Below, piece by piece: positions 1-64,000 of a stretch of 64,000 nucleotides of DNA (its first letter is position 1; every line of letters starts with the position of its first letter). The DNA is from Candidatus Gastranaerophilales bacterium (GTDB taxonomy: Bacteria; Cyanobacteriota; Vampirovibrionia; Gastranaerophilales; Gastranaerophilaceae): positions 1-64,000 of the forward strand of contig CALVEL010000001.1 in NCBI GenBank assembly GCA_944326565.1, given 5' to 3'. The translations under genes were made by a program, and so were the position numbers. Under the pieces are notes generated by a model that saw only the letters and a list, made by a program, of their open reading frames with translations, made no database searches and was not told the DNA's origin.

Positions 1-1
1 T

Positions 2-1039
2 AGATATGACTATGAATATGACAGTGCAGGCAATATGACAAAAGCGACTCGAACTCGAGGCGATGGCACACTTGGTTATGTAAAGACTTATGAAAACGGA
101 AACGAAAAGCGCCGTACATATTATAAAGCAGATGGCAAGACGGTAGATGATATATATGACTATGAATATGACAGTGCAGGCAATATGACAAAAGCGACTC
201 GAACTCGAGGCGATGGCACACTTGGTTTTGTAAGTACTTATGAAAACGGAAACGAAAAGCGCAGTACATATTATAAAGCAGATGGCAAAACAATAGATTA
301 TATATATGACTATGAATATGACAGTGTAGGCAATAAGACAAAAGCGACCAAAACTCAAGGCGATGGCACACTTGGTTATGTAAGTACTTATGAAAACGGA
401 AATATAAAGCGTACTATAAATTATCAAGCAGATGGCAAGACGGTAGATGATATATATGACTATGAATATGACAGTGCAGGCAATATGACAAAAGCGACTC
501 GAACTCGAGGCGATGGCACACTTGGTTTTGTAAGGACTTATGAAAACGGAAACGAAAAGCGCCGTACATATTATCAAGCAGATGGCAAGACTCCTTATAA
601 AATAGTTGAGGATGGACAATTAAAAATGGTTAGGATTTTATCTATAGAAAATGATAAAAAGATGATAGACCATAAGTATGAGTTCGATAATGATGGTGTA
701 TGTACCTCATCTACTCTTGCAGAGGCTATAAAAAATAAAATCTCAGGGCCAAGTTTCAACAAAAATACAATTAAAATATTAAGTCAATTGAATACTAATA
801 ATATAATAAAAGTCCTTACCTCATATCAAAAACTTACAGGTGTAACTTTACAGGAAGATATTGCAGATGAATGGGGACTAAATGATGAAGATATCCAGCT
901 TGATGGAAAACAAATAAAAGTAAAAGATTTGATTACTCAATTAGTCGCACAAAGAGCTCAAGAATTAGATATAAAACCTGATGCAAACGGTAAATATAAT
1001 TTAGAAGAATTAGTTAAAGCAGATACTGAAAATAGCTAA
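2..1039 (+). CDS. YD-like tandem-repeat protein, 5' end outside window
   Basis: The frame is open to the left edge, so the first ATG (35) is probably internal and the gene is partial. About 190 residues are 50-residue repeats built on YDYEYDSAGNMTKATRTRGD and TYENGNEKR. They resemble the YD/RHS repeats of surface or toxin-related proteins, but no RHS core or toxin domain is seen. The last ~135 residues are not repetitive, are rich in charged and polar residues, and match no family I recognise. There is no membrane anchor in the visible part. A strong hairpin follows the stop. The real N-terminus and any signal peptide lie outside the window. Function unknown; a surface or secreted role is inference from the repeat type. 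Confidence 0.75.
   Translation, partial: RYDYEYDSAGNMTKATRTRGDGTLGYVKTYENGNEKRRTYYKADGKTVDDIYDYEYDSAGNMTKATRTRGDGTLGFVSTYENGNEKRSTYYKADGKTIDYIYDYEYDSVGNKTKATKTQGDGTLGYVSTYENGNIKRTINYQADGKTVDDIYDYEYDSAGNMTKATRTRGDGTLGFVRTYENGNEKRRTYYQADGKTPYKIVEDGQLKMVRILSIENDKKMIDHKYEFDNDGVCTSSTLAEAIKNKISGPSFNKNTIKILSQLNTNNIIKVLTSYQKLTGVTLQEDIADEWGLNDEDIQLDGKQIKVKDLITQLVAQRAQELDIKPDANGKYNLEELVKADTENS
5..594 (+). repeat. 150-bp in-frame tandem repeat, about 4 copies
   Basis: Units begin at 35, 185, 335 and 485, exactly 150 bp apart. The fourth is cut short near 594, and the tail of a further copy lies at 5-34. Each copy encodes 50 residues. Units 1, 2 and 4 are nearly identical at DNA level; unit 3 differs at more positions. 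Such near identity suggests recent expansion or homogenisation, so copy number may vary between strains. Confidence 0.9.
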
Positions 1040-1046
1040 TACTAAG

Positions 1047-1075
1047 ACATCCTGAGGTAAATAACCTCAGGATGT
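1047..1075. terminator. Hairpin between convergent genes
   Basis: A perfect 12-bp stem (1047-1058 with 1064-1075, core CCTGAGG) and a 5-nt loop lie between two convergent stop codons. The flanking T-tracts are weak, so it probably ends transcription from both sides. Confidence 0.75.
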
Positions 1076-1098
1076 TAATTTCGTATTTGAAAATTATA

Positions 1099-1617
1099 TT
1101 ATCTTCCATAAATCATGGAGTTGAAGAGCCTGCTTAATGGTGATTGTTTTGCTATTGCAGCCTTACGTTCATCTTCGATTTCTTGGAGCTTTACACCTAC
1201 AGTTCTGTATAATTCCTGCATAGTCGCCTGAGATCGTTCTTCTTCAGTGTCAAATTCTGCTCTTATTTTTTGTAATTCTCCGTTGTCTAAAAACTTTCCA
1301 CCACAGCTGTAGCATTCTTCTATCTGAATTGTTCTGTTTGCACTTGAATAATTTTTGACCATCTTAGATCCGCATACAGGACAAGTCCTTGGAAGGCTTT
1401 CATCAACTTTTATAAAGGTTTTTCCCTCTATTGATTTTAGAATTTCATCAATGTTTTCATGTTTTTCGTCAAATTTATTGAATTCTCTGTTATCAAAAAA
1501 TATGCCTCCGCATCCGTTTAAGCATATATCAACATTTATACCCTCTTCCGGTATAAATACTTTTACCATCTCTTTGTTGCATGCAGGACATTTTATTGTT
1601 TGTAATGTATCAGACAT
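1099..1617 (-). CDS. Double TFIIB-type zinc-ribbon protein
   Basis: 172 aa. Two zinc-ribbon units are visible. The first is CPAC near residues 10-13 with a CGG-IFFD half near 36. The second is CPVCG near 78 with CYSCGGKFLDNGEL near 102. This paired layout matches the zf-TFIIB family of small bacterial zinc proteins, whose role is poorly known. The C-terminal ~60 residues are charged and probably helical. There is no signal peptide, so it is probably cytoplasmic. The start is supported by AGGAGG-like bases just upstream. It stands alone between two terminators. Function beyond metal binding cannot be told. Confidence 0.75.
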   Translation of the reverse strand: MSDTLQTIKCPACNKEMVKVFIPEEGINVDICLNGCGGIFFDNREFNKFDEKHENIDEILKSIEGKTFIKVDESLPRTCPVCGSKMVKNYSSANRTIQIEECYSCGGKFLDNGELQKIRAEFDTEEERSQATMQELYRTVGVKLQEIEDERKAAIAKQSPLSRLFNSMIYGR

Positions 1618-1676
1618 TCTTTAATCCTCCTGAAATTTATAGGATTATCTTAATATATTTTAATAATTCTGTCAAT

Positions 1677-1710
1677 AAAAAGCACTCTGCAATTTTGTAG
1701 AGTGCTTTTT
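1677..1710 (-). terminator. Terminator of the M48-like gene
   Basis: AGCACTCT (1681-1688) pairs with AGAGTGCT (1699-1706), extended by an A/T run on each side. It lies just past the 1728 stop on the minus strand and is followed there by T-rich sequence. Confidence 0.8.
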
Positions 1711-1727
1711 ATTTAAATTTATTTTAA

Positions 1728-2558
1728 TTAATTTTCTGATGAATTAGCAAATTCTTCTAAAAGTGTATATGTTGCATCCCATCCGTTTAATCCGCCTGTT
1801 GCCTTGTATTTAGCAATTTGTTTTGTTCGCTCTGCTTTTTTCTTTGCTTGTTCTTCGTTAAATTTTTTAAGCTGTTTTTCGTTAGAGTTTCTTTTTTTAA
1901 CTATCGGATCAGCATAAGTTAAAAAGAATCTGTATTCGTTGCAGGCATACCCAGCTTTTACTTTTGACGGATAATTGTATATCAAATAATCATAAATATT
2001 CATTGCTCTTTTTGAATTTGAAGGATCACCTTTTATTGTTTCCCAGAAACTTCCGGGCATTTTAGTTACCCATACAACCATTGCAAGTGGGTTATATTCT
2101 GCATTAATCATAAGATCTACACCTGTAATATCTGCATCCATATCATCTTTTGAAGAAATTTTATTTTCCGCAAATTCACTGTTTGCAGCAGTATTAATAA
2201 TATTGTCAGCGCTTAAAGTGCTTGCTAGTGCTGCCTTTGCTACATTTCTCAATTTTTCCTTTGAAACTTGAGAATTCATAATGCGACCGATTTCGTTTGA
2301 AATAACAGCAGCGACTTCATTGTCATTGCCTGCGTATATAAGATCCTGTTTGCTAACCTCAATTATTTTTGATGCTGTTGCATTTGAATTGTCAGCCTCT
2401 GTATCTACTACTTTGAATGTTATAGCAGACGGAAGTCCGTTTTTGGTAACAATTTGTTTGCCTACTACAGGTACTCGTGCTGTAGTATCATAAGCCGCTT
2501 GTGCAGGCAGAATTAATACAATCGCTGAAAAAATCGCTAACAATGCTTTTTTAATCAT
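1728..2558 (-). CDS. Exported M48-like protein without HExxH (likely inactive protease)
   Basis: 276 aa with a signal peptide (MIKKALLAIFSAIVLILPAQA). The middle resembles periplasmic M48 peptidases. ISNEIGRI at about 87-94 sits where LxHExxH is expected, and DDMDADITGVDLM at 138-150 matches the downstream ExExAD helix. Both zinc-binding histidines are replaced (N88, R92) and the third ligand appears as Asp, so catalysis is unlikely. The C-terminal ~60 residues are Lys/Glu-rich. A non-enzymatic periplasmic role, such as a chaperone-like or binding role, is inference. The protease-fold call rests on motif spacing only. It is divergent from the HD-GYP operon. Confidence 0.6.
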   Translation of the reverse strand: MIKKALLAIFSAIVLILPAQAAYDTTARVPVVGKQIVTKNGLPSAITFKVVDTEADNSNATASKIIEVSKQDLIYAGNDNEVAAVISNEIGRIMNSQVSKEKLRNVAKAALASTLSADNIINTAANSEFAENKISSKDDMDADITGVDLMINAEYNPLAMVVWVTKMPGSFWETIKGDPSNSKRAMNIYDYLIYNYPSKVKAGYACNEYRFFLTYADPIVKKRNSNEKQLKKFNEEQAKKKAERTKQIAKYKATGGLNGWDATYTLLEEFANSSEN

Positions 2559-2607
2559 ATTCCCTCCTTAATTCTTCAAAAATACACTTTTTGTACCTAT
2601 CATATAA

Positions 2608-2636
2608 TTGAATTCTATCACAAAATATTGTATAAT
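2608..2636 (+). promoter_or_regulatory. Sigma-70-type promoter of the signalling operon
   Basis: TTGAAT (2608-2613), a 17-bp spacer and a perfect TATAAT (2631-2636), about 30 bp before the start codon at 2667. A second TATAAT sits at 2603-2608, with the same following bases (TGAATT). Confidence 0.6.
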
Positions 2637-2666
2637 TGAATTATAGTTTTTTGGTAAGGTGTGGTT

Positions 2667-4400
2667 ATGGAAAAGTTGGAATATAAGAAGAGTCGAAAAA
2701 ATAATAACGGAATTGCTCTAATAAAAGATGCAATTCAAGCTTTGAATAAGGAAAACCCCGAGCAGGCAAAAAAAGATTTTTCAGATGCTTTGACTTTTTT
2801 TAAGAATAAAAATTCAATTCCATATATGTCAGTATGTCTAAGTTTTCTTGGTCTTACCGATTATATTATTGATAAAAATAATTATAGAAATTCTTTAGCT
2901 CTGATGCATGACGGTGCTTATATGGCTGATTATTCAAATTCAAACACAGCAAAGCTCGTAAATGAATTTGTATCAGGAAGTATTTATTATTCAGAAAAAA
3001 ATGACAAAGTGGCACTTCTGCATTACGAAAATGCTAAAAATTTTGCATTAGAAAATGATGAATTTGAATTAATAACATATATTAATGCTCAAATAAGTGC
3101 AATAAAAAGTTTTGATGAATACAATAATGTTCCGACTCAAAATGACCCGCTTGTATCATTAGTCAAGATTGGCCGCTCAATTACGGCATTAACCGATATT
3201 AATGTTTTATTAAAAGTTATTGCAGAAGAAACTCGTAATGCAATGAGAGCAGATAGATGTACAGTATTTATCTATGATAAAGATAAAAATGAGCTATGGT
3301 CAAAAGTCGCTTTGGGAATGGATAGCCAAGAAATACGTTTCCCTGCTGATAAAGGACTCGCAGGGTATGTAGTAAAAACCGGTGAAACTTTAAATATCGC
3401 AGATGCCTATAATGATAAAAGGTTTAATAAAGATGTAGATTCTAAAACAGGCTATCGCACAAAGACAATTCTTTGTATGCCGATAAAAAATAATAATCAG
3501 GAAATTATCGGTGCTTTTCAAGTGTTGAACAAGCTTGATGGTACTTTTACAAAAAATGATGAAGATTTGTTAGTTGCTATAGGCGGAAGTGCAAGTATTG
3601 CATTAGAAAATGCACAGCTTTTTGAACAACAAAAACAATTGTATAAAGAGCAAAAAGAACTTTTTGAAAGTTTTATAAATACTCTTGCATCTTCAATAGA
3701 TGCTAGAGATAAGATTACAGCAGGTCATTCAAGCAGAGTTAAATTGTATTCAATGCTTCTAGCTGATCAGCTTGAGCTTGATGATAAAACAAAAGAATTG
3801 ATAGAAAAAGCTGCGATTCTGCATGATATTGGCAAAATTGGTATTCGGGATAGTGTGCTTCAAAAAGAGGGTAAACTAACTCCAGAAGAGTATAGCCATA
3901 TTCAAGAGCATGTCAAAATAACACATAATATTCTTGACAATATTAGTATGTCAAGTGATTTCAGAATTATAACGGAAATAGCCTGCTCTCATCATGAAAA
4001 GTATGATGGAACAGGATATTACAGACATTTAAAAGGTGAGAAAATTCCTTTTGGCGGAAGGATTCTAGCTGTTGCTGATGTATTTGATGCTATTACTTCA
4101 CGCCGTCACTATCGTGATAAAATGCCTATAAAAAATGTTATAGATATTTTAATAAAAGATTCAGGTACTCATTTTGATAAAAACTTAGTGGATGAATTTT
4201 TGAAAATTTCGGTTGATAAAATTATAAAAGTTTTCTTAACAGAAAATCACAATAGATTTAAAACTGATGATAGAAAAATTCTTTGTAAATACAATCTTCG
4301 GGATATTTATAATTTTATCGTAAATGAAAATGTAAATTCTGAACAAAAATCTATTGTAGATTTGTTTAATTACTATTATTCTGGTAATATACAGGAGTAG
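2667..4400 (+). CDS. GAF/HD-GYP signalling protein (probable c-di-GMP phosphodiesterase)
   Basis: 577 aa from the ATG at 2667, which has AAGG 7 bp upstream; the GTG at 2661 abuts the same AAGG and is less likely. Residues ~15-150 are TPR-like helices, ~165-320 a GAF sensor domain, ~335-530 an HD-GYP domain. The HD motif is HDIGKIG near 386 and the second signature is HHEKYDGTGYY, so the third letter of GYP is Tyr. There is no signal peptide or membrane segment. HD-GYP proteins hydrolyse cyclic di-GMP; the GAF and TPR parts would sense a ligand or partner. It opens a same-strand run with an exported TPR protein and two response regulators. Confidence 0.85.
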   Translation: MEKLEYKKSRKNNNGIALIKDAIQALNKENPEQAKKDFSDALTFFKNKNSIPYMSVCLSFLGLTDYIIDKNNYRNSLALMHDGAYMADYSNSNTAKLVNEFVSGSIYYSEKNDKVALLHYENAKNFALENDEFELITYINAQISAIKSFDEYNNVPTQNDPLVSLVKIGRSITALTDINVLLKVIAEETRNAMRADRCTVFIYDKDKNELWSKVALGMDSQEIRFPADKGLAGYVVKTGETLNIADAYNDKRFNKDVDSKTGYRTKTILCMPIKNNNQEIIGAFQVLNKLDGTFTKNDEDLLVAIGGSASIALENAQLFEQQKQLYKEQKELFESFINTLASSIDARDKITAGHSSRVKLYSMLLADQLELDDKTKELIEKAAILHDIGKIGIRDSVLQKEGKLTPEEYSHIQEHVKITHNILDNISMSSDFRIITEIACSHHEKYDGTGYYRHLKGEKIPFGGRILAVADVFDAITSRRHYRDKMPIKNVIDILIKDSGTHFDKNLVDEFLKISVDKIIKVFLTENHNRFKTDDRKILCKYNLRDIYNFIVNENVNSEQKSIVDLFNYYYSGNIQE

Positions 4401-4413
4401 AGGAATATAAAAT

Positions 4414-5955
4414 TTGAAAAAAAATAAATTCAAATTACTATTGTTGATATTGTGTATTTGTAGTTGTGGGGAGGTGTTCGCACAAAATCCTTATGCTCGT
4501 ATACAACCTGCAAATCCATTGTCAGATTCTTCATCTCAAGAATTTTCATTTTTTGAACCTAAGCGAGCTACTTTGACTAAAAATGATATATACAATCAAT
4601 ATGCTATTGGTCTAAACCGTTTTATGCAAAGTAATGTAAGATCAGCTTATGCTGATTTTACAGTATTGATAGAAAGTATTCAGCCTAATGATTATGCATA
4701 TCTTCAATTTGCGACAAAAATGGCTGATATCGGATTTTTCAATCTCGCAGAAATTTCTTTAAGTAAAGTAAAAGATAAAGATATTGCGCTTTTGTTAAAT
4801 GAAGAAATAAAGCGTTTTTATTTCCCTTCTGCAAAATTGTCACGTAATGATGAAGTATATTTAGGGGAGATTTTTTCAAATATAATCTATAATGACCAAA
4901 GCAGAGAGGCGACTTCTGAGCTTGTTAAAAATACAATGCTGATGGCAGCGTCTGATTATGCAAATTATCTGGCAGCTTTGGGATATTTGAAGTCTGGAAA
5001 TCAAGATGTGGCTATAAAATATATTGATACGGCTCTTGAAAAAAATCCACAAAATATTAATTATGCTAAATTAAAAGCTGAAATACTCTCTCAAGGTAAA
5101 AATCCTCAAAGTGCTTTAAAAATAGTAAAAACTATTAAAGAACAGTCTTTGATAACTCAAGAATATACAAATAAAGTAAATTCTCTCGAACAGTATATTT
5201 TATATAAAACGCAAAAAACAGATTCAAAGAAAAACTATCATTTGGGATATTATTATTATTTCGAAAATGAACTCAACAAAGCATTAAAAACATTACAAGG
5301 AGCAGTAACTACAAAGAAAAAAGACAATAGAGAAGTATATGCACTTTTATCAAGAGTCTATTATGATATGAAAGAGTTCGAAAAAGCTGAGGATATAGCT
5401 TTAAAAGCTTATAATCTTGACAGAAAAAATGTAACAGCGCTATTAGTACTTGGTGATATTTCATATAGAAAGAAGGATTTTAAAACAGCTCTGAAATATT
5501 ATGAAGATGCTCAAAGTCATGAAAAGGAATCACAATTACCGTCTATAAAAGTTGCTCAGACTTGTATAATGCTTGATAAAGAAAAAAAAGCTAAAGATAT
5601 AATTGCAAAGATATTGAAAAATCATTCAGATTGTGCCGAAGCATATTATTATATGGCACTTTTTGAAAAAGATAGAGAAATTCCTTATCTGAAAAAATCA
5701 ATTTCTATAAATTTGAATTATAAAGATGCTTGGATTGATTTAGCAAGAGTTGAGATAGAAAAGAAAAATTTAAATCAGGCAAGAATATATTTAGCAATCG
5801 CAGGGTCTATTGACGAAAATGATTTTAGATATTATTATTATCAAGGATTGGTTGCAAAAGCACAAGGGTTGGACAAAGACGCTAATGCAAATTTTCAAAA
5901 AAGTTTAAAACTTAATCCTGATTACATCCCGGCAAAAGAGGAATTAAACATATGA
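4414..5955 (+). CDS. Exported TPR-repeat protein
   Basis: 513 aa starting at a TTG codon preceded by GAGGA. A short basic N-terminus, a hydrophobic run and a likely cleavage after VFA (~23) mark it for export. Two Cys in the hydrophobic run make a lipoprotein possible but the context is not a classic lipobox. From ~110 to the end it is a chain of TPRs (at least eight by eye), scaffolds for protein contacts. It begins 13 bp after the HD-GYP gene, and its stop overlaps the next start in ATGA, so the genes are likely co-translated. A periplasmic scaffold or sensor role is inference. Confidence 0.8.
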   Translation: MKKNKFKLLLLILCICSCGEVFAQNPYARIQPANPLSDSSSQEFSFFEPKRATLTKNDIYNQYAIGLNRFMQSNVRSAYADFTVLIESIQPNDYAYLQFATKMADIGFFNLAEISLSKVKDKDIALLLNEEIKRFYFPSAKLSRNDEVYLGEIFSNIIYNDQSREATSELVKNTMLMAASDYANYLAALGYLKSGNQDVAIKYIDTALEKNPQNINYAKLKAEILSQGKNPQSALKIVKTIKEQSLITQEYTNKVNSLEQYILYKTQKTDSKKNYHLGYYYYFENELNKALKTLQGAVTTKKKDNREVYALLSRVYYDMKEFEKAEDIALKAYNLDRKNVTALLVLGDISYRKKDFKTALKYYEDAQSHEKESQLPSIKVAQTCIMLDKEKKAKDIIAKILKNHSDCAEAYYYMALFEKDREIPYLKKSISINLNYKDAWIDLARVEIEKKNLNQARIYLAIAGSIDENDFRYYYYQGLVAKAQGLDKDANANFQKSLKLNPDYIPAKEELNI

Positions 5956-6599
5956 AGATAAATATCCTTATAGTAGAAGACCATGAATTGACCCGTTTTG
6001 GACTTAAAACAACATTTGAAGGTGTTGAATATGTAGAAAATATTTACGAAGCTGAGTCTGCAGAAAAAGCTTTGGAAGTTTTCAAACAAAACCCTATTGA
6101 TGTGGTAGTTATGGATTTAGGTCTTCCTAATATGAACGGTATTGAGGCTACTAAACAGATAAGATCTTCTAACAAGGATGTAAAAATAATCATTCTTACA
6201 TCTCACAATGATGAAAAAGAAGTTATGAATAGCTTAAAAGCAGGAGCGAATGCTTATTGTTCAAAAGAAATAAATCCGCAAAGACTTATAGCGGTGGTGC
6301 AATCCGTTGCTGATGGTGCAGCATGGTTCGATCCAAGTATTGCACATATTGTCTTGAAAGCAACAACTACTTCCAGTAAATTTGACTCAGATGGCAGTTG
6401 CAAAGATTATGAATTGACTTCAAGAGAAAAACAAATTTTAAAGCTTATGACAGAGGGTTATTCAAATATGGAAATAGCACAACTTTTAGTTATAAGTATA
6501 AATACAACTAAAGCACATGTCGCAAGTATTCTGCAAAAATTAGAAGTTGATGACAGATTACAAGCTGCATTAAAAGCCCTAAAAAATAATATTGTGTAA
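5952..6599 (+). CDS. NarL/FixJ-type response regulator
   Basis: 215 aa. The receiver domain spans ~1-120, with acidic residues (VEDHE), the phospho-acceptor Asp in VVMDLGLPNMNG near 55 and a conserved Lys near 105. A LuxR-type helix-turn-helix is at ~150-212 (LTSREKQILKLMTEGYSNME). It should bind DNA when phosphorylated. It overlaps the TPR gene by 4 bp. No histidine kinase is adjacent; the nearest is the orphan kinase at 53265. Confidence 0.9.
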   Translation: MKINILIVEDHELTRFGLKTTFEGVEYVENIYEAESAEKALEVFKQNPIDVVVMDLGLPNMNGIEATKQIRSSNKDVKIIILTSHNDEKEVMNSLKAGANAYCSKEINPQRLIAVVQSVADGAAWFDPSIAHIVLKATTTSSKFDSDGSCKDYELTSREKQILKLMTEGYSNMEIAQLLVISINTTKAHVASILQKLEVDDRLQAALKALKNNIV

Positions 6600-6609
6600 A
6601 GGAATTAAG

Positions 6610-7242
6610 ATGTCTGCGTTGGCAAATGTATTGTTAATCGATGACAATCCTAAATATCTGAAAGATGCCCTGCCTTATTACGGGTATAATGTTCGAGTTG
6701 CTATAGACGGAATTCAGGCTTTGGAAATTCTTACTACAGAAAAAAGTAGATTTGATATAATTCTTTTAGATGTTATGATGCCGAATCTTGACGGGTGGGA
6801 AACTCTAAAAGCGATAAGAAAGACTGAAAAAATAAAGTATATTCCGATAATAATGATAACGGCTCTATCAGATGAGCAAAAAGTTATTGCAGGACTCAAA
6901 AATGGTGCAGATGACTACATTACAAAGCCTTTTGTTTTACCAAATCTTTTGGCAAGAATTGAAGCAGTATTACGCCGTAGTGAATGGGCAAAAGAATCTA
7001 AAAATACGATTACTGAATTACCTTTCAAATCTAAATTGCCGGCTAAAGCCCTCACTAGCAGAGAATTGGAAGTATTGACATTAGCAGCAAAAGGTGCAAA
7101 TAATAAAGATATAGCTGAAAAATTAGTACTAAGAGAGGTAACTGTCAAGAGTCATCTCAATAGTATCTTTAAGAAACTGGATGTAACGAGCCGTACGCAA
7201 GCAGTATTATTGGCTATACAGATGAATTTGATTAAAAATTAA
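6610..7242 (+). CDS. Second LuxR-type response regulator
   Basis: About 210 aa from ATG 6610, placed by AAAGGA 6 bp upstream; an upstream TTG at 6592 overlapping the previous gene has no ribosome site. The receiver domain has LIDDNPKY at the N-terminus, the acceptor Asp in ILLDVMMPNLDGWE and Lys in YITKPF. A LuxR helix-turn-helix follows (LTSRELEVLTLAAKG). The receiver resembles OmpR-type regulators although the output is LuxR-type. Two different regulators in one operon with a c-di-GMP hydrolase suggest a branched signalling pathway; that is inference. Confidence 0.88.
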   Translation: MSALANVLLIDDNPKYLKDALPYYGYNVRVAIDGIQALEILTTEKSRFDIILLDVMMPNLDGWETLKAIRKTEKIKYIPIIMITALSDEQKVIAGLKNGADDYITKPFVLPNLLARIEAVLRRSEWAKESKNTITELPFKSKLPAKALTSRELEVLTLAAKGANNKDIAEKLVLREVTVKSHLNSIFKKLDVTSRTQAVLLAIQMNLIKN

Positions 7243-7271
7243 CATTTAAAATATACATAAAGGAGAATAGA

Positions 7272-7802
7272 ATGATTGATTATACAAAAGAAGAATTAGT
7301 CGAATTATTACAAAAATATCCCGAAAAATTTAATGAATGGAAACATGATCAAGAAGAGGTAGACCTCAGTGAGGTGGACTTTTCAGGTATAAATCTTGCA
7401 GAAATTGATTTTAGTGATGTTGATTTAAATTCAAGTTCATTTGCAGACTGTGCATTATCTTTTGTAAAATTTAATAATGCGGATTTAACTTCAGTAGATT
7501 TTACGAGAGCAAGAGTATTGGAATGTGATTTTACAGATGCTCTTTTAAATGGAGCCGATTGCAGTTATGCTGAAATGACATATTGCAATTTTACTGATGC
7601 AGATATGGCAGGATGTATATTTTCAGAAAGTGATTTAAGCAATTCAGATCTTTCAGCATCTTTAAATTTAAACGCTTGTCGTTTTGATGAAGATACTGTA
7701 TGGCCCGACAATGAGCTGATGCCAGAAGATTTCGATGCAAAATACAGTGACGATTTATCTTCTTTAAAAGATGATGAAGATTCTGTAATTAGTGATTATT
7801 AA
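7272..7802 (+). CDS. Pentapeptide-repeat protein
   Basis: 176 aa. Residues ~25-140 are A(D/N)Lxx-type five-residue repeats (for example VDFSGINLAEIDFSDVDLN), predicted to form a right-handed beta-helix. The protein is very acidic, with an Asp-rich tail, and has no signal peptide. It sits 29 bp after the second regulator behind AGGAGA and ends at a strong terminator, so it is probably the last gene of the signalling operon. Some pentapeptide proteins mimic DNA against gyrase and the acidity would allow this, but nothing here proves it. Confidence 0.85.
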   Translation: MIDYTKEELVELLQKYPEKFNEWKHDQEEVDLSEVDFSGINLAEIDFSDVDLNSSSFADCALSFVKFNNADLTSVDFTRARVLECDFTDALLNGADCSYAEMTYCNFTDADMAGCIFSESDLSNSDLSASLNLNACRFDEDTVWPDNELMPEDFDAKYSDDLSSLKDDEDSVISDY

Positions 7803-7827
7803 TTTATAATTCGATAATTAATAAATA

Positions 7828-7860
7828 AAAAAAGACCTGGAATATTCCAGGTCTTTTTTT
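7828..7860. terminator. Bidirectional terminator
   Basis: The palindrome centred on GGAATATTCC has GACCT/AGGTC arms and flanking A- and T-runs. It serves the pentapeptide gene on the plus strand and aroF on the minus strand; the aroF stop codon overlaps its edge. Confidence 0.9.
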
Positions 7861-8909
7861 TATTCTACAATTGCACTTAGGCATTTTTTTTCATAATGAA
7901 GTCTGTCATTAAATTGATTAAGTCTTTTCATTACCTCTTTGAACATAGGTATTGGGAGACTTTGTTTTCCGTCAGATAAAGCATTTTCAGGGTCATGATG
8001 CACTTCAATCATAATTCCGTCAGCTCCGACTATCAAACCTGCTTTTGCAAGCGGTTCAATCAAATATCTTTGACCTGTTCCATGGCTTGGGTCAACTATA
8101 ATAGGTAAATGTGAATATTTTTTTATTACAGGGATTGAAGCTATGTCCATGACATTTCTAGTAAAAGCACTATCAAAACTTCTAATTCCTCTTTCGCATA
8201 GAATAACATTGTGATTGCCTTGATACATAATATGTTCTGCAGCGAGCAGGAACTCTCTTATTGTGCTTGCTAATCCACGTTTTAGAATTACTGGCTTTTT
8301 GCACTTGCCTACTGCTTGCAAAAGTTTAAAGTTTTGGACATTTCTTGCACCTATTTGTAATACATCAATATAGTCGCACATCATATCTAAGTCAGAAGCA
8401 TCCATGATTTCAGAAACTGTCAAAAGACCAGTTTCATCACTTGCTCTTTTTAAAAATTTAAGAGCTTTTTCACCGTTTCCTTGAAAATCATAAGGAGATG
8501 TTCTTGGTTTGAATGCCCCGCCTCTCAAAAATTGACATCCCATCTCTTTAGCTGCTAGAGCAACTTGTAAAAGTCCTTCATAGTCGTCTTCAACTGAACA
8601 AGGTCCAACCATTGCAACTGGTTTGTTACCTCCGCCTATTTTTACTCCGTTTGCGAATTCTATAACGGTATCTTCTTCATGACTATCGCGTGAAGCTAAT
8701 CTGAAGGGTTCTCTTATAATTTTTACTTCTTTAACTCCTTCATAAGCAGCGATTCTGCCTGGTGTAATGGTTGTTTTGTCTCCCAAAGCATCAATTACTG
8801 TATGAATTTCACCCTGGTTGCATCTTACTTGAAAGCCGTTTTCTTTAAGTAAATCAATAATTTTCTCTATATTCGCTTTGGTAGCGTTTCGCTCCATAAT
8901 AATAATCAT
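7860..8909 (-). CDS. aroF: 3-deoxy-7-phosphoheptulonate synthase (DAHP synthase)
   Basis: 349 aa. It condenses phosphoenolpyruvate with erythrose 4-phosphate, the first step of the shikimate pathway to aromatic amino acids and chorismate. Residues 1-70 form the small ferredoxin-like regulatory domain of the Thermotoga/Bacillus-type enzyme. The barrel follows, with VGPCSVE near 100, FLRGGAFKPRTSPY near 128, DVLQIGARN near 180, VILKRG near 204 and the metal-site IVDPSHGTG near 270. The ATG at 8909 has GAGGAG 7 bp upstream. It is monocistronic. Chorismate would also supply the aryl starter of an APE-type pigment, but no such link is visible here. Confidence 0.95.
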   Translation of the reverse strand: MIIIMERNATKANIEKIIDLLKENGFQVRCNQGEIHTVIDALGDKTTITPGRIAAYEGVKEVKIIREPFRLASRDSHEEDTVIEFANGVKIGGGNKPVAMVGPCSVEDDYEGLLQVALAAKEMGCQFLRGGAFKPRTSPYDFQGNGEKALKFLKRASDETGLLTVSEIMDASDLDMMCDYIDVLQIGARNVQNFKLLQAVGKCKKPVILKRGLASTIREFLLAAEHIMYQGNHNVILCERGIRSFDSAFTRNVMDIASIPVIKKYSHLPIIVDPSHGTGQRYLIEPLAKAGLIVGADGIMIEVHHDPENALSDGKQSLPIPMFKEVMKRLNQFNDRLHYEKKCLSAIVE

Positions 8910-8973
8910 ATCTGTTCTCCTCGGGGTTTCTAAAAAATTAGCGTTACCAGTGTAGCATAAATTTTATTTCTAA

Positions 8974-9573
8974 TCAATTTTTCATTAATTTTCTTTTCAA
9001 ATCTATTGCTGGAAAATATTCAGGAAGAATTTTCAAGCATGAATTAACTGCATTTAGTGCTTTTTCTGAATTACCTTCTGCAAGATATGTATTAGCTAAA
9101 AGTACGTGTAACTCTGGATCTTGGTATAAGTAATTTTTAGCTTGTTCCAAGAAAAATTTTCCGTAAGAATAAAGCTCATTATTCCAAAAGACTCTTCCAA
9201 AATATTTATAAGTCTCAGAATTTACAGAGGAAAAAATATCTGCATATTTTATTATTTCTTCAACAAACTGACCTTTTTGGTAGTTTATCAATATATTCAA
9301 ATCAATTTCAAGAAAGTTTCTGATTTCAAAATATGTAGGGTAGGGTGTTAATTTATTTAATAAAATTCCAGTTAAGATTTTACCCCAATGAGCTCTTGGA
9401 TCTGTATTTATTAATTTTTCAAAGTATTCTTCAGCTTCCGTTAAACAATTATTTAAGAGTTTACAATATGCAACTTCTAAATAGTAATTGTTTTTTTCAA
9501 AAAAACTTTGACATTCGTCATCAAGGGCGAATGTCAACAGTTTATTTTTAAAATAGTTGTAATTATACTGCAT
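8974..9573 (-). CDS. TPR-like protein
   Basis: 199 aa, all helical by sequence, with TPR-like units near the N-terminus (YLEVAYCKLLNNCLTEAEEY) and C-terminus (ELHVLLANTYLAEGNSEKAL). No signal peptide or catalytic motif. The start codon lies 2 bp past the stop of the exported TPR gene 9576-10562, so the two are one operon and probably translationally coupled. Probably an adaptor working with its neighbour; function unknown. Confidence 0.7.
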   Translation of the reverse strand: MQYNYNYFKNKLLTFALDDECQSFFEKNNYYLEVAYCKLLNNCLTEAEEYFEKLINTDPRAHWGKILTGILLNKLTPYPTYFEIRNFLEIDLNILINYQKGQFVEEIIKYADIFSSVNSETYKYFGRVFWNNELYSYGKFFLEQAKNYLYQDPELHVLLANTYLAEGNSEKALNAVNSCLKILPEYFPAIDLKRKLMKN

Positions 9574-9575
9574 AA

Positions 9576-10562
9576 TTAATCATTATCGGATGTATTAAAG
9601 TCAAAGTTATTCATCATAGAGCTCATCATCATTGCTTGAATAACTTGTGGATCTATGTTTTGTGCCCCTTCTTTAGTTCCAGCCTGCATCATATATGGAA
9701 GCATCTGGGACATAGGGTCGTTATTTTGATTAGGATTGTTTCCAAGCATCATACTCATTTCAGTCATTTGCTGGTTTTGATATACATTAGGTGCAGAAGG
9801 CTGAATTGATACTGTCATACCTGCTTTTCGCAAAGTATTTATAGCTGAGACTATATCGTCATTAGATACGTCTCCGTCTGCCATTGCTATTTTATTGTCT
9901 GTTAATAATTCGCTTGAATTTTCTTTATCAAAATCTTTAATTTCTTGGACATCTTCTTTGTCAAGTTCAGGTTTTCTGTTGATATTTTCTTGGATATTTT
10001 CAAGTTTTTTAAGTTTCATCTGTTCTTTTAATTCAGGGGAGAATCCATCACCATAAGGCGCATTTATGAATTCATCCAATGGATCCGGCTCAACATCTTG
10101 CATAAGTCCTGAATCAACGCAAAGAGGACCGCCTGTAAGACAATCTCTTCCTTTAGCTGCAGATGTCACAAAAGCTTCACCTGGATTTAGATTTATTACT
10201 TTTTCATAAAGAGAGATTGCAGCATCTGAGTCCCCTAAATTTGCAAGAGTCATTGCAAGATAATACAAGCCTTTTGCATCTTCTGGATATTTTTTCAAAT
10301 ATGAAAAAAGTTCTTGAGCCGCACCTGTATAATTTCCACTTTTATAACTGTTTACAGCATGGTTTAAATTCGGATTTGGGTATAATTCCGGGTGATATTC
10401 AATAGCACTTGTTGTAACTGGAGGCTCGTCCTCTTCTACTTTTGTGTTCATTGTTGATTGATTTATTACAGTATCAGGCTTAGAATTTGTAGCAGCCAAA
10501 GATGGAGCTGCAATACCTAAAACCATAAGAGCTGATAATAATAGAGCTAATTTGTTATTCAT
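9576..10562 (-). CDS. Exported TPR protein
   Basis: 328 aa from the ATG at 10562, chosen because AAAGGA lies 8 bp upstream and a clean signal peptide follows (MNNKLALLLSALMVLGIAAP, cleavage near SLAA). The upstream ATG in frame (10610) would bury that peptide. TPR units are at ~60-130 (GNYTGAAQELFSYLKKYPED, then LYYLAMTLANLGDSDAAISL). The C-terminal half is low-complexity and rich in Asn, Gln and Met (YQNQQMTEMSMMLGNNPNQN). Likely periplasmic or surface scaffold. It heads the two-gene operon with 8974-9573. Confidence 0.75.
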   Translation of the reverse strand: MNNKLALLLSALMVLGIAAPSLAATNSKPDTVINQSTMNTKVEEDEPPVTTSAIEYHPELYPNPNLNHAVNSYKSGNYTGAAQELFSYLKKYPEDAKGLYYLAMTLANLGDSDAAISLYEKVINLNPGEAFVTSAAKGRDCLTGGPLCVDSGLMQDVEPDPLDEFINAPYGDGFSPELKEQMKLKKLENIQENINRKPELDKEDVQEIKDFDKENSSELLTDNKIAMADGDVSNDDIVSAINTLRKAGMTVSIQPSAPNVYQNQQMTEMSMMLGNNPNQNNDPMSQMLPYMMQAGTKEGAQNIDPQVIQAMMMSSMMNNFDFNTSDND

Positions 10563-10672
10563 CTTTATCATCCTTTTTCTTAATTTTAATGATTTTAAAA
10601 TCAAAAGCAAATATTGATTTATTTTATTATATATCTTTTTCCCAAAATATACACTAATATAAATATATGAAA

Positions 10673-11254
10673 TTAATTGTTATTATTTTTAAACATGTGC
10701 CGTTTTTTATAAAGTACAACAAAGAAAAGTATAATTATAACAGTTACAGCTAAAATGACCCATTCTATATAATGTTTAATTGTTTCACCAAAAAGCATAA
10801 GAATAATACTTACCAAGAAAAATCTAAGACCTCTGCCTAAAAAGCTTGCGAGCATAAATTTCCAAAAATTCATATTTAAAATTCCGCTGGCAATTGTAAA
10901 AATTTTATATGGAATAGGTGTAAAAGCTGAGAAAAAAACAGCTAAAGACCCGTATTGTCCGTATAATTTTTCAACTTGTTCAAATTGTTCATGCTTGTTC
11001 CTAAAAAGGAAATTGAAAACTGGTCGTCCGCCCCAAAAACCTATCAGATAACCTACTGCACCGCCTAGTGCTGAGGCAATTGTACAAATTGTTGCATAAT
11101 ATATTGATTTTTCAGGTTTGGCCAAATCCATTGATATCAATAAAATATCCGGGGGTGGAACGAGAAAAAAGCTTTCTATAAATGAATTAAGAGCTAATCC
11201 CTGTACTCCAAGACTTTGAAATAAATCATTAATTTTTACAAGAATGTCATGCAC
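10673..11254 (-). CDS. DedA/YqaA-type membrane protein
   Basis: 193 aa with about four membrane segments. The central re-entrant-loop signature FTPIPYKIFTIASG (~110-125) and the following F/G-R-G-x-R-F motif are those of the YqaA branch of DedA/VTT proteins, which are implicated in lipid carrier or phospholipid scrambling and in membrane energetics. Cytoplasmic membrane. It stands alone, 59 bp from queH. Confidence 0.8.
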   Translation of the reverse strand: MHDILVKINDLFQSLGVQGLALNSFIESFFLVPPPDILLISMDLAKPEKSIYYATICTIASALGGAVGYLIGFWGGRPVFNFLFRNKHEQFEQVEKLYGQYGSLAVFFSAFTPIPYKIFTIASGILNMNFWKFMLASFLGRGLRFFLVSIILMLFGETIKHYIEWVILAVTVIIILFFVVLYKKRHMFKNNNN

Positions 11255-11313
11255 GTTATTTCTCTCCCTAATTCTTCGGCAAAAATATTATAGCATGAAT
11301 AAATTTTAGTTTA

Positions 11314-11898
11314 TTAATTTCTTATACTGAATTTGCACCCGCAATAATTTTGTCTGTATAGACCAAGAGAATTCGCTATTTTGTTTGTCTTTAAGAAACC
11401 GTCTTTTTTCTTGAAATCAATTGCTAAAAAATTCAAATTTTCTTTTTGGGCAATTTCTGCGCCAATAGATGAAAGTTTTTGAAAATTTTTATGTGGACTT
11501 ATTACAATAGAGGTTGTAAAATTTTCTATTTGAAGTTCTTTTGCTTTTTGTGCAGTCTTTTGTAGTCGAAGAGTAAAGCATTTATCACATCTCAGTCCTT
11601 TTTCCGGCTCATTTTCAAAGCCTCTTACATAATCGAAAAATTCTTCTTGATTGTATGTTTCTTCGATTAATTCTACGTTAAAATGCTTACAAAGTGTTCT
11701 TTCTGCTTCTAATCTTTTTTCATACTCATTATCAGGAAAAATATTTGGATTGTAAAAGTAGACAATTACCTCATATCCCGCATCTTGCAAGAAAGATACG
11801 GGATATGAAGAACATATTGCACAGCAGGCATGGAGAATTATTTGAGGTTTATTTCTCTTTTGCTCCTGCTTCAATGAGTATTTTTTTGAAATCTTCAT
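11314..11898 (-). CDS. queH: Epoxyqueuosine reductase QueH
   Basis: 194 aa as drawn. It reduces epoxyqueuosine to queuosine in the tRNA wobble position without cobalamin. Family signatures: HACCAICSSYP near 23, FYNPNIFPDNEY near 48, LRCDKCFTLRL near 102, TSIVISPHKN near 128 and LYRQNYCGCKFS at the C-terminus. The Cys residues are the iron-sulfur and redox ligands. The ATG at 11898 lies 50 bp inside the VKOR gene and has no clear ribosome site. The true start may be the in-frame TTG at 11874, or a non-ATG codon after AGGAGC at the VKOR stop, which would give the usual short N-terminus. Confidence 0.9.
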   Translation of the reverse strand: MKISKKYSLKQEQKRNKPQIILHACCAICSSYPVSFLQDAGYEVIVYFYNPNIFPDNEYEKRLEAERTLCKHFNVELIEETYNQEEFFDYVRGFENEPEKGLRCDKCFTLRLQKTAQKAKELQIENFTTSIVISPHKNFQKLSSIGAEIAQKENLNFLAIDFKKKDGFLKTNKIANSLGLYRQNYCGCKFSIRN

Positions 11899-13057
11899 AA
11901 GGTCTTAGTCCTACATATAATTTGCCGTTAATTTCGCTTGTTGGCGTTCCGTTAATACCTTTAACAGCTGCAGCTTCAATATCATTTTCAATCTGTTTTC
12001 TGATTTCAAAACTGTTTGCATCTTGCTTTAATCTATCGATATCAAGTCTTAATTTCTTTGCTATTGTAAGAATTTCTTCCTCATTATTAGGTTGTTTTTC
12101 AAAGAATATAGAGTTTATATCCCAAAACTTACCTTGTCTTTCAGCAGCTAGAGCATAACGTGCCATTGTACATGAACCTACGTGGAAAGGTTGTTGTAAA
12201 TATTTGTTGCATTCTGTATCAAGAGGCAAGTTTTTGTGTATTATTTTTACATTTTTCAATTCTTTTGCCAGTTTGTGAATCATTATGTTATATGCACAGC
12301 ATATCGGGCATCTGTAATCTGTGTATGCATATAAAATTACTTGAGCATCTTCTTCACCTAGGGTATTACCTTTTACAGCATATTTATTATGTTTTGATCT
12401 TACAAATTCAGCGTATACACTCTGGTTTTTAAGTTGTGGTGTGAAAATAAAAGATTTAGTTGTATATGTCAAAAATCCAGCAGCTGCAATTGCTACTATT
12501 ATAAAAGCAATTAGATATTTTTTTATTTTTAAAGCATCAAAGAAATCGATTATACTGGTCTTAAAAGATTTTATAAAATGACCGTTTTTATAATCTGTTG
12601 CCACAAGTCCAATAAGTAAATTTAATGCATATGTACATGCACATAATATACATAGTTTATTAATTTCAAAAAGACTTATAAATAAAAGAGTCATGCTGAT
12701 TGCAAAAGAAATAACACCTAATGCGGAAATATAATCCAGCGGATTTTTGAATACTTCTAAAAATTTCAACATTTTAAAATCCTTCAATTTTGGCGCAAAT
12801 AAAAGCATTATGATAAAAGAATACAAAAATAATCCCCAATAAGCAAGAGGTACTCCAAAAAATTGGGATTCCGTTGTTTTTGCAACTCCGTCACAATCAA
12901 TAAAATCGCTTACTGAACAAAAACTTGGCAATGCATATGGATTAAAATTTGCATTGTAATATATTATAGCGAGTTTTATTGTTGTTATAAATCCAATAAG
13001 TGTAAGTATCAAAATTAGAATTTTTTTAACAAACAACGATTTATTTTCATTTTCCAT
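11849..13057 (-). CDS. VKOR-DsbA fusion, disulfide-bond formation
   Basis: 402 aa. Residues ~10-160 are a VKOR membrane domain, with the loop Cys pair C47/C55 (FIDCDGVAKT) and the redox CILC at 136-139. A further membrane segment at ~181-200 leads to a periplasmic DsbA-like thioredoxin domain with CPIC at 250-253 and the cis-Pro loop GTPTSE near 370. It should oxidise cysteines of exported proteins and pass electrons to quinone. VKOR fused to a thioredoxin-like domain is typical of cyanobacterial relatives. It overlaps queH by 50 bp. Confidence 0.9.
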   Translation of the reverse strand: MENENKSLFVKKILILILTLIGFITTIKLAIIYYNANFNPYALPSFCSVSDFIDCDGVAKTTESQFFGVPLAYWGLFLYSFIIMLLFAPKLKDFKMLKFLEVFKNPLDYISALGVISFAISMTLLFISLFEINKLCILCACTYALNLLIGLVATDYKNGHFIKSFKTSIIDFFDALKIKKYLIAFIIVAIAAAGFLTYTTKSFIFTPQLKNQSVYAEFVRSKHNKYAVKGNTLGEEDAQVILYAYTDYRCPICCAYNIMIHKLAKELKNVKIIHKNLPLDTECNKYLQQPFHVGSCTMARYALAAERQGKFWDINSIFFEKQPNNEEEILTIAKKLRLDIDRLKQDANSFEIRKQIENDIEAAAVKGINGTPTSEINGKLYVGLRPYEDFKKILIEAGAKEK

Positions 13058-13258
13058 AACTATGTCTCCTATCCAATAAATTTATTTTACAATTATTTAA
13101 GAAGTAAATCAATAGTCGTAAAAGGGAATTTTTAAAGCTGTAATCTCAAGGCTGTTATACTTTTTTATGTCTTCAAATATCTTAACACCATAGCAAAACG
13201 GTAATGTGTATGGTATTATTTCATTTGGAAAAGCTGTTTTAATAGAGGAACTGAGTTA

Positions 13259-14011
13259 TTGGGAAAAAATGTTTTTGAACTATATCTGAAAAAATTTATG
13301 GAGCTTCCGCTTTGGGTGAAGCAAGTTTTTTACGTTAAATTAAAAGAAGATATAAGCAGATATAACTGTACAAATTTTTTAGAGACATCTTCTGAGGATA
13401 TGTTTTCTTTGTATGTGCCAACTTTGACTTTTAAAGGTCGTACTGAACTTCAAGAACATAAAAACGGTCTTGATACAAATATTTATAATTTTTTGAATTT
13501 ATGTGAGAAAAACTATTCTATAATCGAAATTTCATTCAATATGTTTTTAACTATGGAAGAGACTGCTAAATATTTTATGTTTTGTATGGAGCAGAATTAT
13601 ATCGAGGCGCCTGAATCTGATGAGATTTTTGCTATGGCAGGGTTTATTTCAGGTAAGTTCAAAACAGGAGAGTATTTTACCAAAAATAAATTGTTGACTT
13701 TTGAACAGTTGCAAAGTGCTTTGGAAGAACAGCAAAAACGTGAGGATGCCGGTGAAAAGCACTTAAAATATCTTGAGATTTTAGATAAAATGGGTTTTGT
13801 CAGCGCAGATGACCATAGAGTTATTTTCCAACTACAGGAAGAGGCTAAAAAAAGATTTGTTTTAGATTATAATTTAGTGCCTGATTCAGAAAGAACTTTT
13901 CAAAATCAAGAAGAAAAAAATTCTGCTGAAGTTGAGGCTTTGAAGTTAGAAAATAAAAAATTGAAAGAAAAGTTATTGCAGTTATTGAAATTGGTAAAGA
14001 AAAATGTTTAA
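13259..14011 (+). CDS. Uncharacterised protein with coiled-coil tail
   Basis: 250 aa starting at TTG with AGAGGA 9 bp upstream. The stretch LTFEQLQSALEEQQKR (~145) to LEILDKMGFVSADDHRVI resembles the small N-terminal domain seen in GspE/PilB-type ATPases and related signalling proteins. The last ~30 residues form a Leu/Lys-rich coiled coil. No signal peptide. It overlaps the asparaginase gene by 8 bp, so the two are coupled. Function unknown; a regulatory or pilus-related role is a guess from the domain resemblance. Confidence 0.6.
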   Translation: MGKNVFELYLKKFMELPLWVKQVFYVKLKEDISRYNCTNFLETSSEDMFSLYVPTLTFKGRTELQEHKNGLDTNIYNFLNLCEKNYSIIEISFNMFLTMEETAKYFMFCMEQNYIEAPESDEIFAMAGFISGKFKTGEYFTKNKLLTFEQLQSALEEQQKREDAGEKHLKYLEILDKMGFVSADDHRVIFQLQEEAKKRFVLDYNLVPDSERTFQNQEEKNSAEVEALKLENKKLKEKLLQLLKLVKKNV

Positions 14012-14945
14012 TCCAAGACCTGAAATTTTAGTAAAATATTTAAGAGGAACTCTGGTAGAAGAGGAACATTACGGATTTAGAGTACTTGCTGATAAAAATC
14101 GTGTAATTGATAATACCGGAGAGACAGGGCATTACCCGTTTTATCTAAGGTCTTGTGCGGATCCTTTGCAAGCAGCTCTTATGATAGATTACGGGATGGA
14201 TATAAATTATAGTATGTCCCAAGAAGAGATTGCTATATGTTGTGCTTCTCATACTGGTGAGGATATTCATGTCGAGTTAGAAAAATCACTTCTAAATAAA
14301 ATAGGAATAAGCGAAAAGTTTTTGAAATGTGGAAATGAAAAAAAATTATCTGATGAGCATAGAAATGAAAGTAATAATGCGTATGATAATGTGCTAAAAA
14401 ATCGCTGCGCAGGTAAGCTTATTATGTTATTAGGGTTATGCCGGATGAATGGTTGGGATTTAGAAAATTATAACGATCCGGAGCATCCTTTACAGATAAA
14501 AATTAAGGAAAAAATTACTGATTTGTGTCAATTAAAACATAGATTTCCAATAGCAAAAGATAGCTGTGGTATGCCTGTTATGTCTATGCCTCTCGAAAAT
14601 ATTATCTGTGGATATTTGAACGTTTTTACAAATCCTCGTTATCAAAAAATTCGTGATGCTTTTTTAGATTTTCCTTATTTAATTGGTGGAAAAGATAAAC
14701 TTGATACAAAGATAATTCAAAACTCAAAAAATATAATTGCAAAAGTAGGTACTTCAGGACTTTGTGTTGTTGTTAATCTTGAAAAAGCGGAGTCGTTTGT
14801 TCTAAAAATAAGCGATTGTGATATGAATGCGTGTGAGGCTGTTGTTGTAAGAACGTTAAAAAATTTACATTGGGCAGATATTCCGTTTGATCCTATAATA
14901 CGCACTAATAATGGTGATATTGTTGGAGAAATTGTCGCTATGTAA
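14004..14945 (+). CDS. L-asparaginase II family protein
   Basis: 313 aa, the usual length. Family landmarks in order: an RGTLVEEEHYG N-terminus, YPFYLRSCADPLQAAL near 47, ICCASHTGEDIHVE near 80, NRCAGKLIMLLGLCR near 130, NDPEHPLQ near 153, a CGMPV stretch near 187 and GGKDKLDT near 228. These match the asparaginase II (PF06089) fold, related to beta-lactamases and distinct from classical asparaginases; it would hydrolyse L-asparagine. No signal peptide. Its stop is 1 bp from that of the convergent LysM gene, with no terminator between. Confidence 0.85.
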   Translation: MFNPRPEILVKYLRGTLVEEEHYGFRVLADKNRVIDNTGETGHYPFYLRSCADPLQAALMIDYGMDINYSMSQEEIAICCASHTGEDIHVELEKSLLNKIGISEKFLKCGNEKKLSDEHRNESNNAYDNVLKNRCAGKLIMLLGLCRMNGWDLENYNDPEHPLQIKIKEKITDLCQLKHRFPIAKDSCGMPVMSMPLENIICGYLNVFTNPRYQKIRDAFLDFPYLIGGKDKLDTKIIQNSKNIIAKVGTSGLCVVVNLEKAESFVLKISDCDMNACEAVVVRTLKNLHWADIPFDPIIRTNNGDIVGEIVAM

Positions 14946-14946
14946 T

Positions 14947-17022
14947 TTAGGATCTTATTTTTATGTAGCCTTTGTCAATAAAATCTCCCAGAAATTTTTT
15001 CGCATATGCATTGTAATCCACGCGATTATTAGGGTTTTTGATACTATGATAGCCTTTGTCGTAGATTTCTTGAATTTTGGACATAACTTGTCTTAGTTCT
15101 TTTTTATTCAAATAGCTACCTTTTACAAATGTAGCACTTTCAACAAATCTTCTTTTGGCAAGGCCGGGCAAGACTTGTTTTTTACCGTTTACAGTCCCAT
15201 ATATTTGGTCAAATTGTTGTGCAGCAATGGAATTTTTCTGTTCTTTGATTGCCTTTACAAGTTTTGGACTTGAATTCAGACCGCCTGTGTTAAAAATAAG
15301 TGAATACAGTGCTTCTTTTTGTTTGCTTGTAAGTTTATTAAAGTCATTTTTTAAATGTTTTTGTGCTATTTTTTGGGCAGTTATAATATCTCTTGCAAGC
15401 AGACTGTATATTTCTGTATCAGAAATTTTTCTGCTTCGGTATTTTCTTGTATCTTTATTGGCATTGGTATTATGTCCGATTCCTATTGTCAAAAATCCGC
15501 ATCCATCATCATAAAGTTTATTTTTTTTCTTCTCTAAAGATATAAGATTATCAATAAAATCTTGGCTTACTCCGGTTACTGCTTTTACGGCACTTTGATT
15601 GCCTACAATTTTTATATTTGTGATTTTTTGTTTTGAAAGCGGGATTGTCAAAGATTTACCTTGTAAATTGTTGTATGCAATAATATCTTTTACGTCAATA
15701 CCATATTCTTTGGCTATTGATGTAACTGTATCTTTAGGTTTGACTTTGTGATTTACTAGTCCCATTTTAGGAGATATGGCACCATAATCGTTTTTTTCAG
15801 TTTGGGATGTAATTTTTATTTTTTTAGTAGTTTTACTTTTTACTTTAGGTGTTGTTTTATTTTTTAAATTTGTGGTTTTAAGTTGAACAATTTCATTTTT
15901 GTCTGGTATTTCTAAAATTTGACCAACACCAAGTTTATTTGGATTTTCTATATTATTTTTTGCGGCCAATGCCCATACAGGGATATTATGGCGTTCTGCA
16001 ATTACGGAAAGTGATTCATCTTTTGCAACTTTTATTTTATGTATTTTATTTGATGTAGCCTTTTCTTTTTGTTGTATATTTTGCTGTGTTTTTTCAAGTT
16101 CTTCTACTTCTTCGGCTGAAGGTATTGTCAATATTTGGTCTTTGGCAAGTTTTTGGGGATCTTTAATGTCATTGACAAGCATTAGAGCCCATACTGGAAT
16201 ATTATTATTTTGCGCAATTCTATACAATGTATCCCCTGGTTTTACTGTATAAGTGCTAATTTCTTCTGCTGTGAATTCTTCTATTTCTATTTCAATATCT
16301 CCAAGTCCTAAATCTTCTCCGGCTTTTTTAGGTACATTTATTATGTCACCAGCTTTTAGAGTTTTTAAATTCGGGTTAAGTTCTTTCAGCATTTTTTCGG
16401 TGATATCGTGCTCTTTTGCTATTTTATATAGAGTATCTCCTGATTTTACTTCATATCCCGGAACTTTAAATTCCTGATCTGCTTTGATATTATCAAGATC
16501 AATATCAGGATTCAGTTTTTGTAGCTCTTCTTTGTATAGATTAAATTTTGACATTATGGAAAAAGCACCTTTGCTTTTTTCTATTTTCCATATGCCTCTC
16601 GGAGTTGTTTGCTCTTTTGGATTTTTTATTTTGTTTTCTGATGTTTTATAGGTTTTTGAATTTTCAGGTATGTTTAAAAATGCACCCTCTTGAATAATTC
16701 TGTTTCCGTTTTTGTCAATTTCTAAGTCTGGGTTTGCTTCAATTAATTCTGATACAGTAACTCCATAATTGGTTGCAATACGAAATAAAGTTTCTCCTTT
16801 AGCAATTAGATGTTTTTTATTATTAATATTATTTTTTATACTATCAGTTGTTGAGTTTTTTTCTTGTGGAAGTTTATTATTTGTAGAATTTTTATCAGAA
16901 ATATCGGCACTTGTTTTTTTATTAGTGTCTTTTGTTTTAGGATTATCTTTTTTCTCTGATTTAAACAAATCAAGTAGTAGTCCAGGAATCCATACAGGTC
17001 CTAAAGGATTAATTTTAGACAT
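14947..17022 (-). CDS. LysM-repeat lysozyme (GH24)
   Basis: 691 aa. About five LysM peptidoglycan-binding domains lie at ~72-125, ~190-240, ~255-305, ~328-380 and ~425-465, plus one degenerate unit near 150-190. The C-terminal ~200 residues are a T4-lysozyme-like GH24 domain: E497, D506 and T512 (LYDDGCGFLTIGIGHN) match the spacing of T4 E11, D20 and T26, so it should be active muramidase. It has no signal peptide and starts MSKINPLGPVWIPGLLLDLF, so export, if any, is unconventional. Residues ~20-70 are a Lys/Asn-rich linker. It could remodel cell wall or act as a released lysin. Confidence 0.85.
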   Translation of the reverse strand: MSKINPLGPVWIPGLLLDLFKSEKKDNPKTKDTNKKTSADISDKNSTNNKLPQEKNSTTDSIKNNINNKKHLIAKGETLFRIATNYGVTVSELIEANPDLEIDKNGNRIIQEGAFLNIPENSKTYKTSENKIKNPKEQTTPRGIWKIEKSKGAFSIMSKFNLYKEELQKLNPDIDLDNIKADQEFKVPGYEVKSGDTLYKIAKEHDITEKMLKELNPNLKTLKAGDIINVPKKAGEDLGLGDIEIEIEEFTAEEISTYTVKPGDTLYRIAQNNNIPVWALMLVNDIKDPQKLAKDQILTIPSAEEVEELEKTQQNIQQKEKATSNKIHKIKVAKDESLSVIAERHNIPVWALAAKNNIENPNKLGVGQILEIPDKNEIVQLKTTNLKNKTTPKVKSKTTKKIKITSQTEKNDYGAISPKMGLVNHKVKPKDTVTSIAKEYGIDVKDIIAYNNLQGKSLTIPLSKQKITNIKIVGNQSAVKAVTGVSQDFIDNLISLEKKKNKLYDDGCGFLTIGIGHNTNANKDTRKYRSRKISDTEIYSLLARDIITAQKIAQKHLKNDFNKLTSKQKEALYSLIFNTGGLNSSPKLVKAIKEQKNSIAAQQFDQIYGTVNGKKQVLPGLAKRRFVESATFVKGSYLNKKELRQVMSKIQEIYDKGYHSIKNPNNRVDYNAYAKKFLGDFIDKGYIKIRS

Positions 17023-17053
17023 ATTCTAACCTTTTAAATTCTACATATAAAAA

Positions 17054-17094
17054 ATATCGGTATATTTTAAAAAAACTTTAAAATATACCGATAT
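17054..17094 (-). terminator. Terminator after upp
   Basis: Perfect 18-bp stem (17054-17071 with 17077-17094, core ATCGGTATATTTTAAA), loop AAAAC, followed on the minus strand by TTTTT. Confidence 0.85.
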
Positions 17095-17116
17095 ATGTAA
17101 AGATTAATTACGATTA

Positions 17117-17767
17117 TTAAGTATTAAAAATTCTATCACCCGCATCACCCATACCTGGCACAATGTAACCTTTTTCATTTAAGGTTTCATCTACTGCAGC
17201 AGTGATTATTTCAATATCAGGATAGTGTTTTTGAATGTTTTTTATTCCCTGGGGGGCGGCAATAATACAGATACATTTGATATTTTTTATAGGAATTCCT
17301 TTATTTGCGTACAATTTAATTGCTTCCAAAAGAGAATTGCCTGTCGCAAGCATCGGGTCAGTTATGTAAATATAGAATTTTTCAGGATTTGGTGCTTCCA
17401 TTGGAACTTTATTGTAATACCATACCGGTTTTAAAGTTTTTTCATCCCTATACATCCCAATATGTCTTATGCAGGCTTGAGGAAGAATATCAATTGCTTC
17501 ATCCGTAAAAATTAGTCCCGCTCTCAAAATTGGTGAAATAATTATATTTATGTCAGGGTCTATGGTTTTTGCTTTAAAAGTTGTAATTGGTGTTGTGATT
17601 TCTTGCTCTACAAGAGGAAGGTTTTGTGAAGCTTCATATAAAAGACATCTTGTGATTTTTCTTGTAGCTATACGAACCCCCTGACTGTCTGTTCTTTTAT
17701 CACGCATTGTACATAAATTTAAAAGGACAACAGGATTTGATATTACACGTACGTTTTCTAAATTCAT
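17117..17767 (-). CDS. upp: Uracil phosphoribosyltransferase
   Basis: 216 aa from the ATG at 17767. AAGGAG lies 8 bp upstream and the ATG overlaps the MlaD stop as ATGA; the in-frame GTG at 17776 is less likely. It converts uracil and PRPP to UMP in pyrimidine salvage. The PRPP loop ITDPMLATGNS is near 135 and the uracil-binding end GMGDAGDRIFNT closes the protein. Cytoplasmic. It is co-transcribed with an MCE protein, an unrelated function, so the pairing may only reflect position. Confidence 0.95.
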   Translation of the reverse strand: MNLENVRVISNPVVLLNLCTMRDKRTDSQGVRIATRKITRCLLYEASQNLPLVEQEITTPITTFKAKTIDPDINIIISPILRAGLIFTDEAIDILPQACIRHIGMYRDEKTLKPVWYYNKVPMEAPNPEKFYIYITDPMLATGNSLLEAIKLYANKGIPIKNIKCICIIAAPQGIKNIQKHYPDIEIITAAVDETLNEKGYIVPGMGDAGDRIFNT

Positions 17768-18390
17768 CTTTTCCACTCCTTCATGCGATTTTTGAAATCT
17801 TTATTATTTTTTTCCATTTTATCAAGAATACTGTCGACTTTATCAATCTCATTTGTAATAATTGCAGGATTTATAAATTTTATTTTAGCAGTATTATTAT
17901 CAAATTGATTTAAAAAGTAGGCACTTCTTGTACCTATAGCACCGAGTTTATCAAACATATCATTAAGCAATGATATTGAGGCATTAAGTCTTTTAGGCTG
18001 GTTTACTACTATAAATTGTTTAGAAGCAATAGTCTCTTGAGTAGGTTGAGTGATTTCAAGAGACTTAGAACCGCCAAGTCCGTTAAATTCAACTGTTGCA
18101 ATTGAGCCTTGCGGAATAGTTACGTCTTTTTCTGTAATTACAAATTTGACATATACGGTGTTGTTGACAATGTCTATTTTATTAACATATCCGACCTGCA
18201 CTCCCATAAATTTAACAGGTGAGCCCACAATCATTCCGTCTACATCAGGCATGAAAATCTGATATGTTTTTAGTGTTTTTGTCTTTTTATAATGATAAAC
18301 TTTAATTCCGCCAACAATAAAACACAATATCAGGAGCCATATAAAAAACTCTATCCAAGCATAAAAATGCAGTTTGAAATCCTTTACCAT
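17764..18390 (-). CDS. MlaD-like MCE-domain protein
   Basis: 208 aa from ATG 18390, chosen because TATAAT ends 7 bp before it and no ribosome site is present (leaderless). The longer ATG at 18414 has neither. One membrane helix is at ~10-33, followed by an MCE domain (YQIFMPDVDGMIVGSPVKF to GLGGSKSLEI). The last ~80 residues are helical. MCE proteins of this type form hexameric rings that carry lipids between inner and outer membranes. No MlaE or MlaF gene is adjacent. Confidence 0.8.
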   Translation of the reverse strand: MVKDFKLHFYAWIEFFIWLLILCFIVGGIKVYHYKKTKTLKTYQIFMPDVDGMIVGSPVKFMGVQVGYVNKIDIVNNTVYVKFVITEKDVTIPQGSIATVEFNGLGGSKSLEITQPTQETIASKQFIVVNQPKRLNASISLLNDMFDKLGAIGTRSAYFLNQFDNNTAKIKFINPAIITNEIDKVDSILDKMEKNNKDFKNRMKEWKR

Positions 18391-18397
18391 ATCTTTA

Positions 18398-18403
18398 ATT
18401 ATA
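18398..18403 (-). promoter_or_regulatory. -10 box of a leaderless start
   Basis: TATAAT on the minus strand ends 7 bp before ATG 18390. With no ribosome site between, transcription would begin at or very near the start codon. Confidence 0.5.
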
Positions 18404-18485
18404 CATAAACACATGATTTTTGCTACTTGCCAAAAAATTTTTTGTATTATAGTATTAATATTATTAAAATTTGTGAGGTTTACAT

Positions 18486-18725
18486 ATGGAACAGATAATT
18501 AAAGTAGCATGGGATTTGAACGAAAATACAGATAACAGATATCAGTTGGTTTATGAAATTGCAGAATTGGCAAAAAAACTTGTAGATGAAAATCAAGCAA
18601 AAAAAGCTCATGATGACTTTGGGTTTGAAGAAAATCATGATACAGGATATTCAAAAGAAAATCCTGTAGAACATGCTATTATGGTTAAAGCTTCTGAGGC
18701 TGACGATAACAGATTGGTAGGTTAA
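18486..18725 (+). CDS. rpoZ: Probable RNA polymerase omega subunit
   Basis: 79 aa. NRYQLVYEIAELAKKL (~18-33) fits the omega consensus (N/SRY.LV..VA.RA), and the end NPVEHAIMVKASEADDNRL fits the .KPV..AI.E helix. Length agrees with cyanobacterial omega. Omega helps fold the beta-prime subunit. Start: GAGG 9 bp upstream. Single-gene unit closed by a terminator. The call rests on a short motif in a divergent protein. Confidence 0.6.
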   Translation: MEQIIKVAWDLNENTDNRYQLVYEIAELAKKLVDENQAKKAHDDFGFEENHDTGYSKENPVEHAIMVKASEADDNRLVG

Positions 18726-18735
18726 TAAAAGTTTT

Positions 18736-18773
18736 AATATGCACAAAAGTTTTATGCTTTTGTGCATATTTTT
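18736..18773 (+). terminator. Terminator after the omega gene
   Basis: A 14-bp stem (AATATGCACAAAAG with CTTTTGTGCATATT), 7-nt loop, then a T-run. Confidence 0.85.
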
Positions 18774-18799
18774 GTCTTAATATTTCGATTAGGGGTTTT

Positions 18800-19603
18800 A
18801 TGGAAAATACTTTAAAATATATAAAAGATAAAATCGGTGGATTTATACCTGAAATAGGTATTATTTTAGGTTCTGGATTAGGTGAATTTGCTGATGAAAA
18901 TTGTGATTATGCTATATCATATAACGATATCCCAAACTTTATAAAATCAACTGTGCAAGGACATAAAGGAAGGCTTGTATTTGCTGAAATTTCAGGCAAA
19001 AAAGTCGTTATGATGCAGGGGCGAAACCATTTTTATGAAGGTCATTCAATGCAGGAAATCACATACCCTATAAAAGTTATGAAAAAATTAGGGATAAAGA
19101 CGCTTATTCTTACAAACGCTGCCGGAGCTGTAAATGAGAGTTTCAAACCTTCAGATTTAATGTTTATTACAGATCATATAAACTTTATGGGCTCAAATCC
19201 GTTGATTGGACCTAATGATTTGCAATTCGGGCAGAGATTCCCTGATATGAGTGAAATTTATAAAAAAGATTTAATAGAAATTGCTGATAAATGTGCCAGA
19301 AAACTAGAAATAAGACCTCAACATGGTGTATATTTTGCTTCTTCAGGTCCGAGCTATGAAACGCCTGCAGAAATCAAAATGGCAAAAATTTTAGGGGCTG
19401 ATGCTGTAGGGATGTCTACTGTGCCTGAGGCTATTGTTGCAAATTACTGCGGGATTAGAGTTTTGGGCATAAGTTGTATTTCAAATGCTGCTGCCGGTGT
19501 AAAAGGTGCACAAAAACTGTCCCATGAAGAAGTTATTGAAACTACAAATGCCGCAAAAGCTGGTTTTAAAGCTCTTTTGAAAGAGATTATTCCAGCGGTT
19601 TAA
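18800..19603 (+). CDS. punA: Purine nucleoside phosphorylase (trimeric type)
   Basis: 267 aa. It splits purine nucleosides with phosphate to base and ribose 1-phosphate. Signatures: IILGSGLGEFAD near 22 (phosphate site), QGRNHFYEGH near 74, LTNAAGAVNESFKPSD near 107, SSGPSYETPAEI near 180 and GADAVGMSTVPEAI near 200. The size and NAAG/GMST motifs place it in the trimeric class. AGGGG lies upstream of the ATG. Its stop overlaps the stop of the convergent MazE-like gene. Confidence 0.95.
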   Translation: MENTLKYIKDKIGGFIPEIGIILGSGLGEFADENCDYAISYNDIPNFIKSTVQGHKGRLVFAEISGKKVVMMQGRNHFYEGHSMQEITYPIKVMKKLGIKTLILTNAAGAVNESFKPSDLMFITDHINFMGSNPLIGPNDLQFGQRFPDMSEIYKKDLIEIADKCARKLEIRPQHGVYFASSGPSYETPAEIKMAKILGADAVGMSTVPEAIVANYCGIRVLGISCISNAAAGVKGAQKLSHEEVIETTNAAKAGFKALLKEIIPAV

Positions 19604-19764
19604 TTATCGTATTTGTTATCTTCTGCTTTTTTAATCAATATAGATTTATCTTGGAATGTAATTTCGATATTATCTTTGGTTGGATTTATTTCCATATGTT
19701 CAAGCATGGTTTTCGTAAGTATTACACCCCAGCTGTTTCTGATTGTGATGAGAGATTTTTTCAT
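19600..19764 (-). CDS. MazE/AbrB-like DNA-binding protein, 54 aa
   Basis: The minus-strand ORF begins MKKSLITIRNSWGVILTK, followed by a helix, INPTKDNIEITF and SILIKKAED. The IxxxGNSWGV(I)xxPK layout (here RNSWGVILTK) and the final beta-strands are those of the swapped-hairpin AbrB/MazE domain of antitoxins and transition regulators. AAAGGA lies 6 bp upstream. No toxin gene is beside it; instead a broken XRE regulator faces away across a palindrome. It may be an orphan antitoxin or a small repressor. Its stop overlaps that of punA. Confidence 0.7.
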   Translation of the reverse strand: MKKSLITIRNSWGVILTKTMLEHMEINPTKDNIEITFQDKSILIKKAEDNKYDN

Positions 19765-19781
19765 TACTGTCCTTTAAGTGC

Positions 19782-19803
19782 TTATTTTGTACTTACAAAA
19801 TAA
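19782..19803. promoter_or_regulatory. 22-bp palindrome, candidate operator
   Basis: TTATTTTGTA and TACAAAATAA are perfect inverted 10-mers separated by CT. The palindrome lies in the 84-bp gap between the divergent AbrB-like and XRE genes and is well placed to be bound by either product as an autoregulatory operator. Confidence 0.6.
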
Positions 19804-19848
19804 TAACATATACCCTGTAGACTTTTGTTATAACAATTGGAGGTTTTT

Positions 19849-20072
19849 ATGCATAACTCAGAAATAATTAAAAAAATAGGTCAGAGATTAAAAAACGGCG
19901 ACTTGAGAAAAATATTTCAATAATAGATTTTGCCAAATTCTGTAATATGTCAATTAAAAGAGCAAAGAGAGTGGAAGGAGGTCTTGCAGTTTTGAAAATT
20001 TCAGATTTAGATAAATTTGCAAAATTTTTTAAAATCTCATTATCAGAGTTATTGCAATCAGTAGATTTTTAG
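19849..20072 (+). pseudogene. XRE-family HTH regulator with a single-base frameshift
   Basis: ATG 19849 has GGAGG 5 bp upstream and encodes MHNSEIIKKIGQRLK, then reaches a stop at 19921. Adding one A to the A6 run at 19890-19895 restores a 74-residue protein whose later part (SIIDFAKFCNMSIKRAKRVE, then KISDLDKFAKFFKISLSELL) is a good XRE helix-turn-helix. The break is therefore a one-base loss in a homopolymer. It may be a true pseudogene, an assembly error or a slippage switch. The intact ribosome site and downstream frame argue for a recent event. Confidence 0.75.
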
Positions 20073-20159
20073 AATTGTAAACTATCGTAAATTTTTTATA
20101 TACTCCCTCTTGCGAAAAAAATAAATTCAGTTGAAAATACATGTCGGGAAGGATTGAAA

Positions 20160-22907
20160 ATGTTAGTAGGAAAAATTCAACAAACGATACGACCAAAGTT
20201 TAAAGACAAAGGTGAGGTATCTCAAAATCAGGTGCCGTTAGTACAGTCGCCAAATTCCGAAAACATGTCCTCAATTTCAGGTTTAAATAAGAGTCCTTTA
20301 AAAACGAATTCAAAAGAGTTAGCTTTTAAAGGCTCTTTTTTTAGTTTGTATAAAGAAGTAAGTAAAGCTGATATTAATAAATTTTTGAATAGTATGGATG
20401 AACCGCTTGACGGTATGGTAAGACATCTTTATGATGCTGTTATTAAATCCAATCTGGTAAAGACAGAAGGTAATAATGTTATTGTTTCTAAAAAGACCAT
20501 TCCTACTCTTATCGGGAATGGTTTTTCAGATCCGTTCTTAAAATTTCCAGGTGATATCTTGAACGGTATCGTAGAAGGGCTCGGACATATAAAACCACTT
20601 GAGGCTTGGGCAGAAAAAACTCTTGAAAAGCCTTTATTTAAAAAAATAAGACAGCGCTCAAAAATTGATTATGAAGTCAATGCATTCCAAGGTTTAATTG
20701 ATTTCAGAAAAATGACACTCAAAGATGCATTGAAAAATGAAGCTCAAAAGCTTGGCGTAAAAGTTGAAGAGCTTACTGATGATGTAAAATTAAAAGTTGA
20801 GCAGGATGTTGATAAAAATATGCAATGGTATATTTTCCAACGTTCAATGAAACCTTTTGATTCAAAAGTCGGTAATTATGATACGAAACATGAACGAGCT
20901 TTGAATAGACTTGTGACAGGATTGCCTCCTGCGATTTTCTTGGCAAATGATGCATATAACTTGTCTCGTATGATGGATGATAATCCTAATGAAGCGAAAA
21001 AAGAAAAACGCATCAGATTCAGACAAGAGACTTCAAGAATTTTGATGAGCGGTTATCTAACCCTTATTACTATGGGTGCATTAAATAAGCTTATCAATAA
21101 TTCAAAGATAGGCATAATGGCAATGACAGGAACTACGGTATTGTTTACTGAAATGTATTCTCGTTTACGTAACGGTAAATATATTACAAGATTGACTCCG
21201 GAGCAGGCAAGACAAATTAATGAGAAAAATCACGCTCCAGAAGCTGAAATAAAACCAGAAAAACTAAGTTTCAAATCAAATTCTGATAACAAAAACAGCA
21301 GTAAAGAAAAAACACAAAAACCTCTGCTTTCATTTGACACTCTTTTGAAAGCAAGTATAGCATCAGTTGCGATAGGATTTTCAATCAAAGGTCTAAGAAA
21401 AATTCCTCGTATAGATGCTGCTTTTGATTCTGTATTTAAACCATTTAAAAATCTATATAAAAACCTTTCTGAAATTTCAGATTATAAAGTATCACAAAAA
21501 CAAATAGATGAAGTTGCTGATGCTCTAATAGAGCAGGGCTACCAAACCAGAGGAAGTCAGTACAGACAAGTTGCAATCCGCTCAAGAGAATTGGTTGTAG
21601 AAAAAGTAATTAATGAATTAAACAAAACGTCTGATATTAAAGCAATTGATAGGTTTATAGAAACATTAAATAAAACTGATGTTCACTCTGATGTTATTAA
21701 AAAGAATTTCAATTCATTGCTTGGAGTATTAGATAAAAATAACTATCAGGAACTTGTCTCAAAATATCAATATAAAACAGTATCCGGTATTAAAAAAGAT
21801 AATGAATTAAAAACAGAGCTTTTAAAAATAAAAACCGAATTACAAAAATCAGGAAAAGAAAATGCAGATTTGGTTGATAAAATCACTAAAAACGGATTAA
21901 ATAAAATAATTGATAATGATTTTTACTCACAAATAAAAACAGCTCTTGAAGGCGCTGGCGATAAGAGTGGAAAGTTATTTAAAAATTATTCTGATGCAGT
22001 TGAAGGGTTTGTAAATTTTGGAGTTCGTGATAAGAAAGTAAAACCTTTAGTAAACTTCGTGATAACACCATTTTCATTTATGTGGAGCATAGTTAAGTTT
22101 CCATATAAAATAGCGAATGGTGTGGTTGAATTATTTATGAAAAAAGCTCCAAAATCTTCAAAATCAATAGATGAATTGAATATGGAAGCTGTATCAAAGA
22201 GTTTTGATAAAATATATGAGCAAGTTGGCAAATACAGGAAAGCTCTTGCTAGTACAACAGATCCTAGTGTACGTGAAAAATATTGTAAAAAGTTCAGAGA
22301 TTTTGTAATGGATAATACACTTAAAGCTTTCAATGTAAATACAATGTCAAATCTGTCCAATAGTGATCTTTCAAATCTCGCTAAAACAGCTGCAACTGCT
22401 GCAACAATTTGGTTCTTGATGACAGATAACTACAATATGGTTATGCTGAAGTCAAACGGTAACGATGTAGAAGGTGCAGAGACAAAATTCAAAGAAAGAT
22501 TTGTACAAGAAGGCTCAAGATTGTTCTATCAGACTTTGTTAATTGATTTGTTTAATAAAACATTCCAAAAACAATATAATAGTTCTTTATTGGGAATGAG
22601 TTGGATTTCATTAACAAATACGACAATTGGTGAATGGCTGACAAGAAAATCCGTAGGTGTTCCTATTGGAATGCATACAAGAGAAGAGTTGTTAAAATTT
22701 GAAGAAGAACAAAACAATGCAACAGGATTTAAAAAGGAATATTATCAGTTTATGAAACGTTTGACAGGAAAACGTTCAATCCAGTCCTACAATGTAAATA
22801 AGGATAAAAAAGATGATATTCCTGTTCAAACAAGTTCATCTTTGCCACAAAAATCTGATTTGAATTTTACAAACAGCAAAACTTTTGGTAAGATGATTAA
22901 AGGATAG
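20160..22907 (+). CDS. Large uncharacterised protein, 915 aa
   Basis: Start ATG 20160, placed by GGAAGGA 6 bp upstream; a TTG at 20154 is too close to that site. The N-terminal ~60 residues are low-complexity and end in ELAFKGSFFS, a short aromatic-Gly motif also seen in variant form in two other proteins here (LSFGA at 22962, INFTA at 29364). Hydrophobic stretches occur near 295-335 (GYLTLITMGALNKL) and 395-415, so membrane association is possible, with no classical signal peptide. Lys-rich helices fill ~420-620. I recognise no domain. Its position before another protein with the same motif suggests a lineage-specific family. Confidence 0.7.
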   Translation: MLVGKIQQTIRPKFKDKGEVSQNQVPLVQSPNSENMSSISGLNKSPLKTNSKELAFKGSFFSLYKEVSKADINKFLNSMDEPLDGMVRHLYDAVIKSNLVKTEGNNVIVSKKTIPTLIGNGFSDPFLKFPGDILNGIVEGLGHIKPLEAWAEKTLEKPLFKKIRQRSKIDYEVNAFQGLIDFRKMTLKDALKNEAQKLGVKVEELTDDVKLKVEQDVDKNMQWYIFQRSMKPFDSKVGNYDTKHERALNRLVTGLPPAIFLANDAYNLSRMMDDNPNEAKKEKRIRFRQETSRILMSGYLTLITMGALNKLINNSKIGIMAMTGTTVLFTEMYSRLRNGKYITRLTPEQARQINEKNHAPEAEIKPEKLSFKSNSDNKNSSKEKTQKPLLSFDTLLKASIASVAIGFSIKGLRKIPRIDAAFDSVFKPFKNLYKNLSEISDYKVSQKQIDEVADALIEQGYQTRGSQYRQVAIRSRELVVEKVINELNKTSDIKAIDRFIETLNKTDVHSDVIKKNFNSLLGVLDKNNYQELVSKYQYKTVSGIKKDNELKTELLKIKTELQKSGKENADLVDKITKNGLNKIIDNDFYSQIKTALEGAGDKSGKLFKNYSDAVEGFVNFGVRDKKVKPLVNFVITPFSFMWSIVKFPYKIANGVVELFMKKAPKSSKSIDELNMEAVSKSFDKIYEQVGKYRKALASTTDPSVREKYCKKFRDFVMDNTLKAFNVNTMSNLSNSDLSNLAKTAATAATIWFLMTDNYNMVMLKSNGNDVEGAETKFKERFVQEGSRLFYQTLLIDLFNKTFQKQYNSSLLGMSWISLTNTTIGEWLTRKSVGVPIGMHTREELLKFEEEQNNATGFKKEYYQFMKRLTGKRSIQSYNVNKDKKDDIPVQTSSSLPQKSDLNFTNSKTFGKMIKG

Positions 22908-22961
22908 TATATCAAATTTTGCAGAAAATATTTCTGTAGGTGAAAATTCGATTTTTAGTTT

Positions 22962-23603
22962 ATGAAAGTTGAAAATATAAAAAATTGTCATTCGGCTTCT
23001 TTAAGCTTTGGTGCGTTAAAAGTTGCTAAAATACGTTCAATACAATCAAATAGTGAGGATGTTTTTATCTATGCCCTGCAAAAAGATAAAGATGCTCATT
23101 TTTGTAAAAGTTTGATGTGTGATTTATTAAATTCCGATAATTCTCGAATGCAGGTAGCAGTACCTTCTATTAAAGCTTTTATAAAAGGTGCTTTTGCATC
23201 AATTGCGAATTCAGATTCAAGTGCAATAGCAGTCAAAGATGGTTTGCCGTTTGGTCTTCTTTCAGCTAAAGTCCATCCTTCAGGTAAAAATGTTCATTTA
23301 TCATATATTGCAACATGGAAGACACCTGATTTTAAAAAAGTTAAAAAAGGTGGAAGTATGATTATGACTTATTTTTTTAATAAGTTCAAAAGTAAAGATA
23401 AAATTAATCTAATCCCAGCTTTTAACTCAGATTGCTTTTATTACCGTTTTGGTTTTGATTATGAAGATGAATATGAAATGACTAATATGTTTATTTCTTC
23501 AGAAAAAATCAAACACCAATTAAAGCATTTATCTGAAAAATTTGATTATAAAGATTTAAAAGATGAAAAAACTGTAGATTTATCTGAAATAATTAAATTG
23601 TAA
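22962..23603 (+). CDS. Possible GNAT-type N-acetyltransferase
   Basis: 213 aa. After an N-terminal tag (NCHSASLSFGALKV) the protein reads like a GNAT fold: an early helix pair (~35-60), a beta-strand AIAVKDGLPFGLLSAKVH, a central strand VHLSYIATW, a helix after KKGGSMIMTYFF and a final NSDCFYYRFGFDYEDEYEM, which resembles the family ending .FYe.lGF. The acetyl-CoA loop is not a clean Q/RxxGxG/A. No ribosome site is obvious. Its 3' end overlaps the small convergent gene by 58 bp. Confidence in the fold is moderate. Confidence 0.5.
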   Translation: MKVENIKNCHSASLSFGALKVAKIRSIQSNSEDVFIYALQKDKDAHFCKSLMCDLLNSDNSRMQVAVPSIKAFIKGAFASIANSDSSAIAVKDGLPFGLLSAKVHPSGKNVHLSYIATWKTPDFKKVKKGGSMIMTYFFNKFKSKDKINLIPAFNSDCFYYRFGFDYEDEYEMTNMFISSEKIKHQLKHLSEKFDYKDLKDEKTVDLSEIIKL

Positions 23604-23782
23604 GAGCTTTTCTTTTGTATTATTCGGTCTCCATAGTTGTTGAAAGCCCAAAATGCTCCAACTGCAACAGCTATTATAAAGATTATTATGAAAATAATTT
23701 TAGTAACTATTTTCAAAATTTTTCCTATGATAATAATAGCTATTATTATTGCAAGTCCGATAAGTAAAATTGTTAAATCCAT
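23546..23782 (-). CDS. Small hydrophobic membrane protein
   Basis: 78 aa. Residues 1-50 are almost wholly Ile/Leu/Val, consistent with two membrane helices (ILLIGLAIIIAIIIIGKILK and a second run to VGAFWAF), then a short polar tail. It starts 3 bp past the plsY stop with GTGAG upstream, so it is probably translated with plsY. Its 3' end overlaps 22962-23603 on the other strand. Function unknown. Confidence 0.5.
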   Translation of the reverse strand: MDLTILLIGLAIIIAIIIIGKILKIVTKIIFIIIFIIAVAVGAFWAFNNYGDRIIQKKSSYNLIISDKSTVFSSFKSL

Positions 23783-23785
23783 ATG

Positions 23786-24391
23786 TTATCTCACTTTGTT
23801 TTCTTCACCTTTTATTAACCTTTGAATGTTAGAGCGATGAAGGTAAATAATATATATAGCTCCTAGTGCGCAATAAACAATATACGCAACAGGTTGATTA
23901 AATAAATACATCAAAACCGGGGAAATCGCAAGTGCAATGATTGATCCTAATGATACATATTTGGAAGTATATGTAATAATTCCCCATATAGCTGCAATTA
24001 TAAGTCCAACTACCCAGTTTAACGCCAGAATTGTGCCTACGCCTGAGGCTACAGATTTACCGCCTGTAAATTTAAGAAATATTGACTTGCTGTGACCTAA
24101 AATTACGGCAATTGCAGCTAATACAGGCAAAAGACCGATTTCTGTAAAAGTGGTAGCGAAAAGTTTTGCTAATATAACAGGTAGAGCACCTTTTAATGCA
24201 TCAAGAAGCAGAGTTATGAAAAACCACTTTTTCCCCATAACTCTTTTTACATTTGTCGCTCCGGTAGATCCAGAGCCAATAGTTCTTATATCTTGACCTG
24301 TTGCGAGTTTTACGATTATATATCCTGTCGGAATTGAGCCTATAAGATAAGCACCTAATATTACTGCGATTATTTCTAAATACATTTCCAT
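23786..24391 (-). CDS. plsY: Glycerol-3-phosphate acyltransferase PlsY
   Basis: 201 aa from ATG 24391, placed by AAAGGAG 7 bp upstream; the longer frame adds only a basic leader. Integral inner-membrane enzyme that transfers acyl from acyl-phosphate to glycerol 3-phosphate, the first step of phospholipid synthesis. Family motifs: YLIGSIPTGY near 15, GSGSTGATNVKRVMG near 40, LGHSKSIFLKFTGGKSVASG near 96 and a final YLHRSNIQRLIKGEE. About five membrane segments. Confidence 0.95.
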   Translation of the reverse strand: MEMYLEIIAVILGAYLIGSIPTGYIIVKLATGQDIRTIGSGSTGATNVKRVMGKKWFFITLLLDALKGALPVILAKLFATTFTEIGLLPVLAAIAVILGHSKSIFLKFTGGKSVASGVGTILALNWVVGLIIAAIWGIITYTSKYVSLGSIIALAISPVLMYLFNQPVAYIVYCALGAIYIIYLHRSNIQRLIKGEENKVR

Positions 24392-24528
24392 AAGAATTCT
24401 CCTTTGTTTTTTAATTTTATCATAATGCAAAAAAAATAGCATCTTGTTAAAATTACTTTAAAAGATTGATTTAAAGGGGGCTGTATGATAATATTATATT
24501 AAAAGATTATCTAAAGAATGAGAGAGTT

Positions 24529-25200
24529 ATGAATAATAAAAGATTAATAACAATAGGTATAATTATAGTAGCATTATCAGTAGTTGGAAAACTTTTCTGG
24601 TCAGCTCTTTCAAGAGTAAAGGTTGATGATTTTACGCCTGCTGCTGTAATATTTTTGGTTGATTCATCAGCTTCAAATCAAAAAGCTCTCGATGACCAGA
24701 AAAAAACATTGAGACAGATTTGCAATTTGCTTGATCCTGAAGATCAGGTAAAAATATTACGTGTCTCAGAAGATGCTTATTTGATTTATGAAGGAACTCC
24801 TTTTAACGGATCTGGAATTACAAAAGCTCTGGATGCATTTACGGCATACGATAGCAGCGATTATGGGACTGCATATGGTGTAGCTTTGAAAAAAGGGTTT
24901 AATCATGCCCTTGCTATGCAAAAAGAAGGTTATAGACCTGCAATTGTGGTGCTTGGTGATTTGGAAAATGAGGGGGCAATTGAAAAGCAAATTAATTGGG
25001 AATTGTTGCCTAAAAATGTAGAAAATGCAAAGCAATATATGCCAGGGCTTGCAATGATGTTTTTATATGCACATCCTGAAAAGCTTGATATGGTAAAAGA
25101 AAAATTGAATCCTGTTTTGGGTGAAAAGCAGTTGATAGTTTCTCCAGAACAAAATACTGATAAAGCAATAAGACAATTTATTCATGCTTTAGGCAGATAA
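24529..25200 (+). CDS. Membrane-anchored vWA-domain protein
   Basis: 223 aa. One N-terminal helix (LITIGIIIVALSVVGKLFW) anchors a von Willebrand A fold. The MIDAS metal site reads FLVDSSAS (DxSxS) near 42-50, a Thr lies in DYGTAYG near 113 and an Asp in VVLGDLENEG near 146. It starts a five-gene same-strand group with an FHA-like membrane protein and TonB-C-like proteins. vWA domains make metal-dependent protein contacts, so it probably acts in a membrane complex with its neighbours; the complex is not one I recognise. Confidence 0.75.
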   Translation: MNNKRLITIGIIIVALSVVGKLFWSALSRVKVDDFTPAAVIFLVDSSASNQKALDDQKKTLRQICNLLDPEDQVKILRVSEDAYLIYEGTPFNGSGITKALDAFTAYDSSDYGTAYGVALKKGFNHALAMQKEGYRPAIVVLGDLENEGAIEKQINWELLPKNVENAKQYMPGLAMMFLYAHPEKLDMVKEKLNPVLGEKQLIVSPEQNTDKAIRQFIHALGR

Positions 25201-25234
25201 TAAAATTATTACGTAAAAATATGAGGAAAATTTT

Positions 25235-26845
25235 ATGACAATTGTTATATCATCTTCTAAACTTGAAAAAGTATTTGATGAAAAAGATGTAATTAATATA
25301 GGTACAAACCCTAACTGCGATTTTATATTGGAGTTAGATTTTGATCTTTTATTAACACTTCAATATGACAAAAACGAAAATAAATGTGTATTAATAAATA
25401 CTTTCCATAACGAAAAAGTTCTGTTTAAAGGGCAGCCGATTAAAAAAGTAGAAATTGGTAATATATGTAAAATAATGTTTGCAGGAAGTGCAGAATTTTT
25501 AAATATAAAAATTCTCGATAATGTACCAGTAAAAAAGACAGTCTCTACTATTGCAAGAGAAGATTTGACAGAAGATGATATGAAAAAATTATACGGAAAT
25601 GATCCTAATGCCGTTACGAGACTAAAACTTGAAAAACAAAAAGCTGATATAGAAGGAATGCGAGTCTCTATTATAAAACAAGTTGCATTTCAAATAAATG
25701 ATTTAAAAAATAAAATAGGCTCAAATACACGAACTAATATATTTTTGCATTTTGCAATGGCCATAAGTTCTATATTATGTTCATTTGGTCTTGCAAATTA
25801 TCTTATGGGGCTATCAATAAAAGAATCTTCAAATTATCTTCACATGCCGACAAATATAAAAGTTTGGGTTGCCTATTCAATACTTGTATTTGGTGCGGCT
25901 TTATTGTTAAAACAAGGTGTGTATTTGTTTTTACAAAGTTCAAATGACAAAAATGTTTCCCCAACAGCTCGATTTGCGCAAGGTTTTATGGTTGTGCTGG
26001 CTTTGATATTTATGCTTGGGATATATGTCGTTAACTTGGTATATTACATGAATTTAAATGACTTTTTGACATTTGCGGTGTTTATCTCATTATTTTTCTC
26101 AGGACTTTTGACAGCACTATCTCTTGGGTGCGGATATTTTAAACATACATCCGGCGAATGGGCTATAACACTTAATAAGTACGAGTATCGAGAGGATTTT
26201 GAAGCAGTTCTAAAATCTTACAGACAATGGATTGAGAGATATGTAAACAGTTTTTCAAAAACTAAAATTCAAAATATCAAAGACAGAATATTTAATTTAC
26301 AATTAAAATCAATCGGAGAGGTAGTAATTGGTATATTAACGGCTCCATTTTTGGCGTACGGTGTATCAAATACTCTTGCTATGTGTTTTCCTGAAGCTGC
26401 CGGTTGGGTAAGAATTTCAGGTTTGCGATTCTCTCCTATATTTTTAGTGCTTGCAACTTTCTTGATTATATTTGCATTTTTCTCATTTGTTGCTGCTTTT
26501 ACTGCAACCAAAAAAATACAGGCTTCTCAAGTAATTAAACAGGATGGGTTTAGTGATTATAGACAGCATGGTGTAAGTATTTTCGGACTTGAAGGTACAA
26601 GAAAGTTGGAATCAGATAGAAGAAGGTCTTTATTTATCGGATGTTCAATTATATTTATAGAATTTACAATGAATATATCATACTTTGCTACAGAAATAGG
26701 TGGTGATTTGCAAGGACTTTTCTTGAGTTTTGTTGCAGCTCTGGTCCCTACTGCACTATTAATTGCAGAAACATTTATGCTTTCTCAGACAATGTTTGAT
26801 ATCTATGCAAGTGATGAATTAATTGCAAAGCTTGATAAAGATTAG
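25235..26845 (+). CDS. FHA-like N-domain plus eight-helix membrane protein
   Basis: 536 aa. Residues ~1-95 look like a divergent FHA domain (DVINIGTNPNCDFIL, then beta-strands with LINTFHNEKVLF), though the usual GRxxxxS..H set is incomplete. A charged linker (~100-165) follows. About eight membrane segments come after, four at ~166-300 and four at ~360-530, separated by a cytoplasmic-looking ~60-residue region (EYREDFEAVLKSYRQWIERY). No catalytic motif is known to me. Gaps of 34 and 12 bp to the neighbours indicate an operon. It may be the membrane core of an undescribed complex. Confidence 0.65.
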   Translation: MTIVISSSKLEKVFDEKDVINIGTNPNCDFILELDFDLLLTLQYDKNENKCVLINTFHNEKVLFKGQPIKKVEIGNICKIMFAGSAEFLNIKILDNVPVKKTVSTIAREDLTEDDMKKLYGNDPNAVTRLKLEKQKADIEGMRVSIIKQVAFQINDLKNKIGSNTRTNIFLHFAMAISSILCSFGLANYLMGLSIKESSNYLHMPTNIKVWVAYSILVFGAALLLKQGVYLFLQSSNDKNVSPTARFAQGFMVVLALIFMLGIYVVNLVYYMNLNDFLTFAVFISLFFSGLLTALSLGCGYFKHTSGEWAITLNKYEYREDFEAVLKSYRQWIERYVNSFSKTKIQNIKDRIFNLQLKSIGEVVIGILTAPFLAYGVSNTLAMCFPEAAGWVRISGLRFSPIFLVLATFLIIFAFFSFVAAFTATKKIQASQVIKQDGFSDYRQHGVSIFGLEGTRKLESDRRRSLFIGCSIIFIEFTMNISYFATEIGGDLQGLFLSFVAALVPTALLIAETFMLSQTMFDIYASDELIAKLDKD

Positions 26846-26857
26846 AAATGATATAAA

Positions 26858-27754
26858 ATGAAACGTTTAAAAGGTTTTATTATATTCTTATATATATTTT
26901 TAACTGTGCTTGTATTGATAATTCAGCCAGCGATGCACAAGCCTGTCACACTTGAAAATATGAACTTTAAAATAAGAGATCAGTTGATGAATCCACAAAA
27001 AAGGATTGTGTCTGATTTCGAAGTGAAAGTTAAATTCTCAAGAGCTAATAAAACTATAGCTAAAGCTGGGGACAAAACCATTCATATTAAGCCTGATGAT
27101 GATAAACAAATTTCATTTGATGTCAATTCAGGAACACAGTTAAGTCAATCAAATGCTGATTTCGAAGATAATTCTTTTATGACAAATTCAGATTTGGAAA
27201 TGGATATTTCAGCAAATAATAATACCTATCAGGAAGAAAATATAAATTTTTCTGATCAGGAAATGTTATTTACTGAACAAGATTTAAGAATTGCTGATTT
27301 GGAGCGTCCTAGTGTAGAAAAGAATGTAAACCTTGAAATTCCTGAAGATAATATAAAGTTAAATGATAGTGACGAGGTTGGAAATCGGAGATTTAAAGCT
27401 TCTAAAGAGGAAGTTATAGCCTGGAATGCTTGGAGAAGTAATTTGCAAAACAGAATAATGGATGAATCTGCTATTGAAGCTCCGGTCGGAACTTTAATAT
27501 TATTTAGTTTTGATGTATCTTCATCAGGGCATATTACAAATTTAACTTATACTTGCTCTAATAAAAATTTTGCATCAAGAGCAAGAGCAGATATGATTGA
27601 TATATTGAAGCGTTTAGAAGGAGATAGTATACTTGCATTTCCTGTAAATTCTCAAAGAAAAAAAGTAAGATTTAAAGGAGGCTTTTTATTGGATTATACA
27701 ACTCAATATTCTTCTCCTGCTGATTATTCGGATTATGAAAGGGTAAAATTATGA
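26858..27754 (+). CDS. TonB-C-like protein with N-terminal anchor
   Basis: 298 aa. A membrane anchor at ~5-25 (GFIIFLYIFLTVLVLIIQPA) is followed by a long acidic, Asn-rich linker (~60-180). The C-terminal domain (~185-290) reads AWNAWRSNLQNRIMD, GTLILFSFDVSSSGHI and ends FKGGFLLDY, the alternating pattern of TonB/TolA C-terminal domains. No Pro-rich linker and no ExbB/ExbD neighbours. It probably spans the periplasm, linking the inner-membrane partners to a wall or outer-membrane target. Its stop overlaps the next start (ATGA). Confidence 0.65.
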   Translation: MKRLKGFIIFLYIFLTVLVLIIQPAMHKPVTLENMNFKIRDQLMNPQKRIVSDFEVKVKFSRANKTIAKAGDKTIHIKPDDDKQISFDVNSGTQLSQSNADFEDNSFMTNSDLEMDISANNNTYQEENINFSDQEMLFTEQDLRIADLERPSVEKNVNLEIPEDNIKLNDSDEVGNRRFKASKEEVIAWNAWRSNLQNRIMDESAIEAPVGTLILFSFDVSSSGHITNLTYTCSNKNFASRARADMIDILKRLEGDSILAFPVNSQRKKVRFKGGFLLDYTTQYSSPADYSDYERVKL

Positions 27755-27897
27755 TAAATAAAAAAACTTTTTTGGTTACCGCAATAATTTCATTAGTAGT
27801 TGCAATGCTAGGTTTGACATTTGTTATTGCTGGTATGAAACCTCAATTGCATAAATCTTTTTTATTGGAAATTATAAATGTTAAAATTAAGAAATAA
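27751..27897 (+). CDS. 48-aa single-helix membrane peptide
   Basis: The ORF from ATG 27751 overlaps the upstream stop as ATGA. It encodes MINKKTFLVTAIISLVVAML, a short turn and a basic tail ending INVKIKK. One membrane helix (~7-28). Position in a tight operon and start-stop coupling support translation. Possibly a small subunit of the neighbouring membrane complex. Confidence 0.55.
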   Translation: MINKKTFLVTAIISLVVAMLGLTFVIAGMKPQLHKSFLLEIINVKIKK

Positions 27898-27918
27898 TAT
27901 GGTATAATAATTTCAGAT

Positions 27919-28563
27919 ATGTATAGATGTATAGAATGCAAAACTTTATATAAAGAAAGAATAGATTATTGCGATTGCGGAAATAATATTTTTGAAGAAG
28001 TTCCTGATATTGTTGATAATAGCGAAAAATCTTTTAATGATTCTTTATCAGAAAAAAAACAGCCAATTTTACCTGTAAATAATGTCTCTATTGTGATTTT
28101 TTCATTATGTTGCCTTTTTTCATTATGTTTTATTCTGTTTCTTGGTCCTGCTCCTAAAAAAAGAGAAAAAATCATTAATAAAAAACCCGCAGTAGTAAAA
28201 CAAATTCCAAATATAGAAAGTATTTGGGATGATACTCCAGCTTATAAAGTTCATACAAATGCAAGTATTGATATGGATTTGTACCGTGCAGGGTTAAAAA
28301 ATGCACTACTTGCAAATTTTGATATGACAGCAATAGAAGGTGCCGGTTCTTGTGATATACAATTTGTGCTTGATAAACATGGAAATTTAAAAAAGAAAAA
28401 ACTCTATCAAAATACTGCAAACAAACCTCTTTTAAATGCAGTAAAAAAAATGTTATCTGGTCTTAAAAATTATAATCCACCCCCAAGTAGTTATGATGGC
28501 ACACCTTTGACTCTCGAAGTCTTTGGTAGTGGTGAGGATTATCAGCTACGTTATAAAAATTAA
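27919..28563 (+). CDS. Zinc-ribbon, one helix, TonB-C-like domain protein
   Basis: 214 aa. The N-terminus has a small zinc ribbon (YRCIECKTLY, then CDCGNN). A membrane helix (SIVIFSLCCLFSLCFILFLG, ~57-78) follows, then a basic stretch, and a C-terminal domain at ~115-210 (LYRAGLKNALLANFD, DIQFVLDKHGNLK, LLNAVKKMLSGL) like TonB C-terminal folds. So the ribbon would be cytoplasmic and the TonB-like part periplasmic. TATAAT lies 10 bp before the ATG without a ribosome site, so the gene may have its own near-leaderless promoter. Last gene of the vWA group. Confidence 0.65.
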   Translation: MYRCIECKTLYKERIDYCDCGNNIFEEVPDIVDNSEKSFNDSLSEKKQPILPVNNVSIVIFSLCCLFSLCFILFLGPAPKKREKIINKKPAVVKQIPNIESIWDDTPAYKVHTNASIDMDLYRAGLKNALLANFDMTAIEGAGSCDIQFVLDKHGNLKKKKLYQNTANKPLLNAVKKMLSGLKNYNPPPSSYDGTPLTLEVFGSGEDYQLRYKN

Positions 28564-28594
28564 AATTAATTTGTTAAAAAATGTAAGTTTGCTC

Positions 28595-28623
28595 TTGACA
28601 AAAAGTTAGGCATGACTTACATT
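28595..28623 (+). promoter_or_regulatory. Strong sigma-70-like promoter framed by an inverted repeat
   Basis: Consensus TTGACA (28595-28600), a 17-bp spacer and TACATT (28618-28623). The 8-bp arms ATGTAAGT (28581-28588) and ACTTACAT (28615-28622) flank the -35 and overlap the -10, as an operator would. No plus-strand gene of normal size follows before a terminator 58 bp on. Confidence 0.5.
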
Positions 28624-28629
28624 TATATT

Positions 28630-28705
28630 ATAACTATGATTTACTATTAATTACCACCATTTGTAAGGGTATTATCAATTCTCTCGTATTACGGGAGATT
28701 TTTTT
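28630..28705 (+). ncRNA. Candidate small RNA of about 75 nt
   Basis: Promoter at 28595-28623 and intrinsic terminator at 28681-28705, with only a 4-codon ORF (MIYY) between. A transcript from ~28630 would contain an unpaired A/C-rich stretch (TTACCACCATTTG) and end in a U-run, the layout of trans-acting bacterial sRNAs. The terminator might simply end the vWA operon, whose last stop is 118 bp upstream. Confidence 0.4.
28681..28705 (+). terminator. Intrinsic terminator
   Basis: CTCTCGT (28681-28687) pairs with ACGGGAG (28691-28697) with one wobble, loop ATT, then seven T. It is oriented for the plus strand; the minus strand lacks a T-run here. Confidence 0.75.
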
Positions 28706-28883
28706 ACTGCCAAAAAATATCTTGCCAAGCACCGATTTTTTCAAGTTTGGTAATGTATGATTTTATTGTATGTATGCTTGTATTTAATTTTTCAGCTATT
28801 TCTTTTTTATTAAAATTCTGTTTTAACAACTCAAGAATAAACTTCTCTTGCTCAAAGAGATTTTCTGTCTCAGGTTTATTCAT
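28704..28883 (-). CDS. 59-aa stand-alone LuxR/GerE-type HTH protein
   Basis: The minus-strand ORF begins MNKPETENLFEQEKFILELL and continues with NFNKKEIAEKLNTSIHTIKS and YITKLEKIGAWQ. This is a four-helix LuxR/GerE or sigma-4-like DNA-binding unit without a receiver or sensor domain. It resembles the output domains of the regulators at 5952 and 6610. CGGAG lies 6 bp upstream of the ATG. It could bind DNA alone or compete with the full-length regulators. Its stop codon overlaps the plus-strand terminator. Confidence 0.65.
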   Translation of the reverse strand: MNKPETENLFEQEKFILELLKQNFNKKEIAEKLNTSIHTIKSYITKLEKIGAWQDIFWQ

Positions 28884-29091
28884 TTTGTCTCCGCTTTATA
28901 ATTCCAAAAGTTAATGTTAGCATAATTAATTTTCAATATATATTGGCTGAATGACCAGTATTATAAAATGATAAAATTTACTTGAGAAGATTTTTCTTTT
29001 AATAGGGGCAGTTTTTTGAGGAATACATTACTCAATGAATTAGATAGTATTCTTAGAAATATTGCAAAACTTGTTATAAAAATCTGCATTT

Positions 29092-29364
29092 TTAATCTCT
29101 TTTTCTATTTATAACAGCCTTAGTGCCGGTAAATATTCCGGCTCCTGCGCCTATAATGCCGTTTAATAATAGAGAGTTTTTCATCGGTGATTTTGTGAAA
29201 TTTGCAAAATGTCTTGAGACATAGTCTAGCCCAACGCCAAAGCTAAACCAAGCTGCAGCAGTTGATAGCCCGTTTTTAACTGGAGTTGTATGTTGAGATT
29301 TTGAGTTAATATTTGTTTTTTTATATTTCGTTTGTGCTGTAAAATTTATTGGGTAAACTTTCAT
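29092..29364 (-). CDS. Small uncharacterised protein, 90 aa
   Basis: The N-terminus MKVYPINFTAQTKY carries the short aromatic-polar motif also seen at 20160 and 22962. A basic low-complexity stretch follows, then two weakly hydrophobic segments (LSTAAAWFSFGVGLDYV and NSLLLNGIIGAGAGIFTG) that may be membrane helices. The ribosome site is weak (AGTGA). 208 bp of upstream-gene-free DNA at 28884-29091 shows nothing convincing. Unknown function. Confidence 0.5.
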   Translation of the reverse strand: MKVYPINFTAQTKYKKTNINSKSQHTTPVKNGLSTAAAWFSFGVGLDYVSRHFANFTKSPMKNSLLLNGIIGAGAGIFTGTKAVINRKRD

Positions 29365-29425
29365 TTTTCACTTTTGTAAACTTATGTGGGTATAACATTT
29401 TGGATTTTACTATGGAAAAAAATTA

Positions 29426-29455
29426 TTGTAAAGTATAAAAAAATAATGATATAAT
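29426..29455 (+). promoter_or_regulatory. Promoter of a leaderless AlkD-like gene
   Basis: TTGTAA (29426-29431), an 18-bp spacer and TATAAT (29450-29455). The ATG at 29462 follows the -10 box by exactly 6 bp, and no ribosome site exists, so the mRNA would start at or near the A of ATG. Confidence 0.6.
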
Positions 29456-29461
29456 ATTCAA

Positions 29462-30166
29462 ATGAAAGAAAATTTTATAAAAGAAATTTTAAAACTCAAA
29501 AATCCGGAGCAAGCCAAGCTTAATATGCGTTTTTTCAAAACAAATAAGGGTGAATACTCGGAAAATGATATTTTTTTAGGTCTTGTATCAAAACAAAACA
29601 GGATGTTTGCCAAAAAGTATTATAAATTACTAACTTTGGTAGATTTAGAAGAATTATTGCAAAATGAATACCATGAAATACGTATGACAACACTTTTTAT
29701 GATGGTTTTGCAATATCAAAAAGGTGATTTAGAAAAGAAGAAAAATATTTTTGAAATTTACGTAAATAATTACAGCCGAATTAATAATTGGGATTTAGTT
29801 GATAATTCAGCTCCTTATATTACAGGTGATTATGCTTACAATTATAAAAAAATAGATGTCTTATGGGATTTGGCAAAAAGTGGAAATCTTTGGGGGGAGC
29901 GTATAAGTGTTGTAGCTTCTATGTATTTTATTAAGAAGAAAAGTTTTGATTATCCTATTGAAATTTGTGAATATTTTCTTTTCCATAAACATGATTTGAT
30001 TCATAAAGCAGTGGGGTGGATGCTTAGAGAAATAGGAAAAAAAGATGTCAGGATTTTAGAAAAATTCCTTAAAAAAAATATTTCTAAAATGCCTCGTACA
30101 ACTTTAAGATATGCTATTGAACGATTTGAAGAAAGTAAAAGAAAAGAATATTTATTGCAAAAATAA
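29462..30166 (+). CDS. AlkD-like DNA alkylation repair glycosylase
   Basis: 234 aa of HEAT-like helical repeats. Family residues: RINNWDLVDNSAPYI near 100 (Trp and Asp of the active-site cleft), LWGERISVVASM near 143 with the conserved Arg, HDLIHKAVGWMLREIGKKD near 178 and MPRTTLRYAIERF near 212. AlkD enzymes excise N3- and N7-alkylated purines without base flipping. Cytoplasmic, single gene. Its stop lies 2 bp from the stop of the convergent ketosynthase, with no terminator between. Confidence 0.88.
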   Translation: MKENFIKEILKLKNPEQAKLNMRFFKTNKGEYSENDIFLGLVSKQNRMFAKKYYKLLTLVDLEELLQNEYHEIRMTTLFMMVLQYQKGDLEKKKNIFEIYVNNYSRINNWDLVDNSAPYITGDYAYNYKKIDVLWDLAKSGNLWGERISVVASMYFIKKKSFDYPIEICEYFLFHKHDLIHKAVGWMLREIGKKDVRILEKFLKKNISKMPRTTLRYAIERFEESKRKEYLLQK

Positions 30167-30168
30167 AT

Positions 30169-31392
30169 TTATATTTTTTTGAAAATTAATGAAGTATTGA
30201 TACCGCCAAATGCAAAATTGTTTGTCATAACAAATTTGTTATCCATTTCTATGCCTTCTTTTTTTATATATTCAAGAGGGGCGCAATTTTCGTCAACTTC
30301 ATTAAGGTTAAGAGTTGGATGGTACCAGTTTTCGTTCATCATTTTAATTGTCATAATGGCTTCGATTGCACCGCATGCTCCGAGTGTATGTCCTGTATAG
30401 CTTTTTAGTGAGCTTATAGGTACTTTTCGGTTAAATACTTTGTAAGTTGCATTAGATTCAGCGATATCACCTTGAATAGTTGCTGTCCCATGAGCGTTTA
30501 TGTAGCCGATTTCATCAGTAGAAATTTTTGCGTATTTTAATGCCTCTGTCATAGCATTTCCCATAGTTTCAGGAGTCGGATTTGTGATGTGACATCCGTC
30601 AGTTGTGTTGCCATATCCGATTATTTCAGCGTAAATTTTAGTTCCGCGTCTTTTGGCATGCTCGTATTCTTCTAAAATTAATGTTCCTGCCCCTGCTCCT
30701 ATTACAAGCCCGTCACGATTTTTGTCAAAAGGTGATGGCGTAAGATCAGGATGATCGTTTTTCAGGCTTGTTGCATATAAAGTGTCAAATATAGCAATGT
30801 AAGTCGGCTGAATTTCTTCAGATCCTCCTGCTATCATAACGGTTTGATAACCGTCTTTTATAGCTTCATAGGCTGCACCTATTCCCATTGAGCCTGATGT
30901 ACAAGCTGTGGAAGTCGGAATAATCCTACCTTTTGTTTTGAAGTATAATGAAATATTTACTGCTGCGGTCTGTGACATCATTTTGACATAAGAGCCTGAA
31001 TTGAGATTTTTTACTTCTTTATCAATTTGCATTGAATAAAAATCAATTAAAGTACATAATGATCCTGAAGATGATCCATAAGCGACACCTGTTTGACCGT
31101 TAGAGATTATTTCATTATCCAAAAGACCTGCATCTTTAAGAGCTTCTTCTGCTGTTGCGACACTCATAATTGCAACATCACCCATGGTTCTGGTAACTTT
31201 TCTGTTGAAATGCGCAGGAGTTACAAAACCATTTACGGGAGCAGAAAGTTTTGTATTTAATCTTTGGTATTGTTCCAATTCAGGTGTGTAGCAAATACAG
31301 TTTTTGTAAGTTTTTAATCTTTCAAAAGCCCCATTTACATCGCATCCCAATGGGCTTGCAAGTGCCATACCTGTCACGACTACTCTTTTCAT
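30169..31392 (-). CDS. Beta-ketoacyl-ACP synthase, ApeR-like
   Basis: 407 aa. FabF-type ketosynthase with an intact catalytic triad: C164 (STACTSGSMG), H301 (NAHGTAT) and H335 (SYTGHTLGACG), with K330. In APE-type type II polyketide clusters such an enzyme extends acyl-ACP with malonyl-ACP. Last gene of a minus-strand operon KS-DH-KR-KS in which every junction overlaps (4, 8 and 17 bp), the usual apeO-P-Q-R order. A housekeeping FabF is unlikely given these neighbours. The function in this pathway is inferred from family and context. Confidence 0.88.
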   Translation of the reverse strand: MKRVVVTGMALASPLGCDVNGAFERLKTYKNCICYTPELEQYQRLNTKLSAPVNGFVTPAHFNRKVTRTMGDVAIMSVATAEEALKDAGLLDNEIISNGQTGVAYGSSSGSLCTLIDFYSMQIDKEVKNLNSGSYVKMMSQTAAVNISLYFKTKGRIIPTSTACTSGSMGIGAAYEAIKDGYQTVMIAGGSEEIQPTYIAIFDTLYATSLKNDHPDLTPSPFDKNRDGLVIGAGAGTLILEEYEHAKRRGTKIYAEIIGYGNTTDGCHITNPTPETMGNAMTEALKYAKISTDEIGYINAHGTATIQGDIAESNATYKVFNRKVPISSLKSYTGHTLGACGAIEAIMTIKMMNENWYHPTLNLNEVDENCAPLEYIKKEGIEMDNKFVMTNNFAFGGINTSLIFKKI

Positions 31393-32117
31393 AAATACAG
31401 ACCTCCATTTACGGAAATTACCTGACCTGTTATGTAAGAGGCATCTTCACTCATTAAATAATTTGCAAGACTTGCAACTTCTTTTGCAGTGCCAACTCTT
31501 TTCATAGGTATGATTTTTTTAAGTTCATCAACAGGCAAATCTTTTGTCATATCGGTATCAATAACCCCGGGGGCAATGCAATTTACCGTAATCCCTCGTT
31601 TTGCAAGCTCAAGGGATAAAGCTTTTGTCGCTCCGATAATACCTGCTTTAGATGCGCTGTAATTGACCTGTCCTCTATTGCCTGCAAGTCCTGAAATTGA
31701 GGACAACGTAATAATTCTGCCCCTGATTCTTGCTGAAATCATAGGCATCACAATAGGCTTTAAGACATTGTAAAAACCGCCAAGATTTGTATCTATCACA
31801 TCATCCCATTCGTCATCTGTCATTGCAGGAAATACGTTGTCTTTTGAAATTCCTGCATTCAAAACTACTCCGTAATAAATGCCGTTTTGTTCTATATCTT
31901 TTGATAATACATCATTGCACTCGGTTCTGTCTGTAAGGTTAAATTTTAGAATTTTTGCGTTTTGTCCTATATCCTCTATTTCTTTTTTTACTTCTTCAGC
32001 TTTTTTTATATTACTGTTGCAATGAAGAGTAATATTATATCCATTTTTTGCGAGATATAATGCAATTTCTCTTCCTATTCCTCGGCTTGAGCCAGTTATT
32101 AGTATATTTTTAGACAT
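31389..32117 (-). CDS. 3-oxoacyl-ACP reductase, FabG/ApeQ-like
   Basis: 242 aa short-chain dehydrogenase. NADPH loop GSSRGIG near 9-15, NAGI near 87-90, and catalytic S140, Y153 and K157 with FabG spacing; IAPGVIDTDM near 181 also fits. It reduces the 3-ketoacyl-ACP made by the ketosynthases. It overlaps the dehydratase start by 8 bp and the ApeR-like gene by 4 bp. Confidence 0.9.
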   Translation of the reverse strand: MSKNILITGSSRGIGREIALYLAKNGYNITLHCNSNIKKAEEVKKEIEDIGQNAKILKFNLTDRTECNDVLSKDIEQNGIYYGVVLNAGISKDNVFPAMTDDEWDDVIDTNLGGFYNVLKPIVMPMISARIRGRIITLSSISGLAGNRGQVNYSASKAGIIGATKALSLELAKRGITVNCIAPGVIDTDMTKDLPVDELKKIIPMKRVGTAKEVASLANYLMSEDASYITGQVISVNGGLYL

Positions 32118-32568
32118 TTAACATTCCTATCAAATTTATTTCATTTTTGGGCATATAAGCATTTATAACTGCTTCTGCACAGATTTTACCGGCATTATAA
32201 ATAAAACATTCAAAAGAGACAAGCTCATCATTTGTAAAAACTTCTTTGGCTGTTATTTCATAAATTTTGTTATTTTCAAAATAATCGATATATGATTTGT
32301 AAAACCTTGTGCCTAAAAGGAAACCTATTCTCGGATTTTTCATGCCGTTTTTAAAATAGGAATAACATCCAATGGTTTGTGCCATAAATTCAATTCCAGT
32401 AATTGAAGAAATTCCATTGAGGGTTTTATCAAAGAATAATTTATTTTTATTGATATTTACAATAGTTTTTGCAGAATGTTCATCCAGATTATAATCGATA
32501 ATATCGTCAATAAAGATAATCGGATATTTATGCGGTAAAACTTTTTCTAAATTATATTTTGCCATCAT
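32110..32568 (-). CDS. 3-hydroxyacyl-ACP dehydratase, ApeP-like hotdog
   Basis: 152 aa. Hotdog fold with LPHKYPIIFIDDI near 11 (catalytic His) and GIEFMAQTIGCY near 58 (catalytic Glu on the central helix), the FabZ-like arrangement of ApeP proteins. It dehydrates the 3-hydroxyacyl-ACP to build each double bond of the polyene. In the APE enzyme it pairs with the second dehydratase, here the C-terminal domain of 35988-37544. Overlaps both neighbours. Confidence 0.82.
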   Translation of the reverse strand: MMAKYNLEKVLPHKYPIIFIDDIIDYNLDEHSAKTIVNINKNKLFFDKTLNGISSITGIEFMAQTIGCYSYFKNGMKNPRIGFLLGTRFYKSYIDYFENNKIYEITAKEVFTNDELVSFECFIYNAGKICAEAVINAYMPKNEINLIGMLNV

Positions 32569-33688
32569 TTCTCCCTAAAATAATTACCGCGTTAGTACCG
32601 CCAAATCCGAATGCATTGCATAATATATTATCAAGATGTTTTTTTGTTGGTTTTGTAATAAGATTTATCTCAGGCAAAGCATAATCATATTCACCATCAT
32701 AAATATGAGGTAAAATTAGATTTTGTTTAAGCATCTCGCAACACAGAGCTGTCTCAAGTGAAGCGGCGGCACCAAGACAGTGACCTGTCAAAGGTTTTGT
32801 CGAGCTCATTTCGGTACAACAGCCGAAAATATTATACATTGCATTTGCTTCCATCAAATCATTTGATTTTGTGCCTGTTCCATGAAGATTTACATAGTCA
32901 ATCGCATCAGGTAAAAGATTTGCTTGATTTAGGGCTATTTTAACAGCTTTTGATGCTTCATAGCCTTTTGGATCCGGAGTAGCTGCATGATAGGCATCTG
33001 AAGTCTCTCCAATACCTTTTATTATAATTCCACCAGCATTTTTTTCGACTATAAAAATAGCTGCAGCTTCTCCTATATTGATTCCGTTTCTGTTTTTTGA
33101 AAACGGGTTTGTTCTTTCTTTTGAAAGAACTTCGAGTGAATGAAATCCGAATATAGGAAGTTTTGCAAGTGAATCTACTCCTGCGACTATTACTGCATCA
33201 CAAATCCCTTTGTTTAACAATTTTTCGGCAGTAGCAAACGCTTTTATACCTGATGAGCAGGCTGTAGATACACTTTCGTAAAAGCAGTTTAAGTTAAGTG
33301 TATTTTTTAAAAATACAGCAGGAGAGCCTATTTCAAAATGTCTGTAATTATTTGATTTTTCGTATTCTTCAATCCCTGAATTTGTTGTTGCTGTGACAAT
33401 TCCTATTCTGTTATTTGAATATTTTTTTAAAAGATTTTCAAATTTGTCGGACATTTTATTTATCAGGTACAATAAAAGTCTATTACAACGAGTGTTAAAG
33501 TTTTCATCAGAAATTTCAGGCAAGTCGCAATTGATTTTCCCGAAATAGAAAGATTCGCCTTTGATGAGGTTACTATCAGGAGTAAGAAATGTTTTTTCAG
33601 GAATTATTGCATTTTGAAAAATCTCGCCAATTTCGTTACCAAGATTGCAAATAGCATCATAATATGTGATAAAAACTTTGTTTTGCAT
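32552..33688 (-). CDS. Beta-ketoacyl synthase, ApeO-like
   Basis: 378 aa. Intact triad C144 (VSTACSSGIKA), H269 (VNLHGTGT) and H303 (LTGHCLGAAA), with K298. Shorter and more divergent than the ketosynthase at 30169. In APE systems this is the main elongating ketosynthase, paired with a chain-length-factor-like partner; that partner is encoded divergently 29 bp away. The ATG has GGAG 6 bp upstream. First gene of the minus-strand ape operon. Confidence 0.85.
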   Translation of the reverse strand: MQNKVFITYYDAICNLGNEIGEIFQNAIIPEKTFLTPDSNLIKGESFYFGKINCDLPEISDENFNTRCNRLLLYLINKMSDKFENLLKKYSNNRIGIVTATTNSGIEEYEKSNNYRHFEIGSPAVFLKNTLNLNCFYESVSTACSSGIKAFATAEKLLNKGICDAVIVAGVDSLAKLPIFGFHSLEVLSKERTNPFSKNRNGINIGEAAAIFIVEKNAGGIIIKGIGETSDAYHAATPDPKGYEASKAVKIALNQANLLPDAIDYVNLHGTGTKSNDLMEANAMYNIFGCCTEMSSTKPLTGHCLGAAASLETALCCEMLKQNLILPHIYDGEYDYALPEINLITKPTKKHLDNILCNAFGFGGTNAVIILGRNDGKI

Positions 33689-33717
33689 TTTAGCTCCAAC
33701 TATATTAGTATGTTAGC
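33689..33717. promoter_or_regulatory. 29-bp divergent control region of the polyene cluster
   Basis: The whole spacer between the divergent ketosynthase and chain-length-factor genes. On the minus side a GGAG ribosome site precedes ATG 33688. On the plus side there is no ribosome site, and TAGTAT (33706-33711) lies 6 bp before ATG 33718, suggesting a leaderless start. Both arms must therefore share or overlap promoters here. Confidence 0.45.
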
Positions 33718-34311
33718 ATGAATGAAAAATTTTTCATATATAAAGTATCAATACAAGAGGATGAAAAGCCTGATTTATCTTTTATACCAATGCTAATAAG
33801 ACGAAAGTTAAGTCAGCTTTCAAAGATTGCTTTTTCGACTATATATAATTGTTATGAAAATGAGGATGTAAATTTAATTTTTGCATCAAGATACGGTGAG
33901 TTTGAAAAATTGGGTGTGCTGATGAATCAATACAAAAATGAAAATGAGGTATCACCATTATCATTCAGCTCATCTGTGCATAATGCAACAATAGGTAATT
34001 TTTCTTTAATTAATAATATAAAAAGTAAATATAATGCAATATCAGCAGGAGAAAATACAATTTCTAATGGGTTTTTAGAAGCTATTACCGAGCAGGAAAA
34101 AACTCTTTTTTGTTATGCTGATACAATACCAAATATAAAAAGTTTTGCCTGTCTGTTAGGAAAAAATTTTTCTTCTAATGCTGACGAGGTTGAATTGGTT
34201 TTGGTATCAAACGAAATTAAAGATAATGAGTTTGAAAGATTTGTAAAATTTTTGAAAAAAGAAAAAGATGAATTCATAGCCTCATTTTATACTCTAAGGA
34301 GAATAAAATGA
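33718..34311 (+). CDS. Ketosynthase-like chain-length factor, ApeC-like
   Basis: 197 aa, about half a ketosynthase. It carries the signature of the N-terminal beta-ketoacyl-synthase-like family of APE clusters: FASRYGEFE near 57, SPLSFSSSVHNATIGNFSL near 80 and ENTISNGFLEA near 108. No active-site Cys, so it cannot condense and probably acts as the partner that positions or measures the chain for the ApeO-like enzyme. First gene of the plus-strand arm; it overlaps the next gene by 4 bp. Confidence 0.8.
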   Translation: MNEKFFIYKVSIQEDEKPDLSFIPMLIRRKLSQLSKIAFSTIYNCYENEDVNLIFASRYGEFEKLGVLMNQYKNENEVSPLSFSSSVHNATIGNFSLINNIKSKYNAISAGENTISNGFLEAITEQEKTLFCYADTIPNIKSFACLLGKNFSSNADEVELVLVSNEIKDNEFERFVKFLKKEKDEFIASFYTLRRIK

Positions 34312-35042
34312 TAAGGTTATGGCGCTCTTTGCTTATTATATCTAGCTTTGTACTTTTTGGTATTGGAGCTTTTGTTATAGGGTTTTTTATATTTCCTTAT
34401 ATTTCTATTACACAGTCAGGACTTGAAAAAAAAATTGCCTATGCAAATATAATTCATAAAGTTTGGAGTTGGTTTAAGGATATTTTGCAAAAAATAGGGT
34501 TAATAAAAATTAATATAGAAAATGAAGATAGATTGAAGAATTTATCTTCTAAAATAATTGTAGCAAGTCATCCTTCATTTATAGATATAGTTGTTTTGAT
34601 TGGGCTTATTCCCAAATCTACTTGTTTTGCCAAAAAAGAAACTTTAAAAAATCCTTTTTTTAGAAATATTGTAAAATCAATTTATATAATAAATGATATG
34701 GATTTAGATAAATTAAAAATTGAGACTGATAAATTTTTAAAGGAAGGGTTTAATATAATAATTTTTCCATCTGGCACAAGGATAAAATCAGGAGAGGATT
34801 TTAAAATTCATAAAGGTCCTGCTGCAATAGCATTAAATTCTGATTCTGAAATTATACCGGTGAAAATTACGGCAGATTATCCTTTTTTGCAGAAAGGACA
34901 GCCGATTTATGATGTTGGAGAAAAAGTTATTAATTATAATATAGAGGTAAAAACACCCATAAGACCTTTAGAATATTCTGATATGACCGAAATTAAGGCT
35001 CGTAAAGCAATTTCTGAAAAAATTAAAGAAGAGATAATTTGA
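34308..35042 (+). CDS. PlsC-type acyltransferase, ApeD-like
   Basis: 244 aa. An N-terminal membrane helix (LLIISSFVLFGIGAFVIGFF) precedes a lysophosphatidate-acyltransferase fold: HPSFID (HX4D motif, near 86) and FPSGTRIKSGEDF near 162 (usual FPEGTR, with Ser for Glu). It probably transfers the polyene acyl chain or a fatty acid to a lipid or glycerol acceptor at the inner membrane. Located between the chain-length-factor-like gene and the two ACP genes, as in APE clusters. Confidence 0.8.
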   Translation: MIRLWRSLLIISSFVLFGIGAFVIGFFIFPYISITQSGLEKKIAYANIIHKVWSWFKDILQKIGLIKINIENEDRLKNLSSKIIVASHPSFIDIVVLIGLIPKSTCFAKKETLKNPFFRNIVKSIYIINDMDLDKLKIETDKFLKEGFNIIIFPSGTRIKSGEDFKIHKGPAAIALNSDSEIIPVKITADYPFLQKGQPIYDVGEKVINYNIEVKTPIRPLEYSDMTEIKARKAISEKIKEEII

Positions 35043-35087
35043 CTTTAATAAAAAGTTAGATTATCATATGACTAAAAAGGCAGGAAG

Positions 35088-35345
35088 ATGATTAAAGACG
35101 AAATAAAACAACTTATTATAGACACACTTGATTTGGAAGATATAACTCCTGAAGATATTGATGAGAATGCTCCTTTGTTTGTTGATGGACTTGGGTTGGA
35201 TTCAATAGATGCTTTGGAGTTAGGAATGGCTTTGAAGAAAAAATATAATCTAAAAATGGGTTCAAATAACGAAGAAAACAAGGAATATTTTTATTCGGTA
35301 AAAACTCTTGCTGATTTTGTCGAAGCGCAAGCTAATCAGGAGTAA
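35088..35345 (+). CDS. Acyl carrier protein 1, ApeE-like
   Basis: 85 aa acidic four-helix protein. The phosphopantetheine site is S39 in GLGLDSIDALELG. AGGAAG lies upstream of the ATG. It would carry growing or starter acyl groups after activation by the Sfp-like transferase at 40402. The second ACP starts 4 bp after its stop; paired ACPs are a hallmark of these clusters. Confidence 0.88.
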   Translation: MIKDEIKQLIIDTLDLEDITPEDIDENAPLFVDGLGLDSIDALELGMALKKKYNLKMGSNNEENKEYFYSVKTLADFVEAQANQE

Positions 35346-35348
35346 GTT

Positions 35349-35600
35349 ATGAGTGAAAAATTGAACAAAGATGATATATTGAAAGAATTGACTTCAATAC
35401 TCGTTGAAGACTTTGAAATTGATGAAAAACAAATTACACCAGATGCGGATTTGTTTCAAGATTTGGATTTAGACAGTATAGATGCTGTTGACTTAGCTGT
35501 AAGAGTTCAGCAGTTTGCTAATAAAAAAATTTCTCCTGAAAATTTTAAACAAATTAAGACTATCGGTGATGTTGTGAGTGCTATCGAAGAGCTTTTATGA
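35349..35600 (+). CDS. Acyl carrier protein 2, ApeF-like
   Basis: 83 aa. Attachment Ser is S43 in DLDLDSIDAVDLA. More acidic N-terminus than ACP 1 and clearly diverged from it, so the two probably hold different intermediates (starter and chain). The stop overlaps the next start by 4 bp (ATGA). Confidence 0.88.
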   Translation: MSEKLNKDDILKELTSILVEDFEIDEKQITPDADLFQDLDLDSIDAVDLAVRVQQFANKKISPENFKQIKTIGDVVSAIEELL

Positions 35601-35995
35601 GGGTAATTTTTTCAATAATTTTTACATTTGTGATAATTTGTGCTTTTCATTTTACGAATTTTATAGCACTAAAATATTATCCTGCTTTTATAAATTTATT
35701 GGTATTTTTTATATTTTTTTCATCGATATTTACAGATGAAACAATTATACAAAAATTTGCAAAAATGATGGAAGGAAAAGAGCTTCCTGATATAGTAAAG
35801 GATTATACAAGAAAACTTACTTATATTTGGTGTATTTTTTTAATGTTTAATTTTCTTGTATCATTTGCTACAATATTCATGAGTGCAAAGATATGGACAA
35901 TATATAACGGGTTTGTATCATATATGTTGACAGGGCTTTTGTTTGCAGTCGAATATATAATAAGACTCCGTTTTAAGAGAAAGCATAATGTTTAA
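35597..35995 (+). CDS. Small polytopic membrane protein, ApeG-like
   Basis: 132 aa with about four membrane helices separated by a charged loop (KFAKMMEGKELPDIVKDYTR). Matches in size, topology and position the COG4648-type membrane proteins found between the ACPs and the ligase of APE clusters. Role unknown; a membrane anchor for the biosynthetic complex is a guess. Overlaps the ligase start by 8 bp. Confidence 0.7.
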   Translation: MRVIFSIIFTFVIICAFHFTNFIALKYYPAFINLLVFFIFFSSIFTDETIIQKFAKMMEGKELPDIVKDYTRKLTYIWCIFLMFNFLVSFATIFMSAKIWTIYNGFVSYMLTGLLFAVEYIIRLRFKRKHNV

Positions 35996-37544
35996 TTTTG
36001 ATGATAAAAAGATAATAATAAAACATAAAAATACTGATTACAGTGTTAAAGAAATTAAAGATATGATTTCTCCTCGTGTTGTGTGGCTGAGAAAGCAATA
36101 CAGACAAAAAATACTACTGACTGCTGAGGATAATTTTGATTTTATTTTAAATTTTTTATCTGGAATTTATGCAGAAAAAGAAATATTTTTACTTACTGAC
36201 ATAAATAAAATTGATACTTTTGATGACAGTTATATAAAAGAAATTAAGAATTTCGATTATGAAATTGCTCAGTTGGATTTGCCTGATGAAAATAAAATTT
36301 TTATTAATTTTTATACATCTGGCTCAACTGGGAGTCCAAAAGTTATAAAAAAAACTTTGCACAATTTGGTTATAGAAGCAAAAGATTTAATGAAACAGTT
36401 TGCTATTCCTGAAAAATTCCAATTTTTAACAACTGCTAAAATGACTCATATGTTTGGAATGACATTTGCATTACTGTATCCTTTGATAAACGGTTATGTG
36501 ATAAATGCAGATATAATAAAATTTCCGGAAGAAATTGATGCGGAAAATTATGTATTTATTTCAACGCCGTCTTTTTTGGATAGAATGGCAAAATATGATT
36601 ATAATCCTCATCCTCCAAGGTATATTTTTACTGCAGGTGATAGATTAAATAATAAAACTTTTGAATATTTTGAGAAAAAATCTCAAGTTGTTGAAATATA
36701 CGGTAGTACGGAAAGCGGTACAATTGCATATAGAACTTCTTCTTCGAATGATTATTTGACACCGTTTGATAAAGTAAAAATTTTAACTGATGAGAACAGC
36801 CAAATTATTGTCAAATCAGATTATTTTCTCGAAAAAGAACTAAAATTAAATGATATTATTGAAAAAACAGGTGAAAGCTTTAAAATCTTAGGTCGTTCAG
36901 ATAGACTTTTTAAAGTCCAAGAAAAAAGAATTTCTGCTGTTGAGTTAGAGAATATTTTAGATAAATGTGAATTAGTTGAAAATTCTTATTGCATAAAAAC
37001 GGGTGAAAAAATCGGTGCGGCTATAGTATTATCAGAATTAGGAGTTGAAAAGTTTCTGAAATTCGGCAATATTTCTTTAATAAAAGAATTGAAAGCTTTT
37101 ATGCAAAAATATTCTGAAATTATTCCTCAGCGCTGGAGATTTTTGCCGGAATTGCCTAAAAATTCAGCAGGGAAAACAGATAGAAAAAAAATTGAGAGGA
37201 TTTTTTCTTTAAATCTTTCAATGCCTTTTGTGATAGATAAGAAAAGTTCGAAAGATGAAGCTGAATTAAAAATAATATTCTTGAAAAATTCAAATTTTTT
37301 CAAAGGTCATTTCCCTGATGTCCCGATTTTACCTGGGGTTGTACAATTGTTTTTTGCTCATTTTTTTGCAGAGGATGCTTTTAATATAAATCTTTCTACA
37401 AATAAAATTAAAAAAATAAAATTTTCAAGAGTAATTAAACCAGATAAAGAAGTCATTTTGAAGCTTAAAAATAATGATTTATCGTCGGATTTTATCTATA
37501 CCGATAATGAAAGCCCTTTTTCGTCAGGAACTTTTATAAAATAA
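35988..37544 (+). CDS. Adenylating acyl/aryl ligase fused to a dehydratase (ApeH-ApeI)
   Basis: 518 aa. Residues ~1-405 are an ANL adenylating enzyme: YTSGSTGSPK (109-118), IYGSTESGTIAYR near 237, ILGRSDRLFKV near 300 and the catalytic Lys in NSAGKTDRK (K396). Residues ~425-518 are a hotdog dehydratase with GHFPDVPILPGVVQL (H441). The ligase should load an aryl acid starter on ACP; the hotdog should act with the ApeP-like protein. In other APE clusters these are often separate genes, so the fusion is notable. The ligase is somewhat shorter than typical enzymes. Confidence 0.82.
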   Translation: MFNFDDKKIIIKHKNTDYSVKEIKDMISPRVVWLRKQYRQKILLTAEDNFDFILNFLSGIYAEKEIFLLTDINKIDTFDDSYIKEIKNFDYEIAQLDLPDENKIFINFYTSGSTGSPKVIKKTLHNLVIEAKDLMKQFAIPEKFQFLTTAKMTHMFGMTFALLYPLINGYVINADIIKFPEEIDAENYVFISTPSFLDRMAKYDYNPHPPRYIFTAGDRLNNKTFEYFEKKSQVVEIYGSTESGTIAYRTSSSNDYLTPFDKVKILTDENSQIIVKSDYFLEKELKLNDIIEKTGESFKILGRSDRLFKVQEKRISAVELENILDKCELVENSYCIKTGEKIGAAIVLSELGVEKFLKFGNISLIKELKAFMQKYSEIIPQRWRFLPELPKNSAGKTDRKKIERIFSLNLSMPFVIDKKSSKDEAELKIIFLKNSNFFKGHFPDVPILPGVVQLFFAHFFAEDAFNINLSTNKIKKIKFSRVIKPDKEVILKLKNNDLSSDFIYTDNESPFSSGTFIK

Positions 37545-37578
37545 TATTTTAAGGTATAATTTCTATATCGAGGTTTTT

Positions 37579-37989
37579 ATGAAAATAATCGAAGCTGATA
37601 CAATAATTGAAATTCCGTTTTTTGATTTGGATCCGATGAATGTTGTCTGGCATGGCAATTATGTAAAATATACCGAAATTGCGCGTTGTAATTTGCTTAA
37701 TAAAATTGGTTATAATTATGATGATATGAGAGCAGACGGAGTTATGTATCCTGTCGCTAAAATGGAAATGAAGTTTATAAAATCTGCAGCATTCGGACAA
37801 AAAATTTTAGTAAAAGCAGTATTGGATGAGATTGAACCATCTTTGAATATGCATTATGAAATAAAGGATTTTGATACAAAAGAAGTACTTTTCAAGGCAA
37901 AGACAATGCAAATTGGTGTTGAGTTTGCTACACGAAAAAGTATTTATGAAGCACCTGAAAAATTAAAAAAAGGGATAGAATGTTTTTAA
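37579..37989 (+). CDS. 4HBT-type acyl thioesterase, ApeK-like
   Basis: 136 aa hotdog thioesterase. The active-site region FFDLDPMNVVWHGNYVKYTE matches 4-hydroxybenzoyl-CoA thioesterase-like enzymes (Asp followed by WHGNY..Y.E). It may release or proofread acyl chains from ACP. GAGG precedes the ATG, and TATAAT lies at 37555, so an internal promoter is possible. It overlaps the next gene by 10 bp. Confidence 0.82.
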   Translation: MKIIEADTIIEIPFFDLDPMNVVWHGNYVKYTEIARCNLLNKIGYNYDDMRADGVMYPVAKMEMKFIKSAAFGQKILVKAVLDEIEPSLNMHYEIKDFDTKEVLFKAKTMQIGVEFATRKSIYEAPEKLKKGIECF

Positions 37990-38501
37990 AAAAAATAGTT
38001 ATATTTTCATTTTTATTTTTTATACCGGCATGTGCATTTGCATCTGGAGTTTTTAATTATCCGATTACAGCAAAAGATGCAGCAGAAAAGTTGCCTGAAT
38101 TGAACAGTATTGAATGTACTTTCGAGCAAGAAAAAATATTTAATAATAAAACGCTTAAATCCGGCGGTGATTTTAAATTTTTAAAAGATAGAGGTGTTAT
38201 ATTTGAAACTTTATATCCTATAAAATCGGTCTCTTCCTATACAACTGATCAAAATAAACAAATCAATGATATAATCACAGGGATTGCTAATAAAAATTAT
38301 TCTTTTATAAATAAAAATTTTAATATTTTTTATATGATGGATTCAGGGAATTGGACTTTTGCTCTTAGACCAAAGGAAAAATCTCCGACATCTTCACAGC
38401 TTGAAAGTATTACAATTTATGGTAAAAATTATATAAAAAAAATTGATATAAAAACCAAAAACGGCAGTAGTACATCAATAAATTTTAATTGCAGGATATG
38501 A
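37980..38501 (+). CDS. LolA-like periplasmic carrier, ApeL-like
   Basis: 173 aa. Signal peptide MFLKKIVIFSFLFFIPACAF with cleavage near FAS. The mature part has the LolA pattern: LNSIECTFEQEKIF near 41, SGGDFKFLKDRGVIFETLYP near 60 and ITIYGKNYIKKIDI near the end. LolA-fold proteins carry acylated molecules across the periplasm, so here it may ferry the polyene lipid to the outer membrane. Its stop overlaps the exporter start as ATGA. Confidence 0.78.
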   Translation: MFLKKIVIFSFLFFIPACAFASGVFNYPITAKDAAEKLPELNSIECTFEQEKIFNNKTLKSGGDFKFLKDRGVIFETLYPIKSVSSYTTDQNKQINDIITGIANKNYSFINKNFNIFYMMDSGNWTFALRPKEKSPTSSQLESITIYGKNYIKKIDIKTKNGSSTSINFNCRI

Positions 38502-40594
38502 AGAAAATAGTTTTTTTTAGAATTTTATTTATTTTAGTTTTAGGGATAATTGCTTTATTCACTTTTTTAAATCCTAAAAAAGTTGAGACCAATTTACTGA
38601 AAGCATTTTTTACAAACGGTGTGCAAGATGAAATTTTGGTTGATTTGAGCGGAAAATATTCTTCAAATATCAATGTACTTTTTGAAAGCGAGAATTTAGA
38701 ACTTTTAGAAAGTGCAAAAGAACATTTTCAAGAGGAAATTGATAAACAAAATTTTCATATAGAACAAAATGATCCGCAAAAAATTCTTGAATTTTATGAA
38801 AAGTATAAAAATAATCTGCTCTCAAATAAAGATTATGAACTTTTAAAATCGGGGAATTATGATGAAATTTCTCAAAAAGCTCTAAATAATTTATATAATC
38901 CTTTAGGATTTTCAATTCTGCCATTTGAGGAGGATCCGTTTGGTTTATTTTCAGATTTTATATTTAATTTGGGGAATTCTCAAAATATAAACACTAAAGA
39001 CGGGAAATATTATGAAGTAATAAATTTAAAAGTAGATGATGATATTGCACTCTCACCAACTTTGACTAACAAAGCGGTTGAAAAACTTATTGAAATACAA
39101 AAATCTTATCAAAATAATGAGCTGAAAGTATATCTTACAGGTGCTCCTGTCCATGCTTATTATGCAAGTGCAAAGTCAATTAATGAAATTAATTTAATCT
39201 GCATAATTTCGTTAATTTTTGTGGGGGGATTAATCTTTTGGTACTTTCGTTCTTTAAAAATTCTAATACCTGTCCTTGTGAGCCTTTTGGTTGGAATAGG
39301 AGCTGGGTTTTCTATCACGTCTGCAGTTTTCCCGTCAATACATATTTTAACTTTTGTATTTTCGACAACGTTAATTGGTATTTGTGTTGATTATTCATTG
39401 CATTACCTGATGGAATCCGATTTGAAAAAAATAATAAAAAGTCTAACGGTTGGAATGTTATCAACAGTTTGTGCGTTATTAATATTGTTTTTTTCAGGAA
39501 TTGAATTGTTAAAGCAAATTGCAATTTTTACATCAGCCGGGCTTATTACGGTCTATCTTTTTGTAATTTTGTTTTATCAATTGTTGCCTCAGCAAGTTTC
39601 ACGAGAAAAATTTGATTTAAAATTCAATAGAAGATTGTTGATAATTATTTTTCTGATAATATTTGCAGGGGTATTTAAAATCCATTTTGATGATGATATA
39701 AGATCAATGTATAAACCTTCAAATGAAATGTTACAGGCAGAAAAACTTTATCATGAGGTAACTGATAAAAATTCAAATACTTCTTTTGTAATTATAGAAG
39801 GTGACAATCTTCAGGATATTTTGAATAAGGAAGAAAAAATATCTGAAAAATTGTCGAATAATAATATTTCTTACCAAGCTCTTAGTAAATTTTTGCCATC
39901 AAAAACTAGACAAAAAGAGAGTATAATTTTACAAAAAAATCTTTATGAAAAAAAGTTGAGTGATTTTAAAGATTTTCTTACAAAAAAAGATATTGAGACT
40001 TTAAAAATTTTGCATGTAGAATTTTTGAATGAAGATATTTTACAAAAAATTCCTCAGCTTAAAGATTTTATAATTGATGAAAATCATACAATTATGATAG
40101 TATATGATATGCAAAATCCATTGTTATTGGATAGTTTTGACGGTGTGCGATATATAAATTTGCCTGTTGAAATATCAGCAAAAATAAAAAATATCAGAAT
40201 ATCCGTATTAAAAGTTCTTTTGCCTATATTTATACTTTTATACTTAATTTTGGGTGGAATTTTTTCATTCAAAAACGCTCACAAAATAATACTCCCTTCT
40301 ATTATCGCAAGTTTATTTGCAATATCTTTTATAAGCATTTTCCAACCGTTAAATCTATTCCATGTGCTTGCAATATTTTTGATAACAGGATTTGGGCTTG
40401 ATTATTCTGTTTTCAGGTTTAACGGATCAAAAAAATCCAATGATGCCGTATTAATTTCTTGTATTACAACGGTATTTTCATTTTCATTACTTGCATTGAC
40501 AAGTTTCAAACTAATAAGCTCGTTAGGACTTGTCCTTGCTGTCGGTCTTTTGACTTCGTATATTTTAAGTGTTCTTTTGATATCAAAAGAATGA
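38498..40594 (+). CDS. MMPL/RND-like exporter, ApeM-like
   Basis: 698 aa from ATG 38498 (the frame also has a TTG at 38489 without a ribosome site). One N-terminal helix, then two periplasmic blocks and two groups of about five membrane helices (~225-370 and ~565-698). The duplicated MMPL layout is clear, including TTLIGICVDYSLHYLMESD near 293 and ITGFGLDYSVFRF near 630, with the Asp of helix 4 in each half. It should move the lipid-linked product out of the inner membrane. Its last 193 bp are antisense to the PPTase gene. Confidence 0.85.
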   Translation: MKKIVFFRILFILVLGIIALFTFLNPKKVETNLLKAFFTNGVQDEILVDLSGKYSSNINVLFESENLELLESAKEHFQEEIDKQNFHIEQNDPQKILEFYEKYKNNLLSNKDYELLKSGNYDEISQKALNNLYNPLGFSILPFEEDPFGLFSDFIFNLGNSQNINTKDGKYYEVINLKVDDDIALSPTLTNKAVEKLIEIQKSYQNNELKVYLTGAPVHAYYASAKSINEINLICIISLIFVGGLIFWYFRSLKILIPVLVSLLVGIGAGFSITSAVFPSIHILTFVFSTTLIGICVDYSLHYLMESDLKKIIKSLTVGMLSTVCALLILFFSGIELLKQIAIFTSAGLITVYLFVILFYQLLPQQVSREKFDLKFNRRLLIIIFLIIFAGVFKIHFDDDIRSMYKPSNEMLQAEKLYHEVTDKNSNTSFVIIEGDNLQDILNKEEKISEKLSNNNISYQALSKFLPSKTRQKESIILQKNLYEKKLSDFKDFLTKKDIETLKILHVEFLNEDILQKIPQLKDFIIDENHTIMIVYDMQNPLLLDSFDGVRYINLPVEISAKIKNIRISVLKVLLPIFILLYLILGGIFSFKNAHKIILPSIIASLFAISFISIFQPLNLFHVLAIFLITGFGLDYSVFRFNGSKKSNDAVLISCITTVFSFSLLALTSFKLISSLGLVLAVGLLTSYILSVLLISKE

Positions 40595-41070
40595 GAGCTT
40601 GCAATAGACAGCATATAATCAGGCAGAAGTTTTATTGAAATTTTTGAATTGGGACTTTCTTGGAGTTTGATTTCAGCTTCATATTCAGTCCAAAATCTGT
40701 AGAATGTCTCTGCATTTTTTTGAATTGGGTTAAGTTTGTAATACTCAAAGATTTTTTCAAAATTTCTTTTTTTCATAAATTCAATATCAGCTCCGATATT
40801 TTCATAATCGAATGCTATTAATATGATATCGTTGCTGTGTGAAATGCTAAAATGCAGTTTACTATTCAAGAAATACGGTTTCTTGTTTTTTATTGAAATC
40901 TCTAAATTATTTTTTTTGTAAAATTTTTCTGCGATATTTCTAACAAGAAATCTGCCTATAGCATATTCTTTAAGCCTTTTGGGTGATTTGTAGTTATTGC
41001 CGAAATTTTTAATTATCCATTCAATTTCGTTTTGTTGAAAAATTTTATAATTAACGAAAAATATATCCAT
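40402..41070 (-). CDS. 4'-phosphopantetheinyl transferase (Sfp/AcpT type)
   Basis: 222 aa from ATG 41070 (TATTAT then 6 bp; no ribosome site); the longer frame to 41106 adds nothing conserved. Core motifs: LKEYAIGRFLVRNIAEKFY near 38, LHFSISHSND near 72, IGADIEFMKKR near 93 (Mg-binding Asp/Glu) and FYRFWTEYEAEIKL near 120. It converts apo-ACP to holo-ACP, needed for both ACPs in this cluster. The family normally ends near LPDYMLSIAS (~155). Here the frame runs ~64 more codons antisense inside the exporter gene, an unusual tail. Confidence 0.82.
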   Translation of the reverse strand: MDIFFVNYKIFQQNEIEWIIKNFGNNYKSPKRLKEYAIGRFLVRNIAEKFYKKNNLEISIKNKKPYFLNSKLHFSISHSNDIILIAFDYENIGADIEFMKKRNFEKIFEYYKLNPIQKNAETFYRFWTEYEAEIKLQESPNSKISIKLLPDYMLSIASSHSFDIKRTLKIYEVKRPTARTSPNELISLKLVNASNENENTVVIQEINTASLDFFDPLNLKTE

Positions 41071-41084
41071 GCTAAAATAATAAC
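41071..41084. promoter_or_regulatory. 14-bp divergent leaderless promoter (PPTase/methyltransferase)
   Basis: The entire spacer between divergent start codons is GCTAAAATAATAAC. Plus strand: TAAAAT then 6 bp then ATG 41085. Minus strand: TATTAT then 6 bp then ATG 41070. The two -10 boxes overlap by 2 bp, and there is no room for ribosome sites. Same geometry as 53251-53264. Confidence 0.6.
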
Positions 41085-42164
41085 ATGGTAATCGAAAAAT
41101 CTGCAAAAATTAAATACAGAAGAAATCATAAAAATAAATTGTCAAAAGTAGAGGCATTATCAAGTGCTCAAAAGTTAGCTTTTGCACCTTTTACTTTTCA
41201 AGCAGTCGGGGCAATGATTGATTTGGGAATTTTGAAATTCTTGGATAATAATTCATCTAGTATAGAAAGTATTATCAAAAATTGTAAAGTTTCAAAATAT
41301 ACAGCTATTACGCTTTTGCAGGTTGGAGTATATTCTGAAATTTTGGAAAAGTCAGATGGATTATATTCACTTACTCCTTTAGGTGAATGCTTTTTGCATG
41401 ATGAGATGACTGTGAAAAATTTTAATTTCATGCGTGATGTCTGCTATCTTGGAGCAAATGAACTTACAGAGTCTTTTTTAAAAGAAAGTCCTTGCGGACT
41501 TCAAAAGTATTTTGTCGATTCTGAGACAATTTATCCTCATGTACCTAATCTTCCTGAAAAGGCAAGAAAATCTTGGTATGATTTTGATTATTTTTATTCT
41601 GATAATTGTTACGAAGATGTCTTGAAGATAATTTTCAAAGATGATATAAAAGAAATTTTTAATATAGGCGGGAATATCGGAAAGTTTGAAAAAACTTGTA
41701 AAAAGTATCATCCGGATTGTAATTTGAATATAATCGATTTGCCTGTAAATAAAGATATGGCTGAGAAAAATGTAAATTCTGATAATTTTAAATTTTTTAG
41801 CTGTGATCTTTTATCAGAAGAAAAACTTCCTCCAATTTCAGGAGCTGTTTTTATGAGCCAATTTTTGGATTGTTTCTCAGAAAACCAAATTTTAAAGATT
41901 TTCGAAAAAATAAAATTATCAGCTAAAATCGGAACAAAAGTATATATACTTGAACCTATAATAGATAATCAGGAATTTGCAGGAGCTGGATTAGCGATAT
42001 CGCATATTTCTTTGTATTTCACTTGTATGGCAAATGGATGCAGCAAAATGTTTACAGAAAACGAGATTACATCGTTAATTGAAAAATCCGAACTAAATAT
42101 TGATAAAATCCATACAAATGTCGGTATGCACTGCTATACATTATTGGAGTGCAGCATAAAATGA
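41085..42164 (+). CDS. SAM-dependent O-methyltransferase of the polyene cluster
   Basis: 359 aa. N-terminal winged-helix dimerisation domain (~30-110, LAFAPFTFQAVGAMIDLGIL and YSLTPLGECFLHD), then a class I methyltransferase fold: IFNIGGNIGKFEKTCK (SAM loop, near 195), LNIIDLPVN (acidic residue, near 218) and MSQFLDCFSENQI. This is the plant-type O-methyltransferase layout. APE clusters encode such an enzyme, which could methylate the aryl head group. Leaderless start. The stop overlaps the next start as ATGA. Confidence 0.82.
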   Translation: MVIEKSAKIKYRRNHKNKLSKVEALSSAQKLAFAPFTFQAVGAMIDLGILKFLDNNSSSIESIIKNCKVSKYTAITLLQVGVYSEILEKSDGLYSLTPLGECFLHDEMTVKNFNFMRDVCYLGANELTESFLKESPCGLQKYFVDSETIYPHVPNLPEKARKSWYDFDYFYSDNCYEDVLKIIFKDDIKEIFNIGGNIGKFEKTCKKYHPDCNLNIIDLPVNKDMAEKNVNSDNFKFFSCDLLSEEKLPPISGAVFMSQFLDCFSENQILKIFEKIKLSAKIGTKVYILEPIIDNQEFAGAGLAISHISLYFTCMANGCSKMFTENEITSLIEKSELNIDKIHTNVGMHCYTLLECSIK

Positions 42165-43063
42165 AAAAATGGTACGAAATAAAAGAACAAGCCGCCGGTG
42201 AAAAAAGACTTTGGCTTATGTGGTATGTATATAGGTTTTTGGGTAAAAAAGCAATAAATTTTATCGCATTTTTTGTGACATTTTTTACTTTTATTTTTGC
42301 AAAAGAACTAAGAGGATATTCAAAAAAATATCTTACAATTATTTCCCCGTTGACAGGAATAAAACCCTCATTGATAAATCAATTTAGACATTTTCTATCT
42401 TATTCGCATGTATTGACAGATAAGGTGGAAATTTTTTCAAATAATTTTGATATAAAAAAAATAGTTTTTGCATCAGAAAATGAAAAAGAATTATTATATT
42501 CTGATTTAGATAAGCGAAAGGGAGTATTTTTTCTTTGTGCTCATGTCGGAAATACTGATGCGATGAGAACTTTTTTTATAAACAATACAAGACATCCAGA
42601 TTTAAAAGTAAATGTATTTTTAAGCAGAACTCAAAGTCAGGTATTTAACAGTTTTATAAAAAAAATTGCAACAGAAATCCCGTTAAAACCATATTTGGTG
42701 GAAGAGATAGGTGTAAATACAGCAATAGAATTGAAGGATAGCCTCGACTCTGGTAGTATTGCTTTTATTGCAGGTGATAGAGTTGCTGAAAATTCTAATG
42801 CTAAAACTTTTAAAGCGGAGTTGTTTGGGCATAAAGTCGATTTTCCGGTTGGTAGTTTTAAAATAGCGCAGCTAATGGAAGTGCCTATTTATTTTATAAT
42901 CGCATTAAAATCAGAAAATGATACATATACAATCCATTTGGAAAAACATAATTATACAACCTTAAAAAATATGGAACAGTCGTATGTAAAATTTATAGAA
43001 AAAATTGTTTTGCTTAGCCCTTTCCAATTCTACCATTTTTATGATTTATTTACAGAAGATTAG
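42161..43063 (+). CDS. LpxL/HtrB-like acyltransferase
   Basis: 301 aa from ATG 42161, overlapping the methyltransferase stop. One N-terminal membrane segment (AINFIAFFVTFFTFIFA), then an LpxL-family core: FLCAHVGNTDAM near 124 (HX4D), AFIAGDRVAEN near 200 and a VDFPVGSFKIAQ strand near 228. LpxL-type enzymes acylate lipid A; APE clusters carry a related acyltransferase that probably joins the polyene to a lipid or lipid A-like sugar. In proteobacterial APE clusters this domain is often fused to a glycosyltransferase, which I do not see here. Confidence 0.8.
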   Translation: MKKWYEIKEQAAGEKRLWLMWYVYRFLGKKAINFIAFFVTFFTFIFAKELRGYSKKYLTIISPLTGIKPSLINQFRHFLSYSHVLTDKVEIFSNNFDIKKIVFASENEKELLYSDLDKRKGVFFLCAHVGNTDAMRTFFINNTRHPDLKVNVFLSRTQSQVFNSFIKKIATEIPLKPYLVEEIGVNTAIELKDSLDSGSIAFIAGDRVAENSNAKTFKAELFGHKVDFPVGSFKIAQLMEVPIYFIIALKSENDTYTIHLEKHNYTTLKNMEQSYVKFIEKIVLLSPFQFYHFYDLFTED

Positions 43064-43125
43064 TAATATTAACCATTTGGCGAGTTTTTCTTTGCGATTA
43101 TTAATAATAGTATTTAAAATATCTT

Positions 43126-43740
43126 ATGAATACTATTTTAATAAGAAGAATATTTTTAATTTTTTTGTTTTTGGTGCTGGAATTTAGTATGCCATCTTTT
43201 GCTGATGAAAATTCTTTACAGGAATTGGAATTACAAAAAAAATCTCAAGGTCTTACAAAAGACTGTTTTAAAGGAAAAATATATTCAATTAACCCATACG
43301 ATATAGATTTAGACTCCGATTTTGTAAAAAGACTGGAGAAAAAATATTCATATTTGAAAAAAGCTTTTGAAATAAGTAGGAAAAATGCACAAGCTAATGC
43401 AAAATATATTTTTATATATGATAAATCTATCGATAAAAAGAAATTTGATATGATAAAAATATCAATCCCGCAAGGAGCAAATACTTTGAGAATTACTCAA
43501 GTATCAGATCCTTTTATAATCGGAGATTTCACTTATGAATTGTTTTTGTTTCCTAAAGATAGTTTAGAAAGTTATAAGAGAGCATCCACAAAAAATATTC
43601 TGAATACATTTTATGAAGAAAACGGTATTTTGCAAAAAACAGTTGATATAGATTCTGTAAACTATAAAGATTTTGTATACGTAGTCACTAATTATTCTTC
43701 GAAAAAAAACTATGCGTTAATATTTGAATTTTTTTCTTAA
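43126..43740 (+). CDS. Exported protein of unknown function
   Basis: 204 aa with a signal peptide (ILIRRIFLIFLFLVLEFSMP, cleavage near SFA). The mature part is a charged alpha/beta protein with strands such as AKYIFIYDKSID and DFTYELFLF. No family recognised. TAAAAT lies 5 bp before the ATG and no ribosome site is seen, so it may be leaderless and separate from the ape genes 62 bp upstream. Confidence 0.65.
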   Translation: MNTILIRRIFLIFLFLVLEFSMPSFADENSLQELELQKKSQGLTKDCFKGKIYSINPYDIDLDSDFVKRLEKKYSYLKKAFEISRKNAQANAKYIFIYDKSIDKKKFDMIKISIPQGANTLRITQVSDPFIIGDFTYELFLFPKDSLESYKRASTKNILNTFYEENGILQKTVDIDSVNYKDFVYVVTNYSSKKNYALIFEFFS

Positions 43741-43761
43741 TAAAAATACTTTGTTTGATGT

Positions 43762-43779
43762 ATAAATCAAATGATTTAT
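43762..43779. promoter_or_regulatory. Palindromic operator candidate of the efflux operon
   Basis: ATAAATCA and TGATTTAT form perfect 8-bp arms with an AA spacer. The palindrome ends on the first T of the TTGACA -35 box, where a repressor would block polymerase. Confidence 0.5.
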
Positions 43780-43807
43780 TGACAAGAAATTTCAAATAGT
43801 TTAATAG
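43779..43807 (+). promoter_or_regulatory. Promoter of the RND efflux operon
   Basis: TTGACA (43779-43784), a 17-bp spacer and TAATAG (43802-43807), about 40 bp before ATG 43847. Confidence 0.5.
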
Positions 43808-43846
43808 TAAAATTAGGAGATTTTATAATTAAAGTTGGAGAGAGTT

Positions 43847-45028
43847 ATGAAAATAAAAATCACGCGAAAACGAGCTGCAATAGCAATCTTATTAATAATA
43901 ATTTTGCCAATAATCTATAATAAAGTGTCAGGACAGATTGCTGCATTTATTCAACGAAAAGCGATGATGATGCCTAAAGAAGTCATTGTAGATAATCCGC
44001 ATATTGAAAATGTTAATGTTTCAGCTGAAGCTACCGGTCGTGTGGAAGCAAAATATTCAATAGATGTAGTAGCTCGCGTTCCAGGCTTTTTAATTAAAAA
44101 ATATTTCAAGGAAGGTGATTTTGTTAAAAAAGGTCAAACTTTATTCCAAATAGATCCAAGAGAATATCAGATAGAAGTAAATAACTCTGCAGCAAACGTA
44201 AATCAATACAGTGCATTATTGAAAAATGCACAACAAGAATTGAATCGTGCGAATGCCTTAATAAAAGAAGATTTGATAAGTCGTTCTGATGTTGATCAGA
44301 GCTTAGCTACTAGAAATCAAAATAAAGCCCTTTTGGATGCAGCAAAACAACAGTTGGAATTGGCAAAGGTAAATTTAAGCTATACATCAATTAAATCGCC
44401 AATTGACGGGAGAATAGGCAAAGTAAATATAACAGAAGGGAACTACGTAACAGCTACTTCAGGTGCACTAGTAAATGTTTCAAGTACAAATCCTGTCTAT
44501 GTTACATTCAGTCTTAAAAGCAGTGACTTTGTTAAACTTTTAAAAGCCAGTGATAAATATAAAGATGTGGAAGTTAAAGTCCAATTTAGTGATGGAAGCT
44601 GGTATGACAAAATAGGTAAAATCAATTTTGTCGATAACAAAATTGATGAAAATTCAGGTTCAATAACTCTAAGAGCAACTTTTGACAATTCAAAAGGCTG
44701 GCTTGTTCCCGGTGATTATATGAAAGTGGAACTTACAGCTCCAAAAATAATCAGTTATATGACAATTCCACAGGCATGCACAAAAGGCGATGCGATGAGC
44801 GGTTATTATGTATGGGCTGTGGAAGATAATAAAGCTGTAAGAAAAGATATAAAAGTCTCAGATGAAATAAACAATAACTGGGTAATTGAAGACGGACTTA
44901 AAAATTCTGATGTAATAGTTGTCTCAGGTATTCAAAACATAGCATCAGAAGGTCAAAATTTAAAACCAATCAGCAAATCAGAAAATATAGATAAACAGGA
45001 AAAGAATAATGAAAAAGATAATATTTGA
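43847..45028 (+). CDS. RND efflux periplasmic adaptor (AcrA/MexA-like)
   Basis: 393 aa from ATG 43847 with GGAGAG upstream; the TTG at 43835 is unlikely. N-terminal helix, then the adaptor order: lipoyl half ([39 protein letters not shown]), alpha-helical hairpin (~105-160), second lipoyl half ([20 protein letters not shown]), beta-barrel and membrane-proximal domain. Bridges the pump to the TolC-like channel. The tail ends in a charged run after residue ~375. Overlaps the pump gene by 20 bp. Confidence 0.92.
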
Positions 45029-48000
45029 TAAAGAAAAGCTATACTTTTTTATAACTAAACCGAGATTTGCGCTTGTAATATCAATATGTATAGTATTACT
45101 AGGGCTAATTTCGCTTTTAGGTTTAAAACAAGAGAGTTACCCTGATGTGACACCTCCACAGGTACGTGTATCTGCAAACTATCAGGGTGCCAGTGCTGAA
45201 GTTATAGAATCAACCGTTGCAACAGTTTTGGAAAATAAACTCAACGGTGTTGAAAATATGACATATATGACCTCTACTTCTTATGATGGAAGTTATACTT
45301 TGACTTTGTATTTTAAAGTTGGTACTGATAAAAATATCAATTTGATGAATGTACAAAACCTTATACAAAGAGTACAATCTCAGTTGCCTGAAGACGTTCA
45401 GCGGACTGGTGTCACTGCAATAAGCCGTTCTTCAGGCTCTGGAGCTATTATTTTGACACTGTACCCAGAATCAGGTAACTGGTCGCAGTTAGATTTGACA
45501 AATTATGGGTCTATTTATATAAAAGATGAATTAAAACGTGTAGAAGGTGTTGCGGATGTAATGGTATTCGGTGGTGGCAATTATTCAATGAGGATATGGC
45601 TTGATCCGCAGAAAATGGCTGGGTTAAATATTTCAACAAGTGAAGTGAAAACTGCTATTACTAACCAAAATACTCAGGTAGCAACAGGAGCTTTAGGAGC
45701 TTTACCGACTGATAAAAAAACGGCATTGCAGATTACTCTGAAAACTCCCGGTCGTCTTGATGATGTCAAAGAGTTTGAAAATATAATTATTCGTTCAAAT
45801 ATGGATGGGTCTAATGTAAAATTAAAAGATATAGCTCGTGTTGAATTGGGAGCAGAATCATATTCAAACTTAGGTTTGGTAAATGGCAAACCATCTGCGG
45901 TAGTTGTAATATCACAATTGCCTGATGCGAATATCATAAACCTTTCAAAAGCAGTAAAAGCAAAAGTAAATGAATTAAATTCACGTTTGACAAACGGAGT
46001 AAAAATTTTATATGTAAAAGATGATGCTGATTTTATTCATGAATCAATGAAAGAAGTTGAATTCACAATTCTTCTGACAGCATTAATAGTTGTAATAATT
46101 ATCTTTTTATTCTTGGGTGACGGTATGGCGACTTTGGTACCTTGTGTGACAATTCCTGTATCGTTAGTCGGTACCTTTTTTGCCCTAAAAGTAATGGACA
46201 TGTCAATAAATCTATTGTCATTATTCGCCTTGGTACTTGCTGTAGGTGTTGTTGTAGATGATGCTATTGTTGTAATTGAAAACGTAAAACGACATATAGA
46301 TGAAGGTAAATCAGCAATAATTGCGACTCAACTTACAATGGAAGAGGTAGGATTTGCATTAGTTGCCATGGCAATGGTGTTAATGGCGGTATTTGTTCCG
46401 ATTGTATTTATGACAGGTATGACAGGAGTTATGTACAAACAATTTGCTGTATGTATTGCTGTATCAATCGCTATTTCTGCAATATGTGCTTTAACACTTT
46501 CTCCTGCTATGTGTTCTCATTTTTTGGGACAAGAAAAGAAACCGCATAAATTGTCTGACCATCCGTTGTTTATTACTTTAGAACATATTAAAGAAAAAAT
46601 CGGCAGAAGAACATCGGTTCTTGTTCATAAATTCAATGATTTCTTCACAAAAGTGGAAGATTTCTATATGGAGTATGTAACCAAGTTTGTTTATAACAAA
46701 AAACTTGTCATAATATTTTATTCAATATTGCTAGTTTTAACACTGGTTTGTTTCAAAACCATTTCAACAGGTTTCATTCCTGATGAAGATCAGGGGGTAT
46801 TGCTTGCGACTATAACGCTTCCTGACGGTGCCTCTTTACAAAGAACAGAAGAAGTTTCAAGAAAATTCATTGATCAAATCCGCGATATAGATGGAGTAAA
46901 TCCTGAAAAACTGACTGTATTCGGAGGCGACGGTGCTGTTAACCAATCAACGGCGATTATTCAGTTGAAAGATTACGCAGAAAGAAAAATCGGGCCTGTT
47001 GACTGGGTTAAAAGAAAAATTAAGGGTGAGGCCACTGACCTGTCACATGAAGCAATTCTTGCAAAAGTAAGAGCTGTTGCGGCAAATACAAAAGAAGCGT
47101 CAATCATTGCGTTTTCACCACCGGCAATTATGGGTATGAGTATGATGGGTGGATTTGAATTTCAGATGCTTTCTCAAGGTGAACATACTCCGCAAGAAAT
47201 GGAATCTTGGGCTAATACTTTAATTTCAGCTGCTAATCAAGATCCTTCACTTTCAAACGTAAATACAACATTCCAAGCGAATGTACCGCAATATATTGTA
47301 GAAATAGATTACGAAAAAGCTCTTGCTCAAAATGTTGATTTACAAGAGCTATATTCAACACTGTCATCTATGATTGGTACATACTATATAAACGACTTTA
47401 ATAAATACGACAGAGTATTTAAAGTGCAAATGCAGGCAGAAAGTCGTTTTAGAGATAAGGCAACCGACTTATCAGGTATTTATGTTAAAAATAATAACGG
47501 TGTAATGGTACCTATTTTATCAATAGTAAAATTAAAACAAACAGTAGGTACGGCATCTATTACAAGATATAACCAGTATAAGTCAGTACAAATTCAGGGA
47601 CAGCAGGCTGCAGGAAAAAGCTCCGGTGATGCAATGAACGCAATGGAAGTTGTCGCAAAAAGAGTTCTTCCAGCTGATATGACATTTGATTGGTCAGGTA
47701 CTTCCGCTCAAGAACGTGAAGCTTCAGGACAGACTGTTATAATAGTTACAATGGCATTGATATTTGTATACTTGTTCTTGGTTGCTTTGTATGAAAGTTA
47801 TACAATACCAGTTGCAGTATTATTAATATCACCTATTGCGGCATTGGGAGCTTTGATTTTCCAAATGATGATTAATCAAGCATTTGATATATATTCTCAA
47901 GTAGGTATGATCACCCTGATTGGTCTTGCGGCAAAACAGTCTATTTTGATTGTAGAATTTGCAAAAGAGGAGCATGAAAAAAATGGACTTTCAGTTAAAG

Positions 48001-48272
48001 AAGCTGCAGTAAAGGCTGCAAAGTTAAGATTTAGAGCTATTATGATGACTGAATTAGCATTTATTATTGGTGTATTGCCGATGATATTTGCTCAAGGTGC
48101 GGGTGCAAACTCAAGAATTTCAGTAGGTTCTACTGTATTTGGTGGTATGATAGCTGCTGCTACAATAGGTGCAGTCCTTACTCCTGCATTCTATGTGATA
48201 GTTCAGGAATTCGTTGATTTATTCCCTAAAAAAGAAATTACGGAAAAAGATTTGGAGATTTCGGTAAAATGA
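45009..48272 (+). CDS. RND multidrug efflux pump (AcrB/HAE-1-like)
   Basis: 1087 aa, slightly longer than AcrB (about 1050). Twelve membrane helices with two large periplasmic loops. Proton-relay residues are kept: the Asp pair in [15 protein letters not shown] (helix 4) and Lys in [14 protein letters not shown] (helix 10). The extra length is mainly a charged loop after helix 6 ([20 protein letters not shown]). It should expel hydrophobic compounds using proton motive force. Overlaps both neighbours, forming a full tripartite operon. Confidence 0.95.
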
Positions 48273-49792
48273 AAAAGATAGTTAATCTGTTTATAATATG
48301 TTCAGTTCTGGCAATTTCATCAGGTGCAGTCTATGCTAAAGATACAAAGGCTATAGATCAGACAAATATTGCTAAAAAGCCTGATGAAATTCATATTGTT
48401 GAGCCTGAAAAGAAGAAGAAAGTCAATAAAAGACAGGAGCGAAAAAAGAGTATTCTTAATGAGAAAAGTAAAAAAGAATCCTCAAAAGAAGCTGAGGGCA
48501 TGTATGAAACGAAATTTCCGGCGATAAGCAGTAAAATAGAATATACTGATATGAACGGAGAAGTAACATTAAGTGACTGTATAAAACTTGCAATTACACA
48601 TCATCCGACAATTATGTCAGCAATAAGTAATTCTGAAATATACAAATCGCGTATAGGTCAGGCTTGGTCAAATTATTTTCCTACACTGAGTGCGGGGGTA
48701 AACTATTCACGTAATGATATGTTTATGACAATGGCAAACTCTTATATGAGTATGATGAATCAGAAATATAACATGTATTACATGCCAACAGTATCAGCAG
48801 ATATGCTTTTATTTGACTTCGGAAAGACAAAAGCTCTAGCTGATTATGCAAAAAGAGATTTCGAAGCATCAAGATATGACGCTGAGACAAGTATTGAGCT
48901 TGTAATTTATAACGTTAAAGTCGCATATTACAATCTTGTATTTGCTGAAATTCAAAAAATGGTCTATGAAGATACTGTAAAAGATTTTGAATTGCAATTG
49001 AAACAAGCAAAAGCGCATTATGAAATAGGTAAAAAGGCGAAAATTGATGTAACAACTGCAGAATACAACGCAGGAAATGCAAAAGTAAATTTAATTAAGG
49101 CGAAAAATACACTTGAATTAGCTGCTGCACAGCTTGCAAATGCTGTAGGTATCCCTGAATTGGAGGGTGTAATTTTAAAAGATAAATTAAATACAAAAGC
49201 ATACGATGTAAATTTTAAAGACCTTTTATCAACAGCAGAAGCTTCCCGTCCGGCACTTTTGGCTTCTAAAAAAAGAATGGATGCAGCTGAAATGAATGTT
49301 CGCAGTGCAAAAAGAGCATTTACACCTAATTTGAGTGCATTTGGCTCTTACAATCAAGGTGGACGTCAAATTGATGCGGATTACGGGTATCAATTCGGTG
49401 TGCAATTGAATTATTCAGGACTTAATTTAATGCTTTTGAAAAAACAAGTTGATGAGGCAACAGCAACTTATAAAAAAGCCGTTGCTGATTATGAACAGCA
49501 AAAGCAAAATGTATATTTGGAAGTAAAAAGTGCCTATATTAGTTTAATGAATTCTCATGACAGTTTGGGTGTATCAAAACTAGCACTGCAACAGGCAAAA
49601 GAACGTCAATACCAAGCATTCAGAAGATATCAGGTCGGATTGGGTGATGCAATTGAATTTAAAGATGCTGAAAACTCTTACTTGAATGCTCAACTTGATT
49701 ATTATTCAAATCTTTTGAATTATAATATCAATGCAGCTGAAGTTGAACGTGTAATTGGTGCACCTATAAAAGAATCAGATATAGATTTATAG
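48269..49792 (+). CDS. TolC-like outer-membrane channel
   Basis: 507 aa. Signal peptide to about residue 23 (ISSGAVYAK). Residues ~25-85 are an unusual Lys/Glu-rich linker ([17 protein letters not shown]) absent from most TolC proteins. The outer-membrane efflux protein repeat pair follows (~100-300 and ~310-500), with [20 protein letters not shown] and [20 protein letters not shown] as the two helix-barrel halves. It starts ATGA-coupled to the pump gene and closes the operon. Confidence 0.92.
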
Positions 49793-49808
49793 AAAATATT
49801 TAAAAATG

Positions 49809-49957
49809 AAAGGAGTTGGAAATGCAGACTATGATTGAAATTATGGGGGGGGGGGGCACCCGAAAATAAGCTCCTGGTTGGTAAAAAAATAAACCGATTG
49901 CATGCTGACCATAAAAATAATAAAATGAATATTATATTAGGTAATAAAGAGGTCAGT
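49809..49957 (+). promoter_or_regulatory. Repeated prepilin leader, copy A (G12 tract, two SD-pairing hairpins)
   Basis: Copy B is at 63066-63214. The copies align without gaps and differ at about 11 of ~150 positions. Elements in order: AGGAGTT (49811-49817), a 15-codon ORF, G12 (49845-49856), AGCTCCT (49869-49875) that pairs with the first element, then CTGACC (49905-49910) that pairs with GGTCAG (49951-49956) and would mask the AGAGG ribosome site. In both stems the A/B differences are G-T wobble exchanges that keep pairing. The layout looks like an RNA control element. Confidence 0.65.
49822..49869 (+). CDS. 15-codon upstream ORF in prepilin leader A
   Basis: MQTMIEIMGGGGTRK, preceded by AAGGAG at a good distance. 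The G12 tract encodes the Gly run. With 12 G the frame stops at 49867; losing one G (or gaining two) would fuse it in frame to the prepilin. Same peptide pattern in copy B (MQAMIEILGGGGTRK). Translation is inferred only from the ribosome site and conservation. Confidence 0.35.
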   Translation: MQTMIEIMGGGGTRK

Positions 49958-50629
49958 ATAAAAAAAGCATTTACACTTGCAGAGGTTTTGATAACCTTAG
50001 GGATAATCGGAATAGTTATAGCGATGACTCTACCTAGTTTAGTTGCCAGGTATAAAGAAAAGGAAACTGTTGCCAAGCTAAAAAAAGTAAATAATATACT
50101 TGCCCAAGCTTTACAACAAGCTATAGAAAAGCAGGGGGCAACTGTAGATTCCTGGCCTCTTGAAGGTGAAGATTCTAAAAATGGAGCTCAATTTTTAGTT
50201 GATAATTACTTTAAACCTTATGTAAAAATTTTAAATAATTGCCCTGATCCAAATGTTTGTATAGGAAGTAAAAAATATAAATACTTAAATGGTATTGAAC
50301 ATATTGCTTATAATACACAAAATAGATATAGACATCTGATATTGGCTGATGGAACTTTAGTTATTTTTCATGTTTCACCGGAATTTCTTCAATGTTCAAA
50401 TATTCCTAAAAACTGTGCAGAAATATTTATTGATGTAGATGGTTATTTTAAAGGTCCAAATCAATTCGGTAGGGATTTTTTTGTGTTTTCACTTTTAAAA
50501 GACAGAATTGTTCCTTATGGTGTTTTACGTCCCAAACCTCAACCAAATTATTATTGTAATGTTAATGGAAGTGGACTTGGTTGTGCGGAATTTATTATAA
50601 GGTATGAAAAAATGGAGTATTTAAACTAG
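49925..50629 (+). CDS. Prepilin-like protein A
   Basis: 234 aa from ATG 49925. The class III-type signal KKAFTLAEVLITLGIIGIV, with Glu five residues into the mature part, would be cut by prepilin peptidase before Phe (Ala replaces the usual Gly). An amphipathic helix follows and then a Cys-containing globular domain ending FIDVDGYFKGPNQFGRDFFV, a motif shared with prepilin B. In copy B the start is ATG just before KKAF; here that codon is ATA (49958), so translation must begin upstream (49925 or through the leader). It may be a minor pilin or pseudopilin. Confidence 0.75.
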   Translation: MNIILGNKEVSIKKAFTLAEVLITLGIIGIVIAMTLPSLVARYKEKETVAKLKKVNNILAQALQQAIEKQGATVDSWPLEGEDSKNGAQFLVDNYFKPYVKILNNCPDPNVCIGSKKYKYLNGIEHIAYNTQNRYRHLILADGTLVIFHVSPEFLQCSNIPKNCAEIFIDVDGYFKGPNQFGRDFFVFSLLKDRIVPYGVLRPKPQPNYYCNVNGSGLGCAEFIIRYEKMEYLN

Positions 50630-50656
50630 AATATAAAAATAAATTTTCTAATAACA

Positions 50657-50686
50657 AAAACAGCTCTCAAATTTGAGAGCTGTTTT
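50657..50686. terminator. Bidirectional terminator
   Basis: Perfect 15-bp inverted repeat (AAAACAGCTCTCAAA with its complement) ending in T-runs on both strands. It serves prepilin A and the opposing tRNA-Gln. Confidence 0.88.
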
Positions 50687-50691
50687 AAAAT

Positions 50692-50763
50692 CTGGGGCGA
50701 AAGGATTCGAACCTCTGAATGGCTGGACCAAAACCAGCTGCCTTACCACTTGGCGACGCCCCA
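50692..50763 (-). tRNA. tRNA-Gln (anticodon TTG)
   Basis: 72-nt cloverleaf on the minus strand. Acceptor stem TGGGGCG/CGCCCCA, discriminator G, anticodon stem GCTGG/CCAGC with loop TTTTGGT (anticodon TTG) and T-arm GGTTCGAATCC. The U-A first pair and sequence are typical of tRNA-Gln. CCA is not encoded. Confidence 0.95.
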
Positions 50764-50817
50764 ACATCGGGTACATTTATTATTCTATTTGCTGAAATTT
50801 CTTTGTCAATATTTTTG

Positions 50818-51510
50818 TTATTTTTTAAACTGGATAAACGGGCTTTTTTCTTCAGCAAAAACAATATCCACTTTATTTTTCAAGAGTTTTTCCAAAACTT
50901 TTAAGACTAAAATTTCACTTTCAAAATGTCCGATATCAAAAAGTACAATTTTGCTTTCTAATGCTGTATGAAATTTTAAATCCCCAGTTACAAAAGCATC
51001 AGCTCCATCTTGTTCTGCTGTTTCGATAAAATCAGCTCCGCTTCCTGCACAAAAGCCTATTTTTTGAATTTTTTCGATATTTTTGTTATTTACGAAACGT
51101 AAATTTGGTGAAACTTTTGCAAGTTTTTTGGTAAATTCTTCAACAGATATCGGATTTTGTAATTCTACATATCTTACAAAACTGTTTTGACTGTTTTTCG
51201 TAAATCCAAGTTCTTTAATTAATTCATCTGTTGTCCCGCCTTCTGTCAAATCAAGGTTTGTGTGGGCTGAAAAAATATTTATATTTTTATATTCAAATGG
51301 TATGAAAAAAAGCGGGTGATGACTGATTATCATATCACAATTTTTCATTTTTGCCTGAGATACAATATCATCAGTCACAGTCAAGGCGAGCATTACTTTT
51401 TTTATTTCGGTTTTGTTATTTTCGACTGCAATTCCTGAACAATCCCATTCTTCTGCAAGTTCCGGAGGGGCAAAACTATTTAATATGGCATAAATTTCCG
51501 ATTTTTGCAT
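50818..51510 (-). CDS. Nif3-like dinuclear metal protein
   Basis: 230 aa. Family motifs: EEWDCSGIAVE near 20, MIISHHPLFF near 60 (metal His pair), FSAHTNLDLTEGGT near 80 and GDLKFHTAL near 175 with a final GHFESE. Nif3/YbgI proteins bind two metal ions in a toroidal hexamer; a hydrolase role on nucleotides has been proposed. ATG 51510 has GGAGAAG upstream within the end of coaBC (35-bp overlap), so the two are co-translated. Confidence 0.9.
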   Translation of the reverse strand: MQKSEIYAILNSFAPPELAEEWDCSGIAVENNKTEIKKVMLALTVTDDIVSQAKMKNCDMIISHHPLFFIPFEYKNINIFSAHTNLDLTEGGTTDELIKELGFTKNSQNSFVRYVELQNPISVEEFTKKLAKVSPNLRFVNNKNIEKIQKIGFCAGSGADFIETAEQDGADAFVTGDLKFHTALESKIVLFDIGHFESEILVLKVLEKLLKNKVDIVFAEEKSPFIQFKK

Positions 51511-52693
51511 ATACTTCTCCGATTATTTTTTCTGCAATCACAGATTTGTTTTGTTTTTCAAATTTTTTAACATCTAAATTTTTGTCTATTAAATATACTT
51601 CATTTTCGTCTGATGAAAAACCGATATCTTTTCTACTGACATCATTTGCAACTATAAAGTCACAACCTTTATTTTTGATTTTTGCTTTTGCATATTCAAT
51701 CAAATTTTCTGTTTCTGCACAAAAGCCTACAATTGTAGTTGAAGAATTCAAGCTTGCTTTTTTGTCACAAAGACTTTTTAAAATATCCGGGTTTTTGACT
51801 AATTCAAGAGTTATTTCATTAGTATCTGTTTTTTTAATTTTTTGCTCATTAAAGTTTTTTATCCTAAAATCAGCGACAGCTGCTGACATAAATATGTAAT
51901 CGGAATTTTCAAATTCATCAAATACAGCTTGTTGCATTTCTAAAGCTGATTTCACTTTTATTACTTTGTAAGGCTTATTTACATCTTTAGTTGTAATTAA
52001 AACGGTTTCTGCACCTTGTGAATATGTACAATCGGCAATAGAAATACCCATTTTGCCTGATGAATAATTTGAAATATACCTCACAGGGTCAATATCTTCG
52101 ATTGTACCACCTGCTGTGATTACTACTTTTTTATCTGCTAAAAATTTATTTTTACAATTCAAAATTTCAACAGTTTTATCAAAAATTTTATCAATAGATG
52201 CAAGACGTCCTTCTCCTGTTGCGCCGCAAGCCAAAAATCCTGATTCAGGAGCAATATTTATAAAACCGTTATTTATAAGTTTTTTTAAATTTTCTTGAAT
52301 AAACGGATTATTCCACATATTGCAATTCATAGCGGGAGCTAGGATTATCGGCTTTTTGAATGCAGCAACGATTGATGTCAGAAGGTTGTCACAAATCCCG
52401 TTTGCTATTTTTGAAATAGTATTTGCTGTAGCTGGGGCGATTACAAATATATCGGCTTCGTCAGCATAAGATATATGTTCAGGTTTAAAGTTATCAATTT
52501 CAAACTGTTCTATCGCGACATCATTTTGACTTAAACTTTGCAATGTAAGTTTTGTCACAAAATTCAGCGCATTTGGCGTGCAGACCACTTTAACGTTAGC
52601 GTTTGCTCTTTTATACATTCTTATGAGTTCACAAATTTTATAAGCTGCAATTCCGCCTGTTATTCCAAGTAGAATGTTTTTACCGCTTAGCAT
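51476..52693 (-). CDS. coaBC: Phosphopantothenoylcysteine decarboxylase / synthetase
   Basis: 405 aa bifunctional coenzyme A enzyme. CoaC flavoprotein half at ~1-180: GITGGIAAYK near 9, VIAPATANTISKIANG near 83 and PAMNCNMWNNP near 118 with Cys in FLACGATGEGRLA near 153. CoaB half at ~185-405: VVITAGGTIEDIDPVRYI, SNYSSGKMG and AAVADFRIKN. It makes 4'-phosphopantetheine from phosphopantothenate and cysteine, the group also placed on ACPs. It overlaps gmk by 7 bp. Confidence 0.95.
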   Translation of the reverse strand: MLSGKNILLGITGGIAAYKICELIRMYKRANANVKVVCTPNALNFVTKLTLQSLSQNDVAIEQFEIDNFKPEHISYADEADIFVIAPATANTISKIANGICDNLLTSIVAAFKKPIILAPAMNCNMWNNPFIQENLKKLINNGFINIAPESGFLACGATGEGRLASIDKIFDKTVEILNCKNKFLADKKVVITAGGTIEDIDPVRYISNYSSGKMGISIADCTYSQGAETVLITTKDVNKPYKVIKVKSALEMQQAVFDEFENSDYIFMSAAVADFRIKNFNEQKIKKTDTNEITLELVKNPDILKSLCDKKASLNSSTTIVGFCAETENLIEYAKAKIKNKGCDFIVANDVSRKDIGFSSDENEVYLIDKNLDVKKFEKQNKSVIAEKIIGEVYAKIGNLCHIK

Positions 52694-53250
52694 TTTTGCA
52701 TTTCTCCTTTTATTACTTTTTCAAGTTTATTTATTGCATCATCTAAGTTATCATTTATTATTTTGTAATCAAATTTTTCGGCACGTTCAAGCTCAATTTT
52801 TACCTGCTGAAGCCTTTTTTGTATCGTCGCTTCATCTTCGGTATGTCTGCCTCTTAGTCTATTTTCAAGAGCTTCATATGATGGCGGACAAATGAAAATT
52901 AAAACAGCTTCAGGCATTTGTTTTTTTACTTGAAGTGCACCTTGGGTATCTATTTCAAGAATTATGTCTTTGCCTTCTGCAAGACATTGATTTATATATT
53001 TTTTCTTTGTGCCGTAAAAATTCCCTGCAAATTCAGCCCATTCTAAAAATTTGTTATTATCTATGCAAGATTTAAATTCTTCTTTTGAAATAAAAAAATA
53101 GTTTATACCATCAATTTCTCCCGGACGAGGAGATCTTGTAGTACAAGAAATTGAAAGCATAAAATTTGGATTTTTTTCTAAAAAACCTTTTAATACGGTA
53201 CCTTTTCCGACTCCGGATGAGCCGGACAATACAAATAATTTTTTGTTCAT
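52687..53250 (-). CDS. gmk: Guanylate kinase
   Basis: 187 aa from ATG 53250, directly 6 bp after TATAAT and without a ribosome site (leaderless); the ATG at 53265 would lie outside that transcript. It phosphorylates GMP to GDP. P-loop LSGSSGVGKGT near 7, GMP-binding TTRSPRPGEIDGINYFF near 38, lid RLRGRHTEDEATIQKRL near 133. It opens the gmk-coaBC-nif3 operon. Confidence 0.95.
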   Translation of the reverse strand: MNKKLFVLSGSSGVGKGTVLKGFLEKNPNFMLSISCTTRSPRPGEIDGINYFFISKEEFKSCIDNNKFLEWAEFAGNFYGTKKKYINQCLAEGKDIILEIDTQGALQVKKQMPEAVLIFICPPSYEALENRLRGRHTEDEATIQKRLQQVKIELERAEKFDYKIINDNLDDAINKLEKVIKGEMQKC

Positions 53251-53264
53251 ATTATGATTATACA
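53251..53264. promoter_or_regulatory. 14-bp divergent leaderless promoter (gmk/histidine kinase)
   Basis: Spacer ATTATGATTATACA. Plus strand: TATGAT then 6 bp then ATG 53265. Minus strand: TATAAT then 6 bp then ATG 53250. The -10 boxes overlap by 2 bp, and no ribosome site fits on either side. Confidence 0.6.
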
Positions 53265-54455
53265 ATGAATATTTCCTATGAAAAAAATATTTGTATATTT
53301 TTGAAAAAACTTAATACAATATCAAATCCAAAGGAGTTATCTAAAACAGTTTTGTCGGGGTTATTAAGTATTACACATGCTCATGCAAGTTGTTTTTGTA
53401 TATTGAGTAGTTCTGGAAATCATATTGATATAAAACAGTATTTATTTGCAGAAGGTAAAAAAAATAATAAAAGACTGGTGCATCTGATTGAAAAAATATC
53501 TAAAGTCGGTGTCGATATGCTGACTAATAATTTTGAAAATGAAGATATAATCGAATATCTTAATTCGATTTCGAAAGATCAGGTTATAATTGAACCAATT
53601 TTTTATAAAAATACCGTCTTAGGATTTGTTGCTCTTGTACATAAAAATAAAAATTTTCATAAGAAGAATAATACGATTATTGAAATGCTTATGGAGTCAG
53701 TAAACTCTAAAATGGAAATAATTTCTCTAAATGACGAGTTAAAAAGGACAAATCAAGAAAAGGTACAATTCTTAGCAAGTATTTCACATGAGTATAAAAC
53801 ACCGCTCAATTCTATAATTGGTTTTTCTGATATGTTAAAAGCCGAGCTTGCAGGTAGTGAAAATTACAAATATATTGATAACATCTCTAAAAGTTCAAAA
53901 TTTTTATTAAGTTTGATACAGGATATACTTGATATGGCAAGGTCTGAGTATAAGCCTTTAGAATTGAAATATGAAACGTTCAGACCAAAAGATGTTATAA
54001 AAGATATTATTTACAGTTTTGAAGAGATAGTTAAAGAAAAGAATATAAAATTTAGCTATACAATGATGGATGTAGAAATAATTGCAGATTTAAAAAGGTT
54101 TAAGCAGTTGATATTTAATTTAATTTCAAATGCTTTAAAATTTAATAAAGTAGGCGGAAAAATTGTAATAGTTACCTATGTAGATGAGAATAAAAATTAT
54201 GTTTTTGAAATTAAGGATTCAGGAGATGGAATAAGAAAGAAAGATTATGACAAGATTTTCAATTTCTTTTCACAGGTAAATCGTAACAAACTAAAGCGTC
54301 AACAAGGCTCAGGTGTAGGACTTGCATTATGTAAAGTTATAGCAAATGCTCACCATGGAGATATTGGTTTTAAATCAAGATTGAATAACGGAAGTACTTT
54401 TTGGTTTAGTATTCCGCAATATGGCTGTGATGATACTATGTACATTGAATTTTAG
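53265..54455 (+). CDS. Soluble sensor histidine kinase
   Basis: 396 aa from ATG 53265; the longer frame runs antisense inside gmk. Residues ~15-150 look like a GAF-type sensor, followed by a short coiled coil. Kinase core: FLASISHEYKTPLNSIIGF (H-box near 175), NLISNALKFN (N-box), KDSGDGIRKKD (G1), QGSGVGLALCKVIANAHHGD (G2). No membrane helix, so it senses a cytoplasmic signal. No regulator is beside it; the regulators at 5952 and 6610 are possible partners. Confidence 0.9.
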   Translation: MNISYEKNICIFLKKLNTISNPKELSKTVLSGLLSITHAHASCFCILSSSGNHIDIKQYLFAEGKKNNKRLVHLIEKISKVGVDMLTNNFENEDIIEYLNSISKDQVIIEPIFYKNTVLGFVALVHKNKNFHKKNNTIIEMLMESVNSKMEIISLNDELKRTNQEKVQFLASISHEYKTPLNSIIGFSDMLKAELAGSENYKYIDNISKSSKFLLSLIQDILDMARSEYKPLELKYETFRPKDVIKDIIYSFEEIVKEKNIKFSYTMMDVEIIADLKRFKQLIFNLISNALKFNKVGGKIVIVTYVDENKNYVFEIKDSGDGIRKKDYDKIFNFFSQVNRNKLKRQQGSGVGLALCKVIANAHHGDIGFKSRLNNGSTFWFSIPQYGCDDTMYIEF

Positions 54456-54464
54456 CAGGAAATT

Positions 54465-54941
54465 ATGTCTATAGAAAAAGTTAGAAAATATTTTGAAAAA
54501 TATGGGAAAGAAAATCAAATTTTAGAATTTGCTCTATCAAGTGCAACAGTAGAATTAGCTGCAAAAGCACTTAATACAGATGAAGCAAAAATATGTAAGA
54601 CACTTTCATTTAAGACGGCTGATGGTTGTATTTTAATTTGTACAGCAGGAGATGTTCGAATTGATAACAAAAAGTTTAAAACAGCATTCGGTATAAAGGC
54701 AAAAATGCTTACTCCTGAAGAAGTTGAGAAATATACAGGACATAAAATTGGAGGAGTTTGTCCTTTTGCTATTGAAAATGTCTCTGTTAAAGTCTACTGT
54801 GACGTGTCGTTAAGGCGATTTGATTTGATTTTCCCAGCTTGTGGCAGTTCCAATTCTGCAATAGGACTCACACCAGAAGAACTTTTCGAATTTTCTCATA
54901 GCCTGTCATGGGTAGATATATCTACAAAAATTATAAATTAG
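54465..54941 (+). CDS. YbaK/EbsC-like aminoacyl-tRNA deacylase
   Basis: 158 aa. Editing-domain motifs: ICKTLSFKTADGCILICTAG near 43 (conserved Lys), GIKAKMLTPEEVEKYTGHKI near 78 and GGVCPFAIE near 98, ending FPACGSSNSAIGLTPEEL. Such proteins hydrolyse misacylated tRNA (for example Cys-tRNA-Pro) in trans. AGGA precedes the ATG. It lies 9 bp after the kinase gene, likely one transcript. Confidence 0.88.
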   Translation: MSIEKVRKYFEKYGKENQILEFALSSATVELAAKALNTDEAKICKTLSFKTADGCILICTAGDVRIDNKKFKTAFGIKAKMLTPEEVEKYTGHKIGGVCPFAIENVSVKVYCDVSLRRFDLIFPACGSSNSAIGLTPEELFEFSHSLSWVDISTKIIN

Positions 54942-54954
54942 ATTTAAATAAAAT

Positions 54955-54985
54955 AAAAAATTCCAATTTTAAATTGGAATTTTTT
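54955..54985. terminator. Bidirectional terminator
   Basis: AAAAAATTCCAATTT and its complement, with a one-base centre, flanked by A- and T-runs between convergent genes. Confidence 0.88.
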
Positions 54986-55005
54986 ATTGGTAATTTTATT
55001 TTATC

Positions 55006-56388
55006 CTATTTGTGTTTCTTTTTTTCGTCAAGCATAAGGATTGTACAAATTCCAATACAAATAAGTGCTGAAATTACCCAAAATATAATAGCACCGTTCC
55101 AACCAAATTTATCAACCATAAAGCCTGTCCCAGTTGCAGATAAAACAGCACCAATGTATCCAAATGTTCCTGTAAACCCTGTAGCAGCAGAAGCTACTTT
55201 TTTGGAGCTTGATTCAACAGCACAAAGTCCGCCAATCATCATTTGAGGACCATATGTAAAAGCACCTAAAAGTCCTATGTATATAAAGTCTAAATTACTG
55301 ATTGTATTGAATTTTAATAGTACTAAACAAATTACAACACCTAAAAGGTAAATTAAATTTACAGGTGCTCTTTTACCTTTGAATACTTTATCTGAGATTA
55401 CTCCTGCACAAATTGTTCCTGCAATTCCGACAAGTGGTAATGAGCTTAATTTCATCGCAGCCAAATCAAGAGCATTCCCTTTAGCCTCATTTAGGTATTT
55501 TATCATCCAATCTTCAGCTCCGAATCTTATAATATATACAAATATGTATGCGATTGCTAAAAGCCAAATTGTTTTATTGAAAAGAATATTTTGTTTGAAA
55601 ATTTCTACATAAGTTCTGTTGTCTTCTTCACAATTTGAAATTTTTGCTGAAGGTTCATCATTATAGGTCTCAATATCAGGTAATCCAAGTGATTGAGGTC
55701 TGTCTCTAAGCCTGTCAAATAACCAAATTGCAATAATTATAGCAATTGTACCTGGAACAAAAAATGCCATTTTCCATCCAAAGTGTGCGACTAAAAAGCC
55801 TGATACAATGACACTTAAAAAAGTCCCGACTTGATGTGAACAAGACCATAATGACCATTTAGTTCCTCTTTCAGAATTTGAATACCAATATGTCAAACTC
55901 TTTGCAACAGCTGGGAATCCTGCAGATTGAAACCATCCGCTTGCTCCCCAGAAAAATACAAATAACCATAAAAGAATTGTGTTAGTCGGCATACCAAAAA
56001 AAGAAACTTCTCCAGGTGTTATGAATACTGCAGAAAGTCCAAAACATAGGTTAGCAATTGCAGTCATAACTAATGCAGTAGGCAAAAATTTCCTTACATC
56101 TGATCTGTCAGCGAAAACACCATTGACAAATTTTCCAATACCATATGTAAGATATAAAGAACTACCTAAAAGTCCAAGTTCAGTATTAGTGTAGCCATAT
56201 TCATCACTTAATCCTGGTAATGCTACCGCTATATTTTTCTTACAAAGATAAAATACTGTATATCCTATAAAACAAGCATAAAATATCCTTAGTCGCCAAT
56301 GGGAATACATACTTTTTATTTTTTCGGTATCTTGAATGGCCTCTTTTACAGGAGGTTCTTTGAAAAATCCAGCTAATTTGTTTAACAT
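55006..56388 (-). CDS. Organophosphate:phosphate antiporter-type MFS transporter (GlpT/UhpC-like)
   Basis: 460 aa with 12 membrane helices. OPA-family signs: FYLCKKNIAVALPGL near 45 (helix 1), GKFVNGVFADRSDVRKF near 83, WSCSHQVGTFLSVIVSGFL near 183 and RDRPQSLGLPDIETY in the central loop near 233. The usual substrates are glycerol 3-phosphate or hexose phosphates, exchanged for phosphate; UhpC relatives are sensors. No uhpAB genes are near, so transport is more likely. Confidence 0.85.
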   Translation of the reverse strand: MLNKLAGFFKEPPVKEAIQDTEKIKSMYSHWRLRIFYACFIGYTVFYLCKKNIAVALPGLSDEYGYTNTELGLLGSSLYLTYGIGKFVNGVFADRSDVRKFLPTALVMTAIANLCFGLSAVFITPGEVSFFGMPTNTILLWLFVFFWGASGWFQSAGFPAVAKSLTYWYSNSERGTKWSLWSCSHQVGTFLSVIVSGFLVAHFGWKMAFFVPGTIAIIIAIWLFDRLRDRPQSLGLPDIETYNDEPSAKISNCEEDNRTYVEIFKQNILFNKTIWLLAIAYIFVYIIRFGAEDWMIKYLNEAKGNALDLAAMKLSSLPLVGIAGTICAGVISDKVFKGKRAPVNLIYLLGVVICLVLLKFNTISNLDFIYIGLLGAFTYGPQMMIGGLCAVESSSKKVASAATGFTGTFGYIGAVLSATGTGFMVDKFGWNGAIIFWVISALICIGICTILMLDEKKKHK

Positions 56389-56390
56389 AA

Positions 56391-57308
56391 TTATTTTCCT
56401 GCCTTTATAATTTGAATGTTGCGTGTCTCTGTTAATTCTTGACGTGCTTCTTTTATAAGTTCTCTTTTTTCTTCATCCAAACTGCAACCGCCTACAAGTC
56501 TGTCTACAAAGCCTGTGTTTAACTTTACAGCTTTTTCAAAAGCTCCGACTTCTTCTAAGACTTCTTTGATTTGGTGGATATCATACCCGAATGATTGCTT
56601 TGAATTGTATACAAGAGTCTCGCCTGTTTGTGAATGAATAGGCACCCCGCCTTGCTCAAAGTATAATTTGAATACAGATTTTAAATCCTGTAATTCGGAT
56701 TGCAGTGTGTTTATTGTGTTTTGAATTCTTAAAAATCTTTCAAAAAGATACTCTACATTATCAAGTTGTTTAATTTCCCAGTCATATTTTTGAAGATATA
56801 GCTTTTTCAATTTAGGATAAGCAAGTGCTAATCCCATAGTATCAGCCATAGCTCGGTGATGGTTTGTCAAATCAACATTAAACTTCTTTGTAAGAGCTTC
56901 CAATCCATGTGAATCTAAATCTGGGTATACTTCCTTAAACATTTGCTGGCTGTCAATTCTTGTATTAGAAATTTCTTTACCGGTTGTTCTTATACTTGCT
57001 TCATTTATAAATGAATAATCAAAAATAGCATTATGTGCAACAATTGGGTAATCCCCAATAAATTCAAGAATCTTAGGCATAATTTCATCTTCTGTTGGTG
57101 CGTCAGCAACCATTTCTGAGGTTATTCCATGGATTGCAATGCTTGATTTCCTAATGTGCTGCTGTGGATTTATAAGTGTTTGAAATTCATCTTTGATTTT
57201 ACCGTTTTCTAGCCTTACTGCTGCAAACTCCACCATTCGCTCTTTTGTGTAATCCAAACCGGTTGTTTCTGTATCCAAAACTATTTCAATTATTTTTTTT
57301 CTAGCCAT
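56391..57308 (-). CDS. DEDDh exonuclease (DnaQ/PolC-exo-like)
   Basis: 305 aa. Exonuclease domain at ~1-170 with all metal residues: VLDTETTGLD (Exo I), VAHNAIFDYSF (Exo II), NHHRAMADTMG (Exo III). The remaining ~135 residues are helical (YLFERFLRIQNTINTLQSEL) with no known domain. It may proofread as an epsilon-like subunit or act alone. AGGA precedes the ATG. It is 2 bp upstream of the transporter gene, so probably co-transcribed. Confidence 0.85.
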   Translation of the reverse strand: MARKKIIEIVLDTETTGLDYTKERMVEFAAVRLENGKIKDEFQTLINPQQHIRKSSIAIHGITSEMVADAPTEDEIMPKILEFIGDYPIVAHNAIFDYSFINEASIRTTGKEISNTRIDSQQMFKEVYPDLDSHGLEALTKKFNVDLTNHHRAMADTMGLALAYPKLKKLYLQKYDWEIKQLDNVEYLFERFLRIQNTINTLQSELQDLKSVFKLYFEQGGVPIHSQTGETLVYNSKQSFGYDIHQIKEVLEEVGAFEKAVKLNTGFVDRLVGGCSLDEEKRELIKEARQELTETRNIQIIKAGK

Positions 57309-57402
57309 CTTTATATCCTATAGAATTCTATTAAGATAATAGCACAAAAATTTTTTCTGTGATAAAATGTCACTTGTTAAAATAAAATCTAAGGAGATAT
57401 TT

Positions 57403-57726
57403 ATGTCTAATGCAGTTGATATTAATGATGCAGTATTTGAAACAGAAGTGTTAAATTCTGAGACACCTGTGGTAGTTGATTTTTGGGCCCCTTGGTGTGG
57501 ACCTTGCAGAAAACTTGGACCAATTTTAGATGAGGTAGCTGGTGAATTTGGAGACAAAGTTAAATTTGTAAAAATGAATACAGATGAAAATCTTGAAACA
57601 GCCCAAAATTATTCAATAAGCGGATTACCTAGCCTTTTGGTATTTAAAAACGGTAAAGCTGTTGAAAGACTTGTTGGTTTGATGCCTAAATCATCAATAA
57701 TTTCTAATATTGAAAAACATTTATAA
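57403..57726 (+). CDS. trxA: Thioredoxin
   Basis: 107 aa from ATG 57403 (AAGGAG 7 bp upstream; the ATG at 57367 has no ribosome site). Complete thioredoxin: VVVDFWAPWCGPCRKLGPIL (active-site WCGPC near 31), DENLETAQNYSISGLPSLL (cis-Pro) and a final helix. Cytoplasmic dithiol reductant. Monocistronic with its own terminator. Confidence 0.97.
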   Translation: MSNAVDINDAVFETEVLNSETPVVVDFWAPWCGPCRKLGPILDEVAGEFGDKVKFVKMNTDENLETAQNYSISGLPSLLVFKNGKAVERLVGLMPKSSIISNIEKHL

Positions 57727-57752
57727 TTTTATTTTAAATTGTTAATTTTTAT

Positions 57753-57796
57753 AAAGCTGGATTTAATTGAGGAAACTCTTTTGAATCCAGCTTTTT
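57753..57796 (+). terminator. Terminator after trxA
   Basis: AAAGCTGGATT pairs with AATCCAGCTTT, then TT. The 20-nt loop itself contains GAG-GAAA-CTC, so a second small hairpin can stack inside. The rest of 57727-57892 shows only the next gene's ribosome site. Confidence 0.8.
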
Positions 57797-57892
57797 AGTA
57801 TTTTAATTAAAAAAATAAAAAATTAATTTTAAAGTTTTGCTTATGTTTGCCGTCAAATAAACAAAGTAAATTAATTGAAAGGTGCACTTTTT

Positions 57893-59209
57893 ATGAGAGG
57901 AATAGAAAATATTAGAAATGATCTTAATTGGGCGCAAATGGAAGGTTATAGTGAATCCACGACATTAGAAGATAAAATTGCAGAATTAAAAAACGATCCT
58001 AATTTCTCAGGCTGGACAGATCAAGAGCTTGAAGAATATGCAAGTGCTTTGCTTGCAAGAAGTGCAGGGCTTGTAAATGCACTAAATTTAAAGGCTATAG
58101 TAAGCAGTTTTTCAAAGCCTATGGATTCGGAGTGGTCCCAATATACATATGAAGAAATTTTGCAAATGGAGGATAATGGTGTATTAATTCCCGATGAATT
58201 TTTGGAATGGGCGCACTCAATGCAATCTTCCAATGTAACTGAATATGAGTTGGATACAGGCGAAGCTAGCGATATAAATGATACAGAGGGCACCAAAAGT
58301 GATATCGGTGAAGCCGGAGATATGGGTAAAAAAAATGTAGCAAAAGTATTCAATAAAAAGGTTCTAGCTCAGGAAAAAATAATGGAAGAAGCGGCTCAAG
58401 AATTTGAGCAGTATTCTTCAGAGTTAGATGCTATTACAGATGAGGTAAATATTTTACAAAATGCAACATTACAAAAAGTGCAGGAAATGATTAATGAATG
58501 GGAGGTACTTGATAAAAAAATCAAAAATGGCGAACAGTTAACTGATGATGAAAAATCCAGATATGGTCAATTAGGAGTAATGATGACTAATGAAGTTCAA
58601 AATTCTCTTGTGCAGATTGATAATTTTACGGCTGATTTTAATGAGTTGACAAAACTTATGAATACACGATCAAAAGAAGCTAAGATAGCTCAAGATTATG
58701 CTCAAGAGACTGCATTTGTTGGTGATTTAATTACAGAATATGAAAGTTCTCATAATACTAAAATGGTTGCAGGAAATAATCAAATATTTGACGGTGCTAC
58801 AGGCGAAGTCGGATTATTAAAGTCAAATGCTGTTGGTAAAAATCTTGCAGTAAGCTCAATAGAATCAGGAACTAACTTGCAGAATGTTACATTTAATTCA
58901 GATCAATCAGTCAAAAAAGTTTCGGCACAAATTAAGAATTTAACAGAGAGTATCAATGGAAATGAAACAGAACTTTCTCAGGCTACTGAAAATGGAATAG
59001 GTATAGTCAAAGAGCAAGATAATGCAGAGACTAATCCAGAAGAAAATAATCCTGATTTAGCCTTGACAACTCCTCAAGACAATAAAAAAGATAAAGAAAA
59101 TCAAAATATTTTTATACAACAAGAGGATATGAATGATATTGATACGATTATCAAAAAACAGCAGAAACAGGCACCGAAAATTCAGCCTCAAGATGTAATA
59201 ATAGATTAA
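57893..59209 (+). CDS. Acidic coiled-coil protein, unknown function
   Basis: 438 aa from ATG 57893 with AAAGGTG upstream; the TTG at 57875 is less likely. N-terminal globular part (~1-120, with PNFSGWTDQELEEYASALLA), an acidic linker, then long helices at ~150-270 with heptads (LDAITDEVNILQNATLQKVQ) and a polar, Asn/Gln-rich tail. No signal peptide or membrane helix. Coiled coils and acidic tails occur in secreted effector-like and cell-structure proteins; neither is proven. It ends in a terminator shared with mutL. Confidence 0.65.
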   Translation: MRGIENIRNDLNWAQMEGYSESTTLEDKIAELKNDPNFSGWTDQELEEYASALLARSAGLVNALNLKAIVSSFSKPMDSEWSQYTYEEILQMEDNGVLIPDEFLEWAHSMQSSNVTEYELDTGEASDINDTEGTKSDIGEAGDMGKKNVAKVFNKKVLAQEKIMEEAAQEFEQYSSELDAITDEVNILQNATLQKVQEMINEWEVLDKKIKNGEQLTDDEKSRYGQLGVMMTNEVQNSLVQIDNFTADFNELTKLMNTRSKEAKIAQDYAQETAFVGDLITEYESSHNTKMVAGNNQIFDGATGEVGLLKSNAVGKNLAVSSIESGTNLQNVTFNSDQSVKKVSAQIKNLTESINGNETELSQATENGIGIVKEQDNAETNPEENNPDLALTTPQDNKKDKENQNIFIQQEDMNDIDTIIKKQQKQAPKIQPQDVIID

Positions 59210-59235
59210 AAAAATCCGCAATTGCGGATTTTTTT
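59208..59235. terminator. Bidirectional terminator overlapping two stop codons
   Basis: AAAAAAATCCGCAA with its exact complement and no spare loop, between the coiled-coil gene and mutL. It takes in the last bases of both genes. Confidence 0.85.
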
Positions 59236-61015
59236 ATGCTTGTCGTTGAAAAAATCCAGCAATTTGTTTATGTGGAAGAATTTTAGAAATAGGTCTTCCA
59301 TGAGGGCATGTATATGGCATTTTTGTTATTCGCCATTTTTTGATAATTTCCTGCATTTGCCACGTAGATAATTTTTCACCTGCTTTTACCGCGGCTTTGC
59401 AAGATGTTGTAATCAGGATTTTTTCTTCTAGTCGGTCTATATCTCCTTCGATGTTTTCAAGTATATCTGAAAGAATTTCCTGCGGATTTACTTTTGCTAT
59501 TAATTGAGGAACTTTTCTGAAAATAAGCTCGTTTTCTTTTAGAAATTCTATTTCATATCCGAATTTTTCAAATTTTTCTATATTTTCTTTTATTAGTTCG
59601 GCTTCTGTATTAGATACCTGCAATACGTCTGATATAAAAAGAAGTTGTGATATAATATTTTTTTCAGATTTAAGTTTTTCATAAATATATCTTTCTTCTG
59701 CAATATGCTGATCGACAATTTCTAAACCATCATCCTTTTCAATTAATATATAAGTATTCTTATATTGCCCGATAATATTTTCTTCAGGTTCAGGAGTTTT
59801 TTCGACATATTCAATAAGTTTTGTCTGAGTTGGTGTAATTTCTTTTTTTGGGGCAGGAATTGTTTGACTTAATTTTTCATAAGCTCGATCTGAAATATAT
59901 ATTGAATCCTGACTTCTATCGGTAAAAAATTCGTTTTGGAAAGGTTTGTTTATTGTGACTATTTTATCATTTTTTTCAAAATTATCAGGGTTATTAATAT
60001 TTATAGAGTTATTTGTCTGCTTTTCTATATAATTGGCAAGTCCTGCTTGAATAGAAGCGTATATAAAATTGAATATCATATTAGTATTTTTATAACGCAC
60101 TTCTTTTTTTGTTGGGTGAACGTTTACATCAACATCTTCAGGCGGAATTTCAAGATTTAATACAACAAATGGGTATTTACTGCTTGCAATTAGTGTTTTA
60201 TAAGCTGTGTCTATTGATTTTTGAAAGACGGGACATTTAACAGCTCTTTTGTTAATATACATATAGTAATTTTTTTTGCTAGAACGTGTAAAATCAGGTG
60301 TACTAACAAATCCTGAAACTTTTAACCCTGCGAGTTTATCTGTTTTTAAAACTTCTTTTAAATTACTTGCAATATCTTCATTGAAAAGTTCTTTTATTGT
60401 TCTTTTTAAATCTCCAAGCCCGTTAGTTTTTAAAATACTTTTGCCGTCACGTTTAAGCTCAAATGCTATTTCCGGGTTTGCAAGAGCAATTGTCTGAACT
60501 AGTTCTTGAATGTATGAAAATTCAGTTGAGGCGCTTTTTAAAAATTTTAGTCTTGCAGGAACATTGTAAAACAGTTCTTTAATATCCATAATAGTGCCGA
60601 TAGCACATCCTGTCTCAACTTTTTTAACTTCTGAATTTTCGCATTGCACTTTTGTACCTGTCTCAAATTCTTCAGTGCGGGTTGTGCAAGTTAATTTTGC
60701 TACAGAGATTATACTAGCAAGCGCCTCTCCGCGAAACCCCATTGTTGTTACGGCAAACAAATCTTCGTCATTTTGAATTTTACTTGTCGCATGTTTTGTA
60801 AATGCAAGAAGAATGTCGTCAGGATGAATTCCGCATCCGTTGTCTGCAATTCTTATGTTTCGGCAGTCATTTGTAATTTCAATGCTGATTTTTTTTGCAC
60901 CTGCGTCAACAGAGTTTTCAACAAGTTCTTTTACGACGGATGCCGGACGTTCAATGACTTCGCCCGCGGCAATCTGGTTTATTAAATTTTTTGACAACTG
61001 TTTTATTCTTGCCAA
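59234..61015 (-). CDS. mutL: DNA mismatch repair protein MutL with endonuclease motif
   Basis: 593 aa. GHKL ATPase at the N-terminus: LINQIAAGEVIERPASVVKE near 11, DAGAKKISIEI, IADNGCGI near 55 and TMGFRGEALASI near 89. The C-terminal domain has DQHIAEERYIYEKL, which fits the endonuclease motif DQHxxxExxxxE, and ends CPHGRP near 570, so it should nick DNA itself, as in bacteria lacking MutH. AAGGAG lies before the ATG. Confidence 0.95.
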   Translation of the reverse strand: MARIKQLSKNLINQIAAGEVIERPASVVKELVENSVDAGAKKISIEITNDCRNIRIADNGCGIHPDDILLAFTKHATSKIQNDEDLFAVTTMGFRGEALASIISVAKLTCTTRTEEFETGTKVQCENSEVKKVETGCAIGTIMDIKELFYNVPARLKFLKSASTEFSYIQELVQTIALANPEIAFELKRDGKSILKTNGLGDLKRTIKELFNEDIASNLKEVLKTDKLAGLKVSGFVSTPDFTRSSKKNYYMYINKRAVKCPVFQKSIDTAYKTLIASSKYPFVVLNLEIPPEDVDVNVHPTKKEVRYKNTNMIFNFIYASIQAGLANYIEKQTNNSININNPDNFEKNDKIVTINKPFQNEFFTDRSQDSIYISDRAYEKLSQTIPAPKKEITPTQTKLIEYVEKTPEPEENIIGQYKNTYILIEKDDGLEIVDQHIAEERYIYEKLKSEKNIISQLLFISDVLQVSNTEAELIKENIEKFEKFGYEIEFLKENELIFRKVPQLIAKVNPQEILSDILENIEGDIDRLEEKILITTSCKAAVKAGEKLSTWQMQEIIKKWRITKMPYTCPHGRPISKILPHKQIAGFFQRQA

Positions 61016-61049
61016 TTGAATGCTCCTTTTTTATAGTTGTGAGTTTATG

Positions 61050-62054
61050 TTACATAAAATGCGACATGAAGAAATGTTTTACAAGATCAAATTTTATTAA
61101 AACAATTACAACCGCAATTGAGACCACAAGTCCGAATGTTGCTTTTGTCAGGTCTTTAAGAATATGTTTGTACATTTTTTTAGGGCTTTCAAATCTCAAT
61201 CTGTGATACAGTGCGATTTCCCGTCCGGCAAGAAGCCCGATAAATACCCAGGTCGTTGACATCGGAACATTGTTTAACTGAATAAAATAAAGCAGTAAAA
61301 ACGCATAGATTAAATCAATAATTGTTGCCGAACGCGGATCCTGAACATTTGTTTTCATTTTAACTATTTTTTGCACTTCGCCGCCGCGTTTGTATGCAAC
61401 AATCCACATAAATGCAGTGAAGGCAATTAAAACCAGAATCAAATCAAGCAGACTGGTTTTGCGCGGAAGATAAACAAACAGGTTCGCAGCGTCCTGCATA
61501 AGCCATTGCGACCAGAGAAAAGCAGTTGACAGCCATTTTGCGGCCATCCACCATTTAGAGATTTTTTTATCGGCAGTGTAATAAAAATATCTTTCAAGCG
61601 GTCGTGCGATTATGTTGTAGATTATGATTGAAACAATAAGAGCAAGAACATAACCGATTAATGATTTTGATAAAATCATACCGATAACGCTGATATCCTG
61701 TGCCGAAAAGATACTTAAAATCAGAAATGTTGTTGACACAGGGATTCCGTAGCGTGTCAGAAACAGCAGGATTATCGGCGGAAGAACATGAACGAGTGTA
61801 AAAGTTTCGGGATACGGGATTCTTTCAAGCCTGCCGAATGACATATCGCCGTTGTTAACTATCCAGCCTGTTGAAATCGTAATAATCAAAACGGCACTCG
61901 TAAATGCCCAGATAAGCCAGGTCGGAAGTTTTTTACTTGCGGTTAAGTATGTTCCCAAAGTTTGAATAACGTCGTTTGAGACGCAGGAATACATTGAAAT
62001 CAAAAAGCCTGTAATCATATATATATTACTTAAAGTCAGATGTTCCAGGAACAT
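61050..62054 (-). CDS. PiT/SLC20-like phosphate transporter, GC-rich gene
   Basis: 334 aa from ATG 62054, placed by GGAGG just upstream. About ten membrane helices in two inverted halves. YSCVSNDVIQTLGTYLTA near 20 and WLMQDAANLFVYLPR near 185 resemble the paired (A)ND..N..GT signatures of PiT (SLC20) sodium- or proton-phosphate symporters. DNA here is visibly GC-richer (sampled lines 43-47% against about 33% next door), which suggests recent acquisition. The substrate assignment is tentative. Confidence 0.6.
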   Translation of the reverse strand: MFLEHLTLSNIYMITGFLISMYSCVSNDVIQTLGTYLTASKKLPTWLIWAFTSAVLIITISTGWIVNNGDMSFGRLERIPYPETFTLVHVLPPIILLFLTRYGIPVSTTFLILSIFSAQDISVIGMILSKSLIGYVLALIVSIIIYNIIARPLERYFYYTADKKISKWWMAAKWLSTAFLWSQWLMQDAANLFVYLPRKTSLLDLILVLIAFTAFMWIVAYKRGGEVQKIVKMKTNVQDPRSATIIDLIYAFLLLYFIQLNNVPMSTTWVFIGLLAGREIALYHRLRFESPKKMYKHILKDLTKATFGLVVSIAVVIVLIKFDLVKHFFMSHFM

Positions 62055-62179
62055 AATTCCTCCATACACAATCACCTTACAACAAAAACAAATTCATCTA
62101 AACAATTGATTACAAATTTGAAACATTTCTATAAGATGCATATAAGCAGAGAAATTCCAAAGAATACGGAAATTTTAAT

Positions 62180-63067
62180 ATGGGGAGAACAGACTTGGCA
62201 AGAGTAAAGACTAATACAAAACTAAAACCGGTGAAAAAAGCGGATTTGCAAGTTGTAAAACCGGTTAAGACTACAAAATACAGTGATATTGATTTGAATA
62301 ACTGGAAAGCATATGAGCATGTAAAAACAGATACTTTGTGGGAATTTCCGACAAGACTAAAAGAACATGGACATTCAAATGAATATCATGGCAATTATAT
62401 TCCTCAAATTGCTCAACAGTTGTATGAAAGATTTACTAAAAAGAATGATATAGTATTGGATTTATTCTTTGGCTCTGGCACCTCAGGTATTGAGGCTATA
62501 AATATGGGACGGCGCTGTATTGGGGTTGAGTTAAAAGATGAATTAGCAGAAAAAGTTTCTGAAAAATTCACCCCGAAACAACTAGTAACAGATGTAAGAA
62601 TAATATGTGCGGATTCTGCCTCTGATGAGGTTAGAGATAAAATTCAAGCAGGGCTGGAAATTATGGGAGAAGACAAAGCTCAATTTTTAATTCTTCATCC
62701 GCCATATGACGATATAATTAAGTTTTCGGATAAAAAAGAGGATTTGTCTAATTGTGCCTCAACAGAGGAATTTTACGATTTATTCGCAAAAGTAGCCAAA
62801 AATGGTTACGATAAATTGGAAAAGGGCAGATTTGCCGCATTGATAATCGGGGACAGTTATAAAAATTCCGAAGTTCAGCCTTTAGGTTTTGAATGCATGG
62901 CTAGAATGATGAATTTAGGTTTCAGGCTGAAAGGCATAATTGTAAAAGATATCCAAGGTAATGAAAGAGCTAAAGGCAAGACTGCAAACTTATGGCGGTA
63001 TCGTGCTTTAGCTGGCGGATTTTTCATTTTTAAACATGAATATGTAATGATTTTTCAAAAAGTATAA
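62180..63067 (+). CDS. Orphan DNA methyltransferase (N6-A/N4-C type)
   Basis: 295 aa. A basic N-terminal tail (~1-30), then SNEYHGNYIPQIAQQLYERF (motif X-like), VLDLFFGSGTSGIEAINMG (motif I, SAM loop, near 92), CIGVELKDE (motif II) and FLILHPPYDDII near 168 in the place of catalytic D/N/SPPY/W. Motif order X-I-IV is that of alpha/gamma classes. The His for Asp at the catalytic position is unusual. No restriction gene is adjacent. It may be an epigenetic or phage-derived enzyme, or inactive. Confidence 0.7.
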   Translation: MGRTDLARVKTNTKLKPVKKADLQVVKPVKTTKYSDIDLNNWKAYEHVKTDTLWEFPTRLKEHGHSNEYHGNYIPQIAQQLYERFTKKNDIVLDLFFGSGTSGIEAINMGRRCIGVELKDELAEKVSEKFTPKQLVTDVRIICADSASDEVRDKIQAGLEIMGEDKAQFLILHPPYDDIIKFSDKKEDLSNCASTEEFYDLFAKVAKNGYDKLEKGRFAALIIGDSYKNSEVQPLGFECMARMMNLGFRLKGIIVKDIQGNERAKGKTANLWRYRALAGGFFIFKHEYVMIFQKV

Positions 63068-63214
63068 AGGAGCTGGAAATGCAGGCTATGATTGAAATTC
63101 TGGGGGGGGGGGGCACCCGAAAATAAGCTCCTGAGTGGTAGAAAAATAAACCGATTGCATACTGACTATAAAAATGGTAAAATGAATATTATATTAGGTA
63201 ATAAAGAGGTCAGT
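63066..63214 (+). promoter_or_regulatory. Repeated prepilin leader, copy B (G12 tract, two SD-pairing hairpins)
   Basis: Copy of 49809-49957 at a constant offset of 13257. AGGAGCT (63068-63074) pairs perfectly with AGCTCCT (63126-63132); G12 lies at 63102-63113. CTGACT (63162-63167) pairs with GGTCAG (63208-63213) through one G-T wobble, masking the AGAGG ribosome site of ATG 63215. It begins inside the end of the methyltransferase gene (its AAAGGAG overlaps that stop). Confidence 0.65.
63079..63126 (+). CDS. 15-codon upstream ORF in prepilin leader B
   Basis: MQAMIEILGGGGTRK after AAAGGAG. With 11 or 14 G instead of 12 it would read through in frame into the prepilin. Ends at the base where the pairing element AGCTCCT begins, so a translating ribosome would disturb the first hairpin. 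Confidence 0.35.
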   Translation: MQAMIEILGGGGTRK

Positions 63215-63829
63215 ATGAAAAAAGCATTTACAATGGCAGAAGTATTAATTACTTTGGGAATTATAGGTATTGTTGCTGCAATGACAATGCCAATGATTAT
63301 AAGTAAAGCCGAAAGAATGATTTTAGCCCAGCAGTTTAAGAAGATGTATGCAAATCTTTCTAATGCAATTAATTTAGTATCAGAAAAATATGGTGGTTCT
63401 TACGAATGCTATAATACATCATATGGTAATTACCATACTGCGGATTGTAAAGTTTTTTGGAGTGAAATGATCTCACAAATGAATATAGTTCACAGTTGTT
63501 ACCCAGGGGTAGCTGGTTGTCGACCTACTTATAAAACAAAAGCGGAAGTATTATCATTAGGTGGAAATGTAAAAAATACAGCTTGTACAATGAATGTATC
63601 AGGAAAAGTTTATTACCTCACAGATGGTTCAATGATAGCTTTCCAAAATACAGATGTATTTTTTGTAATTGATATAAATGGTAAAAAAGGTCCTAATAGA
63701 TGGGGTTACGATGTTTTTTATATGAATTTAAATAAAAAAAATCAGTTGGTAAATGTAGTGCCTATTGATTTTATTTGTGCGATGAAAGAAAAAGGTGGTA
63801 TGTATGTAGAAGAGATGCTGAGGGAATAA
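63215..63829 (+). CDS. Prepilin-like protein B
   Basis: 204 aa from ATG 63215, which has AGAGG 5 bp upstream; upstream in-frame starts exist at 63182 and through the leader. Class III-type signal MKKAFTMAEVLITLGIIGIV with mature Phe and Glu at position 5, then a helix (SKAERMILAQQFKKMYANLS) and a globular part with several Cys. The end carries FVIDINGKKGPNRWGYDVFY, shared with prepilin A. Beyond the signal and this motif the two proteins differ strongly. Possibly a minor pilin or type II secretion pseudopilin. Confidence 0.8.
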   Translation: MKKAFTMAEVLITLGIIGIVAAMTMPMIISKAERMILAQQFKKMYANLSNAINLVSEKYGGSYECYNTSYGNYHTADCKVFWSEMISQMNIVHSCYPGVAGCRPTYKTKAEVLSLGGNVKNTACTMNVSGKVYYLTDGSMIAFQNTDVFFVIDINGKKGPNRWGYDVFYMNLNKKNQLVNVVPIDFICAMKEKGGMYVEEMLRE

Positions 63830-64000
63830 AAATTTTAATTAAAATCTACATCATTTAACGGATAAAAAATATAAAAAAATAGTTTATTCTAAACTTGGAA
63901 ATATCGTACAATGACAACTTCTTAAAGAAAATAAATTTACAGGCATGGCGAAGTCATGGGATTTTTTCTTATTATTACAAATTGTTACCAACGTTTAAGA
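63830..64000. other. AT-rich end of window, no gene seen
   Basis: 171 bp without a convincing ORF, RNA or strong hairpin. A weak AT palindrome (ATTTTAATTAAAAT) just after prepilin B could terminate it. The next gene lies beyond the window. Confidence 0.4.

Follow-up and report, generated by a model that had tools for sequence, protein, structure and literature searches.

A symmetric 14-bp spacer between gmk and a histidine kinase gene as a probable two-way promoter of two leaderless genes in Gastranaerophilaceae

Bidirectional promoters generated by symmetry of the -10 element were reportedly described by Warman et al. in 2021. That such promoters are known in E. coli, as the initial annotation of the DNA studied here had noted, is established in the literature (PMC12825309, PMC10268837), and their opposite starts lie 7-25 bp apart (Warman et al. 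2026, PMC12825309; Middlemiss et al. 2023, PMC10268837). The separation between starts in E. coli is usually 18 bp, followed by 10 and 23 bp, with -18T opposite +1A and with -11 and -7 coinciding (PMC12825309; PMC10268837), and basal activity is too low for competition between the two orientations to matter (PMC12825309). The TANNNT leaderless genes of Deinococcus-Thermus and Actinobacteria constitute another related system, in which a -10 box lies about 6 nt before the ATG and no -35 element is needed (PMC12340547; Zheng et al. 2011, PMC3160421; PMC3898074); in a word search, "divergent" and "bidirectional" were absent from PMC12340547 and "divergent" was not found in PMC3160421. Overlapping divergent promoters are also found at lysG/lysE of M. 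tuberculosis, in a 108-bp intergenic region with an LTTR operator, where one of the starts is leaderless under lysine (PMC5648196). Both -10-symmetry promoters and TANNNT leaderless genes are already established, and a search of the open literature found no description of -10 symmetry combined with leaderless initiation.

The window, i.e. the whole 64,000-nucleotide stretch of DNA analyzed (31% GC), belongs to a genome of 1.87 Mb in 14 contigs (G000) from genus g1 of family f1, the genera being numbered and g20 being the sister genus. Among named records, those closest to it that have the kinase are Candidatus Gastranaerophilales MAGs, which NCBI classifies under Candidatus Melainabacteria. 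Judging from sequence comparisons, the 14-bp spacer between gmk and a histidine kinase gene in this window is probably a symmetric bidirectional promoter from which both genes would be expressed as leaderless messages. The features of the locus are as follows.

53248..53267, no strand: predicted two-way leaderless promoter unit CAT-ATTATGATTATACA-ATG (gmk start, 14-bp spacer, kinase start), 14 bp kept in nine genera
52687..53250, minus strand: gmk, guanylate kinase, 187 aa (PF00625, 1e-53)
53265..54455, plus strand: histidine kinase, 396 aa (Pfam HisKA and HATPase_c)
53253..53258, plus strand: rightward kinase -10 box TATGAT, followed by N6 and ATG; T, A, A and T invariant in 30 orthologous 14-bp spacers
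53257..53262, minus strand (read 53262..53257): leftward gmk -10 box TATAAT, followed by N6 and ATG; invariant in all 30 spacers
53265, plus strand: predicted kinase transcription start, first mRNA base (A of AUG), from the TATAAT-N6 spacing and the -1 pyrimidine preference of leaderless genes
53250, minus strand: predicted gmk transcription start, first mRNA base, from the same two features

The spacer ATTATGATTATACA occupies 53251-53264, between the gmk start codon (53250..53248, minus strand) and the kinase ATG (53265-53267, plus strand). The initial annotation had placed the two start codons 14 bp apart, with TATGAT-N6-ATG reading rightward, TATAAT-N6-ATG reading leftward and the -10 boxes overlapping by 2 bp, and every coordinate agrees with the sequence to the base, positions 53257-53258 being common to the two opposite-strand hexamers. 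The assignments of the flanking genes to gmk and a histidine kinase were upheld by Pfam, and both start codons are supported, since M1 of the kinase does not vary among five orthologues representing four genera and the 14-bp start-to-start gap is kept across genera. It had also been claimed that no ribosome site can fit, and indeed no Shine-Dalgarno-like sequence occurs upstream of either ATG at this site. The two-way pattern CATNNTANNATNNTANNATG has two matches in the window against 0.01 expected from 100 dinucleotide shuffles of the window, so that chance is ruled out for the match at gmk/kinase. The gene downstream of gmk (51476-52693), which overlaps the gmk end, is presumably coaBC-like, an assignment made from family knowledge. 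The histidine kinase (53265-54455) appears to be an orphan, as no receiver domain was found in it and no neighbouring response regulator in the list of open reading frames. A second, divergent guanylate kinase gene with 39-47% identity to the gmk of the window is located elsewhere in four g10 genomes (G022, G059, G086, G111) and in G046.

The other pattern match in the window lies at a second divergent gene pair, which is spaced by 14 bp in genera g1 and g17.

41068..41087, no strand: second two-way 14-bp site CATGCTAAAATAATAACATG, found by pattern match
40402-41070, minus strand: 4'-phosphopantetheinyl-transferase-like (PPTase-like) gene; weak Pfam match, below cut-off
41085-42164, plus strand: O-methyltransferase, the rightward gene of this site

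The PPTase-like reading frame overlaps, tail to tail and by about 190 bp (40402-40594), the end of a 701-aa membrane-protein reading frame on the plus strand (38489..40594), and its orthologue in G003 has equal length and the same C-terminal end.

In common with the -10-symmetry promoters, the gmk/kinase site has overlapping opposed -10 elements, and each start faces, on the complementary strand, a base that belongs to the promoter of its counterpart. Unlike in E. coli, the implied distance between starts is 15 bp (if the RNAs begin at the A of both ATGs) rather than 18, 10 or 23 bp, the hexamers share -8/-7, T-15 takes the place of -18T opposite the start (T-15 together with G-14 in g20), and both RNAs would be leaderless protein-coding messages. 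As the 18/10/23-bp register is not absolute in a class that spans 7-25 bp, the gmk/kinase site may be regarded as a variant that is still within it. The site also resembles the TANNNT leaderless genes, in which a -10 box about 6 nt before the ATG drives a leaderless mRNA: on each side a -10-like hexamer is centred about 10 nt from the start at a fixed distance, with no Shine-Dalgarno sequence. However, those genes are described in one direction, whereas in the present lineage the motif occurs together with its mirror image, with an extended -10 in g20. The lysG/lysE promoters likewise overlap divergently, but they are neither symmetric nor doubly leaderless. No recognizable -35 box is present at gmk/kinase, the positions concerned reading TACAAA (right) and TTTTTC (left) by eye.

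In the proposed mechanism, the two -10 hexamers would face away from each other with a central AT common to both, and RNA polymerase would bind the spacer in either orientation. As each -10 ends exactly 6 nt from its ATG, a normal initiation distance, RNA would start on the A of AUG, giving leaderless mRNAs of the gmk operon leftward and of the histidine kinase rightward, and polymerase bound one way round would be expected to block binding the other way round. On the opposite strand, the -1/+1 bases of each start would double as positions -14/-15 of the facing promoter; in sequence, the complement of 53265 is T-15 of the gmk promoter and the complement of 53250 is T-15 of the kinase promoter. 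This reciprocity would be only partial at gmk/kinase, being limited to the T-15 that is present by necessity. The TG of an extended -10 at -15/-14 is absent on both sides (TA rightward, TT leftward), and with A or T at -14 the site would therefore rely on its two strong -10 boxes.

Genome-wide evidence for leaderless initiation was sought in samples of G000 (864 kb, 766 called genes) and of the g20 genome G067 (494 kb, 444 genes, 47% GC), with starts assessed by start-independent offset profiles, orthologue starts and coding-score-only calling. Of the 766 G000 genes, 17 have a TATAAT separated from the start by exactly 6 nt, whereas other offsets yield 3 on average (P about 2e-8). Shine-Dalgarno-like sequences peak at their usual position; as both peaks occur in one gene set, the lineage appears to use leaderless and Shine-Dalgarno modes side by side. 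The peak is stronger in G067: 61 of its 444 sampled genes are preceded by TANNAT-N6, the average for other offsets being 5. The placement of TATAAT exactly 6 nt before the ATG in G000 and g20 thus reads as a clear leaderless signature. A pyrimidine occupies -1 in 41/46 TANNAT-N6 genes versus 178/353 Shine-Dalgarno-led genes of G000, and in 49/61 versus 52/127 of the respective genes of G067, a preference expected of an initiator if RNA begins at the A of AUG; the kinase itself has A at -1, not a pyrimidine. Examined for -35 elements, the TATAAT context table showed TTG to be weakly enriched over the genome as a whole but not at gmk/kinase. The one-way leaderless promoters of G067 (n=45) follow the pattern T-19 T-18 T/C-17 R-16 T-15 G-14 N TANAAT N5 Y ATG, which by its letters is an extended -10 of the TRTGN type.

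The kinase adjoins gmk in 13 of the 14 g1 genomes searched, with a spacer of 14 bp every time, and the 14-bp gmk/kinase spacer is distributed over nine genera of the family (g1, g2, g7, g11, g14, g17, g20, g22 and g27). Rare variants have 17 bp (g10; L247, L248) or 19 bp (L042). In the symmetric 17-bp forms (L124-L127 of g10, L247, L248) both -10 boxes are found at N9 and their overlap is gone, which implies 3-nt leaders on both mRNAs. Eleven of the 14 columns are invariant in the 30 orthologous 14-bp spacers, the variable ones being positions 2, 5 and 6. Positions 5 and 6 correspond to -10 and -9 of the rightward box, typically the two positions under the weakest constraint in a -10 element.

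Genomes without the kinase provide a control, namely 22 that lack it but keep ATTATA near the gmk start. The gmk box is retained in all of them, and the rightward box (TANN completing it) is lost with its gene, being present in 31 of 35 genomes with the kinase versus none of the 22 without it (Fisher 4e-12, a value that ignores relatedness and, given the shared ancestry of species, overstates independence). The four kinase-bearing exceptions all belong to g10 and have the 17-bp form, with a TATACT of their own at N9. The kinase is both present and absent within genera g2, g7, g20 and g27, and the association between box and kinase does not reflect one inherited event, since the gmk tree requires eight changes of the kinase label, of which at least six fall on well-supported branches. 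In some distant relatives, gmk has a Shine-Dalgarno-like leader (e.g. g24, CAT-TAATCCTCC) or an ATTATA farther off; nearer relatives have a leaderless gmk and no kinase, and others have both genes. A leaderless promoter of gmk may thus be older than the two-way form. Four kinase-less g8 genomes (L123, L129, L131, L139) keep ATTATACAATGAA or ATTATACTATGAA beside gmk, some of them reaching a stop after few codons, and this sequence could be either a relic of the kinase start or a piece of the gmk promoter.

Two-way sites are widespread in genus g20. G067 (1.5 Mb) has 21 different 14-bp sites against 0 in the reversed control, and G093 (57% complete) and G032 have seven and three, respectively, with differing sequences and again a control of 0. 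Reading frames of at least 67 aa extend from both ATGs at 13 of the 15 g20 loci opened, L180 being one-sided and L192 doubtful; the pairs include dnaX/LD-carboxypeptidase, plsY/HTH protein, PadR/MlaE, glycosyltransferase/YdjC and gmk/kinase. When starts were picked from coding scores only, a gap of exactly 14 bp separated 7 of the 63 divergent pairs of G067, and all others were at least 22 bp apart; as some contigs were sampled for holding sites, this fraction is biased, the sharpness of the 14-bp value being unaffected. The consensus of 31 two-way g20 sites is CATG-N-TANNATNNTA-N-CATG, and the extended -10 that gmk/kinase lacks is found here, 55 of the 62 half-sites having G-14/C-1. Of the two-way promoters, 14/16 contain the reverse -10 element T-4A-3, compared with 3/45 of the one-way leaderless promoters.

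These sites suggest a rule for the spacer. A start separation of 15 bp would suit the extended -10 (TRTGN) of the lineage, and in g20 the self-complementary CATG would supply C-1 and the start codon when read in one direction and, when read in the other, the TG element of the facing extended -10. As this CATG reciprocity holds only with starts 15 bp apart, a peak at a spacer of 14 bp is to be expected. There is an even chance that the lineage has adopted, as a standard module, a two-way form of its leaderless extended -10 promoter. In such a module, CATG would provide one gene with its start codon and initiator and the facing gene with its extended -10, the spacer would thus be fixed at 14 bp, and any one-way leaderless promoter would need few mutations (C-17, T-4, A-3) to gain a second leaderless gene, already in frame, on the opposite strand.

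Of 97 genomes of the family, 63 contain the two-way pattern with spacer 14, at 143 places in all, compared with 25 places for the reversed control, and outside the family a class-wide search detected no excess. The corresponding counts for other spacers are 39/20 for 16 bp, 21/35 for 12 bp and 53/20 for 17 bp, so that as alternative symmetric registers these three show little or no enrichment, at most about 2.7-fold. Twenty family sites outside g20 were opened, and long reading frames lie on both sides in seven of them and on one side only in 13; the family-wide count therefore overstates true gene pairs, and part of the excess appears from the sequences to consist of one-way leaderless genes that happen to have CAT in the extended -10. 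The check on spacer lengths suggested by the initial annotation gives a peak at 14, which is striking in the g20 pairs and is also seen in the family census; a general peak is not visible in G000 alone, where one call among 141 divergent pairs was found in addition to the PPTase pair missed by the caller. Two-way pairs at 14 bp are rare in G000, amounting to two in the 864 kb sampled, with one further pattern match elsewhere in the genome. In several genera, rarA/mgsA-like genes (L167, L175 and similar loci) start at a near-palindromic 14-bp site where the ATG on the far side begins a frame of just four codons, and in g26 and g36 (L168-L170) such a gene has a true partner on the opposite side.

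The N6 enrichment, the tracking of the kinase by its box and the 14-bp peak together support the initial proposal that one symmetric sequence serves two leaderless genes. An unlikely alternative is that the site is used by gmk alone, in which case the kinase would be expressed from within gmk and the rightward TATGAT would simply reflect AT-rich symmetry. The spacer is AT-rich, and the gmk box is older and more constant, with ATTATA persisting near the gmk start in genomes without the kinase; however, the T and A positions of the rightward box, which serve the kinase alone, never vary where the kinase is present and are missing from 22/22 genomes without it, and g20 repeats the same pairing at many unrelated gene pairs. 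Leadered mRNAs, starting farther upstream within the opposite genes and translated without a Shine-Dalgarno sequence, appear rather improbable. Such genes may exist, as many G000 genes have neither a clear Shine-Dalgarno sequence nor a clear -10 at N6, yet the sharp N6 peak of the -10 and the -1 pyrimidine are expected only if RNA begins at the ATG.

The near-palindromic form of the sites, their 20-bp length, which is common for operators, and the CATG-flanked consensus common to the g20 sites would also suit an operator for a dimeric regulator, in which case the divergent pair would be regulated and its promoters would merely overlap the dyad. This reading is very improbable, because one-way leaderless promoters conserve the same positions (TG, TANAAT, Y-1) and no further letters are conserved, the partner genes are diverse and mostly housekeeping (dnaX, plsY, mlaE, gmk), and the dyad has a fixed position relative to both start codons. 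With a two-way promoter as the preferred reading, the spacer would be the smallest divergent arrangement seen here, 14 bp accommodating two promoters and, with the start codons, two translation starts. It would tie an essential nucleotide-metabolism gene to a sensor kinase via one polymerase-binding site in nine genera. The rule that the start codon and initiator of one gene form the extended -10 of the other offers a testable reason for a spacer of 14 bp, in a register unlike the 18 bp of E. coli. Genus g20, with about 20 sites in a genome, may be a natural system for studying the choice of orientation by polymerase and the birth of divergent genes, and in annotation a 14-bp mirror promoter would fix both start codons exactly.

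A separate observation concerns 16 tracts of 11-14 G in the AT-rich G000 genome, two of them on the plus strand of the window (49845-49856 and 63102-63113) and 14 more in the 864 kb sampled. The corresponding genes look like a putative phase-variable prepilin-like family, mostly off and each one slip from on, although assembly errors in the G tracts are possible. Most tracts lie in near-identical 5' cassettes, AGGAGCTGGAAATGCAGACTATGATTGAAATTAT-G12-CACCCGAAAATAAGCTCC, with which type IV prepilin-like genes begin. In the assembly, only 3 of the 16 frames read through (266-303 aa), whereas 11 would open to 241-274 aa at one G fewer and two at one G more.
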